From positions 248,001 to 312,000 of the forward strand of contig NZ_BAABWK010000002.1 of NCBI RefSeq assembly GCF_040362765.1: DNA of 64,000 nt, given 5' to 3'. A program made the translations under genes and the position numbers. Shown here piece by piece: positions 1 to 64,000 of this stretch (positions are counted from its first letter, which is position 1; each line of letters begins with the position of its first letter). Under the pieces are notes generated by a model. The model worked only from the letters and a program-made list of their open reading frames with translations. It was not told the DNA's origin and searched no databases. The DNA is from Pyruvatibacter sp. HU-CL02332 (lineage in GTDB: Bacteria; Pseudomonadota; Alphaproteobacteria; CGMCC-115125).

Positions 1-1
1 T

Positions 2-418
2 GCCCTGGTCCTCTATGTTGGCGCGGGCCTTGGGTATGGCCCGGCGGTCGTTTCAAAACTGGCTGAAACAGTCGTGGCTCTGGAGAGCGACGCCACTCTG
101 GCCAGCCATGCGGGTCAGAACCTGACAGAGGCGGGCGCTGACAATGTGGCGATCATTGAAGGTGCTCTGCAGGACGGATGTCCGGATCAGGCTCCTTTTG
201 ACGCCATCATCGTTGATGGAGCCCTGCCAGAAGCCCCTGCAGCTCTGTGCAGCCAGCTAAAAGACGGCGGAAAGCTTGTGTGTGTGATCGGGCAGGGCCT
301 TGCGGGCAAGGCTCACGTGTTTGAGGCCACCGGCGGTGAAGCAAGTGCCCGTGCGGAATTCAGCGCTGCGGTTGCGCCAGCACCCGGTTTTGAAAAACCT
401 CAGGCTTTTGTCTTTTAG
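2..418 (+). CDS. Protein-L-isoaspartate O-methyltransferase family protein (5' end outside window)
   Basis: The window opens inside this gene; 138 C-terminal residues remain, ending in TAG at 416-418. The first visible residues, LYVGAGLGYGPAVV, are the glycine-rich S-adenosylmethionine loop (motif I) of a class I methyltransferase, followed by an acidic ALES strand end and FDAIIVDGALPEAP. In true Pcm enzymes, such as the second homologue at 28494, the latter segment reads [14 protein letters not shown], so this is a paralogue with a changed post-II motif. PIMTs methylate isoaspartyl residues for repair; whether this one keeps that substrate is unclear. A homologue of this kind commonly lies just upstream of tolC in alphaproteobacteria. 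Confidence 0.8.
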   Translation, partial: ALVLYVGAGLGYGPAVVSKLAETVVALESDATLASHAGQNLTEAGADNVAIIEGALQDGCPDQAPFDAIIVDGALPEAPAALCSQLKDGGKLVCVIGQGLAGKAHVFEATGGEASARAEFSAAVAPAPGFEKPQAFVF

Positions 419-555
419 GCAACAATTCGCCCACAACCGGCCTAAACCACACAACCAGTTGGGCTTTTTACGCGTAAAACCTGTGTTTAGGGGCCACCAA
501 TGGCCGATTCACGGCTGATATGCAGACGATTTGTCCACTTTTTAGCGCGACTGTG

Positions 556-585
556 TTGAACCGGCTTCTACCGGCACCCTATATA
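556..585 (+). promoter_or_regulatory. Putative sigma-70 promoter of tolC
   Basis: TTGAAC at 556-561 and TATATA at 580-585 are separated by 18 bases, close to the -35/-10 consensus. They lie about 60 bases before the TTG start of tolC. This is pattern recognition only. The rest of the 226-base gap after the methyltransferase gene shows only a small inverted repeat (GGCCA/TGGCC near 503) and no clear terminator. Confidence 0.5.
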
Positions 586-644
586 GGACTGACATAAGCA
601 GCTGAGGTGCACATCGCACCGACAGGGCACAAGCGGGGCATGTT

Positions 645-2114
645 TTGAGCAATTATTCAGCGGACTTTCTGGCCAAGAAGCTGCGCAGCGGCGCATCTTT
701 TGCGGCTCTTTCGCTTTCTCTCGTATTTGCGGGCGGCATGACAGCAGCGTCGGCGGAAACTCTGCAGGACGCTTTGGTGGCCACATATGGCTCCAATCCG
801 ACGCTTCAGGCGGCCCGTGCCGAGCTTCGCGCGACTGACGAAAACGTCAATCAGGCCCTGGCCAACTGGCGCCCGTCGATTTCCGCGACCGGAACCAGCC
901 AGTTCACCCAGTCCGACAGCGATCTGCGATCAGGCGCGGGCCTTACCTCGCTTACCGCCAAGGATGACCGCACCACAAACACCGGCACGGTCACCGTTCA
1001 GCAGAACATCTTCCGCGGCGGACGGACCGTCTCCCAGACCCGTCAGGCCAAGGCACAGGTTGCCGCGGGCCGCGCTCAACTGACCAGCACAGAACAGGAT
1101 GTGCTGCTGAGCGCCGTGACGGCCTATATGGACGTGCTGCGCGATACCGCCACCGTCGAGCTCAATCAGAACAACGTAAGCGTGCTGCAGCGCCAGCTTG
1201 AAGCCTCGCAGGATCGCTTCGATGTGGGCGAGATCACGCGGACGGATGTGGCCCAGTCGGAAGCCCGCCTCAGCCGCTCGGAATCCTCGCTCATTCAGGC
1301 GCAGGCCAATCTCATCAACTCACGCGCCACCTATGAACGGGTGGTTGGATCTGCGCCGGGCACCCTTCAGGCAGCACCCGTTCTGCCGCCACTGCCTGAG
1401 AGTGAAGATGCTGCGCTCGCCACAGCAACGGTCAACAACCCGACATTGGTTGCAGCCCGTTTTGCGGAAGAAGCCTCACGCCATGCCATTCGGACGGCAC
1501 AGGGTGGTTTGCTGCCGACACTCACCGTGCAGGGCGACTACAGTCAGTCAGACAATCCAAGCTCGACAGTGAAGAGTTCTGAAACCGCATCCGTAACTGG
1601 CCGGCTGACGATCCCGCTTTATCAGTCAGGTGCCGAATACAGCCAGATCCGCCAGGCCAAGCAGCTGAACAGCCAGTCTCGCCTGCAGATCCGCGAAGCG
1701 ACTCGCTCGGTTGAAGAAGGCGTTGCAAGTGCCTGGGAAAACTACCGTGCCGCCAATGCCCGTATTGTGTCAGACCGCGAGCAGGTGCGTGCCAACGAGA
1801 TCGCTCTTGACGGTGTTCAGCAGGAAGCACAGGTCGGCTCACGCACAACGCTTGACGTTCTCGATGCCGAGCAGGAGCTGTTGGACTCACGCGTTGCCCT
1901 GGTGACGTCAGAGCGTAATGCCTATGTCGCTGCCTATCAGGTGCTGTCGGCAATCGGCCGCCTGAATGCCGGTTACCTGGCCCTGCCAGTCGACCAGTAT
2001 GATCCGGGTCAGAACTACGATGACGTCAGCGGTCAATGGATCGGCTGGGGCATTGATGATGAGCCGGACGATGTGGCTCCCGAATCAGGCACCGATGCTG
2101 CGTCACAGCTCTAG
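645..2114 (+). CDS. tolC: TolC family outer-membrane efflux/type I secretion protein
   Basis: A 489-residue outer-membrane channel protein that joins inner-membrane ABC or RND pumps to the exterior. A signal peptide is visible: Lys-Lys-Leu-Arg, a hydrophobic stretch at residues 17-31, and an Ala-Ser-Ala cleavage site near residue 37. The mature part has two OEP repeats rich in Gln, Ala and Ser with long alpha-helical hairpins, including the typical QNIFRGGRT and IPLYQSGAEYSQIRQA segments that start the beta strands of each repeat. The TTG at 645 is the only start that keeps the signal; the ATG at 640 runs into a stop and the ATG at 738 removes the signal. The acidic C-terminal tail (about 25 residues) is probably disordered. 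Confidence 0.93.
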   Translation: MSNYSADFLAKKLRSGASFAALSLSLVFAGGMTAASAETLQDALVATYGSNPTLQAARAELRATDENVNQALANWRPSISATGTSQFTQSDSDLRSGAGLTSLTAKDDRTTNTGTVTVQQNIFRGGRTVSQTRQAKAQVAAGRAQLTSTEQDVLLSAVTAYMDVLRDTATVELNQNNVSVLQRQLEASQDRFDVGEITRTDVAQSEARLSRSESSLIQAQANLINSRATYERVVGSAPGTLQAAPVLPPLPESEDAALATATVNNPTLVAARFAEEASRHAIRTAQGGLLPTLTVQGDYSQSDNPSSTVKSSETASVTGRLTIPLYQSGAEYSQIRQAKQLNSQSRLQIREATRSVEEGVASAWENYRAANARIVSDREQVRANEIALDGVQQEAQVGSRTTLDVLDAEQELLDSRVALVTSERNAYVAAYQVLSAIGRLNAGYLALPVDQYDPGQNYDDVSGQWIGWGIDDEPDDVAPESGTDAASQL

Positions 2115-2337
2115 GTACACTGCAGATGTATGCGACAGCCGGGTCTTCCCGGTGGGAAGTGCTGTTTTCTTCGCCACAATAGGCTGGAGTTAACTGTTTC
2201 TGGCCGAAACTGCTTGGATAACTATCTCCCTTTAGGGTTTGCCTGCCTTTAATTGGCCTTGCGGCTAGGCTAGGCTCAACTCAATTGGATACAGAGGTTT
2301 TTCCTCGAGTCGGCTCCTTGTCAGGAGCAGGCCAAAA

Positions 2338-2373
2338 CAGATTTAGCGCGCAGAACCGGTTTAGTGCGCAGCA
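2338..2373 (+). repeat. Tandem imperfect 18-base direct repeat in the popZ leader
   Basis: Two adjoining 18-base units (2338-2355 and 2356-2373) match at 14 of 18 positions; each contains TTTAG(C/T)GCGCAG. They sit 17 bases before the popZ ATG. Because the unit is six codons long and the frame stays open upstream to a TTG at 2285, the repeat could also be translated as an N-terminal extension (Asn-Arg-Phe-Ser-Ala-Gln twice). I favour a non-coding leader because of the Shine-Dalgarno sequence at the downstream ATG. Confidence 0.5.
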
Positions 2374-2389
2374 TGCGGTGAGTGATACG

Positions 2390-3130
2390 ATGAGCGAACA
2401 AGGCACCCAGGCCGAACCTTCCATGGAAGAAATTCTCGCCTCGATCCGTCGGATTATCTCCGAGGATGGTGAGGAAGAAGGTGCGGAAGGCGCAGCTGCT
2501 CCTGAAGCTGAAGCTGCAGAGGCTGTGGAAGCTGCGGCCGAACCAGATGCGGCTGAAGAAGAAGCAACCCCCATCGAAGACCTCATGGTCGCCGAAGATG
2601 ATGCTGACGACGAAGACGATGTCCTGGAACTGACGGATATTGCCGAAGTTGAGCCAGAACCGGAGCCTGAGCCCGAACCAGAGCCAGAGCCGGAAATGGC
2701 TGCAGAGCCCGAACCGGAACCAGAACCGGTCGCAGAGCCTGAACCCGTTGCCACCGAGCCTGTTGCGGATGATCCATTCGACACAGGCGAAGACAGCGAT
2801 CTTATGGCCATTGATCGGACGCCTGAGCCTGAACCGGCTCCAGAGCCTGCACCCGTGGCGGCACCAGTGCCCGTTGCAAACACGGCACCAACACCGGAGC
2901 CGACTTCTTTGATGTCTGCTGAAGCGTCAGCCGCAGCAACGGCCGCGTTTGATCGTCTTACGGACGATATGCGGATTTCAGGTGATGGCGAGTCAGGCAC
3001 CCTGGAAGGCCTCGTTCAAGACCTTCTGCGGCCCATGATGAAGGCCTGGCTGGATGAAAATCTGCCAACCATCGTTGAAGCAGCCGTAGCTGAAGAAGTA
3101 GAGCGTGTGGGCCGCCGTCGCCGGCGGTAA
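2390..3130 (+). CDS. popZ: Polar organizing protein PopZ (DUF2497)
   Basis: A 246-residue scaffold that forms cell-pole condensates and, in studied alphaproteobacteria, anchors the chromosome origin through ParB. The N-terminal binding helix is visible as SMEEILASIRRIISED; the C-terminal assembly helices as GLVQDLLRPMMKAWLDENL followed by VEAAVAEEVERV and a basic end. Between them lies a very acidic, proline-rich linker (about residues 22-170) with runs of alternating Glu-Pro, the 'PED' region. The start is the ATG at 2390, preceded by GGTGAG; a longer open frame from 2285 has no family support. The linker is roughly twice the length of that in Caulobacter PopZ (177 residues in total). Confidence 0.9.
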   Translation: MSEQGTQAEPSMEEILASIRRIISEDGEEEGAEGAAAPEAEAAEAVEAAAEPDAAEEEATPIEDLMVAEDDADDEDDVLELTDIAEVEPEPEPEPEPEPEPEMAAEPEPEPEPVAEPEPVATEPVADDPFDTGEDSDLMAIDRTPEPEPAPEPAPVAAPVPVANTAPTPEPTSLMSAEASAAATAAFDRLTDDMRISGDGESGTLEGLVQDLLRPMMKAWLDENLPTIVEAAVAEEVERVGRRRRR

Positions 3131-3182
3131 TCACGTAGTTTTCGAGCCCCTTGTTGTCATTGAGGCTCTTTGCGTTAAAACC

Positions 3183-3236
3183 AGCCGGTTCCCTTGTGAT
3201 GCCAAATCAGGCATTCGCAGCGGAACCGGCTTTTTT
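3183..3236 (+). terminator. Rho-independent terminator after popZ
   Basis: AGCCGGTTCC at 3183-3192 pairs perfectly with GGAACCGGCT at 3222-3231, which runs straight into a T tract (3231-3236). A small inner hairpin (ATGCC/GGCAT) lies in the loop. The position 50 bases after the popZ stop and before valS fits separate transcription of the two genes. Confidence 0.8.
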
Positions 3237-3298
3237 GTTTATTCGCCCCCCTGATTGCAGGCTTCCTGCGGCAGGCATGGGCAAGGTCCAGACACACA

Positions 3299-6073
3299 AT
3301 GCTTGAGAAGTCCTTCCAGCCTCAGACGGCTGAGCCACGTATCTACGCCGAGTGGGAAGAAACCGGTGCCTTCAAGGGCGGTGATCCTGAGCGCGTTGCA
3401 GCGGGTGCTACCCCGTACTCAATCGTCATTCCGCCACCCAATGTGACCGGCTCCCTGCATATGGGTCATGCCCTCAACAATACGTTGCAGGACATTCTGA
3501 TCCGGTTTGAGCGCATGCGTGGCAAGGACGTGTTATGGCAGCCGGGCACGGACCATGCGGGCATTGCCACCCAGGCAGTCGTTGAACGTCAGCTTGCGGA
3601 GCAAGGCAACAATTCGTCGCGTCGTGAAATGGGCCGGGATGCCTTTATTGAACGCGTCTGGGAATGGAAGGCTGAAAGCGGCAGCACGATCACCAATCAG
3701 CTGCGCCGCCTTGGTGCCTCCTGCGACTGGTCGCGCGAGCGCTTCACCATGGATGACGGCATGTCCAAGGCCGTCCTCAAGGTGTTTGTTCAGCTCTACA
3801 AGGAAGGGCTGATCTACAAGGACAAGCGCCTTGTGAACTGGGACCCGACGCTTGAGACCGCGATCTCGGACCTCGAAGTGGTGCCCACGGACGTCAACGG
3901 GCATCTGTGGCATTTCCGCTATCCGCTTGCCGATGGAAAAACCTATGAGTTTCCAACGGAGCATGACGACGACGGCAATCCGACCGCCTATGAAACGCGC
4001 GACTACATTGTTGTTGCAACAACGCGTCCGGAAACCATGCTGGGTGACACCGGCGTCGCCGTGAATGCAGAAGATGAGCGCTATAAGCATCTCATTGGCT
4101 CACATGTCGTGTTGCCGATCACCGGACGCCGCATCCCTATTGTTGCAGACGAGCACGCCGACCCGACACAGGGCTCAGGTGCCGTGAAAATTACGCCTGC
4201 GCATGACTTCAATGACTTTGAAGTTGGCCGCCGCAACGACCTGCGCATGATCAACATCCTTGATACCCGCGGGAAGCTCTTGCTCGACAGCAATGAAGCC
4301 TTCCTCGAGGGCGCGCCGCAGGCCCATCAAGCTGTCACCGCCTATCACGGCAAGGACCGCTTTGATGTCCGCAAGGAGATTGTCTCAGCGCTTGATGAGC
4401 TGGGAATGCTCGACAAGATCGACGATCATCGCCACGCCATTCCCTATGGCGATCGGTCGAACGACGTCATCGAGCCGTTTCTGACGGACCAGTGGTATGT
4501 GGATGCGGCGACGCTCGCCAAGCCCGCCATTGAAGCGGTGGAGAAGGGCGAAACGACTTTCGTTCCAAAGAACTGGGAAAAGACCTATTTCGAATGGATG
4601 CGGAACATCCAGCCATGGTGCATTTCACGGCAACTCTGGTGGGGGCATCGGATTCCGGCATGGTATGGCCCGGACAAGGAAGTGTTTGTCGCTCAGACCG
4701 AAGAAGAGGCCTACGAGCAGGCCGAAGTGCACTACGGAAAGCGCATGGATCTGGAGCGCGACGAAGACGTTCTGGACACCTGGTTCAGCTCCGGCCTCTG
4801 GCCGTTCTCAACCCAGGGCTGGCCCGAAGAAACCCCTGAGCTTGGCCGCTACTACGGCACCGACGTTCTGGTGACAGCTTTTGACATCATCTTCTTCTGG
4901 GTTGCCCGGATGATGATGTTCGGTCTGCATTTCATGAAGGAAGTGCCGTTCAAGGACGTTTACATCCACGCGCTTGTCCGCGACGACAAGGGCGCCAAGA
5001 TGTCCAAGTCCAAGGGCAATGTGATTGACCCTCTTGAGCTGATCGACACTTACGGTGCCGATGCCCTGCGCTTCACCCTGACGGCCATGGCGGCTCAGGG
5101 GCGTGACATTAAACTCTCAACATCGCGCGTTGAGGGCTACCGGAACTTTGGCACCAAGCTGTGGAACGCCGCACGCTTCTGCCAGATGAACGAATGCTCA
5201 CGGGTTGAGGGCTTTGACGTCTCCACCGTGACCAGCACACCCAATAAATGGATTGCCGGTGAAACACGCCGGACCGCAGCCAAGGTCACCGAGGCGCTGG
5301 AAGGCTACCGATTCAATGAAGCGGCAGGCGCGCTTTATCACTTTGTCTGGGATGTCTATTGCGACTGGTACGTGGAACTTATCAAGCCAGTCCTTTACGG
5401 CACGGATGAAGCCACCAAGGCTGAAACCCGCGCCACTGCGGCCTGGGCGCTGGATCAGATCCTGCTGATGCTTCACCCCATGATGCCGTTCCTGACAGAG
5501 GAACTGTGGAAGGACGGCGTCGAAGGCCCCGCACGGACCAGCATGTTGGTATCAGCTGAATGGCCAACCTACAGCGCTGAACTGGGCGACGGTGCAGCAG
5601 ATGCCGAGATTGACTGGATCATCCGGCTTGTTTCTGAAGTGCGGTCTGTCCGTGCACAGATGAATGTTCCGGCGGGCGCGAAAATCCCGCTTGTTCTGCG
5701 TGACGCCTCTGCTGAGACTGTTGAGCGCATCGCGCGCAACAAGGACATGATCGAGCGCCTTGCGCGGCTGGAAAGCATCAAGGCCAGCGACGAAACACCC
5801 GCTGGCGCTATCCAGTCCGTGGTGGATGAAGCAACGCTCTTCCTGCCCCTTGCTGACGTCATTGATATCGATGCGGAGCGGGCACGTCTGGCCAAGGAGA
5901 TTGGCAAGATTGATGGCGAGATCAAGAAGATCGACGGCAAACTTGGCAATGAGAAATTCCTGTCCAAGGCGCCGGAAGCTGTCATTGAAGAACAGCGCGA
6001 ACGGCGCACTGACGCTGAACAAACCCGTGCCAAACTGGCAGATGCTCTTGGTCGCCTGGAAGGGGCTGCGTAA
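3299..6073 (+). CDS. valS: Valyl-tRNA synthetase
   Basis: A 924-residue class Ia aminoacyl-tRNA synthetase that charges tRNA-Val in the cytoplasm. The HIGH signature appears as HMGH at residues 54-57 within [17 protein letters not shown], and KMSKS at 567-571. The CP1 editing domain ([15 protein letters not shown]) lies between them. The anticodon-binding region and the C-terminal coiled-coil arm typical of ValRS ([16 protein letters not shown] onward) are complete, so length and domain order are normal. A terminator separates it from popZ; the next gene starts two bases after its stop, suggesting cotranscription. Confidence 0.97.
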
Positions 6074-6075
6074 AG

Positions 6076-7263
6076 ATGATTACCCGACTTAGTGCCGTTG
6101 CACTGGCGTTCCTCGTTTTCATTCTGCCGGCCCACGCCGCTGAAGAAGAAGTTCTCGAGACCATATTTGTGCGTGACACCATTGAGCGCACACTGTTTTC
6201 GCCTGAGCTGCTGAACCGCGCCAATGTGGAAGAGGTGGTAGCCATCGTCCGCGGTCTCAAAGGTACGCTGGGCGGGTTCCGGGGTGTTCAGAAAGACGGC
6301 CAGAACACCTACACGGTGTTCTTGGAGCGCGGCCGCGTGCCGGCTGAAATTCAGCTTGATGAACAGGGGCTCGTAACATTCCTTTTCTTCCGGCAACCAA
6401 CCGCGTCTGGCCTTACACCACAGGAAGCATTGGGTGGATTTGTCCGGCTTGAGCGATCGGGCGGGGGGCAGATTTCATTGCTGGTCACCCGCGATGGTGT
6501 GGATCAGGTGGCACTGGCACCGGACACGGCTCTGGATGCCGGGTCGACTTTCAAGATGGCCGTCCTTAAATCTCTGACGGAAGCTGTTGAGAGCGGCAAG
6601 CTGACCATGGCTGACGTGGTAACCGTTGATCCCGCCTGGCGGTCGCTTCCCAGCGGCATCCTTCAGGACTGGCCCGAAGGCACACCGGTCACGCTGGCTA
6701 CGCTGGCCACCTTGATGATTTCCATCTCGGATAACACAGCCACGGATGCGTTGATTTCAATCCTGGGGCGCGATGCGGTCGAAGCACATCTTCCACAAAA
6801 GCCGCTGATCACCACAGCTGAGTTCTTCAAACTCAAGGCAGATGTGAACAACACCCGGGCACGCTTCCGGGCCGCAGAGAATGAAAGCCGTGCCGATGTT
6901 CTGGCTGATTTGGCCGATGCGCCGCTGCCGGAGGTGACCGAGCTCGACGACAGCCCGTCACCTGAAATCGGTTGGCCGATTTCATCTCGCCAGCTTTGCA
7001 GTCTTATTGAGGACGTCGCCGACCAGCCTGCCATGCAGGTCAATCCCGGCGTTGCAAACCCGGAAATGTGGGAAAAAGTGGCTTACAAGGGCGGCTCAAA
7101 TTTCGGCGCCTTCAATATGACCACACGCCTTGTGGATGAGACTGGCACCAGCTGGTGCATCACGGCAACCTGGAACACGGAGCACAGCGCGTTGGATCAG
7201 GCGGCCTTCACAACGGCGTATCTCGCCATGATCGGAAGCCTCACCCAGGCAGAGACCCCCTGA
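6076..7263 (+). CDS. Secreted serine hydrolase, class A beta-lactamase fold
   Basis: A 395-residue exported protein with a signal peptide (hydrophobic residues 7-18, Ala-His-Ala-Ala cleavage near 20-22). The penicillin-recognising fold is shown by SxxK as STFK at residues 157-160, SDN at 218-220 and KGG at 338-340. An N-terminal domain (about 30-130) precedes the catalytic part, as in the 'beta-lactamase 2' family. Such proteins are often not true beta-lactamases; an active-site serine hydrolase acting in the periplasm is as far as the sequence goes. It follows valS by two bases. Antibiotic hydrolysis is neither shown nor excluded. Confidence 0.85.
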   Translation: MITRLSAVALAFLVFILPAHAAEEEVLETIFVRDTIERTLFSPELLNRANVEEVVAIVRGLKGTLGGFRGVQKDGQNTYTVFLERGRVPAEIQLDEQGLVTFLFFRQPTASGLTPQEALGGFVRLERSGGGQISLLVTRDGVDQVALAPDTALDAGSTFKMAVLKSLTEAVESGKLTMADVVTVDPAWRSLPSGILQDWPEGTPVTLATLATLMISISDNTATDALISILGRDAVEAHLPQKPLITTAEFFKLKADVNNTRARFRAAENESRADVLADLADAPLPEVTELDDSPSPEIGWPISSRQLCSLIEDVADQPAMQVNPGVANPEMWEKVAYKGGSNFGAFNMTTRLVDETGTSWCITATWNTEHSALDQAAFTTAYLAMIGSLTQAETP

Positions 7264-7374
7264 TGCTTGGGTTAACCACTGCAAGGCTGATCCCCAGTCT
7301 TACGGTGGAACCGCCTAGACCGAACGCCTAAACTCTCGCCAATATTGCGACACCCCCAACGGAGATCCGGCCCC

Positions 7375-9099
7375 ATGAGTGCCAACAAGTTTGATAAATC
7401 GAAGCTGCCCAGCCGCCACGTTACGGTTGGCCCGCAGCGCGCACCGCATCGCTCCTACTATTATGCGATGGGCCTCACGCAGGAAGAGATTGATCAGCCA
7501 TTTGTGGGTGTGGCCACCTGCTGGAACGAGGCTGCACCATGCAACATTGCGCTGCAGCGTCAGGCTCAGTCTGTGAAGAAGGGCGTGGCAGAAGCTGCGG
7601 GCACCCCACGCGAGTTCTGCACGATCACCGTGACGGACGGCATTGCGATGGGTCATCAGGGCATGAAGTCGTCCCTGGTCAGCCGTGACGTTATTGCGGA
7701 CTCCGTTGAACTCACCATGCGCGGTCATTGCTATGACGCGCTCGTGGGCCTTGCGGGCTGCGACAAGAGCCTTCCGGGCATGATGATGTCCATGCTGCGG
7801 CTTAATGTGCCGAGCGTCTTCATGTATGGCGGCTCCATCCTGCCGGGCAACTTCAAGGGCAAGGACGTAACTGTTCTTGATGTCTTTGAAGGTGTTGGCC
7901 AGCACTCAGCCGGCAACATGTCAGACGAAGACCTGCACGAGCTTGAGTGCATTGCCTGCCCAAGTGCCGGTGCCTGTGGCGGTCAGTTCACGGCCAATAC
8001 AATGGCATGCGTATCCGAAGCCATCGGACTTGCACTTCCAAATTCTGCCGGTGCACCGGCACCCTATGAAAGCCGCGACGCCTATGCCGAAGCCTCGGGC
8101 CGAGCCGTCATGGACCTGATCAAAACCGGTTTGCGTCCGCGCGATATCTGCACGCGCAAGGCGTTTGAAAACGCAGCCACGGTTGTTGCGGCGTCTGGCG
8201 GGTCAACCAATGCCGGTCTGCATCTTCCTGCCATGGCTGCGGAAGCAGGCATTGATTTTGATCTGATGGAAGTTGCCGAGATCTTCAAGAAAACGCCTTA
8301 CGTGGCTGACCTCAAGCCGGGCGGCAATTATGTCGCCAAGGACATGTATGAAGCCGGCGGTGTGCCGATGCTCCTCAAGACGCTCCATGAAGGCGGTTTC
8401 CTGCACGGCGATTGCGTGACCGTGACTGGCAAAACGCTGGAAGAGAACCTCTCCGAGATTGAGTGGAACCCGGACCAGAAAGTTATCTATCCGGTCTCCA
8501 ATCCAATCACGAAGACCGGCGGCGTTGTCGGTCTCCAGGGATCACTGGCACCGGAAGGGGCCATCGTAAAGGTGGCCGGTCTTGAGAAGCAGCAGTTCTC
8601 AGGTCCAGCCCGCTGCTTTGATTGTGAAGAGGATGCCTTCGAGGCGGTTGAAAACCGTCAGTACAAGGAAGGCGAAGTTCTGATCATTCGCTATGAAGGT
8701 CCCAAAGGCGGCCCAGGCATGCGCGAAATGCTGTCGACCACGTCTGCGCTTTATGGTCAGGGCATGGGCGACAAGGTTGCGCTCATCACAGATGGTCGGT
8801 TCTCAGGCGCGACGCGCGGGTTCTGCATCGGCCATGTGGGTCCTGAAGCTGCCGAAGGTGGCCCCATCGGCCTCATCGAGGACGGCGACATCATCACTAT
8901 TGATGCGGAAGCCGGGACCCTTGATCTCGATGTTGCCGCAGATGTGATGGCGGAACGGAAGAAAAACTGGAAGCCGCGCAAGACCGACTACAATTCCGGC
9001 ACATTGTGGAAATATGTTCAGCTTGTCGGCCCGGCCCGGGGCGGCGCATTGACCCATCCGGGCGCAAAGGAAGAAACGCATGTTTATGCGGATATCTAA
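7375..9099 (+). CDS. ilvD: Dihydroxy-acid dehydratase
   Basis: A 574-residue iron-sulfur enzyme that dehydrates 2,3-dihydroxy-isovalerate and -methylvalerate in valine, isoleucine and coenzyme A precursor synthesis. Cluster and metal-site segments are visible: CWNEAAPCN near residue 46, [14 protein letters not shown], and [16 protein letters not shown]. The C-terminal [19 protein letters not shown] is the IlvD/Edd signature. The ATG at 7375 is chosen over an upstream in-frame start at 7345 because GGAGAT lies 8 bases before it and [17 protein letters not shown] matches the family N-terminus. The last 20 bases overlap the next gene. Confidence 0.96.
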
Positions 9100-9805
9100 A
9101 ACTGCACTCGTTCTGCTGGCAGCTGTCGGTTGGGGTATTGCCCCGGCAGCAGCTGACCTGCAGACCGGCATTGAAGCCTATTCAGCTGGCGATGTGACCG
9201 CTGCCACTGAGGCATGGGCCGAGGGCGGTGACGCTGGAGATGCCACGTCCGCCTTTCTGGCGGCCAAAATGTATGAGGGCAACAATGGCGCCCCGGCCAA
9301 CCCCTACAAGGCCGTCAAATACATGACACTTGCCGCTGAAGGGAACCATGTGCAGGCGCAAGTGGAACTTGGTGACTACTACCGCTCAGGCAAGCCTGAG
9401 GCGGACGTCAAAGCCAGTGTGGATGAGGCGCTGCGCTGGTACGAGAAAGCAGCTCTTAGTCAGCACGCTGAAGCCCAGATGAAAATCGGCGAGATGCACT
9501 ACAATGGCGAAGGCGCTGAGCGGAACCGCTTTGAAGGCATTCGCTGGTACGAACTGGCTGCAGAAAAGTACTACACGCCCGCTCTCATTTTTCTGTCAGG
9601 CATCTACTGGGAAGGTGACCCGCTTCCCCAGGACAAGGCCAAGGCCTATAGCTTCCTGCTTCTCGCGCGTCAGGGCGCAACTGATGACACCCGTGCCGGT
9701 GTTGATGCCCTCATGAGCCAGCGTGAAAAACAGATGTCGCGCGCCCAGATGGACGCGGGCATCCGGCTGGCAGAAGCGTTCCGCCTCGAACACATTAAGA
9801 AGTAA
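9080..9805 (+). CDS. Exported Sel1-repeat (TPR-like) protein
   Basis: A 241-residue protein with a signal peptide (hydrophobic residues 9-20, cleavage near Ala-Ala-Ala-Asp) followed by Sel1-like repeats of about 36 residues, for example [20 protein letters not shown] and [20 protein letters not shown]. Sel1 repeats form alpha-helical solenoids that bind proteins; the partner is unknown. The start overlaps the end of ilvD by 20 bases; GGAAG precedes it. A second ATG six bases later could also serve. It is followed by an 88-base gap before the peptidase-RimK cluster. Confidence 0.85.
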
Positions 9806-9893
9806 GTCTTCCGGTAAAGCCATTCGTTTTGTCTGCGCTTTTGGTCATGCATCATGGTAAGGAATCTTTTCCCGAGATGATGTGTAGCGCCGA

Positions 9894-10415
9894 ATGCCTC
9901 CTGCAAAACCGACCGGTCCCGAGAAGAAATCTGCGTTGAAGCAGCCCCGGCCTGTAATCGGCTGGCGCGAATGGGTTGGACTGACTGATCTTGGCATAGA
10001 TCAGGTAAAGGCCAAGATCGACACCGGGGCGCGCACGTCGGCCATCCACGCGTTCAAGGTTCGTCCGTTCACCGATCGCGGCGCGCCACATGTATCGTTC
10101 GTGGTGCATCCCACACAACGCAGACGCATCCCTGAAGTGGAGTGTACGGCGCCGGTGCACGACCAGCGCAAAATCCGCAGCTCAAACGGGCAGCAGGAAG
10201 AACGCTACGTTATCAAAACCACCATTCAGATTGGCACACATGTGTGGCCGATTGAGCTTACTCTGGCTGACCGTGACCAACTTGGATTCCGCATGTTGTT
10301 GGGCCGCGAAGCCATGCGAAAACACTTTGTTATTGATCCCGGTCGCTCCTTTGTCGCAGGCCGCAGTGCCGCCCGGATGTCACCGGTGCACCCCCTACAG
10401 GAAGCATCCTCATGA
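9894..10415 (+). CDS. Retropepsin-like aspartic peptidase, RimB/'ATP-dependent zinc protease' family (PF05618)
   Basis: A 173-residue protein with the retropepsin-like catalytic segment [11 protein letters not shown] (Asp-Thr-Gly, about residues 42-52) and the downstream LLGREAM segment that closes the fold. The family was first annotated as zinc proteases but later recognised as single-domain aspartic peptidases related to RimB and RloA. Its stop overlaps the start of rimK by four bases (ATGA), which predicts translational coupling and a role linked to RimK-dependent glutamylation, for example trimming of added residues. In Pseudomonas, rimB lies next to rimK and modulates it; function here is inferred from that neighbourhood. 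Confidence 0.85.
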
Positions 10416-11341
10416 AAATCGCCCTGTTATGCCGCAATGCCACGCTGTACTCGCATAAGCGGCTGGTTGAAGCTGCTGAAGCACGTGGCCATCAGATTGA
10501 TGTTATCGATCACCTGCGGTGTTACATCGACATCGCGTCGAGTGACCCGGAAGTCCATTACAATGGCGAGTCCCTCAAAGGATATGATGCGGTCATTCCG
10601 CGTATTGGCGCATCGGTGACCTTCTTTGGTAGCGCCGTTTTACGGCAGTTCGAGATGATGGGCGTTTATCCGCTCAATGAGTCTGTTGCCATCTCCCGGT
10701 CCCGCGACAAGCTGCGCAGCCTGCAGCTTTTGTCCCGGGACGGTGTCGGCCTGCCTACCACTGTGTTTGCCCACCGGACATCTGACGCCAACGAGCTTCT
10801 TAAGCTGGCAGGTGGGGCTCCGGTCATCATCAAACTGCTCGAAGGCACACAGGGCATCGGTGTGGTGCTCGGCGAAACGCCGCGGGCCGCTGAAAGCATC
10901 ATTCAGGCATTTGGTGGCGTGCAGACCAATATTCTGGTGCAGCAGTTTGTCAAAGAGGCCAATGGCGAGGACATTCGCTGCCTTGTCATTGGTGACAAGG
11001 TGATTGCTGCGATGATGCGCAAGGGCAAGGACGGTGATTTCCGCTCAAACCTTCATCGCGGCGGCAGCGCGAGCCTTATCAAGATCACGCCGAAGGAACG
11101 CGCGACTGCGGTTAAGGCCGCCAAGGCGATGGGCCTCAATGTCTGCGGCGTGGACATGCTGCGCTCGAATGACGGCCCGGTGGTCATGGAGGTCAACTCG
11201 TCACCAGGACTTGAGGGTCTTGAAAACGCGACGAATGTTGATGTCGCCTCGCAGATCATTGAGTTCCTGGAGAAGAATGCAAAACCCGGCAAGACTCATA
11301 CCCGAACCAGCAAGAAGCGGGGCCCGCGCAAAAGTGCCTGA
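10412..11341 (+). CDS. rimK: RimK family ATP-grasp alpha-L-glutamate ligase
   Basis: A 309-residue ATP-grasp ligase. RimK adds glutamates to the C-terminus of ribosomal protein S6 and makes poly-glutamate in vitro. Visible are the N-terminal [18 protein letters not shown] and [16 protein letters not shown] segments of RimK, the ATP-binding [17 protein letters not shown], and the metal-binding end [15 protein letters not shown]. The C-terminus is lysine/arginine-rich (last 25 residues), so the protein may bind RNA or ribosomes. It overlaps the peptidase upstream by four bases and the deacylase downstream by eight. Confidence 0.93.
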
Positions 11342-12401
11342 CACATCCCCCAAGCGTAGCCCGTTCGAAATTGGCGGCATCTCGATCCAGCCCGGCAGCC
11401 GCGAGATCGTCGACATTCCTTTGAGCATGATGTCGGATCACACGCCGGCAACCCTGTCTGTCCAGGCCATCCATGGTCGCAAGCCAGGCCCAACGGTGTT
11501 TGTGAGTGCCGCCATTCACGGGGACGAAATCCTCGGGGTCGAGATCGTGCGGCGTCTGATCCGCACCCCTGCGTTGCGGCGCATCGCAGGCACGTTGTTG
11601 CTGGTGCCGATCGTGAACACTTTTGGGTTCATAAACCAAAGTCGCTATCTGCCGGACAGGCGTGACCTCAACAGGTCCTTTCCCGGGAGCCCCAGCGGCT
11701 CTCTGGCGTCGCGGCTGGCCAACGTATTCATGGAAGAAGTCGTTGCACGCAGTGATTACGGCATTGATCTTCATACTGCCGCCGTCAATCGCGTGAACCT
11801 GCCGCAAATCCGCATCGACACGACAGACAAGGCTGCCCACAAGCTGGCGGACGCCTTTGCACCGCCGGTTGTGGTCAACTCAGCGCTCCGTGATGGGTCG
11901 CTGCGCCACGCCGCGCGCGAGCAGGGCGTTCCGGTCATGGTGTTTGAAGCCGGTGAAGGATTGCGCTTTGACGAGACTGCCATTCGCGTGGGCGTCAAAG
12001 GTGTGTTGAACGTCCTGCGCTTCCTGGGCATGACCGGCAAGGCGCCCACGGGCCATATGGCCAAGACGCGTCCGGCGTGTGCGCCCCTTGCCACAAAGAG
12101 CGCCTGGGTCCGCGCCACGGAAGGCGGCATTGCTCGCATCCACTGCAAGGTCGGTCAGTTCGTCAAACGCGGTGACCTGCTCGGCGTTGTGTCCGACCCC
12201 TTCGGCGAGCGTGACACCGAACTGTTTGCCCTGCGAGATGGGCTCATCATCGGACGCTCCAACCTGCCGGTGGTCAATCAGGGAGATGCCCTGATCCATA
12301 TTGCCGACATCCCGAAGGCCGAAGCAGCGCATGCCGACCTGGACGTGATCGAAGAAGCTTTTGATGGTGACCCTTTGTTCGACGAGGATGAGATTCTCTA
12401 A
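11334..12401 (+). CDS. AstE/aspartoacylase-like zinc deacylase (COG3608, M14-related)
   Basis: A 355-residue member of the succinylglutamate desuccinylase/aspartoacylase superfamily, zinc enzymes of carboxypeptidase fold. Zinc-site motifs: [10 protein letters not shown] (His, Glu) and DLHTAAVNR (His); RDLNRSFPG is the substrate-arginine segment; VFEAGEG holds the catalytic Glu. A C-terminal beta-rich region (about 255-340) resembles the barrel domain of the family. The GTG at 11334 overlaps rimK by eight bases; the open frame extends further upstream, but only as a shadow of rimK. Coupling to RimK suggests it removes an amino acid or acyl group from glutamylated products, which is inference. 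Confidence 0.85.
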
Positions 12402-12766
12402 CCGACGACGGACCGTTCCCGCACAAATGTGAGGGAGGAGTGCTTGAGGTCGATGAATTTTCTTTCATCTGCCAGCAATTCCGCGCCTGCTTTCAAGGCA
12501 GCTTCGTCAGACATGGCGAAGTTGAGATCGTCTTCGCTCTCCCAGCACAGTTCCGCAAACCCGTCATATTTTGGTTCTGCCTCGCGGGAGGCCTGCATGG
12601 CGTCGCCGAGCGGTGTTTCCATCCCGTGGGATTGCACATAACGAGCGATTTTAAGCGCCGGGGCCCGCTCTTTCACGAGGGGCGCGTGTTTTGTCCACCA
12701 GTACTCCCGAAACTCTTCCGGTGAGAGACCGGGAAGCCGGTGGAGGCAGAATATCAATTTGATCAT
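12398..12766 (-). CDS. EthD domain-containing protein
   Basis: A 122-residue small ferredoxin-like (dimeric alpha/beta barrel) protein. MIKLIFCLHRLPGLSPEEF and the following YWWTKHAPLV are the EthD family hallmark. EthD was named from ether-degradation clusters; members are diverse and the substrate here is unknown. The ATG at 12766 is preceded by AAGGAAG at good spacing and matches the family start; an upstream in-frame start adds 17 unrelated residues. It is transcribed towards the deacylase gene, and the stop codons overlap by four bases. Confidence 0.8.
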   Translation of the reverse strand: MIKLIFCLHRLPGLSPEEFREYWWTKHAPLVKERAPALKIARYVQSHGMETPLGDAMQASREAEPKYDGFAELCWESEDDLNFAMSDEAALKAGAELLADERKFIDLKHSSLTFVRERSVVG

Positions 12767-12957
12767 GGTGTTAGCTTCCTTTGTCGGTCGACCCCGGTGG
12801 ACTTCACACGCGCCCAAAACCCCTGGTCACATTTTCTGCGTTTTTTTGATGTCTTTGATTGTAGCCATGGGCTGCCAGCGAGTCCTAAGCTAGTTGGCGT
12901 GTGGCCGTATGTCAGGCATGTGCGGGTCTCCACACAGACACAGAAGAGGCGTCCGTC

Positions 12958-14535
12958 ATGCGTGTCGCAGTGGGTGGTTTTCAGCACGAGACCAACACAT
13001 TTGCCCCTCAAAAGGCGGATCTGGATGCATTCCTGCAGCCTGACGCTTGGCCGGCCCTTCAAGGCGGACCTGGTCTCCTGACCACCTTTGCGCCGGGTGC
13101 CGATGGCGGCAGCGACATGAACATCCCGATTGCCGGATTTCTTGCCGAAGCACCTGCACAGGCCCTGACCCCAGTTCCCATGGTCTGGGCCGCAGCCACG
13201 CCGTCTGCTCATGTCACGTCAGACGCCTTTGCCCATATTGCCGGCATGATGGTGGAAGAACTCGAGCGTGCCCTGCGTGATGGGCCGCTGGATGCAATCT
13301 ATCTTGATCTGCATGGCGCCATGGTCACCGAAGAAATGGAAGACGGTGAGGGCGATCTGCTGGAGTGGATCCGCGACATAACCAACGGCCAGATCCCGAT
13401 CGTCGCGTCACTTGATCTCCACGCCAACGTGACTGCCAAGATGATGCGCAACTCGGATGCACTGGTGGCGTACAGGACCTATCCCCATGTGGATATGGCA
13501 GAGACCGGCGCCCGTGCGGCGAAGCTGGTTGCCAATCTTGCCCGCCGGGCCGGACGCCCCGCAAAGGCGTTCCGCAAACTCAACTATCTCATCCCGCTCA
13601 CGGCGCAATCGACCATGAGTGATCCGGCAGCGTTGATCTACGCAGACGTGACCGCGCTGGAACGCCTCAAGCTTGATAGCGGTGGCAGTGATGAATCTGA
13701 AATTCTGACGGCATCTGCAACCATGGGATTTCCACCCGCCGACATTGCGGAATGCGGTCCTGCGGTCATGGCCTACGCGGACACTCAGGAAGCAGCCGAC
13801 GAAGCCGTGGACCGGTTGGCTGAAACCTTCATGGAGTTCGAGCGCGGCTTTCGCCAGAAAATTTGGACGGCAGAAGAAGCGGTTGCCTATGGCGAAGCGG
13901 CCAGCGACCTTGACCGCCGCGACGGGCCTTTGATCCTTGCAGATACGCAGGACAATCCCGGTGCCGGTGGCAATGGCGATACGGTGGGCATTCTGCGCTC
14001 GCTCATTTCGGGCGCTGAGACGGCGCTATGCGGTGTGCTGTTCGATCCGGCTGCCGCGAACACGGCATGGGCTGCGGGTGAAGGCGCTGACGTTCAGCTG
14101 TCGCTGGGTGCCTGGACAGGTGGCGCCCGAGAAAAACCCATTGAGGGCAAATTCAAAGTCCTCAAGCTGCATGATGGTGAAATAGACGCACACGGACCAT
14201 TTTATCGCGGCGCGCATCTGTCTCTTGGAAAATCAGCATTGCTGATGATCGAGGATGTGCGCGTGGTGGTGGCCAGCCACAAGGTTCAAACTGCTGACCG
14301 CGCCATGTTTACCGCTTTCGGTGTGGAGCCTGCGGCGGAAAACATTGTCGCCGTCAAAAGCTCGGTTCACTTCAGGGCCGACTTCCAGAAGATTGCCCGT
14401 GACATTGTGGTGGTTGGAAGTCCCGGCCCCAATCCGGCAGATCATGTGGACCTGCCATATCGGCGGCTGCGCAGCGGTGTGAGGCTCATGCCCATGGGGC
14501 CCGCGTTTCAGCGATCACGCAAACCGTTGAAGTAG
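12958..14535 (+). CDS. M81 family metallopeptidase (MlrC-like, DUF1485)
   Basis: A 525-residue member of the MlrC family, named from microcystin-degradation peptidase C. Family segments are visible: MRVAVGGFQHETNTFAPQ at the start, LDLHGAMVTEEMEDGEGDLL, ASLDLHANVTAKM and YRTYPHVDMAETG, which carry the metal-binding His and Asp residues, and ILADTQDNPGAGGNGDT. Most homologues are not linked to microcystin and are thought to act on small peptides or amides. The ATG at 12958 has AGAGGCG upstream and fits the family N-terminus. Its 3' end overlaps the convergent GFA gene by 28 bases. Confidence 0.9.
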   Translation: MRVAVGGFQHETNTFAPQKADLDAFLQPDAWPALQGGPGLLTTFAPGADGGSDMNIPIAGFLAEAPAQALTPVPMVWAAATPSAHVTSDAFAHIAGMMVEELERALRDGPLDAIYLDLHGAMVTEEMEDGEGDLLEWIRDITNGQIPIVASLDLHANVTAKMMRNSDALVAYRTYPHVDMAETGARAAKLVANLARRAGRPAKAFRKLNYLIPLTAQSTMSDPAALIYADVTALERLKLDSGGSDESEILTASATMGFPPADIAECGPAVMAYADTQEAADEAVDRLAETFMEFERGFRQKIWTAEEAVAYGEAASDLDRRDGPLILADTQDNPGAGGNGDTVGILRSLISGAETALCGVLFDPAAANTAWAAGEGADVQLSLGAWTGGAREKPIEGKFKVLKLHDGEIDAHGPFYRGAHLSLGKSALLMIEDVRVVVASHKVQTADRAMFTAFGVEPAAENIVAVKSSVHFRADFQKIARDIVVVGSPGPNPADHVDLPYRRLRSGVRLMPMGPAFQRSRKPLK

Positions 14536-14945
14536 GCTTCCACGTCTTTTTCCGGCAGCGTCTCATCGAACCCACGCATGAAGCGGGGGCTATCCTTCTT
14601 GAAAATTTGAAACCTGGGTGCCGCGGCACTCGGGTCGTCGAGGGACCCACCAGCAATATCAATCTCGTCTTTGTTGTCATTGACGCGGTAGGTCAGTGTG
14701 GACCCACATGCGCTGCAAAAACCCCGGCTGGCCCAACTGGAAGAGGCGAACTCTGTTGGCGCTCCCTGGGTGAGCCTGAAGGCTTTGGGGTCAATACCAA
14801 GCCAGACAACGAACGGCGCACCGGAGTGGCGCTGGCAATCCGCGCAGTGGCAAATTCCGGCGTTGATCTCAGGCGCAGAGATTTCATAACGGACCGCGCC
14901 GCAGGAGCAGCCGCCGGTCAGGGGTCGTTGAGCCTGACTAGCCAA
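14508..14945 (-). CDS. GFA family zinc protein (glutathione-dependent formaldehyde-activating-like)
   Basis: A 145-residue zinc-binding fold with the expected cysteines: GGCSCGAVRYE near residue 12, CHCADCQR near 32, and FCSACGSTL near 75. Family members include a reported formaldehyde-glutathione adduct enzyme, but most are uncharacterised. I place the start at the TTG at 14945, because GGAG lies seven bases upstream and it overlaps the end of xthA by eight bases, a coupling pattern common here; an ATG at 14972 is the alternative. It is probably cotranscribed with xthA. Confidence 0.8.
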   Translation of the reverse strand: MASQAQRPLTGGCSCGAVRYEISAPEINAGICHCADCQRHSGAPFVVWLGIDPKAFRLTQGAPTEFASSSWASRGFCSACGSTLTYRVNDNKDEIDIAGGSLDDPSAAAPRFQIFKKDSPRFMRGFDETLPEKDVEAYFNGLRDR

Positions 14946-15723
14946 AGTCCAACTCCGCCCAGACAGGCACATGGTCTGACGGCTTTTCCCAGTCGCGCAC
15001 ATATTTGTCGATGTCACAGGACACCAGACGGTCAGCGGCGTGGGCGCTCAGCATCAAATGGTCGATGCGGATGCCGTTGTCCTTCTGCCAGGCCCCGGCC
15101 TGATAGTCCCAGAAGGAATATCGATGCGGCGTTGTGTGACACGCCCTGAACGCGTCCGTCAGACCGAGGTTGGCGATAGAGCGAAAGGCCTTGAGCGTGT
15201 CCGGCCGGAACAGGGCGTCGTCGGCCCAGGCGGCTGCATCGTGCACATCGTCGGGTGTTGGAATGACGTTGTAGTCACCTGTCAGAGCCAAGGGCTCCTC
15301 ATAGGCCAGCAGTGTTTCCGCGTGGGCACGCAGCTTGTCCATCCAGTCCAGCTTGTATTCATATTTGGGGCCCGGTGCCGGGTTGCCATTGGGCAGATAG
15401 ATCGAGGCGATGCGCAGCATCTGATCACCTGCGGGAACGAGACCTTCCAGATACCGCGCCTGTTCGTCGCCTTCCATGCCGGGCAGGCCACGGGTCACGT
15501 CTTCAAGCGGCGACTTCGAGAGAATGGCGACGCCGTTATACGTCTTCTGCCCATGGGTCTCGACGTTGTAGCCGGCGTCCTCGACCTGCGAGCGGGGGAA
15601 AGCGTCATCCACGCATTTGAGTTCCTGCAGGCACACGACATCAGGGTCCGCGTCCTTCAGCCAGGCGAGCAGGTTGGGCAGGCGTACTTTGATGGAATTG
15701 ACGTTCCAGGTCGCGATCTTCAT
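14938..15723 (-). CDS. xthA: Exodeoxyribonuclease III
   Basis: A 261-residue endonuclease/exonuclease/phosphatase-fold enzyme that cuts abasic sites and degrades 3' ends in base-excision repair. Motifs: MKIATWNVNSIKVRLP at the N-terminus, VCLQELKC with the metal-binding Glu, YNGVAILSK, LTGDYNVIPTPDDV with catalytic Asp-Asn, and the C-terminal SDHVPVWAEL with the catalytic Asp-His pair. Length is normal. It lies downstream of erpA (86-base gap) and upstream of, and overlapping, the GFA gene. Confidence 0.95.
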   Translation of the reverse strand: MKIATWNVNSIKVRLPNLLAWLKDADPDVVCLQELKCVDDAFPRSQVEDAGYNVETHGQKTYNGVAILSKSPLEDVTRGLPGMEGDEQARYLEGLVPAGDQMLRIASIYLPNGNPAPGPKYEYKLDWMDKLRAHAETLLAYEEPLALTGDYNVIPTPDDVHDAAAWADDALFRPDTLKAFRSIANLGLTDAFRACHTTPHRYSFWDYQAGAWQKDNGIRIDHLMLSAHAADRLVSCDIDKYVRDWEKPSDHVPVWAELDFG

Positions 15724-15808
15724 GAGGCACTCCGCAAATCAAGGTTGCGGAGGTTAGGCGAGGGCACGTCCGAAGACCAGAAGATTGACCGGAACAGGGG
15801 CCAGAAGG

Positions 15809-16186
15809 CTAGACCGAGAATGATGTCCCGCAGCCACAGGATGCGGTCGCATTGGGATTTTTGACCTGAAAGGACTGTCCAATGAGGTCATCCACATAGT
15901 CCAGCTCAGACCCGCCGACATACATCAGCGAGACCGAATCCACGAGGACTGTCGCACCGTCGCGCTCGATCACCAGATCGTCGTCGGTTTTGGTGTCATC
16001 GAGGGTAAAATTGTACTGGAAGCCCGAGCAGCCGCCGCCTTCCACGCTGACGCGCAGCATGGTGCCATCCGCCTCGCCAGAGAGGATTTTGCCAATCTGC
16101 TTGGCCGCGCTGGCTGAAACGGTGAAATCACCGCCAGTGGCCGGAATAGCGTCTGCAGAGTTGCTCTCGACTTGAACGTCGCTCAT
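15809..16186 (-). CDS. erpA: Iron-sulfur cluster insertion protein ErpA (A-type carrier)
   Basis: A 125-residue A-type carrier that hands 4Fe-4S clusters to target proteins. The three ligand cysteines are present: C53 in GGGCSGFQY and C117 and C119 in SCGCGTSF. The ATG at 16186 is preceded by GAGGGTG; the longer frame upstream has no family match. An N-terminal extension of about 20 residues is rich in Ser and Ala. In many alphaproteobacteria a stand-alone erpA lies next to xthA and dgt, as here. A candidate promoter with an internal palindrome lies upstream. Confidence 0.92.
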   Translation of the reverse strand: MSDVQVESNSADAIPATGGDFTVSASAAKQIGKILSGEADGTMLRVSVEGGGCSGFQYNFTLDDTKTDDDLVIERDGATVLVDSVSLMYVGGSELDYVDDLIGQSFQVKNPNATASCGCGTSFSV

Positions 16187-16262
16187 GGGTACACCCTCGA
16201 TACACAAATTCGCACAGGTGGCATTGCACCGGTTTTTCAACCTTGCGATGCGACTTGTTATT

Positions 16263-16292
16263 ATTAGGTAATCGCACATAAGCGATTGTCAA
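16263..16292 (-). promoter_or_regulatory. Putative erpA promoter with palindrome between -35 and -10
   Basis: On the minus strand TTGACA (16292-16287) is a perfect -35 element and CCTAAT (16268-16263) a fair -10, 18 bases apart. The spacer contains an inverted repeat, AATCGC at 16270-16275 and GCGATT at 16282-16287, a placement typical of a repressor operator. The repressor is unknown; an iron or iron-sulfur sensor would fit an ErpA gene, but I recognise no known box. Confidence 0.4.
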
Positions 16293-16330
16293 TCTAGGTG
16301 CCCAAACGAGCCCCAAGAAACGAGCCAAAT

Positions 16331-16786
16331 ATGAGCAAAACCTGGCAGGTCTATCTTTCCGGCGAAATCCACACTGACTGGCGCGACCAGATCGAAGCAG
16401 GCACCAAGGCGGCCGGACTTCCCGTCGTGTTCTCAGCCCCTGTGACCGACCATGGCTCATCAGACGCCTGCGGTGCGGATATCCTCGGCGCGGAAGACAA
16501 CGAGTTTTGGTACGACAACAAGGGCGCGAAGGTGAACGCCATTCGCACCTCCACGCTCATCAAGGGTGCGGACATTGTGGTGGTGCGGTTTGGCGATAAG
16601 TACAAGCAGTGGAACGCGGCTTTTGACGCAGGCTACGCGGCAGCGCTCAACAAGCCGATCATCACCCTGCATGATCCTGACCTGCGGCACCCGCTGAAGG
16701 AAGTGGATGGTGCCGCCCTGGCCTGGGCGCAGGAACCCGCGCAGGTGGTTCGGATTTTGAAATACGTCATCGACGGGACGCTCTAG
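16331..16786 (+). CDS. YtoQ family protein
   Basis: A 151-residue cytoplasmic protein of the YtoQ family, which resembles nucleoside 2-deoxyribosyltransferase-like folds. Family segments: WQVYLSGEIHTDWRDQI at the start, FSAPVTDHGSSDACGADIL, and VVRFGDKYKQWNAAFDAGYA. The function is unknown. The ATG at 16331 is chosen because the family begins there; an in-frame ATG at 16298 adds 11 basic residues without support. dgt starts four bases after its stop, so the pair is probably one transcript; both may relate to nucleotides (inference). Confidence 0.85.
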   Translation: MSKTWQVYLSGEIHTDWRDQIEAGTKAAGLPVVFSAPVTDHGSSDACGADILGAEDNEFWYDNKGAKVNAIRTSTLIKGADIVVVRFGDKYKQWNAAFDAGYAAALNKPIITLHDPDLRHPLKEVDGAALAWAQEPAQVVRILKYVIDGTL

Positions 16787-16789
16787 CCT

Positions 16790-17992
16790 GTGGCACCAGC
16801 CCTCACCAAGCCGATCACCGGCGACCTTGCACCCTATGCAACTGACCCGTCTGCCACGCGCGGCCGGCGGCATGACGAAATGGAAAGCCGCACGCGGTCT
16901 CCCTATCAGCGGGACCGTGACCGGATCATCCATTCAGGGGCATTCCGCCGGCTGAAACACAAGACGCAGGTCTTTGTGTATCACGAGGGCGATTATTACC
17001 GGACGCGGCTGACGCACTCCCTTGAGGTGGCGCAGATCGCCCGGTCGCTCAGTCGCTTTCTCGGCCTTGATGAGGACCTCGCCGAAGCGCTCGCGCTTGC
17101 CCATGATTTGGGGCACACGCCCTTCGGCCATGCAGGCGAGGACGCCTTGGCAGAATGCATGGAAGGCTATGGCGGCTTTGATCACAACGCCCAGACCCTG
17201 CGCATCGTCACGCGGCTGGAGCAGCGCTACGCTGACTTCGACGGGCTGAACCTCACATGGGAAACCCTTGAAGGTGTCGTGAAGCACAATGGCCCTGTGA
17301 TTGCGCAAGGCGAGGGGACAGATCAGCTGCCACGCGCCTTCCGCGAGTATGAAGGTCTCGCGTCGCTGGACCTGCATACCTACGCCAGCCTTGAAGCGCA
17401 GGTGGCGGCGCTGTCAGACGACATTGCCTACAACAATCATGACATTGACGACGGCCTGCGCGCCGGGCTGTTCACAGCGGATGACCTGATGTCACTGCCG
17501 CTGGTCGGCGACATGTTCCGCGAAGTGCATGACGCCTATCCCGGACTGGCTCCACGACGCCTGCGTCACGAAGCCATCCGTAGACTGATTTCTCATATGG
17601 TTGAAGACGTCATTGGCGAGACGACACGGCGGTTGGAAAAAATCCAGCCCGGCAATAGCGACGATATCCGAAATGCAGGGATGCAAATTGCTTCGTTCTC
17701 CGAAGAGATGCAGGCCCACGACCGGGCGCTCAAGTCTTTTCTGCTGGAACGGATGTATCGCCACTTCCAGGTCAACCGGATGATGAGCAAGGCCAAGCGC
17801 GTGATGACCGAAGTGTTTGAGCTGCTGGTCAATGAGCCAACGCTGCTTCCCAATGAGTGGCAGGACATGACGGACGGCCCACGCACGGTCAAAACCGCTG
17901 AAACAGTCTGTGACTACGTAGCAGGCATGACTGATCGATTTGCCATTGAGGAACACCGACGATTGTTCCAGCCGGACCCGATCTTCCGATAG
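16790..17992 (+). CDS. dgt: Deoxyguanosinetriphosphate triphosphohydrolase-like protein
   Basis: A 400-residue HD-domain dNTPase that splits dNTPs to deoxynucleoside and triphosphate. HD-site residues are visible in RTRLTHSLEVAQIARSL (His) and LALAHDLGHTPFGHAGE (His-Asp), with YNNHDIDDGLRAGLF supplying the last Asp. MESRTRSPYQRDRDRIIHS is the family start. The GTG at 16790 lies four bases after the YtoQ stop. The gene sits next to erpA and argS, a common alphaproteobacterial arrangement. Confidence 0.94.
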   Translation: MAPALTKPITGDLAPYATDPSATRGRRHDEMESRTRSPYQRDRDRIIHSGAFRRLKHKTQVFVYHEGDYYRTRLTHSLEVAQIARSLSRFLGLDEDLAEALALAHDLGHTPFGHAGEDALAECMEGYGGFDHNAQTLRIVTRLEQRYADFDGLNLTWETLEGVVKHNGPVIAQGEGTDQLPRAFREYEGLASLDLHTYASLEAQVAALSDDIAYNNHDIDDGLRAGLFTADDLMSLPLVGDMFREVHDAYPGLAPRRLRHEAIRRLISHMVEDVIGETTRRLEKIQPGNSDDIRNAGMQIASFSEEMQAHDRALKSFLLERMYRHFQVNRMMSKAKRVMTEVFELLVNEPTLLPNEWQDMTDGPRTVKTAETVCDYVAGMTDRFAIEEHRRLFQPDPIFR

Positions 17993-18076
17993 GCGTACTC
18001 ACAGGCCTGCATGACAAACAGCGCTCAAAGGTGTATCGAGCGCTTCCTCCTCATTTCTATTTTGACGTCCACACAC

Positions 18077-19843
18077 ATGAACCTATTCAGCGATATCCGC
18101 ACCGTCCTTTTGCAGACGCTTGAGACCCTGTCGTCCGGCGGCACACTTCCGGGCGACCTGGACCTTGGCAATGTGACGGTTGAGCCGCCGCGCGATCCGT
18201 CACATGGGGACATCGCCACCAATGCTGCCATGGTTCTGGCCAAGCAGGCCAAGATGAAGCCGCGCGACATTGCAGACGCGATCGCCGCTGAAATCACCTC
18301 TCATCCTTCCATTGCATCTGCGGAAGTTGCTGGCCCCGGCTTCATCAATTTGCGCCTGGCTGAAGACCTCATGCGCGCGCAGGTAACAGGCGTGCTCGAG
18401 GCGGGAGAAAAATTCGGCGATGCAGATGTTGGCGGCGGGCGGAAGGTGAATGTGGAATACGTCTCCGCCAATCCAACAGGCCCGATGCATGTGGGCCACT
18501 GCCGTGGCGCCATATTTGGCGACGCGCTGGCGAACCTTCTCAACAAGGCCGGATACGATGTGGCGCGCGAGTACTACATCAATGATGCTGGCGGTCAGAT
18601 TGAAGTCCTGGCGCGCTCGGCCTTCCTGCGATATCGCGAAGCACTTGGCGAGACCATTGGCGACATCCCGGAAGGTCTTTATCCGGGCGACTATCTGGTG
18701 CCGGTGGGACAAGCCCTTGCGGCAGAACACGGCAAGAGCCTGAGTGACATGGATGAGGCTGAATGGCTTCCCATCGTCAAAGACGCTTCCATTGATGCCA
18801 TGATGGCGATGATCCGCGATGACCTTGCCGCCTTGGACATTCACCACAAGGTGTTTTTCTCCGAGCGCGATCTTGGCCGGTCGGACGAGCAGGGCTCGAA
18901 GCTGGCGGAAGCGATTGACCTGCTGGACGGCAAGGGCCTGCTCTATACGGGCGTTCTTGAACCACCCAAAGGCAAGAAGCCGGATGACTGGGAAGCGCGG
19001 CCGCAGCTTCTCTTCAAGGCCACTGAGTTTGGTGATGACGTCGATCGCGCACTCAAGAAATCTGACGGCACGCACACCTATTTTGCCGCCGACATTGCCT
19101 ATCACCTGGACAAGTACCGGCGCGGCTTCAATGAGATGATTGATGTGTGGGGCGCCGACCACGGCGGCTACATCAAGCGCATGCAGGCAGCCGTCAAAGC
19201 CCTGTCCGATGGCGAAGGATCACTGGACGTCAAGATTTGCCAGATGGTGAAGCTCTTCCGCGCTGGCGAGCCGGTGAAGATGTCAAAGCGCTCCGGTGAA
19301 TTCGTTACCCTGCGGGATGTGGTGGATGAAGTGGGCCGCGACGTGGTGCGGTTCATGATGCTCACCCGCAAGAACGACGCACCGTTGGACTTCGACTTTG
19401 CAGCGGTGATGGAACAGTCCAAGGACAATCCGGTCTTTTACGTTCAGTACGCCCATGCGCGGATCTGTTCGGTGCTGCGGCTGGCGGCTGATGATTTCCC
19501 GGATGCTGATCTGTCTGACGCGGCCCTGGCAACAACAGACCTGTCTCCCCTGGATGACGAAGCCGAGCTGGCGCTTATCAAGCTCATGGCCGGTTTCCCG
19601 AGGCTGGTGGAGCAGGCGGCCCTGTCCCATGAACCTCATCGTGTCGCATTCTATCTGCAAGATCTGGCTGCCGGGTTCCATGCATTGTGGAATAAAGGCA
19701 AGGATGACGCCCGGTTGCGGTTTATCCACACAGATCAACCGGGTGTTACCATGGCCCGTCTGGCTTTGATTCGCGCAGTAGCGCTTACGCTGGCCGCGGG
19801 GCTTGGAATACTTGGCGTCACCCCGGTTAAGGAAATGCGCTAG
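18077..19843 (+). CDS. argS: Arginyl-tRNA synthetase
   Basis: A 588-residue class Ia synthetase that charges tRNA-Arg. The HIGH-type motif is HVGH within [18 protein letters not shown] and KMSKR follows near residue 402. The N-terminal Add-1 domain (tRNA D-loop recognition) and the C-terminal DALR anticodon-binding domain ([13 protein letters not shown] onward) are complete. The ATG at 18077 matches the family N-terminus [12 protein letters not shown]; the open frame extends 66 bases upstream without support and no good Shine-Dalgarno is visible. It heads the conserved run argS-SPOR-nagZ-scpAB. Confidence 0.95.
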
Positions 19844-19899
19844 ACCGCCAGAAAGCGGTGCATGTGCGCAGATAACAGGATCAGGAGGGGCAAGGGCCC

Positions 19900-20706
19900 A
19901 TGTCCAATATGGATCAAGATGATGACCGGTATGCGCGCAGCGCGTTTGACCCGGTGATGGTCGATGAAATGGACACCTACGACGCCACCGACGAAGACGA
20001 TGAGCCTGCGGGCCGCGGCTGGCTGATGTTGATCGTGGTGCTGGCTGTTTTGGCGGCCCTCGCGGGGGTTGTCTATTTCGCCTATCAGCAGGGCCGTGAA
20101 GAAGGCATTCGCACAGCACCACCAATCGTGCGCGCCGATGGCGGACCTGAGAAAGTGGCTCCTCAGGAGCCTGGCGGAATGGAAATTCCCCATCAGGACA
20201 AAGAGATTTTCGAGCGGATCAATGGGGACAGCACAGCTGGTGACGTGGAAGCGGGCGTAGAACGCCTTCTGCCGCCGCCAGAAGAGCCGGGCACCATTCC
20301 AACCGCACCTGCAGCGCCGACACCGGCACCCGCAGCTGAAGCCACGCCTCCGGCGGCTGAACCAGTTGCACCTGTTGCTGTGGCACCGACACCCGCGCCA
20401 ACTCCGGCACCAACACCTGCGCCAGTTGCTCAGCCAACGGCTCCTGCAGCGTCCACCGGGGGATGGGTCATACAGATTGGTTCTTTCCGGGATCAGGCGC
20501 GTGCCCAGACCGAATGGGCAGGCCTTCAGCGCAAACATGCCGGTATCCTTGCGGCTGCAACGGCTGACATTCAGCGGGCAGACCTGGGCGATCGGGGCAT
20601 CTGGTATCGTCTGCGTGCTGCGACCTATGCCACCAAGGGTGCTGCAGAGACTGCCTGTGGCAGTCTCAAAGCCGCAGGAACTGACTGTCTGGTGCGTAAG
20701 CGCTAA
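19900..20706 (+). CDS. SPOR domain-containing single-pass membrane protein
   Basis: A 268-residue bitopic protein: acidic cytoplasmic N-terminus (1-38), one transmembrane helix (41-62), a periplasmic linker rich in Pro, Ala and Thr (about 125-185), and a C-terminal SPOR domain (GGWVIQIGSFRDQARAQ to the end). SPOR domains bind denuded glycan strands at the septum, so a role in division or envelope remodelling is likely. AGGAGGGG gives a strong ribosome-binding site. Its TAA overlaps the nagZ ATG by one base, coupling it to peptidoglycan recycling. Confidence 0.9.
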   Translation: MSNMDQDDDRYARSAFDPVMVDEMDTYDATDEDDEPAGRGWLMLIVVLAVLAALAGVVYFAYQQGREEGIRTAPPIVRADGGPEKVAPQEPGGMEIPHQDKEIFERINGDSTAGDVEAGVERLLPPPEEPGTIPTAPAAPTPAPAAEATPPAAEPVAPVAVAPTPAPTPAPTPAPVAQPTAPAASTGGWVIQIGSFRDQARAQTEWAGLQRKHAGILAAATADIQRADLGDRGIWYRLRAATYATKGAAETACGSLKAAGTDCLVRKR

Positions 20707-21740
20707 TGGCGGAAAGTGGCGCGCAGGCGCTTCAGGTGCAGGCTGCCATTTACGGCTGTGAAGGCCTGACGCTGTCAGAAGCGGAAATTCGGTTTTTCCA
20801 GGATGCAAACCCGTGGGGTTTCATCCTGTTTGCCCGCAATGTGGATACACCGGCGCAGGTCGCAGCCCTGTGTGACTCCCTGAGAGACACAGTGGGCCGG
20901 GACGCACCGATCCTGATTGATCAGGAAGGCGGACGCGTCGCGCGTCTCAAGCCGCCGCATTGGCGCAAATACCCGCCGGTGCGGACCTATGGCGACCTCT
21001 TTCAGCAGGACAAGGCTGCAGGGCTTGAAGCCTGCGAGCTGGGCGCGTTCCTGATTGGTCAGGAGCTGCGTTCCCTTGGCATTGATGTGGATTGCGTGCC
21101 GCTCGCGGACGTTCCACAGCCCGGTGCGCATGACATCATCGGGGATCGGGCCTATGGCGAAACGCCCGAGCAGGTCATCGCGCTTGCCCGCGCGGCAGCA
21201 ACCGGGCTTGAACAGGCGGGTGTGCTGCCGGTGCTCAAGCATATTCCCGGTCATGGCCGGGCAGGGGTGGATAGCCACGAAGACCTGCCGGTGGTCGATG
21301 CCTCTGCCGACAGCCTGCGCGAGATAGACTTTCGGCCGTTCGTGTCGCTGGCGGACCTGCCCCTGGGCATGACGGCGCACGTGGTGTTTACGGCCCTTGA
21401 TCCCAAAAATCCGGCAACAACCAGTGGCGATGTCATTCGTCTGATCCGCGAGGAGATCGGATTTGACGGGCTTCTCATGGGGGATGATCTCTCCATGAAG
21501 GCCCTTGGTGGATCAATGGAAAGCCGTGTCACCGAATCGATTGGTGCAGGGTGTGACCTGGTCCTGCACTGCAATGGGCACATGGATGAGATGGAAGCGG
21601 TGGCAAGCGCGACATCCAGCCTCTCTCCACCGGCCTTACTGCGCTCAGAAATGGCGCTTTCCCGCCGAAAACCCTTCAGTGGCGAATCGGTTACAGCCGC
21701 AGTTCAGAGATGGGATGAACTTCTCAGTGCAAGTGCTTGA
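20706..21740 (+). CDS. nagZ: Beta-N-acetylhexosaminidase (peptidoglycan recycling)
   Basis: A 344-residue glycoside hydrolase family 3 enzyme that removes GlcNAc from anhydro-muropeptides in the cytoplasm. Diagnostic segments: ILIDQEGGRVARL, VLKHIPGHGRAGVDSHEDLP (the NagZ catalytic loop with the Asp-His pair), and LLMGDDLSMKAL with the nucleophile Asp. It overlaps the SPOR gene by one base. Length is normal and no signal peptide is present. Confidence 0.94.
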   Translation: MAESGAQALQVQAAIYGCEGLTLSEAEIRFFQDANPWGFILFARNVDTPAQVAALCDSLRDTVGRDAPILIDQEGGRVARLKPPHWRKYPPVRTYGDLFQQDKAAGLEACELGAFLIGQELRSLGIDVDCVPLADVPQPGAHDIIGDRAYGETPEQVIALARAAATGLEQAGVLPVLKHIPGHGRAGVDSHEDLPVVDASADSLREIDFRPFVSLADLPLGMTAHVVFTALDPKNPATTSGDVIRLIREEIGFDGLLMGDDLSMKALGGSMESRVTESIGAGCDLVLHCNGHMDEMEAVASATSSLSPPALLRSEMALSRRKPFSGESVTAAVQRWDELLSASA

Positions 21741-21814
21741 CGGTGCCCTGTCACTAGGCAGACGGTGAGGTTTCATACCCACTTCATAGTCACACCGGAC
21801 ATGGAATTGATCAG

Positions 21815-22684
21815 TTGAGCCCCGGCGAAGTCTACGATTTTGAAAGCGGCGCACCGCGAGAGACGGACGCATCCAACGCGGATGTTGATCCACGCTCGCT
21901 GGTCATTGATGTCGATGGCTTTGAAGGTCCGCTGGACCTGTTGCTGACACTTGCGCGGTCCCAGAAGGTCGATCTCGCCAAGATCTCCATTCTCGAGCTG
22001 GCCGAGCAGTATCTGGCCTTTGTTGAAGAAGCCAAGAAACTGGAGCTGGAACTCGCCGCTGACTATCTGGTCATGGCGTCGTGGCTGGCTTTCCTCAAAA
22101 GCCGCCTGCTGCTGCCGCCTCCGGAAGAGGACGAAGAGCCCAGCGCCGAAGAGATGGCCGCCCGGCTTGCCTTCCGTTTGCAGCGCCTCGAAGCCATGCG
22201 CGAGAGCGCGGCCAAGCTCATGGCGCGCGACCGGTTGGGTCGGGACATATTTGCCCGCGGCATGCCTGAAGGCGTCCGGGTCATCAAGAAGAGCCAGTAC
22301 TCGGCTGAAATCTATGACCTGCTGAAAGCCTATTCGACACAACGTGCCGTCCAGAAGATTGATCGCCTTAAAATGGCCCGCCAGCCGGTGTTGACTATTG
22401 AAGAGGCGCGAACGCGACTTGAGAGCATGCTGGGGACACTGATTGACTGGGGCCTTATCGACAGTCTGGTTCCCCCGGAGTTTTCCGAAGGCAAGGATCG
22501 CCGGTCAGGTATTGCCAGCACGTTCTCAGCCAGCCTTGAGTTCGCAAAACACGGCAAGATTGAACTCCGGCAGGCCAGCCCTTTCGCGCCGCTCTACGCA
22601 CGGCGCATCGGAGATGGGTCACCAAACGGGCCGCGACTACACACAGAAGAGCCGGTTGATGCAGCAAACGGAAACGCCTCATGA
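21815..22684 (+). CDS. scpA: Segregation and condensation protein A (kleisin)
   Basis: A 289-residue kleisin that bridges the two heads of Smc in the chromosome condensin. The N-terminal signature VDGFEGPLDLLLTLARSQKV and ISILELAEQYLAFVEEAKK are clear; the C-terminal winged-helix part is present. The TTG at 21815 is the best start; the nearby ATG at 21801 hits a stop in its own frame. The stop overlaps scpB by four bases (ATGA). The gene follows nagZ by 74 bases. Confidence 0.93.
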   Translation: MSPGEVYDFESGAPRETDASNADVDPRSLVIDVDGFEGPLDLLLTLARSQKVDLAKISILELAEQYLAFVEEAKKLELELAADYLVMASWLAFLKSRLLLPPPEEDEEPSAEEMAARLAFRLQRLEAMRESAAKLMARDRLGRDIFARGMPEGVRVIKKSQYSAEIYDLLKAYSTQRAVQKIDRLKMARQPVLTIEEARTRLESMLGTLIDWGLIDSLVPPEFSEGKDRRSGIASTFSASLEFAKHGKIELRQASPFAPLYARRIGDGSPNGPRLHTEEPVDAANGNAS

Positions 22685-23589
22685 CGAACGCACCGCGCAG
22701 GGCTGAAACACACGACATGCACGAAGATGACGATATCGAGGAGGAGGCCGTCGGTTCTGAGACCGAAGCGGCTGACGCTGCGTCTTCAGAAGCAGAGGCC
22801 TCAAGTGAGGACGCTGCAGAAACGTCAAATGTCGCCAGCATCTCTGATGAAAACCGGGCCAAGACACTTCGGATGGTCGAAGCGCTGCTTTTTGCTGCTT
22901 CAGAGCCACTCGATGTGAAGAGCCTGGCTCAGCGCCTTCCCGAAGGTACGGATGTGCCGGGGCTGCTGACTGAACTGCAGGCGTTCTACGCGCCGCGCGG
23001 CGTCAATCTTGTGCCCGTGGGCGGCAAGTGGCTCATGCGGACGGCAGAAGACCTTTCGTTCCTACTGCAGCGTGAAGCTGTGCAGATGAAGAAGCTGTCA
23101 CGGCCCGCCATGGAAACACTGGCGATCATTGCCTACCACCAGCCCGTGACCCGCGCCGAAATCGAAGAAATCCGCGGTGTATCGGTGTCCACTGGGACGC
23201 TGGATGTACTGCTGGAAACAGGCTGGATGCGCCTGCGCGGTCGCCGCAAGACCCCAGGTCGCCCACTGACCTACGGCACCTCTGAAGACTTTCTCGTTCA
23301 CTTTGGGCTGGAAAGCGTACGGGACCTTCCCGGCGTTGATGATCTCAAGGCGGCCGGTTTGCTGGACGCCCGTCTTCCACCGGACTTCTCAGTGCCTCAG
23401 CCAGGTGATGATCAACTGGCCGATGACGAAGAGGAACTGGCCGAAGATGACAGCGGCGAAGAGCTCTTGATCGGCGAAGCCTCTGATGAAGTCATCCCGG
23501 AGCCTGTTGCTTCAACTGAGGATGAAACCACCTCGGAGGCAGCCGAGCCGGCAGGCGACAATGAGGCGGACGCAGATAATCGCGAATAA
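22681..23589 (+). CDS. scpB: Segregation and condensation protein B
   Basis: A 302-residue Smc-complex subunit with two winged-helix domains; RMVEALLFAASEPLDVKSLA and LSRPAMETLAIIAYHQPVTRAEIEEIRG are the family core, followed by GRRKTPGRPLTYGTSEDFL. Both ends are acidic and low-complexity: about 55 residues before the core and 65 after it, so the protein is longer than the usual ScpB of about 200 residues. It is coupled to scpA by a four-base overlap. Confidence 0.93.
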   Translation: MTNAPRRAETHDMHEDDDIEEEAVGSETEAADAASSEAEASSEDAAETSNVASISDENRAKTLRMVEALLFAASEPLDVKSLAQRLPEGTDVPGLLTELQAFYAPRGVNLVPVGGKWLMRTAEDLSFLLQREAVQMKKLSRPAMETLAIIAYHQPVTRAEIEEIRGVSVSTGTLDVLLETGWMRLRGRRKTPGRPLTYGTSEDFLVHFGLESVRDLPGVDDLKAAGLLDARLPPDFSVPQPGDDQLADDEEELAEDDSGEELLIGEASDEVIPEPVASTEDETTSEAAEPAGDNEADADNRE

Positions 23590-23631
23590 GCCGCATTTGT
23601 ACTTGAGCGCATTCTGACTATTGTGCGCCCC

Positions 23632-24714
23632 ATGACCGCTCGGCTCTCCTTCAAAGGCATCGCGCATCAATATGATGTGCAGCTGGCACTCCAGGACCTT
23701 TCCCTGGACGTGGCAGCTGGCGAGGTCGTGTGTCTGCTTGGACCTTCGGGGTGCGGCAAGACAACGACGCTTCGCATCGCAGCGGGTGTTGAGCGTCCGA
23801 CCACTGGCCGTGTCGAAATTGACCAGACTGTGGTCGCGGGCCCCGGTGTGTTTGTGCCACCGGAAAAACGCGGTGTCGGCCTCATGTTCCAGGATTATGC
23901 GCTGTTTCCGCATCTCACGGTGCTGGACAACGTGAAGTTCGGCCTGCATCAGCATGCCAAGGACGAACGCGAGCCGATTGCGTTGCGGGCACTGGAGGGT
24001 GTCGGCATGACACGCTATGCCCACGTCTATCCAAGTGTGTTGTCCGGCGGTGAACAGCAGCGCGTGGCGCTGGCACGGGCGATGGCACCAGGACCGCGCA
24101 TCATGCTGATGGACGAGCCATTCTCAGGGTTGGACAACAGGCTGCGGGACAGCGTGCGGGATGAAGCCCTATCCCTGATTGACCAGTCAGGTGCCAGCGC
24201 ATTGCTGGTGACCCATGATCCGGAAGAAGCCATGCGCATGGCGGATCGCATCGCGCTCCTGCGCAAGGGCAAGCTGGTGCAGGTTGGAACGCCGCAAGAG
24301 CTCTATTACCAGCCCGTGGACGCAGAGGCCGCCGCATTCTTCAGTGATGTGAACCGCTGTGGTGGCACTGTTGAGGGCGGGCTCATCACCTGTGCCCTTG
24401 GCACATTTCCAGCCCCCAACATTGCTGAGGGCACGAAAGTGGACATCGTGCTGCGTCCAACTGCCATTGAACTTGGCAGCGGTGGGGTCGGGGTGGCAGC
24501 AATCGTCCGCCGTGCCCGCCTGCTTGGGGAGGAAAGCCTCATAGAGATTGAGGTAGATGGCCACGACGGCCTTGTTCACGTTCGCGTACGGGGTGCATGG
24601 CTGCCGGCGGAGGGCACAAGCGTTCGGGCGGCAGCAGCCCCTGATCGGGCCTTGATTTTTGCGGATAATGCGCTTGTTTCTGGTGGCGAGAGCACAGTTA
24701 ACCGTCAGCGCTGA
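23632..24714 (+). CDS. ABC transporter ATP-binding protein, FbpC/PotA-like
   Basis: A 360-residue ATPase with Walker A GPSGCGKTTT, signature LSGGEQQRVALARAMA, Walker B IMLMDEPFSGLDNRLR, the switch His in LLVTHDPEEAM, and a C-terminal TOBE-type domain (about 235-345). The order fits the CUT/iron(III)-type importers. No permease or binding-protein gene lies nearby, so the partner must be elsewhere. I chose the ATG at 23632; a GTG at 23623 is in frame; neither has a clear Shine-Dalgarno. It sits between scpB and tatA. A 6-bp inverted repeat (24718-24734) follows the stop but has no T tract. Confidence 0.88.
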   Translation: MTARLSFKGIAHQYDVQLALQDLSLDVAAGEVVCLLGPSGCGKTTTLRIAAGVERPTTGRVEIDQTVVAGPGVFVPPEKRGVGLMFQDYALFPHLTVLDNVKFGLHQHAKDEREPIALRALEGVGMTRYAHVYPSVLSGGEQQRVALARAMAPGPRIMLMDEPFSGLDNRLRDSVRDEALSLIDQSGASALLVTHDPEEAMRMADRIALLRKGKLVQVGTPQELYYQPVDAEAAAFFSDVNRCGGTVEGGLITCALGTFPAPNIAEGTKVDIVLRPTAIELGSGGVGVAAIVRRARLLGEESLIEIEVDGHDGLVHVRVRGAWLPAEGTSVRAAAAPDRALIFADNALVSGGESTVNRQR

Positions 24715-24821
24715 CATGCAACCTTGCAGGTTGCCGCACTGCAAACCATCTGAGACACTAGGGTTCTCTTGAATTCATTAGGTTTTCGCCCCTTTTTGGC
24801 GGCTTGTTGGGAGTATTTCAT

Positions 24822-25064
24822 ATGGGACTGAGCATCTGGCAGATCCTTATCGTCGTCGTGCTGGTCATTCTCCTTTTCGGCCGTGGCAAGATTTCTGATC
24901 TCATGGGTGATGTTGCCCAAGGCATCAAGAGCTTCCGCAAAGGCATGAGCGATGACGACGCAGGCAACGCTTCGGCTGGAAAAACAATCGAAGGGGAGAG
25001 CGTTGACGGTAACGCCACCGTCGATGCCAAAGATACGGCACAGCGCGAAACGCTAAAGAACTAG
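24822..25064 (+). CDS. tatA: Sec-independent (Tat) translocase subunit TatA
   Basis: An 80-residue protein with one N-terminal transmembrane helix ([16 protein letters not shown]), the Phe-Gly hinge, and an amphipathic helix containing [13 protein letters not shown], then a polar tail. TatA oligomers form the passage for folded Tat substrates. GGGAG lies eight bases before the ATG at 24822. tatB begins four bases after the stop. A likely client in this window is the PhoD-type phosphatase with a twin-arginine signal at 46384. Confidence 0.95.
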
Positions 25065-25068
25065 ACCT

Positions 25069-25425
25069 GTGTTTGATATCGGCTGGTTTGAGCTCCTCAT
25101 ACTAATGGCACTCGCCGTCATCGTGGTGGGTCCAAAAGACCTGCCCAAAATGATGACGACGGTTGGCCGGTACGTAGCCCGCGCGCGGTCCATGGCAGCC
25201 GAGTTTCAACGTGGCTTTGAAGACCTGGCGAAGGAAACCGAACTGGAAGAACTCAAGCGCGAAATTGATCGTGTAGGAGAGGGCGACATTCTTTCTTCTC
25301 CGCCTCCCATTCGTCCGAATGAGGACGAAGACGCACCGGCCAAAGACGCGAAGTCTGACACACCGCTCAAAACTGTCCGCACTGAAGCCGGCGGCGAAAC
25401 CGTTGCACCGGGAGAACGCGGGTGA
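25069..25425 (+). CDS. tatB: Tat translocase subunit TatB
   Basis: A 118-residue protein starting with the TatB-type FDIGWFELLILMALAVIVVG, with Glu in the membrane helix and the Gly-Pro hinge GPKDLPKM, then an amphipathic helix and an acidic, proline-rich tail. TatB with TatC forms the receptor for twin-arginine signals. The start is the GTG at 25069. Its TGA overlaps the tatC GTG (GTGA). Confidence 0.94.
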   Translation: MFDIGWFELLILMALAVIVVGPKDLPKMMTTVGRYVARARSMAAEFQRGFEDLAKETELEELKREIDRVGEGDILSSPPPIRPNEDEDAPAKDAKSDTPLKTVRTEAGGETVAPGERG

Positions 25426-26231
25426 GTGAACGCGACGGCACCGATGACATTGAGGCCAGCCGGGCACCTCTCCTTGAGCACCTCATCGAGCTACGCACAC
25501 GGCTCATCAAGGCGCTGATCGCGTTTGTCATCGCCTTTTGCATCACCTTTTATTTTGCCGAAGACATTTACGCCTATCTGACGCAGCCCCTGGCTGAGGC
25601 CCTGTCCGGCGACCCGGGCCGCCGCCTGATCTACACAGCCCTGCAGGAAACTTTCTTCACCTACATCAAGGTCGCGATGTTTGCGGCCCTGTGTCTGTCG
25701 TTCCCGTTTGTTGCCGGGCAGGTGTGGCTGTTCATTGCGCCGGGCCTCTATCGCGATGAGCGCGGGGCGTTCCTGCCATTCCTCGCGGCGACGCCCGTCC
25801 TGTTCATACTGGGTGCGTCGCTGGTGTTCTATTTCATCATGCCGATGGCAACTGAGTTCTTTCTGGGTTTTGAAACGACCGGCGGTGACGGTGCCTTGCC
25901 AATTCAGCTGGAAGCCAAGGTCAACGAATATCTGTCTTTGGTAATGACCCTGATCTTCGCCTTTGGCCTCGCGTTTCAGCTGCCCGTGCTGCTGATGCTG
26001 ATGGGCCGCGCAGGGCTCGTCTCCGCTGATGGTCTTGCCAAGCAACGCAAATATGCCGTCGTGGGGGCATTTGCCGCCGCAGCTATCCTGACGCCGCCAG
26101 ACCCCATCAGCCAGATTGGCCTGGGTGTGCCCATTATCCTGCTCTACGAGATTTCCATCATCGGTGTTCGCATGATCGAGAAGAAGCGGGCTGAGAAGCA
26201 AGCAGCGGAAACCGGGAACGAGGTTGCCTAA
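25422..26231 (+). CDS. tatC: Tat translocase subunit TatC
   Basis: A 269-residue inner-membrane protein with six predicted helices; LLEHLIELRTRLIKALIAF is the conserved N-terminal motif that binds the twin-arginine signal, and FPFVAGQVWLFIAPGLYRDE and AAAILTPPDPISQIGLGVP are family hallmarks. It starts with GTG overlapping the tatB stop, completing a tatABC operon. Confidence 0.96.
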   Translation: MSERDGTDDIEASRAPLLEHLIELRTRLIKALIAFVIAFCITFYFAEDIYAYLTQPLAEALSGDPGRRLIYTALQETFFTYIKVAMFAALCLSFPFVAGQVWLFIAPGLYRDERGAFLPFLAATPVLFILGASLVFYFIMPMATEFFLGFETTGGDGALPIQLEAKVNEYLSLVMTLIFAFGLAFQLPVLLMLMGRAGLVSADGLAKQRKYAVVGAFAAAAILTPPDPISQIGLGVPIILLYEISIIGVRMIEKKRAEKQAAETGNEVA

Positions 26232-26312
26232 ACGGCTTCTGGACCGGTCCGGACCTGCATCGTATAGAGGGGCCGGACCCTAGGATTTTCGCCCCTCGAA
26301 AGATTCGCTTCT

Positions 26313-27620
26313 ATGCATGACGTCAAATGGATACGCGACAACCCGGACGCATTTGATGCCGGGCTGGCCAAGCGCGGCGTGGCTCCTCACGCTGCTGATG
26401 TTCTGAAAATTGATGAAGAGCGCCGGGCGCTCATTTCAGAGCTGCAGGACGTCCAGTCACGGCGCAATGATGCCTCCAAGGCCATCGGCAAAGCCAAGGG
26501 TCAAGGCGATGACGCGGGCGCTCAGGCATTGATCGATGAAGTTGCAAAACTGAAAAGCGTCATTCAGGACGGCGAAGACCGGCAGCGTCAATTCGACGAG
26601 CGGATTGAGGCGGTGCTGTCCGGTCTGCCGAACATCCCGCTTGATGATGTGCCCCTTGGTGAAGACGAAGATGGCAATGTCGAAGTGCGAAAGCACCTCG
26701 AACCACGCCAGCTCAATTTTGCACCCAAGGAACATTTCGATCTGGGTGAGGCCAGTGGCCTCATGGATTTTGAAACAGCGGCCAAACTATCCGGTGCTCG
26801 CTTTGTGGTTCTCAAAGGCCAGCTGGCCAAACTTGAACGCGCCTTGGCCAACTTCATGCTCGACCTGCACACCACAGAGTTTGGCTATACGGAAGTGGCG
26901 CCGCCCATGCTCGTGCGCGACGCGGCAATGTATGGCACCGCACAGCTACCGAAATTTGTGGACGATCAGTTCAAGACCGGCGCGCCGGATGATGAAGACG
27001 CGCACTGGCTCATTCCAACAGCCGAAGTGCCGCTGACCAATCTTGCGCGTGAAGCCATCCATTCCGAAGAAGAGCTGCCCCTTCGGTTCACAGCCTTCAC
27101 CCAGTGCTTTCGCAAGGAAGCAGGATCGGCAGGGCGCGACACGCGCGGCATGATCCGTATGCACCAGTTTGCAAAAGTGGAACTGGTCAGCATCACGACG
27201 CCGGAAACATCCAACGATGAACACGAGCGCATGACCCAGTGCGCTGAAGAAGTACTCAAGCGGCTGGAACTACCGTTCCGGACCATGGTGCTGTGCACGG
27301 GCGACATGGGCTTCGGCGCGCGCAAGACCTATGACCTTGAAGTCTGGCTGCCGGGTCAGGATGCGTATCGTGAGATTTCATCCTGCTCTCAGTGTGGCGA
27401 CTTTCAGGCTCGCCGCATGGCTGCGCGCTATCGGCCAACGGGCGAGAAGAGCACGCGCTTTACGCACACACTCAATGGCTCTGGGCTGGCCGTGGGCCGC
27501 GCCATGGTCGCGGTTCTTGAGAACTATCAGCAGGCCGATGGGTCTGTCGCCATTCCAGATGTACTGAAGCCCTATATGGGTGGCATCGAAACTCTCGAAC
27601 TGGGTGCATCAGATGCCTGA
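26313..27620 (+). CDS. serS: Seryl-tRNA synthetase
   Basis: A 435-residue class II synthetase charging tRNA-Ser. An N-terminal coiled-coil arm (about 30-105) grips the long variable arm of the tRNA. Motif 2 ([21 protein letters not shown]) and motif 3 ([19 protein letters not shown]) are intact, as is [11 protein letters not shown]. The ATG at 26313 matches the family start. The last eight bases overlap surE. Confidence 0.96.
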
Positions 27621-28497
27621 CAAGCTGCGGATTGAAACGGCTGAGGGCAAAAAGCGTCCTTTGCGTATTCTGTGTACCAATGATGACGGTATCCATGCTC
27701 CGGGCCTCAAGACACTTGAGAAAATTGCCAAGGAGCTTTCCAGCGACATCTGGATCGTTGCACCGGAAACCGAGCAGTCCGGAGCCGGCCATTCGCTGAC
27801 GCTGGCCCATCCGCTGCGTGTGCGCAAAATCAACAGGCGCAAATTTGCCGTGTCGGGAACACCAACCGACTGCGTGTTGATGGCCGTCAAACATCTGATG
27901 CTTGAGACGCCACCGGACCTGGTTTTGTCCGGCGTGAACCGTGGTCAGAATATTGCTGAAGACGTGACTTACTCCGGCACGATTGCAGCAGCCATGGAGG
28001 GGACCGTTCTGGGTGTACCGTCCATCGCGCTCAGCCAGGCCTATGGGTTTGAAGGTCGTGAGAAAGTGAAATGGGCGACGGCAGAACACCATGGTGCTGC
28101 TCTCGTATCCAAGCTTGTGGAAATGGGCTGGCCCAAGGACGTTCTCATGAACGTGAACTTCCCCGATGTGCTGCACACGGCAGTCAAAGAGGTGGAAGTG
28201 ACCGTTCAGGGCAAACGCGACCAGAGCAACGCGTTGATCGATACACGCATGGACGCGCGCGATACCGCCTATCATTGGCTGGGCTTCCAGAAAATCCTTT
28301 CCAATCCGCCTGAGGGAACTGACTTGCGGGCTATCTATGCAGGTCGCATTTCGGTTACGCCGTTGCATATGGACCTCACGCACAAGACAACGCGGCGGGC
28401 CATGGCAAAGGAACTGGGTGGCACGCCGCCCAAGTCGGTCACGCCAGTTACCTGGGCCCCGGTTGACCGGACCAATGGGCGGAAACCATCCAAGTGA
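27613..28497 (+). CDS. surE: 5'/3'-nucleotidase SurE
   Basis: A 294-residue metal-dependent nucleotidase of stationary-phase survival. The active-site start [15 protein letters not shown] (Asp-Asp) and [25 protein letters not shown] and [18 protein letters not shown] are all present. The protein has extra residues at both ends compared with the usual 250-260. It overlaps serS by eight bases and pcm by four, giving serS-surE-pcm, a classic linkage. Confidence 0.95.
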
Positions 28498-29156
28498 GTG
28501 ATGCAGACTACGATCCCTCCCGGATTATCCAGCTGATCATGACGCTACGCCGTCAGGGCATCACGGATGGCGCTGTTCTCGGTGCGGTCGAGCGCACACC
28601 GCGTGAAGTCTTCGTAGAGCGGGCTTTTGAAGGTCAGGCATACGAGAACAACGCGCTTCCCATCGAATGTGGGCAGACCATCAGCCAGCCTTACATTGTC
28701 GCGTTCATGACCATGAAGCTTGAGGTCAGCGATCGCATGAAGGTGCTGGAGATCGGAACCGGCTCCGGCTATCAAGCTGCCGTGCTCGCGCGCCTATGCC
28801 GCCGGCTGTACACGCTTGAGCGATATCGCACCCTGCTGCGAGAAGCAGAAACGCGGTTTGACAAGCTGAACCTCACCAACATCACAGCCAAGGTCGGGGA
28901 CGGCACAAAAGGCTGGCCGGAACAGGCCCCGTTTGACCGCATTATTGTCACCGCAGCGGCTCCGGTTGTCCCTGAGGCGCTTGTCGCCCAGCTGAAGACC
29001 GGCGGTATCGCCGTTGTTCCAATTGACGTTCCCGTGGCGGATGGTGGCGGGCAGCTTCTGGTCAAGCTCACCAAAACCGAAGAGGGTTTTGACCGAGAAG
29101 ACCTGATCCCCGTTCGCTTTGTGCCCCTGGTAGATGGCGTGGCCCGCGAGCTATAG
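28494..29156 (+). CDS. pcm: Protein-L-isoaspartate O-methyltransferase
   Basis: A 220-residue repair methyltransferase that converts isoaspartyl residues in aged proteins. [19 protein letters not shown] is the substrate-site segment; [19 protein letters not shown] is the SAM loop; [17 protein letters not shown] is the post-II motif in its canonical form. The GTG start overlaps the surE TGA. It differs clearly from the paralogue at the start of the window. Confidence 0.95.
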
Positions 29157-29341
29157 GGCTAGATCATGCAGCCCAAATCTCGCGGTTTTCTGCGTTCTTG
29201 GTGTCCCGGTGTGTTTTTTCCGGCCACCATCCAGTCTTCATTAACCAAATAACCCGAGACTGCGCATCAGATTGACTGCGCGGTTGCGCCTTGTGCATGG
29301 GGCCGTCCTCGCAGATCCAGACGAATTTGGGATACGAGACG

Positions 29342-30373
29342 ATGTCGGTTTTTTCAGCTCTTACACGACCGCTCAAGCGAGATCGCGACAGCCGGGGTGC
29401 GTCCCGGGCGATTTCGATTGCCGTGCTGCTGACAGCCGGTCTTGCCATCCTTGGTGCCTGTGCTGCGCCATCAAGCTATCGCGGCGCGCCTCAGGCGACC
29501 TATGGTGGCAATCGGGCAGCAGCCGTCGAGCCCTACCAGATCACTGTGAAATCCGGCGAGAGCCTCTCCATTCTGGCGGAACGCCACAATGTGCCCATGC
29601 GCGCCCTGGCCAAGGCCAATGGCGTGTCCAAGCCCTACACAATTTACAAAGGCCAGAAGCTGACCGTGCCTGTGCCGCGCACCCACAAAGTGCGCCGCGG
29701 CGATACGCTGTCTGAAATTGCAGAAAAATACGACACCTCCACGCGCGAGGTGGCCACACTCAATCGCAAGAACAAGCCTTACCCGATCTATGTGGGTGAG
29801 CGTCTTCGCGTGGGGGGCTGGATGCCTGATGACGGGCGGGGGAATACCCGTCGTCAGGCAGCACCCGCACCGCGCAAGCCACGCGTTGTTGCTTCAAATG
29901 TGCCAACACCAGCAGCCCGTCCGGCCCGTGGTGTAGCCACGCCGCGTGCCAAGCCACGCATTGCAGAACCACCAGCACGGACAGGGCGTTTCGTCTGGCC
30001 GGCTGAAGGACGCATCATTTCAAGCTATGGCCCCAAAGAGGGTGGCTTGCACAATGATGGCATCAACATCCGCGTCCCACGCGGCACACCGGTAGCCGCT
30101 GCCGACAATGGCGTCGTGGCCTATGCCGGAAATGAGCTGAAGGGCTATGGCAACATGGTTCTCGTCCGCCATCAAAACGGTTACGTCACAGCGTACGCTC
30201 ACAACTCCGAACTTCTGGTCAGCCGGGGCGATATTGTTTCCCGCGGACAGAAGATTGCGTCCTCCGGCTCGTCCGGCGGTGTAACTGAACCTCAAATCCA
30301 TTTTGAAGTTCGCCGTGGTGCAAAAGCTGTGAACCCGATGACATATCTGGGTAACAACGTGGCTTCTCGCTAA
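29342..30373 (+). CDS. LysM and degenerate LytM (M23) lipoprotein, NlpD-like
   Basis: A 343-residue envelope protein. A lipoprotein signal ends in LGAC (lipobox, Cys about 39), two LysM domains follow (about 65-110 and 112-156), then a Pro/Arg-rich linker and a C-terminal LytM domain (about 218-340). The zinc site is altered: the usual HxGxD reads NDGIN (238-242), and HxH reads QIH (318-320). This makes it more likely an activator of cell-wall amidases, like NlpD and EnvC, than an enzyme. The ATG at 29342 gives the cleanest signal peptide. The 185-base gap after pcm shows no firm signal. Confidence 0.88.
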   Translation: MSVFSALTRPLKRDRDSRGASRAISIAVLLTAGLAILGACAAPSSYRGAPQATYGGNRAAAVEPYQITVKSGESLSILAERHNVPMRALAKANGVSKPYTIYKGQKLTVPVPRTHKVRRGDTLSEIAEKYDTSTREVATLNRKNKPYPIYVGERLRVGGWMPDDGRGNTRRQAAPAPRKPRVVASNVPTPAARPARGVATPRAKPRIAEPPARTGRFVWPAEGRIISSYGPKEGGLHNDGINIRVPRGTPVAAADNGVVAYAGNELKGYGNMVLVRHQNGYVTAYAHNSELLVSRGDIVSRGQKIASSGSSGGVTEPQIHFEVRRGAKAVNPMTYLGNNVASR

Positions 30374-30379
30374 GCCGCC

Positions 30380-31264
30380 TCAGCTTTCCAGCTTCTGCCC
30401 CAGCTTGCCCGCCAATTCCTGTATGAACTGCCAGGCAACGCGACCTGACCTGCTGCCGCGGGTATTGGTCCATTCAATGGCCTGTGCCCGAACATCCGTC
30501 CACGGAGCATCAAGGGAAAAATGCTCGCAGTATTTGCGGATCATTTCCAGATACTCATCCTGGCTGCAATGGTGAAAACCAAGCCAGAGACCAAACCTGT
30601 CTGACAACGACACCATTTCCTCAACGGCCTCTGTCGGGTTGATGGCGCGCTGGCGCTCATTGTCCACCATGTCGCGCGGCATCAGATGCCGTCTGTTGGA
30701 GGTCGCATAGAACAGGACGTTTTCAGGACGTCCCTCGATGCCACCTTCAAGCACTGCCTTGAGCGACTTGTAACTTGTGTCCGCCTGATCGAATGACAGA
30801 TCGTCGCAAAAAACCAGAAACTGCCTGTCTGCATCGCGCAGCAATGTCATGAGCCGGGGCAGGGTGGAAATGTCTTCGCGGTGGATTTCAACCAGTGCAA
30901 GTCGTCCCGGCACTTCAGCTGCCACCTTGGCGTGGGCTGCCTTCACGAGGGAGCTTTTGCCCATTCCTCGTGCGCCCCAGAGCAGCGCATTGTTGGCAGG
31001 CAACCCGGCAGCAAAGCGACGGGTGTTTTCCAGCAGGATATCCCGCAGGCGATCAATCCCCTGCAACAGATCAATATCTACGCGCGAGACCGCTGGGACA
31101 GGTTCCAGCCGCGCTTCTTCGCCCATCCAGACGAAGGCATCGCAGGAATTGAGGTCCTGACCGGGGCGGTTTACCGGCGACTTTTCTTCCAGCGCACGGG
31201 CTATCCGGTCGAGCAAAGGCACTATCTGGTCGAGGGTCATTTGGGGGGGGCTGCCATCCGCCAT
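30380..31264 (-). CDS. DUF815 family AAA-type ATPase
   Basis: A 294-residue P-loop ATPase with Walker A GARGMGKSS at residues 97-105, Walker B FLVFCDDLSFD, and the sensor-like VLFYATSNRRHLMPRD. Family DUF815 resembles the AAA modules of DnaA/IstB type; its role is unknown. The ATG at 31264 was chosen; the open frame continues upstream to a TTG at 31300. It is transcribed against the LytM gene, whose stop lies six bases from its own, and a homologue is commonly found between the LytM gene and yajC in alphaproteobacteria. Confidence 0.88.
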   Translation of the reverse strand: MADGSPPQMTLDQIVPLLDRIARALEEKSPVNRPGQDLNSCDAFVWMGEEARLEPVPAVSRVDIDLLQGIDRLRDILLENTRRFAAGLPANNALLWGARGMGKSSLVKAAHAKVAAEVPGRLALVEIHREDISTLPRLMTLLRDADRQFLVFCDDLSFDQADTSYKSLKAVLEGGIEGRPENVLFYATSNRRHLMPRDMVDNERQRAINPTEAVEEMVSLSDRFGLWLGFHHCSQDEYLEMIRKYCEHFSLDAPWTDVRAQAIEWTNTRGSRSGRVAWQFIQELAGKLGQKLES

Positions 31265-31489
31265 ACCGGGTTTGATTCTCCTGCTGTCACGCTCACGCAA
31301 TTCTGATCCTACCAGTTCCCATCAAATGGGTGAAAAACCGCAAAAAACCAAGGGTCTAAAGAAGGGATCAGGGCTGGTTTTCAAAGGCATTCGGCCTCGT
31401 TATAGTCCGCCCGCAGCAGACCTGACACCACCGACGGTGCCCTTGAGGTTCTGCCCTCAGTTTTTGATTTCCCTGCATCGGAGACCTTG

Positions 31490-31864
31490 ATGCTCATTAC
31501 CCCGGCTTATGCGCAGACGGCGGGCGGCAGTAGCGACTTTCTCGTTACGATTTTTCCGTTCATCCTCGTTTTCGCAATCATCTACCTGCTGATCCTGCGT
31601 CCACAGCAAAAGCGCATCAAAGACCATCGTGCGATGGTAGAAGCGGTGCGCCGCGGTGACACCGTTGTTACGGCCGGTGGCGTCATCGGCAAGGTCACCA
31701 AGGTCCTCGACGACAGCGAAGTCCAGGTGGAGATCGCAGAAGGCACGCGTGTTCGCATCCTGCGCAGCACGCTCTCTGATGTTCGTTCCAAGACCGAGCC
31801 TGCGCCTAAAGAAGCAACCAAAGATGCCCCCAAGGCAGCAAATGATGAGGACGCCAAGTCGTAA
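31490..31864 (+). CDS. yajC: Preprotein translocase subunit YajC
   Basis: A 124-residue protein with one transmembrane helix (IFPFILVFAIIYLLILRPQ) followed by the YajC signature QQKRIKDHRAMVEAVRRGD and TAGGVIGKVTKV. It associates with SecDF. GGAG lies six bases before the ATG at 31490; a TTG just before it is also in frame. secD follows after 49 bases. Confidence 0.95.
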   Translation: MLITPAYAQTAGGSSDFLVTIFPFILVFAIIYLLILRPQQKRIKDHRAMVEAVRRGDTVVTAGGVIGKVTKVLDDSEVQVEIAEGTRVRILRSTLSDVRSKTEPAPKEATKDAPKAANDEDAKS

Positions 31865-31913
31865 CCGGCAAACTTGCCGCGCACGCATGGCGCTTCTGAC
31901 GGAGAAGCTCTGA

Positions 31914-33518
31914 ATGCTCTATTTCCCCCGGTGGAAATACACCCTGATCGCCATCACCTGCGTGCTCGGCTTCCTGCTGTCTGCGCCCAACCTTATATCC
32001 AAGGATGCTCTGTCGGAGCTGCCGGACTGGTTTCCATCCAATCAGGTCAACCTCGGCCTTGATCTTCAGGGCGGCGTGCACCTGCTGTTGCAGGTGGATG
32101 TTGAGACGGTGCTGAGCGACCGGCTTGAAGCCCTGGAAGACGACGTGCGCGTGACCCTCCGTGAGGCACGCATTGGCTATACGGGCCTCAGCACAGCCGA
32201 TGAACGGGTGACCGTGCGCATTCGCAATGCTGAAGACGTTCAGCGGGCCTCTGATCTCCTGTCGGAGCTATCTTCCCCCATCAATGCAAATGTGTTTTCG
32301 GCCGTACCTGAAAGTGACATTGATATTGAAGTAACCGGCAGCCGCATCGGGCTAACTTACACAGAGACAGCTCGCTTGCAGCGCCTGCAGAGTGTCCTTC
32401 AGCAGTCCATCGAAATTGTCCGGCGCCGTATTGACGAATTGGGCACCAACGAGCCGATTATTCAGCGTCAGGGTGCAGATCGAATTCTCGTACAGGTGCC
32501 AGGCTTCGATGACCCCCAGCGCATCATCGATATTATCGGTCAGACAGCGCAGATGAATTTTCATCTGGTGGACACGTCTGTATCGGTGGTTGAAGCCATT
32601 CAGAACCGTCCACCCGCTGGTTCAATCGTGTTGCCCCTCATTGATGGGTCTGGCGGCTCTGTACTCATTCGCCGTCGCGTCATGGTGTCAGGCGAAAGTC
32701 TTATTGATGCGCAGCCAAGCTTTGACCAGCAGACAAACGAGCCTGTTGTGTCTTTCCGGTTTGATGCGTCCGGCGGCAAGCGGTTTGCCGATGTCACCCA
32801 GGCCAATGTGGGTCGACCATTTGCCATCGTTCTGGACAATCAGGTGATTTCCGCGCCTGTCATCCGGCAACCGATCCTGGGCGGCAATGGTCAGATCAGC
32901 GGTGGTTTCTCTGTTACGGAAGCCAACGATCTTGCGATCCTGCTGCGCGCTGGCGCTCTGCCTGCGCCCCTGTCTGTTCTTGAAGAACGGACCGTGGGTC
33001 CGGGGCTTGGGGCTGACAGCATTGCTGCGGGCGAGATTGCCGCGGCCATCGGCTTCATCGCTGTTATCTGCTTCATCTTGATCGTGTACGGATTGTTTGG
33101 TGTGTTTGCCAATGTGGCACTTATCATCAACGTGGCCCTGATCTTTGGTGGCCTGTCGCTGTTGCAGGCGACACTTACACTTCCCGGCATTGCTGGCATC
33201 GTGCTGACGATCGGTATGGCGGTTGACGCCAACGTGCTGATCTTCGAGCGCATCAAGGAAGAGGTGCGTGCGGGCAAAACTCCGATAAATGCCATTGATG
33301 TTGGCTACTCGCGGGCGCTAGGCACCATCATTGATGCCAACATCACCACATTCATTGCTGCTGCCATCCTGTTCCAGATGGGCTCTGGCCCCGTGCGCGG
33401 CTTCGCCGTGACCCTGGCCATCGGCATCATCACATCCGTGTTCACCGCCTTCACTGTGACACGGCTATTTGTTTCGATCTGGCTCAAGAGCCGCCGGCCT
33501 TCTGAAGTGCCGCTTTAA
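31914..33518 (+). CDS. secD: Protein translocase subunit SecD
   Basis: A 534-residue RND-type membrane protein that, with SecF, uses the proton gradient to pull proteins through SecYEG. The first helix is followed by LGLDLQGGVHLLLQVD, the conserved SecD segment, then the periplasmic P1 domain and five C-terminal helices with GIAGIVLTIGMAVDANVLIFERI. GGAGAAG precedes the ATG. secF follows after 20 bases. Confidence 0.97.
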   Translation: MLYFPRWKYTLIAITCVLGFLLSAPNLISKDALSELPDWFPSNQVNLGLDLQGGVHLLLQVDVETVLSDRLEALEDDVRVTLREARIGYTGLSTADERVTVRIRNAEDVQRASDLLSELSSPINANVFSAVPESDIDIEVTGSRIGLTYTETARLQRLQSVLQQSIEIVRRRIDELGTNEPIIQRQGADRILVQVPGFDDPQRIIDIIGQTAQMNFHLVDTSVSVVEAIQNRPPAGSIVLPLIDGSGGSVLIRRRVMVSGESLIDAQPSFDQQTNEPVVSFRFDASGGKRFADVTQANVGRPFAIVLDNQVISAPVIRQPILGGNGQISGGFSVTEANDLAILLRAGALPAPLSVLEERTVGPGLGADSIAAGEIAAAIGFIAVICFILIVYGLFGVFANVALIINVALIFGGLSLLQATLTLPGIAGIVLTIGMAVDANVLIFERIKEEVRAGKTPINAIDVGYSRALGTIIDANITTFIAAAILFQMGSGPVRGFAVTLAIGIITSVFTAFTVTRLFVSIWLKSRRPSEVPL

Positions 33519-33538
33519 GGGCCAACGGGAAAACAATC

Positions 33539-34483
33539 ATGCGCAAGCTCAAGCTCGTTCCAGACGATACACACATTCCCTTTCTCGGCATGCGCTTCAT
33601 CGCGCTGGCTGTATCCTCGGCGATGGTCCTTGGCTCCATCGCCATGGTCATCATTTTCGGGCTGAACTTCGGGATCGATTTCCGCGGCGGCACGATGATC
33701 GAGATCGGCACAGAGGAACCTGCGGACATCGCGGACCTGCGAAATCGGCTTGGCGGGCTGGGGCTGGGCGAGGTCCAGATCCAGGAATTTGGCGCACCAA
33801 CAGACGTGCTGATCCGGATTGAAACGCAGCCGGGCGGCGAAGGCGCACAGCGTGGCGCCATCCAGACCGTGCGCGATGAGCTGGGTGATACAGTTGAGTA
33901 CCGCCGCGTTGAGGTGGTTGGTCCAACCGTTTCCGGGGAACTGATTGAGGCAGGCGTGCTCGCCATCATCCTCGCCGTGGGCATGATGCTGGTCTACATC
34001 TGGTTCCGGTTCGAGTGGCAGTTCTCAGTTGGAGCTGTTGTGGCGCTTGTTCATGACGTGGTGATTACGCTGGGGCTGTTTGCCGTGCTGCAGCTTGAAT
34101 TCAACCTGTCGATCATCGCAGCGCTGCTGACAATCGTCGGCTACTCCATGAATGATACGGTGGTCGTGTATGACCGTGTGCGCGAGAAGCTGCGCAAATA
34201 CAAACGCATGCCGCTGATCGAGTTGCTGGACCTGGCCGTCAACAAAACCCTGTCGCGAACGGTGATGACATCTGTGACCACATTGCTGGCCCTGTTGTCG
34301 CTTTACATCTTCGGCGGGGAGGTGATCCGCGGATTCACCTTCGCCATGATCTGGGGCATCATTATCGGCACCTACTCATCCATATTTGTCGCAGCTCCGC
34401 TGCTGCTTTGGCTGGGTGTAAAGCGTGACTGGTCAGGTGCTGGTGCAGGCGAACCGAGCCAGACTGCCAAAAGCGCAAACTAA
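33539..34483 (+). CDS. secF: Protein translocase subunit SecF
   Basis: A 314-residue partner of SecD with six membrane helices. FGLNFGIDFRGGTMIEI is the SecF start motif and LLTIVGYSMNDTVVVYDRVRE the conserved helix with the proton-path Asp. The 161-base gap to the next gene contains two short hairpins (near 34493 and 34527) without T tracts. Confidence 0.97.
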   Translation: MRKLKLVPDDTHIPFLGMRFIALAVSSAMVLGSIAMVIIFGLNFGIDFRGGTMIEIGTEEPADIADLRNRLGGLGLGEVQIQEFGAPTDVLIRIETQPGGEGAQRGAIQTVRDELGDTVEYRRVEVVGPTVSGELIEAGVLAIILAVGMMLVYIWFRFEWQFSVGAVVALVHDVVITLGLFAVLQLEFNLSIIAALLTIVGYSMNDTVVVYDRVREKLRKYKRMPLIELLDLAVNKTLSRTVMTSVTTLLALLSLYIFGGEVIRGFTFAMIWGIIIGTYSSIFVAAPLLLWLGVKRDWSGAGAGEPSQTAKSAN

Positions 34484-34644
34484 AGGCTTATATGCGCGCA
34501 TTCGCGCGGCTTCCCTTGGGACGGGTTACCGGCGTAACCTACGCGCGACGAGTCGACGCATCACTTTGGCGACAACGCTGGCATCAAACGCCCAGCGGAT
34601 AGCCGGTCTTGCGAGGCACACCAGCATCATAGGAGGACTTGGGG

Positions 34645-35265
34645 ATGGCTGGAATTCTCTCAAATCTGCGCAACACCATAATTGCAGGCTTCTTGCTCGC
34701 GTTGGTGCTCTGCATTTTCTACATCTACGGCCAATACAGTGCGTCTGAACATTTTGCGGACGCTCTTGGCTCACAGGCATTCTGGGCCTTTGTCCTCCGC
34801 TGGGCACACGTATTGTGCGGCATCATGTGGATCGGCCTGCTGTACTACTTCAACTTCGTGCAGATCCCGAACATGCCGAACATTCCCGACGAGCAGAAAC
34901 CTGCCATCGGCAAGGTCATTGCACCGGCTGCTCTTTGGTGGTTCCGCTGGGGAGCCATGGGCACAATCGGCTTTGGTATCGTACTCGCGGCACTTAACGG
35001 CTACCTGATCGAAGCTTATCTGCTTGGCTTCACAGATGGCGGTGCCAGCACGATCATCGGCATCGGCATGTGGCTCGGCACGATCATGTGGTTCAACGTG
35101 TGGTTCGTCATCTGGCCAAACCAGAAAGTGGCTTTGGGCATTGTTGACGCCCCGGCCGAAGACAAGCCAAAGGCTGCGCGGACAGCGATGCTGTTCTCAC
35201 GCACCAACACTCTGCTTTCCATCCCCATGCTTTTTGCAATGGTGATCAATCAGAACGCGTTTTAG
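34645..35265 (+). CDS. PuuD-like integral membrane protein (urate hydroxylase PuuD family, DUF989), no cytochrome domain
   Basis: A 206-residue membrane protein with about five hydrophobic helices (roughly 12-32, 52-72, 94-116, 134-152, 184-200). RWAHVLCGIMWIGLLYYFNFVQIPNMPNI is the family hallmark, with a conserved His that may bind haem. PuuD urate oxidases carry an additional C-terminal cytochrome c domain, which is absent here: there is no CxxCH. AGGAGG gives a strong ribosome-binding site for the ATG at 34645. No purine genes are nearby, so urate oxidation should not be assumed. It ends at a strong terminator. Confidence 0.75.
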   Translation: MAGILSNLRNTIIAGFLLALVLCIFYIYGQYSASEHFADALGSQAFWAFVLRWAHVLCGIMWIGLLYYFNFVQIPNMPNIPDEQKPAIGKVIAPAALWWFRWGAMGTIGFGIVLAALNGYLIEAYLLGFTDGGASTIIGIGMWLGTIMWFNVWFVIWPNQKVALGIVDAPAEDKPKAARTAMLFSRTNTLLSIPMLFAMVINQNAF

Positions 35266-35288
35266 TTCAACGCCCTGACAATGAACAC

Positions 35289-35326
35289 AAACGGCGCTGC
35301 CTCACCCCGAGGCAGCGCCGTTTTTC
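35289..35326. terminator. Strong bidirectional Rho-independent terminator
   Basis: A 13-base perfect stem, ACGGCGCTGCCTC at 35291-35303 and its complement at 35309-35321, encloses a five-base loop; TTTTTCTTT follows on the plus strand and AA on the left pairs into it. It lies between the convergent PuuD-like gene and sodB. On the minus strand the T tract is weaker, so plus-strand termination is the surer function. Confidence 0.92.
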
Positions 35327-35350
35327 TTTGCCTGATGCGGCTGCAACCAA

Positions 35351-35941
35351 TCAGGAAATGGCTGCGTAGTTCTGCGCTGCAAACTCCCAGTTCACCAGCT
35401 TGTCTAGATAGGTGGCGATGTAATCCGGGCGCTTGTTCTGATAATCCAGATAGTAAGCGTGTTCCCATACATCGATTGTGAGAATGGCAGTTGCACCATG
35501 CGCCAACGGCAAATCTGCATCATGGGTGCTTGTGATGCTCAGCTTGCCGGCAGCATCTGATACCAGCCACGCCCAGCCAGAGCCAAAGTGGCCTGCGGCT
35601 GCATCTGCAAATTCTTTGCGGAAGGCATCGACTGATCCGAAATCGCGGACGATGGCATCCGCAAGTTCGCCGGTCGGATCGCCGCCGCCTTTGGGGCTCA
35701 ACGAATGCCAGAAGAATGTGTGGTTCCACACCTGCGCTGCCTGATTGAACAGCTTGCCATCTGATGCCGCGATGATCTCTTCAAGGCTCTTACCTTCGTG
35801 ATCCGTGCCCTTGATCAGTCCGTTGAGTGTATCAACGTATTTTTGGTGGTGCCGGTCATGGTGGATTTCGAGTGTCGACTTGGACATATGCGGTTCGAGC
35901 GCATCATGGGCATAGGGCAGATCGGGAAGGGCAATGGTCAT
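35351..35941 (-). CDS. sodB: Superoxide dismutase (Fe type)
   Basis: A 196-residue cytoplasmic enzyme that dismutates superoxide. Metal ligands appear at H27 (LEIHHDRHH), in AAQVWNHTFFW, and in the DVWEHAYYLDYQNKRP signature. The Gln in AAQVWNH and FGSGWAWLV match iron-type SodB of Escherichia coli rather than manganese-type SodA, though cambialistic use is possible. The ATG at 35941 has AGGAG eight bases upstream. Confidence 0.95.
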   Translation of the reverse strand: MTIALPDLPYAHDALEPHMSKSTLEIHHDRHHQKYVDTLNGLIKGTDHEGKSLEEIIAASDGKLFNQAAQVWNHTFFWHSLSPKGGGDPTGELADAIVRDFGSVDAFRKEFADAAAGHFGSGWAWLVSDAAGKLSITSTHDADLPLAHGATAILTIDVWEHAYYLDYQNKRPDYIATYLDKLVNWEFAAQNYAAIS

Positions 35942-36063
35942 CAAGATACTCCTGAACGCGTTTACTTACGTCTTGGCCCTGCTATTTCGCGGACCAATGA
36001 CTGGTGAAATTCCATCTATGCACTACCTTGTGCGCGAGACGTATTTATCAAGGATTCCCGGGC

Positions 36064-36900
36064 GTGTCTGACGCAGAAACCACACTCTTGCCTGCCGATG
36101 TTTCCGAGCAGCTTCGACGCACGGATAGCGACCGCTTCCTGTCTGCGCTCTTTGCACCGGTTGAGTTACGCCCGCATCTGTTTGCGCTCTATGCGCTGGA
36201 CCAGGAATTGAAGCGCATTCCGGGCCTTGTCTCAGAACCAATGCTTGGCGCCATCCGGTTCCAGTGGTGGCGGGATACCATCGGCTCCATCTATCAGGGC
36301 GAACATCCTGGGCACGAGCTGGTTCCCGCATTGGCTGCCGCCATTAAAGCAGGAGCACTTCCTGCCGAAGGATTTCACCACTGGCTTGATGCACGCGAAG
36401 ACGAGATGAATGAACTGCCGTTTGTTGACCTAGCATCCATGGAAAGTCATGCCCGACGAGCGGAAGGCACCGTCATGAACATGGCAGGGCGTATCCTCGG
36501 TACGGCAGAAACAGCGGAAGGTCTGTCCGGGTTTGCAGCAGCCTATGGTCTGGTAGAATTACTGAAGCGATTTGGCGCTGCTGCTGGAAACCAGAGTGCA
36601 TTTCTGCCCGCAGACCTGATCGCAGGCGATGAAGACGCGCTCTTCTCCGGTCGATTGACGCCAGCGATAACTGCCGCTTTCAACGACGTGGCCACTCATG
36701 CTCGTACGCTGTTGGAAAAGGTCCGACAGGAACCTGTCTCACGAGACGTTATACCAGCCGGGTTACACGCGGGCCTGGTGCCGGGCTACACGCGCATGTT
36801 TACCCGTGCAGGATTTGATCCGTTCCGCAGCGTGCCGGAAATCCCGGCCTACCGTCGGCAGATTTCCTTGATGGCCAGGGCCATGCGTGGACGCATCTAG
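36064..36900 (+). CDS. Squalene/phytoene synthase family protein, NDUFAF6-like
   Basis: A 278-residue member of the squalene/phytoene synthase superfamily. FLSALFAPVELRPHLFALYALDQEL and SEPMLGAIRFQWWRDTI match the alphaproteobacterial group related to mitochondrial NDUFAF6 (complex I assembly). The two aspartate-rich motifs that bind diphosphates in true prenyl synthases are poorly kept (ALDQEL and DAREDEMNE), so catalysis is doubtful. The GTG at 36064 is preferred to an ATG at 36004 because AGGA precedes it and the family starts here. It follows secDF in many alphaproteobacteria. Confidence 0.8.
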   Translation: MSDAETTLLPADVSEQLRRTDSDRFLSALFAPVELRPHLFALYALDQELKRIPGLVSEPMLGAIRFQWWRDTIGSIYQGEHPGHELVPALAAAIKAGALPAEGFHHWLDAREDEMNELPFVDLASMESHARRAEGTVMNMAGRILGTAETAEGLSGFAAAYGLVELLKRFGAAAGNQSAFLPADLIAGDEDALFSGRLTPAITAAFNDVATHARTLLEKVRQEPVSRDVIPAGLHAGLVPGYTRMFTRAGFDPFRSVPEIPAYRRQISLMARAMRGRI

Positions 36901-36914
36901 ATCTTGGGCGCAGG

Positions 36915-38312
36915 CTACTCGGCGGCCAGCTTGGTCCCGAACCAACTCTCGATGTCGGCTTTTGCACGGTCCGTGTACGCGCGCTTGCGGGCAGGCTTCT
37001 TTGCCTTGCCACGCACACGCTTTCCATCTTCGCCTCTTGGGTGTTCCACAGGCGGGAATAATCCGAAATTGACATTCATTGGCTGGAACGACCCTTTGCC
37101 TGCATCAAGGTGCCCGCCAGTGATGTGGCCGAGCAGTGCGCCGAGGGCTGACGTCTGCGGGGGAGGTGTCATTGTTTCCCCCAGGGCTTCTGCTGCGGCG
37201 AAGCGTCCGGCCAACAGGCCGATGGAAGCACTCTCAATGTACCCTTCAACACCCGTGACCTGACCCGCAAAGCGCAGGCGTGGCATTGCCTTCATGCGCA
37301 GCTCTGCATCCAGAAGCTTCGGACTGTTCAGAAACGTGTTGCGATGGAGGCCTCCGAGACGGGCAAAGACCGCGTCTTCCAATCCCGGAATGGTTTTGAA
37401 AATCCGCGTCTGTTCGCCGTGCCGGAGTTTCGTCTGAAACCCGACCATGTTGTAGAGCGTGCCCAACGCGTTGTCCTGACGCAGCTGGATCACAGCGTAA
37501 GGCTTCACATCGGGATCGTGCGGGTTGGTCAGGCCGACCGGTTTGAGCGGCCCGTACCGAAGCGTTTCGCGCCCGCGTTCCGCCATCACTTCGATGGGCA
37601 GGCACGCTTCAAAGTAGGGGGTGTTGGCTTCCCATTCCTTGAAGTCAGTCTTTTCACCCTCAAGGATGGCGTCGAGGAAAGCGTTGTACTGCTCTTCGTC
37701 CATCGGGCAGTTGATGTAGTCAGCACCCGTACCACCCGGACCGACCTTGTCGTAGCGCGACTGGAACCAGGCTTTCTCCATATTGATGGAGTCAAAATTC
37801 ACGATGGGCGCGATGGCGTCGAAGAACGCCAGTTCGTCTTCGCCAGTCAGGTGCTGAATTGCCTTCGCCAGATCCGGCGAGGTGAGGGGCCCGGTGGCCA
37901 CAATAACGCTCTTCCAGTCTTCCGGTGGGAGACCTGCGACCTCCCGCCGGTCGATGGTCACCAGCGGGTCCGCTTCAAGGGCAGCCTCTACGGCTTGCGA
38001 AAACCCGTCCCGGTCTACAGCGAGCGCACCGCCCGCCGGCACCTGATTGGCGTCGCCGGACCGCATGATGAGTGACCCGCCGCGCCGCAGCTCATAGTGC
38101 AGCTGGCCAATGGCGCTTGATTCATCATCGTCAGACCTGAAGGAGTTGGAGCAGACCAGCTCCGCCAGCCCGCCGGTTTGATGGGCATCTGTCCCACGTT
38201 CCGGGCGCATTTCGTGCAGCACCACGGGGACACCCGCTCTGGCGATCTGCCAGGCAGCTTCAGAACCGGCGAGACCGCCGCCGATGACGTGTATGGGGTC
38301 GATTTTGCTCAT
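36915..38312 (-). CDS. trmFO: Methylenetetrahydrofolate-tRNA-(uracil-54-C5)-methyltransferase, FADH2-oxidising
   Basis: A 465-residue flavoprotein that makes ribothymidine at tRNA position 54 with methylene-tetrahydrofolate. The FAD-binding start [18 protein letters not shown], the TrmFO-specific [12 protein letters not shown], and [14 protein letters not shown] with the catalytic Cys are present. [22 protein letters not shown] is the C-terminal flavin segment. The C-terminus has a basic tail ([16 protein letters not shown]). It converges with the squalene synthase homologue (14-base gap). Confidence 0.96.
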
Positions 38313-38474
38313 GGCGGAGACTTAAGGCAGGCCAAGTCTCGCTGCAAGTTTCTTGATATCCGCCCGATTTCGGACTTTTACCGTCTTCAGATTGGCTGGC
38401 CTTACCTCTCGTTTGCCCGTATACGTTGTTTTGGGTGCCTTGGGACAGTTAGAGAGCCCTTGGAGAGTAGCGTG

Positions 38475-38798
38475 ATGAAGTCAATTACAGGCCTTGGGTT
38501 GGCCCTTGCAACTGCTGCAGTTTTCTATGCCGCAGGCCAACCCGCGCACGCATTGTCAGCCTGCAATATCAAAGGCATTCAGCTATTCGGTGAGGTGAGC
38601 GTTGTCGCAGCGAATGCTGACCTGACCGTGGAAATTGTTCCCAGTGGCGGAGACCTCAGGGTTCATTGGGTCAACCGGCATGCCAATCAATGTGGCGAAT
38701 GGCGCCGGGTTGGACTTGGTGCAGACTTTACGATCCAGATTGTGCCATCAGGTGGCGAGCTGAAAATTCAGGAAGTCACCAGCGGCGCAGGGCTCTAG
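38475..38798 (+). CDS. Small secreted protein, probable 7(1) septoil knot domain
   Basis: A 107-residue exported protein: signal peptide (residues 1-26, cleavage at Ala-His-Ala), then about 80 residues with two cysteines (C30 and one in NQCGEWRRV). The mature part contains short regular repeats, ANADLTVEIVPSGGDL and GADFTIQIVPSGGELKI, and the GEVSVV strand. This spacing resembles the septoil-knot family, in which repeated strand motifs surround a conserved CGKW. Function is unknown. The ATG at 38475 follows GGAGAG; a GTG three bases earlier is in frame. Its stop is eight bases from the convergent DUF3179 gene. Confidence 0.65.
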   Translation: MKSITGLGLALATAAVFYAAGQPAHALSACNIKGIQLFGEVSVVAANADLTVEIVPSGGDLRVHWVNRHANQCGEWRRVGLGADFTIQIVPSGGELKIQEVTSGAGL

Positions 38799-38806
38799 CA
38801 ACCCGC

Positions 38807-40207
38807 CTAGTTAGACAGTTCCGCCAGCGCGGCCAATTCACCTTCATCCCCCAGATACCCATCCCAGGCAAACCAGAAGGCGATGTGGCCCGGCATGCGG
38901 TGAAACACCGTGCCGTCCGGTCCTGAAATGCCACTTTCTGACACGGTCCATTTTCCTCCGTCGCTTACCAGCACAGACGGATCTTCGGTCTTGCTGAAGA
39001 CACGACCATCCGTGCGATAGGCCCGAACGGTGCGTGTTGCGGCGTTGCCGATCAGCGTGACGGGCACGACGCCTGCCATGTCATTGAGGACGGCCCCACC
39101 TTCAAAGGCTGACAGACGCCAGGCCTTTTCAGCACCCGACCCCCGCAGGGCAAACACATAGTCCTTTGGTTCCAGTGCAGCTTCATCAACAGGCGCCGGG
39201 AAAATCAGATCAGGGCTGTTGAAATAGTCCGCGTAGGGCGCACCGGGCGTGTAGTTGCGGTCATAGCCGGTGTTAAGGGAAAGGACCCGGGTCCCAGGAT
39301 TGCTGCGCCGCCAGCCACCCCAGGTGGTGATGGTCACCGGACGGGTCTTGAGTTCGATGCCCGACCCTGTGAGCTCGCCCACAACCGGGCGGCCGGTGAA
39401 CTGGTTCCACAGGCTCTGGGTTGCGTGGTCATACATCAGCTTGTTTGACCTGTAGAGGAGGCCGGAGGACCCAAAGGTCAGAGGTGTGTCATGGCCCTCC
39501 ACAGCTGTCTCGAACAGGATGCCCGATCCACACAGGGTGCAATAGGCGAGGCTAACCGGCACGCCGCCAATCACGTCGTTGAACATCTCGTGCCAATCCA
39601 TGATGCGAAGCGGATAGGCTCTGACGTCGCCGTTGATCTCGACACCAAATACAAGCTCCTCATCGCTCAGGTAGTCGGCTTCACTCTGAGGCACCAGTTC
39701 CGGATTGATGAGGGCTGGAATGCCGTCCTTGAGAACACCACCCCATACGGCTTCCCACAGCGCGATGTCATGGGCGACACCGGGATAGATGAAGCCATAG
39801 AAGTTCGGGTCGATCTGCGCGAGCAACAGTGCGCGGCTTTCATCAAAGCCGTCAAAGGGCACAAGATCATCCTGCTTTTGAAGCCACTCCATCCACTTGA
39901 ACCAGCTGTCGCCATGATCAACGCCAGTGATGCTGCTGGCAGCTACGCCCAAGGCTGGACGAAGGTTGCGGTGAAACCGCATGGCCTGGACCAGGGCAAA
40001 TGCACCGTCCGGGTTCTTGCGTTTGATGAAGTAATCAATGGCGTCTGTCACTGCACGCGGATTGTCGGACACAAGATCAATCGCCCGGGACACAGGCTCG
40101 GGCCTGTCACCACGCACGTCCTGAGCGAGAGCTGGCAGGACCGCAAGACACGCAGCGACAACAGCTGCGGACAGGGCGGACGAAATGGACTGGACAAATC
40201 TGGACAT
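38807..40207 (-). CDS. Exported DUF3179 family protein
   Basis: A 466-residue protein with a signal peptide (hydrophobic 12-29, cleavage after Ala-Leu-Ala-Gln). The DUF3179 core is clear: NGDVRAYPLRIMDWHEMFND, VSLAYCTLCGSGILFE with paired cysteines, FGSSGLLYRSNKLMYDHAT, and SLWNQFTGRPVVGEL. The conserved His and Cys residues suggest a metal or redox site, but no activity is established. The ATG at 40207 is the only one that gives a signal peptide, yet no Shine-Dalgarno is visible because a long hairpin ends seven bases upstream. Confidence 0.85.
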   Translation of the reverse strand: MSRFVQSISSALSAAVVAACLAVLPALAQDVRGDRPEPVSRAIDLVSDNPRAVTDAIDYFIKRKNPDGAFALVQAMRFHRNLRPALGVAASSITGVDHGDSWFKWMEWLQKQDDLVPFDGFDESRALLLAQIDPNFYGFIYPGVAHDIALWEAVWGGVLKDGIPALINPELVPQSEADYLSDEELVFGVEINGDVRAYPLRIMDWHEMFNDVIGGVPVSLAYCTLCGSGILFETAVEGHDTPLTFGSSGLLYRSNKLMYDHATQSLWNQFTGRPVVGELTGSGIELKTRPVTITTWGGWRRSNPGTRVLSLNTGYDRNYTPGAPYADYFNSPDLIFPAPVDEAALEPKDYVFALRGSGAEKAWRLSAFEGGAVLNDMAGVVPVTLIGNAATRTVRAYRTDGRVFSKTEDPSVLVSDGGKWTVSESGISGPDGTVFHRMPGHIAFWFAWDGYLGDEGELAALAELSN

Positions 40208-40213
40208 GAAAAC

Positions 40214-40252
40214 GGCACCGTTGAGTTTGGGATATCCCAACTCAACGGTGCC
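40214..40252 (-). promoter_or_regulatory. Long perfect-arm hairpin directly before the DUF3179 start
   Basis: GGCACCGTTGAGTTTGGGAT (40214-40233) and its complement (40234-40252) pair over 19 bases with a single bulged T and almost no loop. On the minus strand the hairpin is followed by GTTTTC and then the ATG at 40207. It could terminate transcription from the amidase genes, whose last stop lies 84 bases upstream, or control translation of the DUF3179 gene. Confidence 0.6.
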
Positions 40253-40335
40253 GCGTTTACATCCACCGTGCACGTCAACACCGCACACAATCATGTGAGA
40301 GGTATGGGGGTGTGACGGGCCTGAGGCGTGACGCC

Positions 40336-41766
40336 CTAGCTCCAGACAGGCGGTCGCTTGTCGGCCCATGGCTGTGCCTGTTCAAGCTGCCCCGCCAACC
40401 GATAGAGCGTTGCTTCATCTCCGTAGCGGCCGGTGAACATCATGCCGAGCGGTAGATTGTCCTTCGACCACCACAACGGCAGCGACAGGCTTGGCTGACC
40501 GGTAAAGTTGAACGGCGGGGTGAACGGGAAGACCTTGGCCTGCCGCTTGTTCACTTCCTTTGGTTCCAGAGTAACCGGATCAATGAAGCCAATTTCCGGT
40601 GGCGGCGTCCCCATGACGGGGCACAGATACGCATCAAACGGCGCCAGATTATGCAGGATCTGCCGTGACAGCTTGCGCAGTGTCCGCCAACCCCAGAAGG
40701 CCTGCGGTCCGGAAATCCGTTCGCTCGCCTTCAGTATCTGCCAGGTCAGCGGTTCCAGTTCTTCAGGCTCCGGCTGGCGACCCAGCATTTCAGACCGCTC
40801 CATCATGGCAGCGGCAAAGTTGGATGCTGAAACAGCGCCCTGTGCGCGATAGAGCATGCGGTAGTCAACGCCGAGACCTTGCTCCACCACTTCGTGACCA
40901 AGCTCCTTTAGAAGAGCAACCGTCTTTTCAAAAGCGGCCGCATTCTCTTCGTCGATGGGCGCACTGCTTGGCGTCTCCATGGAGCACGCAATTCTGAGCT
41001 TGCCCGGCGTGCGGCTTACTTCTTCCAGAAAGGGCCGCTCATAGGGAAGCGGCGGGTAGGGGCTATCCGGTTCCGGGGCACACGTCGCATCCAGCATGGC
41101 CGCACTGTCACGCACGGTGCGTGTCACCACATGGTCAACGGAGAACCCCATTGCGCGTTCTCCGTCCTCACCGGAATCCGGATTGCGCGCGCGGGTGGTT
41201 TTCATGCCGACAAGGCCACAACAGGCAGCTGGAATACGGATCGACCCCAGACCATCAGAGGCGTGCGCCATAGGCACAATACCGGCCCCCACTGCGGAGG
41301 CAGCGCCGCCGGATGACCCACCGGCAATGTGATCCGGGTTCCACGGATTACGACACGGGCCAAGACGGGCAGATTCACTGGTGCCGGTGATGCCGTATTC
41401 CGGCGTGTTGGTCTTGCCGACAAATACCAAGCCGGCTTCGCGATAGCGCTTGGCAAGGATGCTGTCTTCGGTCGGCACATAATCGCGCAGATAGTGCGAC
41501 CCGGACGTTGCCGGCCAGTTGGCCACCTTGACGCCCAGATCCTTGATCAGGAAAGGCACCCCCTTGAAGGGACCGTCGGGCAGATCACCCTTGGCCCATT
41601 CCCGGGCGTCGTCATAGCCCTTGTAGACAACTGCATTGAGAGCGGGATTGTGCTGCTCAATCCGGTCAATGGCCGCGTCCACCAGCTCAAGCGGTGTCAC
41701 TTCCTTTTTGGCAACAAGTTCAGCCAGGCCGACGCCGTCATAGTCTGCATACGCATCAATGGTCAT
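40336..41766 (-). CDS. Amidase signature family protein (second of a tandem pair)
   Basis: A 476-residue Ser-cisSer-Lys amidase. Catalytic residues by position: K75 in PFLIKDLG, S151 in [10 protein letters not shown], and nucleophile S175 in [10 protein letters not shown]. Such enzymes hydrolyse amides such as acylamides, nitrile-derived amides or 6-aminohexanoate oligomers; the substrate is unknown. The ATG at 41766 has AGGAAG upstream. It begins 10 bases after the stop of the paralogue at 41777 and both end in the related QLEQAQPW segment, which points to a local duplication. There are no gatB or gatC genes, so a tRNA-amidotransferase role is unlikely. Confidence 0.9.
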
Positions 41767-41776
41767 GTTGTGCTTC

Positions 41777-43216
41777 CTAGTTCCAGATTGGCGGGTGGCG
41801 GTCGATCCATGGCTGCGCCTGCTCAAGCTGGGCAGCAATCCGGATCAATGTGGCTTCGTCGCCTGCACGACCGGCGAAATGGACACCAACTGGCAGTCCA
41901 TCAGGTGTCCAGTGCAGAGGCAGGGAAATGGCGGGCTGACCGGTCGCGTTCTCGATGGGCGTAAACGGCACATAATCGAGGATCGGCTCAAAGGCCTTCT
42001 GTGGGTCACCTTCGTTGATATCGACGGTGCCGATACGAAGGGGTGGTTCGCCGAGCGTCGGCGTCAGCCACAAATCATACTCGTCATGCCATTGGGCAAC
42101 GCTGCGGCTCATGATCTGAAGCATGGCAACGGCGTTCAGGTAGTCCGCGCCTGATATCTGCTTGCCTGCTTCCCACAAGCCGATGGTCAACGGCTCAAGG
42201 TCACCTTGGTTTGGCGTTTTGCCGAACAGCACATTCTGCACTTCAATCTGCTGGGTCACACCTGTGGCCCAGATCGCCATGAAGGCTTCCTGCATCATGT
42301 CGTTGTCCAGAGGTGGTGACGCCTCTTCTACATGATGGCCGAGGCTTTCCAGAAGCTTGGCGGTGTTGGTGACCGCCTTTGCACATTCCTCATGAACGGG
42401 GGTACCGCCGGGAGTCTTGGTCGTAAACCCGATGCGCAGATTGCCGGGACGCGTTCCTACATCCTCTGACCAGATGCCGTCGTGATGCGGAGCGAAATAC
42501 GGGTCGCCGGGCTCCGGGCCTGCCGCGATGTCGAGGGCCACGGCGGTGTCGCGCACCGTCCGGCTGACGACAAGATCGGTCGTCAGTCCGGACATGGCGT
42601 CACCAATCATTGGCCCCTGCGGAATGCGCGCGCGGCTGGGTTTCAACCCCACAAGCCCGCATGAGGAAGCGGGAATACGAATAGAGCCGCCGCCGTCATT
42701 GGCGTGGGCGAGGGGCACAATACCCGCAGCAACCGCAGCCGCTGACCCGCCAGAAGAGCCACCGGGCGTATGATCCGGGTTCCAGGGATTGCGGGCCGGT
42801 CCATAGAGTGCGCTTTCGGAGACGGGAAGAAGCCCAAACTCAGGCACATTTGTCTTGCCGAGTGGCACAAGACCCGCTGCCAGAAACCGCGTGGTCAGGG
42901 TTGAGTGCATTGGAGCTGGACTACCGGCGACAAAACGTGAGCCGTACTGCGTAGCAACACCTTCAAAGTCGCCCATGATGTCCTTGAGTAGGAAGGGCAC
43001 ACCGGCGAAGGGCGCCGCAGCATCACCTTCATCAATATCACCGGCAATCTGGCGGCCCTGATCAGCCATGTCCGTCACGACGGCGTTCAGGGTGGGATTG
43101 TGTTTCTCAATCCGGCTCAGGGCTTCTTCAGCCAGTTCGCCTGCCGTCACCTCTCCCTTGCGCACGAGTTCGGCAAGGCCGACCCCATCATGCGCCGCGT
43201 AATCATCAATCGGCAT
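41777..43216 (-). CDS. Amidase signature family protein (first of a tandem pair)
   Basis: A 479-residue amidase with K78 in PFLLKDIM, S154 in [10 protein letters not shown] and nucleophile S178 in [16 protein letters not shown] lies eight bases before the ATG. It shares the start [16 protein letters not shown] and the end of the protein with the downstream paralogue, but the middle regions (substrate pocket) differ a good deal, so the two probably act on different amides. It is the promoter-proximal gene of the pair. Confidence 0.9.
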
Positions 43217-43552
43217 TCACACGTCCTCCCAGACACAATTTTTTGTTGGGAGATACGCTAATGGACCAATAGGCGAACGGGAAGGGTGGTGTTGCTGTGA
43301 ATGTCGGGGCACTGGTGTGGCGACCAACCCGGTTCCAACGGAAAGTCTGTAGGCGTTGACAGCCGCATCGGGCACCAAGTTGCCAGCCGGCAGGCTCCCA
43401 CACACGACACCCTCGAAGTTCCTTGTCGCGAACAACAACTTTGAACGCCGCTTTGGAAACAGGCCCGGAAGCCCGACAAAAAAGCCGGGTGTTTTGCCTT
43501 TACCTCACAGGTGGTCGATTGCCATGATCTGGTCGGAGCCTATGATGTCCGC
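43217..43552. other. Intergenic stretch between divergent amidase and DUF2161 genes
   Basis: This 336-base region carries the amidase leader (Shine-Dalgarno at about 43222-43229), one copy of a 26-base repeat (43271-43296, listed separately), and otherwise no gene I can support. Short open frames on both strands lack family similarity and ribosome-binding sites. Promoters for both directions must lie here, but no clear -35/-10 pair was found. Confidence 0.5.
43271..43296 (+). repeat. Left copy of a 26-base direct repeat flanking the DUF2161 gene
   Basis: AGGCGAACGGGAAGGGTGGT and the next six bases match the copy at 44305-44330 at 24 of 26 positions. The right copy forms the last codons of the phoD-like gene; this left copy is non-coding. 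The pair encloses a segment of about 1.03 kb. Confidence 0.6.
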
Positions 43553-44224
43553 ATGGGGCGCATCAAGGAAACGGAACTCTACCAACCTGTGAAAACCTTC
43601 CTCACCGGACAGGGGTATGAGGTGAAGGCTGAGGTTGCTTCTGCAGATATTGTTGCATGCCGGGATGGCGAGGATCCTGTCATTGTTGAACTCAAGACCG
43701 GTTTCTCGCTCAGTCTTTTCCATCAGGCGGTCGCCCGCCAGTCGATGACCGATGCCGTGTACATAGCCGTGGCACGTGGGTCCGGGCGGCGATTTCAGCA
43801 AGCTCTCAAAAACAATCTCAGCCTTGCCCGCAGGCTCGGCCTGGGTCTCATAACCGTGAGGCTCGCAGATGCATTTGTAGAAGTTCATCTAGACCCCGCT
43901 CCCTACGCGCCGCGTAAATCCAAGAGACGCAGAGACAGGCTCTTGAGGGAGTTCTCACGTAGGGTCGGCGACCCGAACACCGGGGGATCGACACGTGTCA
44001 AGCTGGTCACAGCCTATCGGCAGGATGCATTGCGCTGTGCCGCACACCTGAAGGCCAACGGACCGAGCCGTGGCGCGGACATCGCCAAGACAACCGGCGT
44101 TGCCCGCGCGACAAGGATGATGGCCGACGACCATTATGGATGGTTCGAACGGATTGAACGCGGGGTTTATACCCTAAGCCCCAAGGGACAGGCGTATCTG
44201 CAGAGCTATCAGGACGAGGTATAG
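43553..44224 (+). CDS. DUF2161 family protein, putative PD-(D/E)XK phosphodiesterase
   Basis: A 223-residue protein. The N-terminal half has the nuclease-like core: ETELYQPVKTFLTGQGY, then ADIVACRDGEDPVIVELKTG, where the Asp and Glu-x-Lys form a PD-(D/E)XK motif, then SLFHQAVARQSMTDAVYIAV. The middle is very basic (RKSKRRRDRLLREFSRR). The C-terminal part (about 150-215) looks like a winged helix. The target is unknown. I start it at the ATG at 43553, since the family begins with KETELY; a GTG at 43511 is an alternative. It lies alone between convergent or divergent neighbours and is flanked by direct repeats. Confidence 0.8.
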   Translation: MGRIKETELYQPVKTFLTGQGYEVKAEVASADIVACRDGEDPVIVELKTGFSLSLFHQAVARQSMTDAVYIAVARGSGRRFQQALKNNLSLARRLGLGLITVRLADAFVEVHLDPAPYAPRKSKRRRDRLLREFSRRVGDPNTGGSTRVKLVTAYRQDALRCAAHLKANGPSRGADIAKTTGVARATRMMADDHYGWFERIERGVYTLSPKGQAYLQSYQDEV

Positions 44225-44302
44225 CGTCATCCCGCTGCCTTATTGGCCGCATTAAGAAACAGCTCCTCGCGTCACCCGGCTTTGTCGGGAAACAGGCGAG
44301 CA

Positions 44303-46384
44303 TCAGGCGAACGGGAACGGTGGTGTTCCTTCAAAATCAGGGTCGCTGAGCTGCGGCGCCTCGCTTGGCTTCCATAGTGGCGCGGTCAAGGTTGCACGGC
44401 GGCGGACCTCAGCAGCGTCGCTTGACGACTTTTGCTTGTTGGCATTGGCAACCGTCACCACCTCGCCACTGATCTGGTCACCAGTCAGAGTGAGAACCAC
44501 ATAGCCATGGGCATTGGTGTCCAGATATTTGATGTAGGGATTTGCCGAGTCACTCTCCAGCCATCCGCTCAGCGTATCGCTGCCAGTGTAATTCATCGCC
44601 AGAGACGCCCTGACGCCATGCATAAGTGTGAGGTTGAAGTTCTCCAGCATCTCACCGTCGGGGCCGTCTGCCACAACCATCGGTCGGAAGGCGTTTCCGG
44701 GGTCACGGGTGAAGCTTTCAGCCCCCGAGAAGAAGGTGAAGGAGGAGATGCCGCAGGTGGCAAACTCCAGCGCGGCCCCTTCAGGTGTCTCAGCATCCGG
44801 ATCAGTTGTGAGAACCGCAGCCCCGTGCATGTGATAGTCGCCGGCGCAAGAGACAACGCCTGCAATGCCTTCGTCTTTCACAAAGGACATCAACTCGCGC
44901 AGCTCACCGGGATAGCCATTCCAGGCATCTGTGCCCAGTACGGCATCCTGCAAATCCTGAAAAGGAATGGACGCCAGATCGAGCCGCAAGGGCATGGCGG
45001 GAATTGAGTTCGCCCAAAGTTTCCAGGAAGCGGAGCTACCTTTGAGCGTTTCCTTGAACCACTTCTTCTGGTCTGTCCCCAGAATTGATGCTGCGGGTTT
45101 ATCCGCTCGCGGATTGGGGACGTCTCCGTCCTTTCCGGGGAAAACAGCGGGCGGGTTTCCATCCGATGCATCGCGTCCGGCATCAAGCGCGCGGATGATG
45201 TCGGTAGGTGGCGCTGGCGCGCCAATGGCTTCTTCCAGCGCTTCATCCATGGGCTGAGGCGACCGGTAGCTGCGCGTGTCCGTAACGACGATGGACGCTG
45301 TCTTGCCCCATTCCAGACTGCGGTAAATCGTCAAAGACGCAAGAGCCGACAGGTTGTTGGGTTCATTCAACAGGTAGCCATCGCCAGGCTCGCCGCCGGC
45401 TGCATCTGACACAGTGGCTGGCTTGAAGTCATGGGCGGGTCCATCAAGACGCGCAGGCATGTATTCAAACCATGCCTGGTTGGCTGAGACCTTGCGCTCC
45501 TGCGCTGGGCCTGTGCCGCCAGTGTAGGTGGCATAGCTCTGCCAGCTGTCATTGGTAAATTCGTGATCGTCCCAGGTGCAGATGAACGGCCAGCGGGCGC
45601 GGGCGGTCTGCAGGGCTTCGTCCTCAAGATAGGTCTTGTACAGATGCCGGTAGTCCGTGACCGATACCGCAAAGTTTCGGCCACTTGGCAAGGTTGCCCC
45701 ATCCGGGAAAGGCTCAATCCGCCGCGCGGCTTCAAGGCCTGCGGGCAGGTCCGGGCTGGTTTCATATATGAAGTCACCCAGATGCAGGACGGCGTGTATC
45801 TGGTCTTCCGGTTGCGCGGCTTCATCGTCACTGACCATGCGTGCCCAGGCGCCGAAATATCCTTGCTCGTAATTCTGGCACGAGGCCATGGCGATACGCA
45901 GGGGTGCATCAGCATCGGCCGCAGGCGCCGTGCGCGTGCGGCCCAGTCGGGAAACATCACCGGCGGTCGTCAAGAAACGATAGTAGTACCAGCTGTCCGG
46001 CTCGAGACCTGTGACGCTCACCCGAACGGTGTAGTCCTGTTCCAGCGATGCTGATACGGGCTGTTCCACAACCACGGTGGCAAATGTTTCATCCGCCGAC
46101 ACCTGAAGGGTAAGCGACAGGGGGCGTGCGGACCTGTCCAGCGGCGTGGCGCGGGTCCAGAGAATAGCGCCGTCCGACGACGGATCAGCGGACGCCACAC
46201 CATGCGTAAAGAGGCCACGCCGACCAGCGACAGGCGCCACGCTTTCCTCAGTTGCCTCTTGGGCATTTGCAGGACGCATGGCGGGCAGAAACCCAGATCC
46301 TGTGGCTGCGGCAACGAAGCAGCCTGCCGTCGCCCCGAAGCGGCGCATGAACTCACGGCGGGTGGAGTGGGAACTGGACGTCAT
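44303..46384 (-). CDS. Tat-exported PhoD-type alkaline phosphatase/phosphodiesterase
   Basis: A 693-residue protein with a twin-arginine signal, STRREFMRRFGATAG (residues 7-21), and cleavage near Ala-Asn-Ala at 39-41. A Fn3-like N-terminal PhoD domain (about 55-155) precedes the metallophosphatase domain: ASCQNYEQGYFGAW (168-180), HLGDFIYE (201-208), WDDHEFTND (271-279) and SCAGDYHMHG. These are the iron/calcium ligands of PhoD. It would release phosphate from organic esters in the periplasm, exported by the tatABC products also encoded here. It is longer than typical PhoD (500-580) because of loops around 330-420. The stop codon falls inside a repeat. Confidence 0.9.
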   Translation of the reverse strand: MTSSSHSTRREFMRRFGATAGCFVAAATGSGFLPAMRPANAQEATEESVAPVAGRRGLFTHGVASADPSSDGAILWTRATPLDRSARPLSLTLQVSADETFATVVVEQPVSASLEQDYTVRVSVTGLEPDSWYYYRFLTTAGDVSRLGRTRTAPAADADAPLRIAMASCQNYEQGYFGAWARMVSDDEAAQPEDQIHAVLHLGDFIYETSPDLPAGLEAARRIEPFPDGATLPSGRNFAVSVTDYRHLYKTYLEDEALQTARARWPFICTWDDHEFTNDSWQSYATYTGGTGPAQERKVSANQAWFEYMPARLDGPAHDFKPATVSDAAGGEPGDGYLLNEPNNLSALASLTIYRSLEWGKTASIVVTDTRSYRSPQPMDEALEEAIGAPAPPTDIIRALDAGRDASDGNPPAVFPGKDGDVPNPRADKPAASILGTDQKKWFKETLKGSSASWKLWANSIPAMPLRLDLASIPFQDLQDAVLGTDAWNGYPGELRELMSFVKDEGIAGVVSCAGDYHMHGAAVLTTDPDAETPEGAALEFATCGISSFTFFSGAESFTRDPGNAFRPMVVADGPDGEMLENFNLTLMHGVRASLAMNYTGSDTLSGWLESDSANPYIKYLDTNAHGYVVLTLTGDQISGEVVTVANANKQKSSSDAAEVRRRATLTAPLWKPSEAPQLSDPDFEGTPPFPFA
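44305..44330 (+). repeat. Right copy of a 26-base direct repeat, at the 3' end of the phoD-like gene
   Basis: This copy encodes the C-terminal residues of the phosphatase (GTPPFPFA and stop) on the minus strand. It matches 43271-43296 at 24 of 26 bases in direct orientation. A gene 3' end repeated on the far side of an inserted segment is the arrangement left by site-specific integration, though no integrase is present. Confidence 0.6.
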
Positions 46385-46577
46385 GGCGCTACCTCAGCTT
46401 GTTTTGGTTTTTCTTATCGAAGGAGTGCAACACCGTCGTGTCAAGTTGAGCCCTGTCGATCAGCAATTCTCAACAGATCAACGCGGGACCTGTCAGAAAT
46501 CAAGGGGCATTTGTCATTTCAGCCTTTCCCACATCGCGCCATGATCTCTCAGCAACACATGTAAACGGAGCACCCCC

Positions 46578-47309
46578 ATGTCAGACGCCGCTACAGATCT
46601 CGCCCCAGCCCCGATCAAGATCGGTTTCCTCATGTACCCGATGGTGACGGCGCTCGATGCATTGGGACCGGCACAAATTCTGTCAGCGGTACCCGGTGCT
46701 CAGATGCATTACATATGGAAAGAGAAGACCCCGGTTGCTTCTGACTCCGGCTACACCATCAATCCAACCCACGACTTTGATGACTGCCCACAGCTGGACG
46801 TCATCTGCGTGCCAGGCGGCTTTGGCCAGGTGGACATCATGAACGATGAGGCCGTTCTTGGGTTCCTGCGTACGCAGGGCCAGAACGCCAAATATGTGAC
46901 TGCGGTCTGCACGGGGTCATTGCTTCTGGGCGCTGCCGGATTGCTGGACGGCTATGAAGCCAGCTGCCACTGGGCCTGGCACGAGCAGCTCTCGCTGGTG
47001 GGCGCAACGCCGAAGCACGGGCGTGTTGTCCGCGACCGCAACCGGATGACCGGCGGTGGCGTGACTGCCGGCATCGACTTTGGTTTGACACTTGCTGCCG
47101 AGCTCGCCGGTGAGGACGTGGCAAAGCTGCTGCAGCTTTCCTTCGAGTATGATCCTCAACCGCCATTTGTCGGCGGGCACCCCACCAAAGCTGAACCCGC
47201 AACTCTTGAACTCTCCAAGGCCTTTATGGCGGACGGTGTCGCATCCATGGCTGAGGCTGCAAAGCAGGCACAGGCCAATAAAGACAAGGCACGCGCTGCG
47301 GCGGAGTAA
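46578..47309 (+). CDS. DJ-1/PfpI family protein, isocyanide hydratase-like
   Basis: A 243-residue class I glutamine-amidotransferase-like protein. The nucleophile elbow is C111 in AVCTGSLLLGAAGLLDGY, followed by SCHWAWHEQL and VVRDRNRMTGGGVTAGIDF, a set closely matching isonitrile hydratase (InhA), which converts isonitriles to N-formamides. The N-terminal Asp of ALDALGPAQIL also fits that group. GGAG lies eight bases before the ATG. The hydrolase downstream is in the same direction after two hairpins. Divergent from the phosphatase gene, with 193 bases between them. Confidence 0.85.
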   Translation: MSDAATDLAPAPIKIGFLMYPMVTALDALGPAQILSAVPGAQMHYIWKEKTPVASDSGYTINPTHDFDDCPQLDVICVPGGFGQVDIMNDEAVLGFLRTQGQNAKYVTAVCTGSLLLGAAGLLDGYEASCHWAWHEQLSLVGATPKHGRVVRDRNRMTGGGVTAGIDFGLTLAAELAGEDVAKLLQLSFEYDPQPPFVGGHPTKAEPATLELSKAFMADGVASMAEAAKQAQANKDKARAAAE

Positions 47310-47339
47310 CACTTACCTCTGGCATAATTGAGGGGTAGG

Positions 47340-47385
47340 GCCTCTCAAAAGAGGCTTCCGGTCACACATGGACCGGGAGCCTTTT
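47340..47385 (+). promoter_or_regulatory. Two overlapping, mutually exclusive hairpins before the hydrolase gene
   Basis: Hairpin 1 pairs GCCTCT (47340-47345) with AGAGGC (47350-47355). Hairpin 2 pairs AGGCTTCCGGTC (47352-47363) with GACCGGGAGCCT (47371-47382), one G-T wobble, followed by TTTT and the ATG at 47386. The two share bases 47352-47355, so only one can form. Hairpin 2 looks like a terminator for the DJ-1-like gene and also hides the GGGAG ribosome-binding site of the hydrolase. Confidence 0.5.
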
Positions 47386-48240
47386 ATGTCTGACACCAAG
47401 TATTTTACTGCCGACAATCTGAAGCTTGCCTACACGGTTTCAGGGGAAGGTCCGCCGCTTGTCCTTATTCACGGCTGGCCGTTTCACAAAGCCAACTTTC
47501 GTCATCTGATCCCGCTGCTTTCGAAGTCCTACACCTGCTATGCGCTGGACTCTGCGGGCATGGGGGAGAGCGAATGGACCAAAGACTCGGATCTGGGCTT
47601 CCATGCGCATGTGGATCGCACCATGGCGTTTGCGGATCATCTCGGACTGACTGACTATGCGGTCCTAGGGCATGACACGGGCGGAACCATTGCCCGGCTT
47701 CTGGCCGTCAAAGACTACAAACGGGTGACCACGATCACAGCGATTGATACGGAAATTCCCTTTCAGTTTCCGCCAACGGTGACGCTATTGCAGAAGCTGC
47801 ATCGCAATCCGCTGACGAGGCTCATCCTCAAGGCCGCCTTATCGTCCGAGACATTTGTAAAGTCCGGCAGCGGCTATGGCGGGTTCTTCGCCGACGCATC
47901 GCACTTCACGGATGACTTCATGCAGCTGTTTGTTCACTCATGGCACCGTACGCGCCATGCCTATGACGGGTTGATGGCCTATCTGTGCGCTGTGGACCCG
48001 GCCGTTGTGGATACGCTGGATCAGGTACATGCGGATACGAAGGTCCCCATGCTGTTCATCTGGGGAAAGCGTGATCCGATTTTCCCGGTGAAGTATGCGC
48101 GGGAGATGGTAGCGAAAATTCCCGGCGATGCGCGGCTGGTTGAAATCGACAAGGCGCGGTTCCTGCCGCATGAAGAACAGCCCGAAGCAGTTGCCGAGGC
48201 GGTGTTGGCATTTCTCAAAACAAGCGACGTCGCGGCCTGA
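47386..48240 (+). CDS. Alpha/beta hydrolase
   Basis: A 284-residue alpha/beta-hydrolase-fold protein. The oxyanion segment LVLIHGWPFHKANF is present. The nucleophile elbow GHDTGG has Asp instead of Ser, as in haloalkane dehalogenases and epoxide hydrolases. The second acid lies in IWGKRDPIFP; the expected catalytic His is within RFLPHEEQPEAV. An epoxide hydrolase or dehalogenase-like reaction is therefore more likely than an esterase; the substrate is unknown. I chose the ATG at 47386 (GGGAG seven bases upstream) over the ATG at 47368, which lies in a hairpin loop. Confidence 0.85.
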   Translation: MSDTKYFTADNLKLAYTVSGEGPPLVLIHGWPFHKANFRHLIPLLSKSYTCYALDSAGMGESEWTKDSDLGFHAHVDRTMAFADHLGLTDYAVLGHDTGGTIARLLAVKDYKRVTTITAIDTEIPFQFPPTVTLLQKLHRNPLTRLILKAALSSETFVKSGSGYGGFFADASHFTDDFMQLFVHSWHRTRHAYDGLMAYLCAVDPAVVDTLDQVHADTKVPMLFIWGKRDPIFPVKYAREMVAKIPGDARLVEIDKARFLPHEEQPEAVAEAVLAFLKTSDVAA

Positions 48241-48246
48241 TGCTGG

Positions 48247-48269
48247 ATCCCCCGGTCAAGCCGGGGGAT
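48247..48269. repeat. REP-like palindrome (PRLDRGIQ type)
   Basis: ATCCCCCGG and CCGGGGGAT form a nine-base stem around TCAAG, right after the hydrolase stop. Read on the minus strand, the surrounding bases translate as IPRLDRGIQ, the tell-tale product of a palindromic element dispersed through many alphaproteobacterial genomes. Only one copy is seen here, so its repeat nature rests on recognition. Confidence 0.6.
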
Positions 48270-48305
48270 GGCGATGGATTGATGGACCAAATATCAACAC
48301 CACGC

Positions 48306-48330
48306 GATTGTCCGGTTTAACCGGACAATC
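48306..48330. terminator. Perfect inverted repeat between convergent hydrolase and uvrA
   Basis: GATTGTCCGGTT-T-AACCGGACAATC is a perfect 25-base palindrome four bases after the uvrA stop (minus strand). It lacks a T tract on either side, so a Rho-independent terminator is possible but unproven; it may stabilise both 3' ends. Confidence 0.4.
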
Positions 48331-48333
48331 CAT

Positions 48334-51300
48334 CTAGCGGCTTGTGACTTTCGCCCTCGTCTTGGTGCGCGCCTTTGACTTGGTCTTGGCTTTTGCCTTT
48401 GTCTTCGCTTTAGGCGCGACCTTCTTTGCCGCCGTCTTCCGTTTTGGCGCAGGCGCGGGCTCCTCAGCCGGCGCTTTTCGCATGGGACGGCGCGAGGCTG
48501 CCGCAGATGCTCTGGCCAACTCGGTTTTCTTTTTGCGCTCTTCCGACTTGGGCGATGCCTTGCGGCTCTTCTTCAGCAGCGGCTTGAGATAGTCGCCAGT
48601 GTAGCTGCGCGGTTCAGCGGCAACATCTTCGGGCGTGCCTTGCGCCACAACCTCGCCACCTCCATCACCACCCTCGGGACCAATGTCGATGATCCAGTCA
48701 GCGGTCTTGATGACTTCAAGATTGTGCTCAATCACAACAACCGTATTGCCCTGGTCCACCAGCTCATGCAGCACATCGAGCAGCTTTGCCACGTCATGGA
48801 AATGCAAACCGGTGGTCGGCTCATCCAGAATGTACAGCGTGCGGCCCGTGGCCCGCTTGGACAACTCCTTTGACAGCTTCACCCGCTGGGCTTCACCGCC
48901 AGAAAGCGTCGTCGCCTGCTGACCAATCTTGATGTAGCCAAGGCCAACCTGTTTGAGGGTTTCAAGTTTGTCGCGCACGGCGGGTACGGCCTTGAAGAAG
49001 GTCGCTCCATCCTCAACCGTCATAGCCAATACATCCGCGATGGACTTGTCGCGGAACTTCACTTCCAGGGTTTCGCGGTTGTAGCGCTCGCCATGGCAGA
49101 CATCGCATTGCACATAGACATCTGCGAGGAAGTGCATCTCGATCTTGAGGACGCCGTCACCCTGGCAGGCTTCGCAGCGGCCACCTTTGACGTTGAAGGA
49201 GAAACGGCCCGGGGTGTAGCCGCGCGTTTTGGCTTCCGGCAGACCGGCAAACCATTCACGGATCGGCGTAAAGGCACCTGTGTATGTTGCAGGGTTGGAG
49301 CGCGGTGTGCGTCCGATGGGCGACTGATCAATGTCGATGACCTTGTCGAGGAACTCGATGCCCTCAATCTTGTCATGGGCACCGGGCTGCGCGCGGGCAT
49401 TCATCAGGCGGCGTGACAGGGCAGGGTAAAGCGTATCCACCAGCAACGACGACTTTCCGGAACCGGAAACGCCGGTCACGCAGACGAAAGCCCCAAGCGG
49501 GAAGTCGGCATCCACATCCTTGAGGTTGTTTTCCCGCGCGCCCTTGATGGTGAGCTTGCGACCATCAACCGGACGACGTTCGTGTGGCAGTTCGATCTGC
49601 CGCATGCCGACGAGGTACTGGCCGGTCAGACTCTCGCCTGACTGCATGACCTGCTTGGGCGTGCCCGCGGCCACCACCGTTCCGCCATGGACGCCGGCAC
49701 CGGGGCCCATATCGACCACATAATCCGCATCCATGATGGCTTCTTCGTCGTGCTCCACGACAATAACCGTATTGCCGATGTCACGCAGACGCTTGAGGGT
49801 TTCAAGCAATCGGGTGTTGTCGCGCTGATGCAGACCAATGGACGGTTCGTCCAGCACGTACAGAACGCCGGTGAGGCCGGAGCCGATTTGTGAGGCAAGA
49901 CGAATGCGCTGGCTTTCGCCACCCGACAGCGTACCCGAGCCGCGCGACAGGGTAAGGTAATCAAGGCCGACATCTACAAGAAAGCGAAGCCGCTCGCGGA
50001 TTTCCTTCAGGATACGCCCGGCAATTTCGTTCTGCTTTTTGGTGAAGCTCTTGTCCACGGTGGAAAACCACTCATGGGCTTCGCGGATGGAAAAGTCGGC
50101 GACTTCGCTGATGTGAAGTTTTGCAATCTTGACCGCGAGGGCTTCGGGCTTAAGACGATTACCGCCACAGGACTCACACGGATGGGCCGACTGGAAGCGG
50201 GCCAGTTCTTCGCGCATCCAGGCTGAATCCGTTTCGCGCCATCGGCGCTGAATGTTGCCAACGACACCTTCAAACGTCTTCTTGGTCTTGTAAGAGCGGA
50301 TGCCGTCGTCGTAGTGAAACTCAACTTCTTCCTTGCCGGTGCCAAATAGAATGGCATTGCGCAGTGTCTCGGACAGATCGCTCCACGCTTCGTTCATGGA
50401 TCCACCATAGTGATCCACCATCGCCTGCAATGTCTGGGTGTAATAGGGCGACGTGGTGCCCGTCTTGGCCCACGGCGCAACCGCACCCTGACGCAGGCTC
50501 AAGGAAGGTTCCGGCACCACCAGATCAGGCTCGAATTGCAGCTCCGTGCCCAGGCCATCACAGGATGGACATGCCCCGAATGGATTGTTGAACGAGAACA
50601 GGCGCGGTTCGATTTCTTCAATCGTGAAGCCAGATACCGGGCAGGCGAATTTTTCTGAGAAGATGAGCTGACGGGGATTGCCGTCGTCGTCTTTTTCGTC
50701 GGCGAACTCGGCAATGGCGATGCCTTCAGCCAGCCGCAGCGCAGTCTCCATACTGTCTGCCAGGCGGCCTGATATGTCCTTGCGGACGACAAGCCGATCC
50801 ACGACGACTTCAATGTCGTGTTTCTTCTTCTTGTCGAGCTTGGGAACATCTTCAAGCTCGTAGAATTCACCATCAACCTTCACACGCTGGAAACCGCGCT
50901 TGAGCAGGTCCGCGAACTCCTTGCGGTATTCGCCCTTGCGGCCACGGATCATCGGGGCGAGCAGGAACAGCCGCGTGCCTTCCTCGAGGGCCAGCACCCG
51001 GTCCACCATCTGGCTGACGGTCTGGCTTTCGATGGGCAGACCTGTAGCCGGTGAATAGGGAATGCCAACACGCGCAAACAGCAGACGCATGTAATCATAG
51101 ATTTCGGTGACAGTGCCGACGGTGGATCGCGGGTTGCGGGACGTCGTCTTCTGTTCAATTGAAATGGCCGGTGACAGACCTTCGATGTAGTCGACGTCCG
51201 GCTTTTCCATCATCTGCAGGAACTGCCGTGCATAGGCAGACAAGCTCTCTACGTAGCGGCGCTGGCCTTCCGCATAGATGGTATCAAAAGCCAGAGATGA

Positions 51301-51420
51301 CTTGCCGGAGCCGGACAGGCCCGTGATGACGACCAGCTTGTCGCGCGGCAGTTCAACATCGACACCTTTGAGATTGTGTTCGCGGGCGCCTTTAACGGTG
51401 ATGTTGCGAAGTCCGGTCAA
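48334..51420 (-). CDS. uvrA: Excinuclease ABC subunit A, with basic C-terminal tail
   Basis: The damage-recognition ATPase of nucleotide-excision repair. Both ATP sites are intact: GLSGSGKS at 34-41 and GVSGSGKS at 650-657, with [11 protein letters not shown] signatures. Zinc fingers are visible: CPVSGF with [14 protein letters not shown], and CEACQGDG with CDVCHGER. At 1028 residues it is about 80 longer than normal: residues 950-1028 form a Lys/Ala/Pro-rich tail like histone H1. The TTG start at 51420 overlaps the TGA of the GNAT gene (TTGA), implying coupling. A LexA-type box lies upstream of the pair. Confidence 0.95.
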
Positions 51421-51995
51421 GAGGTCACATCCTGTGATTGGCTTTTGTAAAGAGACCGCGTCAGACGAAAACGAAGATGCGGTTTGTCGTAGTAGGTGCC
51501 CTGGCCATCCGGGCGCATGCCGAGGCGCAAGGCAACCTGAATAGAGGCTTCATTTGCAGCGCGGATGACTGCGTAGATAGGGTCAATGTTCCGCGTATCA
51601 AATCCATAAGACAGCAGCCGCGCTGCCGCTTCTGTGGCGTATCCGTGGCCGCGGCCTGTTTCAAGAAAATGCCAGCCGATCTCGATCAGACCGCTGTCTT
51701 CAAGCGGCTGCAAGATCACCTGTCCCAGTAGCGCTTCCGTATCTTTTGGAAACACCGCCCAGTAGCCCATGCCGTTGGGTGCGTCTTCGAAAAACGCCTC
51801 AGAGGCAAAATACCCAGCCTGCGCTTCAGCCGTGTAAGGCTCGTCGCGCCACCAATAGACCTCTGGATCCGTCGTTATGCGGCAAAAGGCATCGACTGTG
51901 GCTGGTTCCAGACCATAGGGCACCAGCCGCAAACGGTCCGACATCAGCAAAGGCAGGCCGTGCGGGCTGCTAATTGTGTTGGAGCTTTGGGACAT
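51417..51995 (-). CDS. GNAT family N-acetyltransferase (RimJ/RimL-like)
   Basis: A 192-residue acetyltransferase of the ribosomal-protein-alanine type. [10 protein letters not shown] is the family start, [21 protein letters not shown] contains the acetyl-CoA loop (ETGRGHGYA), and [20 protein letters not shown] the C-terminal signature. The acceptor is unknown. The start is uncertain: the frame stays open to 52106, but that would overlap the SOS box; ATGs at 51995 and 51944 are both plausible and neither has a good Shine-Dalgarno. It lies between the LexA box and uvrA and overlaps uvrA by four bases. Confidence 0.85.
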
Positions 51996-52100
51996 GGAGG
52001 CGCTGAAACTCTGGATGAAACCGTTGGTTTTGGATGTGGCGGAGGCGGTGGGCCGCGCAGTGTGCTTAGACTGCTGGCTCAAGTCGATTCGGCATGCTAA

Positions 52101-52115
52101 GAACATAGCAAGAAC
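52101..52115 (-). promoter_or_regulatory. LexA/SOS box of the alphaproteobacterial type
   Basis: GAAC (52101-52104), seven bases, GAAC (52112-52115): an exact GAAC-N7-GAAC, the established LexA site of alphaproteobacteria. It sits in the divergent region between ssb (147 bases away) and the GNAT-uvrA pair (106 bases to the 51995 start), the very genes known to share an SOS-controlled region in this class. Confidence 0.8.
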
Positions 52116-52261
52116 ATATCGATTTGTTGTGGATTAAATCCGCGGCGATGGGGCAGGCCGCGTGATTATCGGCTACCTTTCGCGCAACTCAATAACCTGG
52201 CACGTCACCGGCACCTTCCGGCAGGCACCCAGGACGACCATTCCAAGGAAAGGCCCGCACC

Positions 52262-52759
52262 ATGGCAGGCAGTGTCAATAAAGTTATCCTCATCGGCAAT
52301 CTGGGCGCAGACCCTGAAGTGCGGCATACGCAGGACGGCAAACCGATCGTCAATCTGCGCATCGCGACATCAGAAAGCTGGCGCGACCGAAATTCCGGTG
52401 AGCGCCGCGAGCGCACGGAATGGCATCGCGTCGTGATCTTCTCGGAAGGCCTGGCGAAGATTGCTGAGCAATATCTGAAGAAGGGCTCGAAGGTATATCT
52501 CGAAGGCCAGCTCCAGACGCGCAAATGGCAGGACCAGTCCGGTCAGGACCGCTATTCAACTGAAGTGGTGCTGCAGGGCTTCAACTCGACGCTCACCATG
52601 CTTGATGGCCGTGGCGACAGCGGCGGCATGGGTGCCGGCTCCGGTGGGGGCATGGGTGCATCAGGCGGCGGTGGTGGCGGTGGCCGTCCGGCAGCTGCGG
52701 CAGCTGGCGGCGGTGATGATTTCGGCGGCGGCGACTTCGACGACGAAGTGCCGTTCTAG
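52262..52759 (+). CDS. ssb: Single-stranded DNA-binding protein
   Basis: A 165-residue SSB: an OB fold (about 1-110, with [17 protein letters not shown] and the [25 protein letters not shown] strand), a glycine-rich linker, and the acidic C-terminal tip DDEVPF that binds repair proteins. AAGGAAAGG precedes the ATG. It is divergent from GNAT-uvrA, with the SOS box between them. Confidence 0.97.
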
Positions 52760-52798
52760 CGCTCAGCTCCCTTTCGCACCCACGCAGGTGACTTCCTC

Positions 52799-54109
52799 AT
52801 GAAAGTCGGACTAATCGGCGCGCATGGCTTTATTGGCAGCCATGTTGCGCGCCGGTTTGTTCGGGCTGGTCACGAGGTCACTGGATTTGGCCGCGACCTT
52901 GATCTGGGGCGCCGACTTGTCCCGACTGTCGAGTGGCGGCCCTGCGATCTCAATACTGATACGGATCCGCAGATTTGGGCAGACCGCTTGGAAGGTTGCG
53001 ATGTGCTCGTCAACTGCGCAGGCGTTCTTCAAAAGACATCCAGAGATGATCCTGCCGCCATTCATGGCGCAGCGACTTGTGCGCTCTTTGACGGTGCTCT
53101 CAAAGCAGGCGTCCGGCGCATCATCCATGTTTCGGCACTTGGTGCAGACGATGATGTGGATACCGAGTATTCCAGGTCGAAGCGCGTTGCCGACAAATAC
53201 CTGGCCGAGCTCGACACGGACTGGATCATTCTCAAGCCATCGCTTGTGGTCGCCCGCGAGTGTTATGGCGGCACGGCCATGGTCCGTATGCTGGCAGGGC
53301 TGCCTGGTCTGGTCGTGATCCCCGAACAGGCGAACATCGTGTTTCAGCCTGTCGCCATGGATGACCTGACCGACGGCATCCTCAGACTGTCTGACGCCAA
53401 CGCACCCTCACGCCTGACGCTGGCGGTGACCGGCCCCGCGATTCAGGACCTTGCCGACATCGTGCAGACCATCCGCGCATGGCTGGGGTTTGGGCCTGCT
53501 CGTATTCTGGCTGTTCCCGGGTGGGCCATGCGGCCGGCCATCTTGGCAGCGGACCTGCTTGGCTATCTGGGGGTCGAGACGGCATTGCGGTCCACTTCAT
53601 TCAAGCAGACTGAAAAGCCCAACACGGCAAATCATGTTCCCTTTGAAGAGGCGACCCGTCTCAAGGTCCAGCCCATCGGGACGGCGCTTGCACATGATCC
53701 AGCCTCCCGCGCGGACCGGCGCGATGCACGATTAGCTGCACCGCTGATTGCACTGCGTGTGTTGCTGGCGTTCTTCTGGATTGCGACAGGCATAGTCACG
53801 CTGGCAGGCATCACGCACGCGGCCCAGGCCGACGCAGCCCTTGCACTGACCGCACTGGTTGGCAGCACGGCAACACTTGCAGCGATCATTGCCACGTCAT
53901 GTCTTGATGTGATGCTTGGCGTCTGGTTGATCACCGCGCGGGATCTGTGGCGGCCCTGCGCAGCGCAGATACTGCTGAGCCTTGGCTATATTGGCGGCCT
54001 GACGTTGCTGGCCCCGGACATGTGGGCTGATCCGCTCGGGCCGCTTTTGAAGGTTCTGCCGATCATTGGCGCTACACTTGTTCTCGCTGCGTCAGGAGCG
54101 CGGCGATGA
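52799..54109 (+). CDS. SDR-type NAD(P)-binding protein fused to a DoxX-like membrane domain
   Basis: A 436-residue fusion. Residues 1 to about 290 are an atypical short-chain dehydrogenase (NDUFA9-like): MKVGLIGAHGFIGSHVARR binds the cofactor, VNCAGVLQK and RIIHVSALGAD follow, with Tyr-x-x-x-Lys in TEYSRSKRVADKYL. Residues about 310-432 have four hydrophobic helices of DoxX type. The same fusion occurs in other proteobacteria beside a DUF2269 gene, as here: the next gene overlaps by four bases. Quinone- or lipid-linked redox chemistry is plausible but unproven. Confidence 0.85.
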   Translation: MKVGLIGAHGFIGSHVARRFVRAGHEVTGFGRDLDLGRRLVPTVEWRPCDLNTDTDPQIWADRLEGCDVLVNCAGVLQKTSRDDPAAIHGAATCALFDGALKAGVRRIIHVSALGADDDVDTEYSRSKRVADKYLAELDTDWIILKPSLVVARECYGGTAMVRMLAGLPGLVVIPEQANIVFQPVAMDDLTDGILRLSDANAPSRLTLAVTGPAIQDLADIVQTIRAWLGFGPARILAVPGWAMRPAILAADLLGYLGVETALRSTSFKQTEKPNTANHVPFEEATRLKVQPIGTALAHDPASRADRRDARLAAPLIALRVLLAFFWIATGIVTLAGITHAAQADAALALTALVGSTATLAAIIATSCLDVMLGVWLITARDLWRPCAAQILLSLGYIGGLTLLAPDMWADPLGPLLKVLPIIGATLVLAASGARR

Positions 54110-54585
54110 TGGATGCGTTTCTGGTCTGGAAGTGGATACATATCCTCAGCGCGGCTGTGCTGTTTGGAACCGGGCTGGGCATCGCCTTTTTCATGTTCAT
54201 GGCGCATCGCACCGGCAGCCCAATTGTCATTGCCAGGGTCGGACGCATTGTCGTTGTTGCGGATTTTCTTTTCACGGCAACCGCAGTCGTGGTGCAGCCG
54301 GTTAGCGGCATCGCACTCGCTGTGCTAGCGGGCTACAGCCTGCTGGATGAGTGGCTCCTCGCGACCTATGCCCTTTATGCACTTATCGGATGTTGCTGGC
54401 TGCCGGTTGTCTGGATCCAATGGAAGATGCAGAAGCTGGCGCAACACGCGGCGGACACCAATGCTGATCTACCAGCGCAATACCACCAGCTGTTTGCATG
54501 GTGGTTCTGGCTTGGCTGGCCGGCTTTCGCCTCGGTCATGGCTATCTATGTACTGATGCTCGTTCGTCCGGCGCAGGTCTTCTAG
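54106..54585 (+). CDS. DUF2269 family integral membrane protein
   Basis: A 159-residue protein with four hydrophobic helices (about 7-31, 44-77, 83-107 and 130-152). WKWIHILSAAVLFGTGLGIAFFM, with a conserved His, is the family start; WWFWLGWPAFASVMAIYVLM closes it. It overlaps the SDR-DoxX gene by four bases, so the two are probably one functional unit in the membrane. Function unknown. Confidence 0.85.
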   Translation: MMDAFLVWKWIHILSAAVLFGTGLGIAFFMFMAHRTGSPIVIARVGRIVVVADFLFTATAVVVQPVSGIALAVLAGYSLLDEWLLATYALYALIGCCWLPVVWIQWKMQKLAQHAADTNADLPAQYHQLFAWWFWLGWPAFASVMAIYVLMLVRPAQVF

Positions 54586-54612
54586 GCCGGCCCTGAAGCG
54601 GTCAATGAAAAC

Positions 54613-55146
54613 TCAGTTGATGCCCGTCGCATCTTTTATGGCGTCGGTCATTCCGACACTCTTGAGCAACAACACCCCCTCTATTGTCAGCAGCAATCCG
54701 GCAGCTTCTGATCTTCGTTTCTTGGGAGACGTGCTTTTGAGCTGAGCGTGGCCCCATTCCAGAAACCGCTCTCCAAGCTGCTGACCGATCGCGCGATAGA
54801 ATGCGGCTCCGTGGGCCGCAAGCGCTGATATCTCTAGCCACATGCGCATATAGGGCCACAGATCGTCTTCCAGCGCCGCCTTCAACAGGGCTGGCTGCAG
54901 TTTTTCCAGCGGCATGGGGTGTGGTGCTGCCCGGTCTCTGAGAATGATCTCCAGGCGGTCGCCAATCACGCCCAGCGTTGCGGTGATGATCTCGTTCTTG
55001 TCCTTGAAGTAGTAGAGCAGCATGCGGTCGCTGGTTTCAGCCGCGTCCGCCAAGGCGCGCAGACTTGAGGCAGAGAGCCCGTCTGACAGGACATGGTCCG
55101 CGAGACGCTCCAGTATTGCAGACCGGCGATCATCGGATTTGGCCAC
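54613..55146 (-). CDS. TetR family transcriptional regulator
   Basis: A 177-residue repressor-type protein. The N-terminal helix-turn-helix (SASSLRALADAAETSDRMLLYYFKDKNEII, residues about 25-54) is canonical; the C-terminal part is the ligand and dimer domain. The start is GTG at 55146. It is convergent with the SDR-DUF2269 operon, and divergent from the PP2C gene, either of which it might control; no operator was recognised in the 143 bases upstream. Confidence 0.88.
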   Translation of the reverse strand: MAKSDDRRSAILERLADHVLSDGLSASSLRALADAAETSDRMLLYYFKDKNEIITATLGVIGDRLEIILRDRAAPHPMPLEKLQPALLKAALEDDLWPYMRMWLEISALAAHGAAFYRAIGQQLGERFLEWGHAQLKSTSPKKRRSEAAGLLLTIEGVLLLKSVGMTDAIKDATGIN

Positions 55147-55289
55147 GGACTATCCTGTTGCAGGGAGCGAAGAGATTGCTGACATAGCGGATATGACGGG
55201 AATTGCCGCGCTTGTGTCAATTTGTCTGCGTATCATCAAAAGAGATACCCAAATCTGCAGTCCCGATAGATTTCCAAAAGGCGGCTTCC

Positions 55290-56156
55290 ATGACCATTGA
55301 TGTGCTCGACACCATTCATGACCCCGGCAAGATCGGCGGTGCCAACGACGACAATCTGGGTCACTCCGGCGATTACGCATGGGTGTTTGATGGGGCTACG
55401 GGACTGGTGGAGGAGCAACTCACCGGAACTGCGAGCGATGCTGCCTGGCTTTCACAGGCAGGCACCGACGCGCTGCAGGCACGCGCGCCAAGCCATCGCG
55501 GGCCTCTTGCGGGTCTTGTTGATGAAGTCATTGACGATGTGACGCGGCGCTTTGAAGCTGAAGCTCATCGGCAGCCACAGGAACGCTATGAACGCCCTAC
55601 AGCGTCGCTCATTCTCGTCAGGCAGGTTGGCGGCGTTCTGGAATGCCTCAATTTCGGTGACTGCAAGATCCTCCTGCGCGACGGCACCGGGACATTCCAG
55701 ACATTCGGGAGCAGCGAGGAAAGCGAGGCATATGAAAACCACCTCGCCACGCGTTTTTCCGAGCAACGTAAAGAGCAGGGTGAAACCGGCGAACCAAACC
55801 AGCACCGCAGTTCAATCCTTGAACGCCTGCGCAAGGTTCGCAACCGCCACAATGTGTCGGGCGGGTACTGGGTGTTTGCGCTGGATGCAGGGGCAGCAGA
55901 GCATGCGCGGACAGCGACTTTTGAATTTGAAGCGCCAGCTGTGGCCCTCCTGATGACGGATGGGTTTGAGGCGCTGGCAGGGGACTACGGGCGCTACACG
56001 GAAGAAGAGCTGCTCGATGCCGCCCTTGAGAAGGGCCTGACCGCCCTGAAGGATGAGCTACGGCACATTGAGAGGGAACTTGACCCTGAAGCGCACCAGT
56101 TTCCGCGCTTCAAACAGTCCGACGATGCAACTGCCATGCTGGTCAAAATCGGCTGA
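55290..56156 (+). CDS. PP2C-like protein phosphatase
   Basis: A 288-residue cytoplasmic PPM-fold protein. Metal-site Asp residues appear in WVFDGATGL, LLMTDGFEAL and SDDATAMLV; LNFGDCKILL is the third family strand. An unusual Glu/Gln/Arg-rich segment (about 150-195) interrupts the core. Such proteins dephosphorylate Ser/Thr, but no kinase gene is adjacent. AAGGCGG precedes the ATG at 55290. The 244-base gap to gyrA shows no gene and no clear promoter. Confidence 0.82.
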   Translation: MTIDVLDTIHDPGKIGGANDDNLGHSGDYAWVFDGATGLVEEQLTGTASDAAWLSQAGTDALQARAPSHRGPLAGLVDEVIDDVTRRFEAEAHRQPQERYERPTASLILVRQVGGVLECLNFGDCKILLRDGTGTFQTFGSSEESEAYENHLATRFSEQRKEQGETGEPNQHRSSILERLRKVRNRHNVSGGYWVFALDAGAAEHARTATFEFEAPAVALLMTDGFEALAGDYGRYTEEELLDAALEKGLTALKDELRHIERELDPEAHQFPRFKQSDDATAMLVKIG

Positions 56157-56400
56157 GTCTCAGCGTGTGGTGCAGATTTTGAAACGGCTTTGTCCGGCAT
56201 CAATGTAGCGAACAAGACTTGGCAAAATCGACGCCATTTATGACAACAAAATCAATGAGTTATGAAGCCCTCCTTGATGCCCGTGTGAGCTTCACGCCGG
56301 TTTGCTGCTGACCGCGCCGGGTGGTAGTTTCCCGGGTGCGTTTTCGACGCGATTCCGCACAGTGTTGAAAGTCCAAATGCGCTGCTTTTGAGCCTGCGCA

Positions 56401-59331
56401 ATGCGGGCTTTTTGGCCAAACGATGAAACAACAGAAGCAAGCCGCTCAGTGTCAGATATCGACGACAACGAACCCGTAGAAGATCCCGTAGCAACCAAAA
56501 GCTCCAGTGATGGCGCTGGAGGAGAACCACCTGCCGGTGGCTCTGATGGACCTTCCGACGGCCCCGGTGAAGGCATAGGCCGCATCTCAATCGAAGATGA
56601 GATGCGCAGTTCCTATCTCGACTATGCCATGAGCGTGATCGTGTCGCGTGCGCTGCCTGATGCCCGCGATGGCCTCAAGCCTGTGCATCGTCGCATCCTG
56701 TTTTCGATGAATGAGAACGGGTACGACTGGAACAAGCCGTACCGTAAGTCAGCGCGTGTCGTCGGTGATGTGATCGGTAAATATCACCCCCACGGTGACC
56801 AATCGATCTATGACGCGCTGGTGCGTATGGCGCAGGACTTTTCCCTGCGTCTGCCTCTGCTGGACGGACAGGGCAACTTTGGCTCTGTCGATGGCGATCC
56901 ACCGGCCGCCATGCGTTACACCGAAGTGCGTATGGGCAAGCCGGCCCACGCGCTGTTGGAAGATATCGACAAGGACACGGTCGATTTCCAGAACAACTAC
57001 GATGACAGCGAGCGCGAACCTGTTGTCCTGCCTGCGCGCTTTCCAAACCTGCTGGTCAATGGTGCGGGCGGCATTGCTGTCGGCATGGCGACGAACATTC
57101 CGCCACACAACCTTGGCGAAGTTGTTGATGCCTGCATCGCGTCACTTGATACGCCGACAATCGGCATTGATGAACTGATGCAGATCGTGCCGGGGCCGGA
57201 CTTTCCGACTGGCGGCATGATCCTTGGCCGCTCTGGCATCAACACGGCCTATCGTGATGGACGCGGTTCTGTCGTCATGCGCGGCAAAGTTCATATTGAA
57301 CAAACCCGCGGTGACCGCGAAGCCATCATCATCACCGAGATCCCCTACCAGGTGAACAAGTCATCGATGGTGGAGAAGATTGCCGAACTGGTGCGCGAGA
57401 AGCGCGTGGAAGGCATTTCTGATCTGCGCGACGAAAGTGACCGCGACGGTATGCGCGTTGTGGTGGAGCTGAAGCGGGATGCGGTCTCGGACGTTGTCCT
57501 GAACCAGCTCTATCGCTTCTCTCAGCTGCAGACGTCATTTGGCTGCAACATGATCGCGCTCAATGGTGGTCGGCCGGAAGTGCTGACCCTCAAGGGGTTT
57601 ATTGATGCGTTTCTGGCGTTCCGCGAAGAGGTTGTTACCCGTCGCACCAAGTTTGAACTCAACAAGGCCCGTGACCGCGCTCACGTGCTGGTTGGCCTGG
57701 CCATTGCCGTTGCCAACATTGATGAAGTCATTCGTCTGATCCGCAGTGCGCCTGATCCTGCGACCGCGCGCCGGCAGCTGATGGAGCGCGACTGGCCCGC
57801 CGCTGATGTGGCACCGCTGGTGCAGCTGATTGCCGATCCGCGTCACGTGCTGACCGATGGCAATACGCTGCGCATGAGCGAGGAGCAGGCCCGTGCGATC
57901 CTTGACCTGCGTCTGCAACGCCTCACGGCCCTTGGCCGCGACGAAGTCGGCGATGAGCTCAAAGGTCTTGGCGAGAAGATCGAGGACTACCTCGAAACAC
58001 TGCGGTCGAAGGAAAAACTCTCCGGTATCATCCGCGACGAGCTGCAGGCTGTCCGCGATGAGTTTGCCACGCCGCGCCGGACTGAAATCATGGAGTCACT
58101 GGGTGACTTCGAAGATGAAGACCTGATCCAGCGTGAAGAGATGGTCGTGACCGTTTCTCATGGCGGCTACATCAAGCGCGTGCCGCTGGATACCTATCGA
58201 GCGCAGCGCCGGGGCGGCAAAGGCCGCTCAGGCATGGCGACCAAGGACGAAGATTTCGTCAGCAGCATTTTTGTTGCCAACACGCATACGCCCATCCTGT
58301 TCTTCTCCTCCGAGGGCATGGTCTATCGTCTGAAGGTCTGGCGTTTACCCGCCGGCTCGCCGCAGTCTCGTGGCAAGGCGATGGTCAATCTGCTGCCGCT
58401 GAAAGAAGGCGAGCGCATTACGACCGTCATGCCGATGCCTGAGGATGAAGAAAGCTGGGGCGACCAGCAGCTGATGTTTGCCACCCGCAAGGGCAATGTG
58501 CGGCGTAATCAGTTATCTGATTTCGTCCGCATCAATGTCAGCGGCAAGATTGCCATGAAGCTGGATGATCCCGAAGACGGCATTCTCGGCGTGGCCATCT
58601 GCGCGGAAGATGAAGACGTTCTGCTGACGACCGCCAAGGGCAGGGCGATCCGCTTCCCGGCAACCGATGTGCGTGTGTTCACCGGACGCACGTCCACTGG
58701 TGTACGCGGTATCCGGCTTGACGACGACGACGACGTGATTGCCATGGCCATGCTGCATCATTCAGGTGCAACACCAGCTGAGGCGCGAGCCTATCTGAAG
58801 CAGGCGAAAGTCATGCGTGCGGCTGTGGACGATGACGCACCGGCAGAAGAGACTGAAGAGGCTGCTGACGATACTGGCGATGACGTTACGCTTTCGCCTG
58901 AGCGGTACGCGGAACTTGGCGCGCGCGAGCAGTTTGTGCTTGCTGTTTCGGTCAACGGCTTTGGCAAACGCACGTCCTCATTTGAGTACCGGACGTCAGG
59001 TCGCGGCGGCAAAGGCATCATTGCCATGACGGTGACGCCGCGTAACGGCAAGCTGGTGGCGGTGTTCCCTGTGGATGAAGCTGACCAGATCATGCTGGTA
59101 ACGGATGCCGGACAGCTCATCCGCTGCCCGGTCAATGATGTGCGTGTGGCGGGACGGGCCACCCAGGGTGTCACCATCTTCCGCACGGCTGATGAAGAGA
59201 GCGTGGTGTCTGTTTCTCACATTGCAGACGCTTCAAACGAAGATGAAGACGAAACAGCCGGTAACAATGATGACGGATCGTCAGGTAATGACGACACGCC
59301 AACCCTCGACGAACCGGGTTCTGACGGCTAA
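56401..59331 (+). CDS. gyrA: DNA gyrase subunit A
   Basis: A 976-residue type II topoisomerase subunit. The catalytic Tyr is Y173 in AAMRYTE; the quinolone region reads [10 protein letters not shown] (130-138), with Gln at the position of E. coli Ser83 and Asp retained at that of Asp87. The C-terminal beta-pinwheel is complete, with the GyrA-box-like [10 protein letters not shown] and an acidic tail. The N-terminus (about 60 residues, acidic and Gly/Pro-rich) precedes the usual start [16 protein letters not shown]. The start is uncertain: ATG at 56401 or GTG at 56449. Confidence 0.96.
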
Positions 59332-59416
59332 AACGACGATCAAATCCGGGCTGCAAGCGTGGAAATGCCGCAACGCGGTTCACTAGGACAACAAATAAAA
59401 ACGGGAGCCGGCCGGA

Positions 59417-59941
59417 ATGATGAAACGGACGGGGCTGTATCCGGGGACTTTTGACCCGATTACCAATGGCCACCTAGACATCATTAACCGTGGACTGAAG
59501 ATGGTTGACCATCTCGTCATCGGTGTTGCCATCAACCGCGACAAGGGGCCTTTGTTTGCTCTTGAGGACCGCGTGGCAATGGTTGAGGAAGAGGTCGGGA
59601 AGCTCATCGAAGCCTCTGACAGCAAGACGACGGTCAAAGTTCAACCATTTGAATCCCTCCTGATGCATTTCGCTGAGGAAATCGGCGCACAAATGATCAT
59701 CCGTGGACTGCGTGCCGTGTCAGACTTTGAATATGAATTCCAGATGGCCGGCATGAATGAACGCCTTAATCCGGACATAGAGACAGTGTTCCTGATGGCA
59801 GAAGCGCAGCATCAGGCTGTTGCCTCGCGGCTTGTAAAAGAGATTGCCCGGCTAGGTGGTGACATTTCACATTTCACCACCCCAATGGTTCAGGATCGTT
59901 TGCTGACCCGTTTTGCCGAACTCAAACAGGCCGCATCCTGA
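59417..59941 (+). CDS. coaD: Phosphopantetheine adenylyltransferase
   Basis: A 174-residue nucleotidyltransferase that makes dephospho-CoA. GLYPGTFDPITNGHLDII carries the T/HxGH motif (Gly18-His19), IIRGLRAVSDFEYEFQMA and the C-terminal GGDISHFTTPMV complete the family. GGAG lies upstream of the ATG. It follows gyrA by 85 bases. Length is normal. Confidence 0.96.
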   Translation: MMKRTGLYPGTFDPITNGHLDIINRGLKMVDHLVIGVAINRDKGPLFALEDRVAMVEEEVGKLIEASDSKTTVKVQPFESLLMHFAEEIGAQMIIRGLRAVSDFEYEFQMAGMNERLNPDIETVFLMAEAQHQAVASRLVKEIARLGGDISHFTTPMVQDRLLTRFAELKQAAS

Positions 59942-59987
59942 TCTGGCGCCACATCGGCACAAGACACTTTTGGGAGAGTTTCACCTT

Positions 59988-60593
59988 ATGCGTATGTCAT
60001 TGACCCGAACCTGGCTTTCAGCGCTGGCACTGGTTGCTATTGCTGCGATCGCGTTCAACAAACCCGCCATGGCGCAGGCCCCCTTCGAGGATGATACATC
60101 CAACATTCTTGTGCTTGAACTGAGCACCGGCACTGTTGAAATCATGATGCGGCCAGATCTTGCGCCGCTCCATGTCGAACGTATCAAGAAGCTGGCCCGC
60201 GAGAAGTTCTATGACGGCATCATCTTTCATCGGGTGATCGACGGTTTCATGGCACAGACCGGCGACCCTGCCGGCACCGGAGCCGGTGGCTCCACGTATC
60301 CTGACCTGCCTGCTGAGTTCACGGAAACAAAATTCCGTCGCGGTACCATTGGTGCAGCCCGCACGGCAGACCCGAACAGTGCCAACAGCCAGTTCTTCAT
60401 CATGTTCAATCTGGCTCGCCACATGAACAATCCACGTAACCCGTCCGGCTTCTACACCGTATGGGGTGAAGTCATTTCCGGCATGGATGCTGTGGACGAC
60501 CTGCCGAAGGGCGAACCACCTGCGAGCCCTGGCAAAATCATCACTGCACGGATTAAATCCGACCTTGCGCCTGCAGCTCCTGCGGCGCCCTGA
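59988..60593 (+). CDS. Exported cyclophilin-type peptidyl-prolyl isomerase
   Basis: A 201-residue PPIase with a signal peptide (hydrophobic 9-23, cleavage Ala-Met-Ala-Gln). The fold is shown by [21 protein letters not shown] (catalytic Arg), NSQFFIMF, and YTVWGEVISGMDAVDDL. It accelerates folding of periplasmic proteins. GGGAGAG lies ten bases before the ATG at 59988. The next gene encodes a cytoplasmic relative. Confidence 0.93.
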   Translation: MRMSLTRTWLSALALVAIAAIAFNKPAMAQAPFEDDTSNILVLELSTGTVEIMMRPDLAPLHVERIKKLAREKFYDGIIFHRVIDGFMAQTGDPAGTGAGGSTYPDLPAEFTETKFRRGTIGAARTADPNSANSQFFIMFNLARHMNNPRNPSGFYTVWGEVISGMDAVDDLPKGEPPASPGKIITARIKSDLAPAAPAAP

Positions 60594-60632
60594 AACTAAA
60601 CGACACGATCTCACAACAGAAAAGAGAGAGCG

Positions 60633-61100
60633 ATGACAGACGCCTCGCCTGAAGACACCCTGATCCTGACACTGAAAACAGGTGACGTAAAAATCGCCCT
60701 GCGGCCGGACCTTGCACCAAACCATGTTGCCCGCATCAAGGAACTGGTACGTGATGGCTTTTACAATCAGATTGTCTTCCACCGTGTGATTGACAACTTC
60801 ATGGCGCAGACCGGCGATCCCACCGGAACCGGCATGGGTGGCTCCGGCAAGAACCTTGCTGCCGAGTTCTCGAATGAAGCTCACGTGCGGGGCACATGCT
60901 CCATGGCACGTGCTGCAGATCCCGACAGTGCCGACAGCCAGTTCTTCATCTGCTTCCAGGAATCCTCCTGGCTTGATGGCCAATACACAGTCTGGGGTCA
61001 GGTCGTTGACGGCATGGATCATGTAGATGCCATTGCCAAGGGCGAGCCACCGGCAACCCCTGACAAGATCGAGAAGGCCGTCATTGCCGCAGACGCCTGA
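60633..61100 (+). CDS. Cytoplasmic cyclophilin-type peptidyl-prolyl isomerase
   Basis: A 155-residue PPIase without signal peptide. [32 protein letters not shown] and [15 protein letters not shown] are the cyclophilin core. GAGAG precedes the ATG. It lies 39 bases after the exported paralogue and 22 before queA, and the pair probably arose by duplication. Confidence 0.93.
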
Positions 61101-61122
61101 TCCGGCAACCGGGGCAACGGAT

Positions 61123-62202
61123 ATGACCGACAGCCTCGATGCCTATGACTTTACGTTACCCGAAGAGCTTATTGCGCTGCGTCCCGCCCAACCGCGAGAC
61201 GCAGCGCGATTGCTTGTGGTCAATGCTGCCAAGCCAGGCTCCATCGCAGACGCAGGTGTGCTGGAGCTTGCTGATTTTCTGAAATCCGGTGACGTACTCG
61301 TGGCCAATGATACCCGCGTGATACATGCCCGGCTGCGTGGCATACGACACCGGGGCGATGCTGAGGCGCATATTGAGCTGCTTCTGCACAAGCCGATGCC
61401 GGATCCGGGTCATTGGCAGGCCTTTGCGCGCCCCGCCAAACGCCTTAAACCCGGCGAAACCGTTGAGTGCGTAGAAGGCCTCAAGGCGCACATTGTAAGC
61501 CGAGACGGCGGCGAGGTTGTGGTCCGGCTGGAAGCCGCCGGACAAACACTTGATGAAGCGATTGCCTCTGCCGGTGAAATGCCTCTGCCTCCTTACATTG
61601 AAGGCAAGCGCAAGGCCGACGCGCGGGATGAAGAAGATTACCAGACCGTTTTTGCGCAGGCCGACGGATCCGTGGCCGCCCCAACGGCAGGACTTCATTT
61701 CACGGATCGCGTCCTTCAGTCCCTCGCAGACAAGGGCATCTCGCAGGAAGCCGTCACATTGCATGTGGGGGCGGGCACCTTTCTGCCAGTCAAATCCGAC
61801 ACCCTGGCGGGCCACAAGATGCATTCGGAGTGGGGCGAGGTCACGGAAGAAACTGCGCAACGGTTGAACGAGGCCCGCCGCGCTGGTGGTCGCATCATTG
61901 CTGTTGGCACCACATCCATGCGGCTACTTGAAAGCGCTGTTGATGAAAATGGGGTCTTTCATTCGTTTCAGGCAGAGACGGATATTTTCATCAAGCCGGG
62001 CCATCGCTTCCGTGCGGTGGACGTGTTGATGACCAATTTTCATCTACCACGCTCGACGCTGTTTGTGCTGGTGTCAGCATTTGCCGGCGTTACAACCATG
62101 CGGCAAGCCTATAAGCACGCAATCGACACGGGCTACCGTTTCTATTCCTATGGCGATAGCAGCCTGCTTTTCCCTAATTCTCAGGACAACGCCGCGACAT
62201 GA
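61123..62202 (+). CDS. queA: S-adenosylmethionine:tRNA ribosyltransferase-isomerase
   Basis: A 359-residue enzyme that converts preQ1 in tRNA to epoxyqueuosine. [23 protein letters not shown] is the family start; [41 protein letters not shown] and [20 protein letters not shown] are diagnostic. The ATG at 61123 fits the family; a longer frame from 61027 is a shadow of the PPIase gene. The stop overlaps tgt by four bases. Confidence 0.96.
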
Positions 62203-63338
62203 CGAGCTTTGACTTTCACCTTGATGCGACCGATGGCGAAGCACGGACAGGCCGAATAGAAACGCCGCGCGGCACCATTCGCACGCCAGCGTTTATGCCC
62301 GTCGGCACGGCCGGGACGGTCAAAGCGATGACGACAGACACCGTGAAATCAACCGGTGCAGATATCGTTCTGGGCAACACTTATCATCTGATGCTTCGTC
62401 CGGGTGCGGAGGAAGTCGCGGCTCTTGGCGGGCTCCACAAGTTCATGAACTGGGACAAACCCATTCTGACGGACTCGGGTGGGTTTCAGGTCTGGTCCCT
62501 CGCCAAACTGCGCAAGATGACCGATGAGGGTGTAACTTTTCAAAGCCACATCGATGGCTCAACACATTCGCTGACGCCGGAACGCTCAATCGAAATCCAG
62601 TGTCTGCTGGGCGCGGACATTCAGATGATTCTGGATGAATGCACTGACTATCCTGCGACCCGCGAACAGGCCCAATCCAGCATGGATCTAACCACGCGAT
62701 GGGCGAAACGCTCCAAGCAGGCCTTTGCAGATCAACCTCACCGTAAGGAAGGTCAGGCGCTGTTCGGCATCGTGCAGGGCTCGACGTATCCAGATCTGCG
62801 CCTGCAACATGCTGAGGCTCTGGTGGATATCGGTTTTCACGGCTATGCCCTTGGGGGGCTGTCGGTGGGGGAAGAGCAGGGCGCCATGCTGGAAACGGTC
62901 GAAGCCGTCGCTCCGGCGCTGCCAAAACAGCAGCCTCGTTACCTCATGGGCGTCGGCACGCCGGAGGATCTGGTGGAGGCCGTTCGGCGGGGCATTGATA
63001 TGTTCGACTGCGTGATGCCGACGCGGTCTGGCCGCCATGGGCAGGCGTTTACGCGCCACGGGCGGGTTGCCCTTAAAAATGCCCGGCATGGCGCTGATCC
63101 TCGGCCGCTGGACGCGGACAGTCCCTGCGAGGCCTCGAATCTCTATTCGCGGGCCTACCTCCACCACCTTTACAAAAGCGGTGAGTATCTGGCCGCCATG
63201 CTCATCACCTGGAACAACGTGGCCTACTATCAGTGGTTAATGGCGCAGATGCGCGCCGCGATTGCCGAGGGCCGGTTTGAGGCGTTTGTGACCGATTTTT
63301 ATGCCCAACGCGAAGCAGGCGACATAGACCCCATTTAG
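62199..63338 (+). CDS. tgt: Queuine/preQ1 tRNA-ribosyltransferase with degenerate zinc site
   Basis: A 379-residue (beta/alpha)8 barrel that exchanges G34 for preQ1 in tRNAs for Asp, Asn, His and Tyr. Substrate-site segments are intact: [49 protein letters not shown] and [18 protein letters not shown]. The zinc motif is not: by alignment with E. coli (C302, C304, C307, H333), the residues here are S308, C310, S313 and N339. Only one ligand remains. The fold around it (YSRAYLHHL) is kept, so the enzyme is probably active without zinc. It overlaps queA. Confidence 0.94.
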
Positions 63339-63399
63339 GGACCCATTTGGGCCAGCATTTGAGCAGCCCAGACCCGACAAAATGGCGCGGAATTGCAGG

Positions 63400-63428
63400 T
63401 TGACCGCAGCGCTTTGCGCCCCTAGTTT
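63400..63428 (+). promoter_or_regulatory. Putative promoter of tRNA-Lys
   Basis: TTGACC (63400-63405) and TAGTTT (63423-63428) are spaced by exactly 17 bases and lie 47 bases before the mature tRNA. A plausible stable-RNA promoter, recognised by pattern only. Confidence 0.45.
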
Positions 63429-63475
63429 CCCGCCACACATGCACGCCGGGCCTTGCAACCCGCAGAGCACTAAGT

Positions 63476-63551
63476 GGGCCCGTAGCTCAGCTGGTAGAGC
63501 GGCTGACTTTTAATCAGTAGGTCACAGGTTCGAACCCTGTCGGGCTCACCA
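63476..63551 (+). tRNA. tRNA-Lys (anticodon TTT)
   Basis: Seventy-six bases fold as a full cloverleaf: acceptor GGGCCCG with CGGGCTC (one G-T), D stem GCTC/GAGC, anticodon stem GCTGA/TCAGT with loop CTTTTAA (anticodon TTT at 63509-63511), five-base variable loop, and T arm ACAGG-TTCGAAC-CCTGT. The CCA end is encoded. It reads AAA and AAG codons. Confidence 0.97.
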
Positions 63552-63645
63552 CTCTCTCTTTTCCAAGACACGCCAAAATAGACAGCCCCCCTTTGGGGAT
63601 GCCGCTATGCTGGAGAACTATGGAAATGGGCGAGGGGACATCTCA

Positions 63646-63978
63646 ATGACAAAACGGACTTTTGAATTCTTGGTTCTGGCGGCAGGGCTCGGTTTCACCT
63701 TGGCCTTTGCGGTTATCGTGGTCCCCCCCTTGTTCGAATCCGGCGACATCATTGGTGCGTTTGGTGCGGGGTTTGTGAATCCCTATGCCTCGGGCTACTC
63801 GCTGGACACTATCCTGTGCGGCGTCATTCTCGCGATCTGGGTCCTGTATGAGCGCAGTGCCCACGGGATTGCCCATGGCTGGATTGTTCTGCCACTCATT
63901 CTTGTGCCCGGTGTCGCCACGGCCTTTGCGCTTTACCTTGTTATCAGAACCCGAAGCGGGGCTGTATCGAACGCCTGA
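63646..63978 (+). CDS. DUF2834 family membrane protein
   Basis: A 110-residue protein with three hydrophobic helices (about 7-29, 51-70 and 78-98). NPYASGYSLDTILCGVILAIWVLYE matches DUF2834, a small membrane family of unknown function. GAGGGGA lies eight bases before the ATG at 63646, which I prefer to an in-frame ATG at 63607. It follows the tRNA gene; a small CCCC/GGGG hairpin (near 63586) lies between them. Confidence 0.75.
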   Translation: MTKRTFEFLVLAAGLGFTLAFAVIVVPPLFESGDIIGAFGAGFVNPYASGYSLDTILCGVILAIWVLYERSAHGIAHGWIVLPLILVPGVATAFALYLVIRTRSGAVSNA

Positions 63979-64000
63979 CGGCGGCTTTAAGCTGTGCTTT

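Follow-up and report, generated by a model that had tools for sequence, protein, structure and literature searches.

We asked how a DUF2161 nuclease-like gene came to lie between a phoD-like phosphatase gene and an amidase gene, bracketed by direct repeats, in a 64,000-nucleotide stretch of the Pyruvatibacter sp. HU-CL02332 genome (the window). The original prediction, made from the sequence of the window, was integration into the 3' end of a gene, yielding either a minimal mobile cassette or a duplicated phosphatase end. We conclude that the insertion is real, with an empty site in a relative and a target duplication that is still legible; the class of event is ordinary and the gene is interesting. 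The features of the locus are listed below, with identities to G003, a genome of the same genus.

41777 to 43216, minus strand: amidase gene, the native neighbour, 98% amino acid identity to G003
43264 to 43296, no strand: left repeat copy, running on from the native amidase-side intergenic sequence; the old phoD stop position reads ATA
43294 to 43552, no strand: left part of the insert, apparently foreign, presumably holding the promoter; no convincing match elsewhere
43553 to 44224, plus strand: DUF2161/COG5482 gene (longest ORF from GTG 43511), predicted PD-(D/E)XK nuclease-like domain and C-terminal winged helix
44225 to 44297, no strand: right-hand part of the insert, apparently also foreign; a hairpin lies at about 44265-44300
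44298 to 44330, no strand: right repeat copy, the phoD 3' end, stop codon at 44303-44305
44303 to 46384, minus strand: phoD-like phosphatase gene, intact, 94% amino acid identity to G003

A one-gene insertion across the phoD stop codon

The direct repeats are real and are not expected by chance. A repeat search of the window returned a direct pair of 33 nt at 43264-43296 and 44298-44330, with 28/33 positions matching (85%) and a spacing of 1034, and the 26-nt copies first noticed within it (43271-43296 and 44305-44330) are indeed identical at 24 of 26 positions. Only 0.0027 direct 26-mer pairs with at least 24 matches are expected in 64 kb of the same composition, in agreement with the original estimate that such a match was unlikely by chance. 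At least 23/26 matches were reached at four offsets in the real window, the phoD-side pair included, and two of the other three offsets correspond to paralogous genes: two peptidyl-prolyl isomerase-like ORFs and two amidases (labels assigned partly by eye). The peptidyl-prolyl isomerase-like ORFs lie next to each other at 59913-61100.

As had been read, the right copy forms the 3' end of phoD; in the left copy the stop codon is altered, which is what one expects of a copy that has no function. The repeat sequence is not scattered: it occurs at two places only in its own genome, and the counts in the same-genus genomes G001, G002 and G003 are zero, zero and one. The segment of approximately 1.0 kb between the copies holds a single gene, that of DUF2161, again as predicted, and ATG 43553 is a likelier start for it than GTG 43511.

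A relative has the empty site. In G003, phoD and the amidase gene are adjacent (phoD end at 1463812, amidase start at 1463868) with one repeat copy between them, and there is no DUF2161 anywhere in the genome; this is the arrangement anticipated for a relative without the insert, and it supports insertion into the 3' end of a gene. The alignment of the window to G003 stops at window position 43293 on the left and restarts at 44298 on the right, with approximately 30 bases of the empty site overlapping, and therefore the insertion measures about 1.0 kb, and a stretch of about 30 bp that contains the phoD stop codon was duplicated. G003 is the only clean empty site within the genus: G001 has kept the amidase and gave no match to phoD, and in G002 the site is broken at contig ends. 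Sequence adjoining the amidase gene in G001 (locus L015, around 2985-3040) loosely resembles the phoD 3' end.

A protein search, with which a PF09929 search agreed, found no DUF2161 in any of the three other same-genus genomes, G002 being only 81% complete, and relatives were present in 6 of the 41 genomes of the first search, its own genome included. G012, a genome from a different family, likewise has phoD next to the amidase gene, and its DUF2161 gene is some 660 kb distant. Three further genomes (L108, L109 and L110), read by eye, have phoD and then the start of an amidase gene. Based on these comparisons and on the affiliation described below, the locus shows an empty site, a gene of foreign affiliation, a single target duplication of about 30 bp across the phoD stop, and an intact phoD.

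The DUF2161 protein and its affiliation

The DUF2161 protein is probably a functional nuclease that is maintained by purifying selection. It matched DUF2161 (PF09929) with an E value of 8.7e-45 and 152.1 bits (gathering cut-off 27), and E6, D32, E46 and K48, the last two forming E46-x-K48, are invariant across 24 sequences. A structure model has two domains (mean pLDDT 84.8, pTM 0.53). The N-terminal domain of the model matched AF2093 (Z 10.6), the restriction enzyme PaqCI (Z 10.3) and XisH-family proteins (Z 9.8-9.9), and residues 151-223 matched MarR-type winged helices (best Z 11.1, rmsd 2.0, 72 residues aligned); Z values of about 10-11 are only moderately over the range that the tool's own note calls common. 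The conserved residues and the matches of the model are consistent with the PD-(D/E)XK core and winged-helix-like end first proposed. Among solved structures there was no sequence relative at E≤1. In a Foldseek search with the model, an Hjc chain appeared at rank 17 (E 0.02); the N-terminal domain was matched better by AF2093, PaqCI and XisH-type proteins. The likeliest of the predicted activities are structure-specific DNA cleavage, as by archaeal Holliday-junction resolvases, or restriction-like cutting. As to the defensive role first suggested as possible, none of the PADLOC models matched the protein at E≤1, and one PHROG of unknown function did so with an E value of 3e-12.

The gene groups with those of Stappiaceae. 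The best of 52 relatives in named genomes were from Roseibium and Stappia (80-83%), and in whole-protein alignments the top identity was 84% of amino acids, to Stappiaceae homologues. In a tree of 58 rows the window protein fell inside a 23-row clade (support 99/92) made up of Stappiaceae together with a MAG of Tepidamorphus and a single strain that carries the label Rhodobacterales. Because of this grouping, and because the three congeneric genomes lack the gene, we conclude that it was horizontally acquired. Against six Stappiaceae genes dN was 0.11-0.15 and dS was near-saturated, which points to purifying selection and argues that the sampled species were not the direct donor. Among phage and plasmid records no carriage of the close form was found: four phage records matched in part at about 37%, and the 147 plasmid records were all below 60%.

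The similarity to Stappiaceae is confined to the gene. DNA similarity to loci L036-L057 was 68-74% within it, and neither phoD nor the amidase gene was found in the flanking sequence retrieved for the 52 DUF2161 loci. The non-coding ends of the insert also appear to be foreign; the homology to donor-like loci does not reach them, and searches for their source gave chance-level matches only. Sequences able to form hairpins lie near both ends (44265-44300 and 43470-43520); their CCCGGC...GTCGGG motifs are similar but oppositely oriented, and they are possibly terminators. The hairpin motif ACCCGGCTTTGTCGGG was rejected as a repeated element end, its frequency being not above that of the reversed control. 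The marks of a transposon are missing: the repeat search found no inverted arm pair at the two ends of the insert, and the insert has no transposase gene.

Location of DUF2161 genes in Stappiaceae

The position of DUF2161 appears to be unusually labile in Stappiaceae, perhaps by analogy with the Rpn recombination-promoting nucleases. A PF09929 gene was present exactly once in each of 20 Stappiaceae-like genomes, and among 385 genomes of the class there were 46 carriers, all 46 with one copy. We compared gene locations in 20 Stappiaceae genomes, drawn from the 22 loci L036-L057 with L051 and L055 left out. A homologous 1.5-kb flank of DUF2161 was common to 16 of the 190 genome pairs, and the gene fell into 9 contexts (sharing either flank) or 14 (sharing both). 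In contrast, a flank of a nucleotidyltransferase gene (PF06042) that neighbours DUF2161 in L038 was common to 176 of the 190 pairs with DUF2161 masked, this being the one control gene run across all 20 genomes. Contexts were steadier in Rhodobacterales, for example in the Roseobacter rows.

An accessory gene beside DUF2161 in L039 was found in 4 of the 20 genomes, and its epimerase-like neighbour (by eye) was kept in all four. The pair of pabB and the nucleotidyltransferase gene was kept within 1.5 kb in 12 of the 20 genomes; the gap between them (studied in L038, L050 and L138-L157, with the gaps of L155-L157 unused) holds DUF2161 in two of the 12, a gene for a MOSC-domain protein in one (L146), and neither, as far as was found, in nine. 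The gap was 31-94 bp long in the six genomes measured that have no inserted gene. That a different single gene has landed in this gap points to a general fluidity of the genome at the ends of genes, and such one-gene landings resemble the one in the window. At 5325-5780 in L047, upstream of DUF2161, there is an ORF that by eye resembles a remnant of an IS6-type transposase, with no Pfam match. With one copy per genome and differing locations in most of the Stappiaceae sampled, DUF2161 offers a tangible case for asking if a solitary nuclease aids the movement of its own gene.

Origin of the insertion and comparison with known systems

We favor the reading, with somewhat better than even confidence, that a gene from a Stappiaceae-like donor was placed here by illegitimate, repair-type recombination. 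The donor's DUF2161 gene would have entered the lineage and landed between phoD and the amidase gene together with flanking DNA, about 260 bp on its upstream side and 73 bp on its downstream side. The join may have been made by staggered-break fill-in or by template switching, presumably with no dedicated integrase, and the insert as a unit would now be immobile. For simple fill-in, a duplication of about 30 bp is long, and it would fit the attL and attR of a site-specific recombinase as well. We nevertheless prefer illegitimate insertion because the insert has no recombinase gene (the lack of an integrase had been noticed at the outset), the repeat is confined to this site, and other DUF2161 loci are without comparable repeats: the best 26-nt window at 57 of them reached 20/26, in five of the 57, versus 24/26 here, and at 22 Stappiaceae and related DUF2161 loci there were no exact repeats beyond those in shuffles. 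With no integrase, no termini common to other DUF2161 loci and no comparable repeats at those loci, the proposed minimal mobile cassette is unsupported as a defined element.

These results bear on site-specific integration, in which a small cassette would be bounded by the repeats as attL and attR, its integrase acting in trans or having since been lost. The direct repeats where a gene has its 3' end, the preserved gene, the one-copy empty site and a short GGAAC/GTTCC inverted repeat in the repeat core (seen by eye) all fit this reading, which we nonetheless consider unlikely, given the points above and two others. The repeat sequence is not used a second time across the four congeneric genomes. 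Additionally, a search of its own genome for PF00589 found three proteins, of which two best match XerD- and XerC-type models, and the third, the only non-Xer tyrosine integrase found, is encoded downstream of a tRNA-Val gene, at a distance of about 120 bp. This solitary integrase gene (L160, contig C2 around 743588) possibly belongs to a small or decayed integrated element. A tandem duplication of phoD, in which the left repeat would end a decayed second copy that DUF2161 entered or replaced, is highly improbable. Read in the phoD frame the left copy gives ...SAPTFTATPPFPFA, and the extended homology to the G003 phoD was equalled by only 5 of 300 shuffles; however, against the phoD of the same genome 25 of 300 shuffles scored equally, the five more distant phoD genes compared lent no support, identity falls steeply past the repeat, and relatives with this phoD have a single copy. 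The candidate homology to phoD extending past the left repeat was rejected, being marginal against G003 and not even that against its own phoD and the five distant ones. The duplicated phosphatase end first suggested thus holds for the repeat of about 30 nt, and the longer homology beyond it is weak.

It is also very unlikely, in our judgment, that the DUF2161 nuclease spreads its own gene in an Rpn-like or homing-like manner, with the breaks it makes being repaired with its own gene as the insert. A predicted nuclease with a winged helix, the Rpn precedent in the available text of PMC5350276, and the combination of one copy per genome with many chromosomal contexts, set against the control gene, would be in keeping with such spread. 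Against it, the other loci have no target duplication, contexts in Rhodobacterales are stable, a single copy in every carrier of the class sample is unlike a proliferating element, and the flank contrast depends on one control gene in 20 genomes. We are similarly doubtful that DUF2161 promotes its own travel, as a solitary PD-(D/E)XK nuclease with a DNA-binding winged helix whose breaks let its gene be copied into gene ends, with one copy per genome and a shifting location; if it did, the window would hold a landing with its target duplication of about 30 bp still legible. Under the illegitimate recombination that we favor, the locus is a clear empty-site case in which a single accessory gene was captured with no visible integrase and the target duplication can still be read.

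The insertion shares features with several known systems. As with integrative elements at gene 3' ends, there are direct repeats, a preserved gene end and an empty site in a relative; it differs from those elements in being a single gene with no recombinase and no common termini. As in illegitimate and homology-facilitated illegitimate recombination, a small foreign fragment was joined with no dedicated recombinase; the homology-facilitated form, as described in the available part of PMC3240628, expects a homologous end, and none is apparent in this insert.

Our literature searches found nothing under the name DUF2161. A PD-(D/E)XK core akin to archaeal Holliday-junction resolvases and a C-terminal wHTH were predicted earlier for COG5482, in the portion of PMC1189080 available to us. 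The window protein agrees with COG5482/DUF2161 (PF09929), as far as that portion describes the family, in length (about 223-237 amino acids), in domain order and in its E...D...ELK pattern, with no difference in the protein; what is added here is that it arrived horizontally, with a duplication of the target, and that its location is labile within Stappiaceae.

Rpn/YhgA-like proteins (PF04754) are, by analogy, the best precedent that we found for a nuclease gene inserted on its own between other genes. In the available sections of PMC5350276 they are likewise lone PD-(D/E)XK nuclease genes present as intergenic one-gene insertions, and their overexpression increased RecA-independent recombination; according to the accessible part of PMC10327210, Rpn proteins were subsequently reported as phage-defence toxin-antitoxin systems. 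Rpn genes occur in several copies per genome, versus one for DUF2161, and the families differ, in that the window protein gave PF09929 only at E≤0.001, with PF04754 unmatched. Because the Pfam families are different, Rpn serves as an analogy for DUF2161 rather than as a family to which it belongs.
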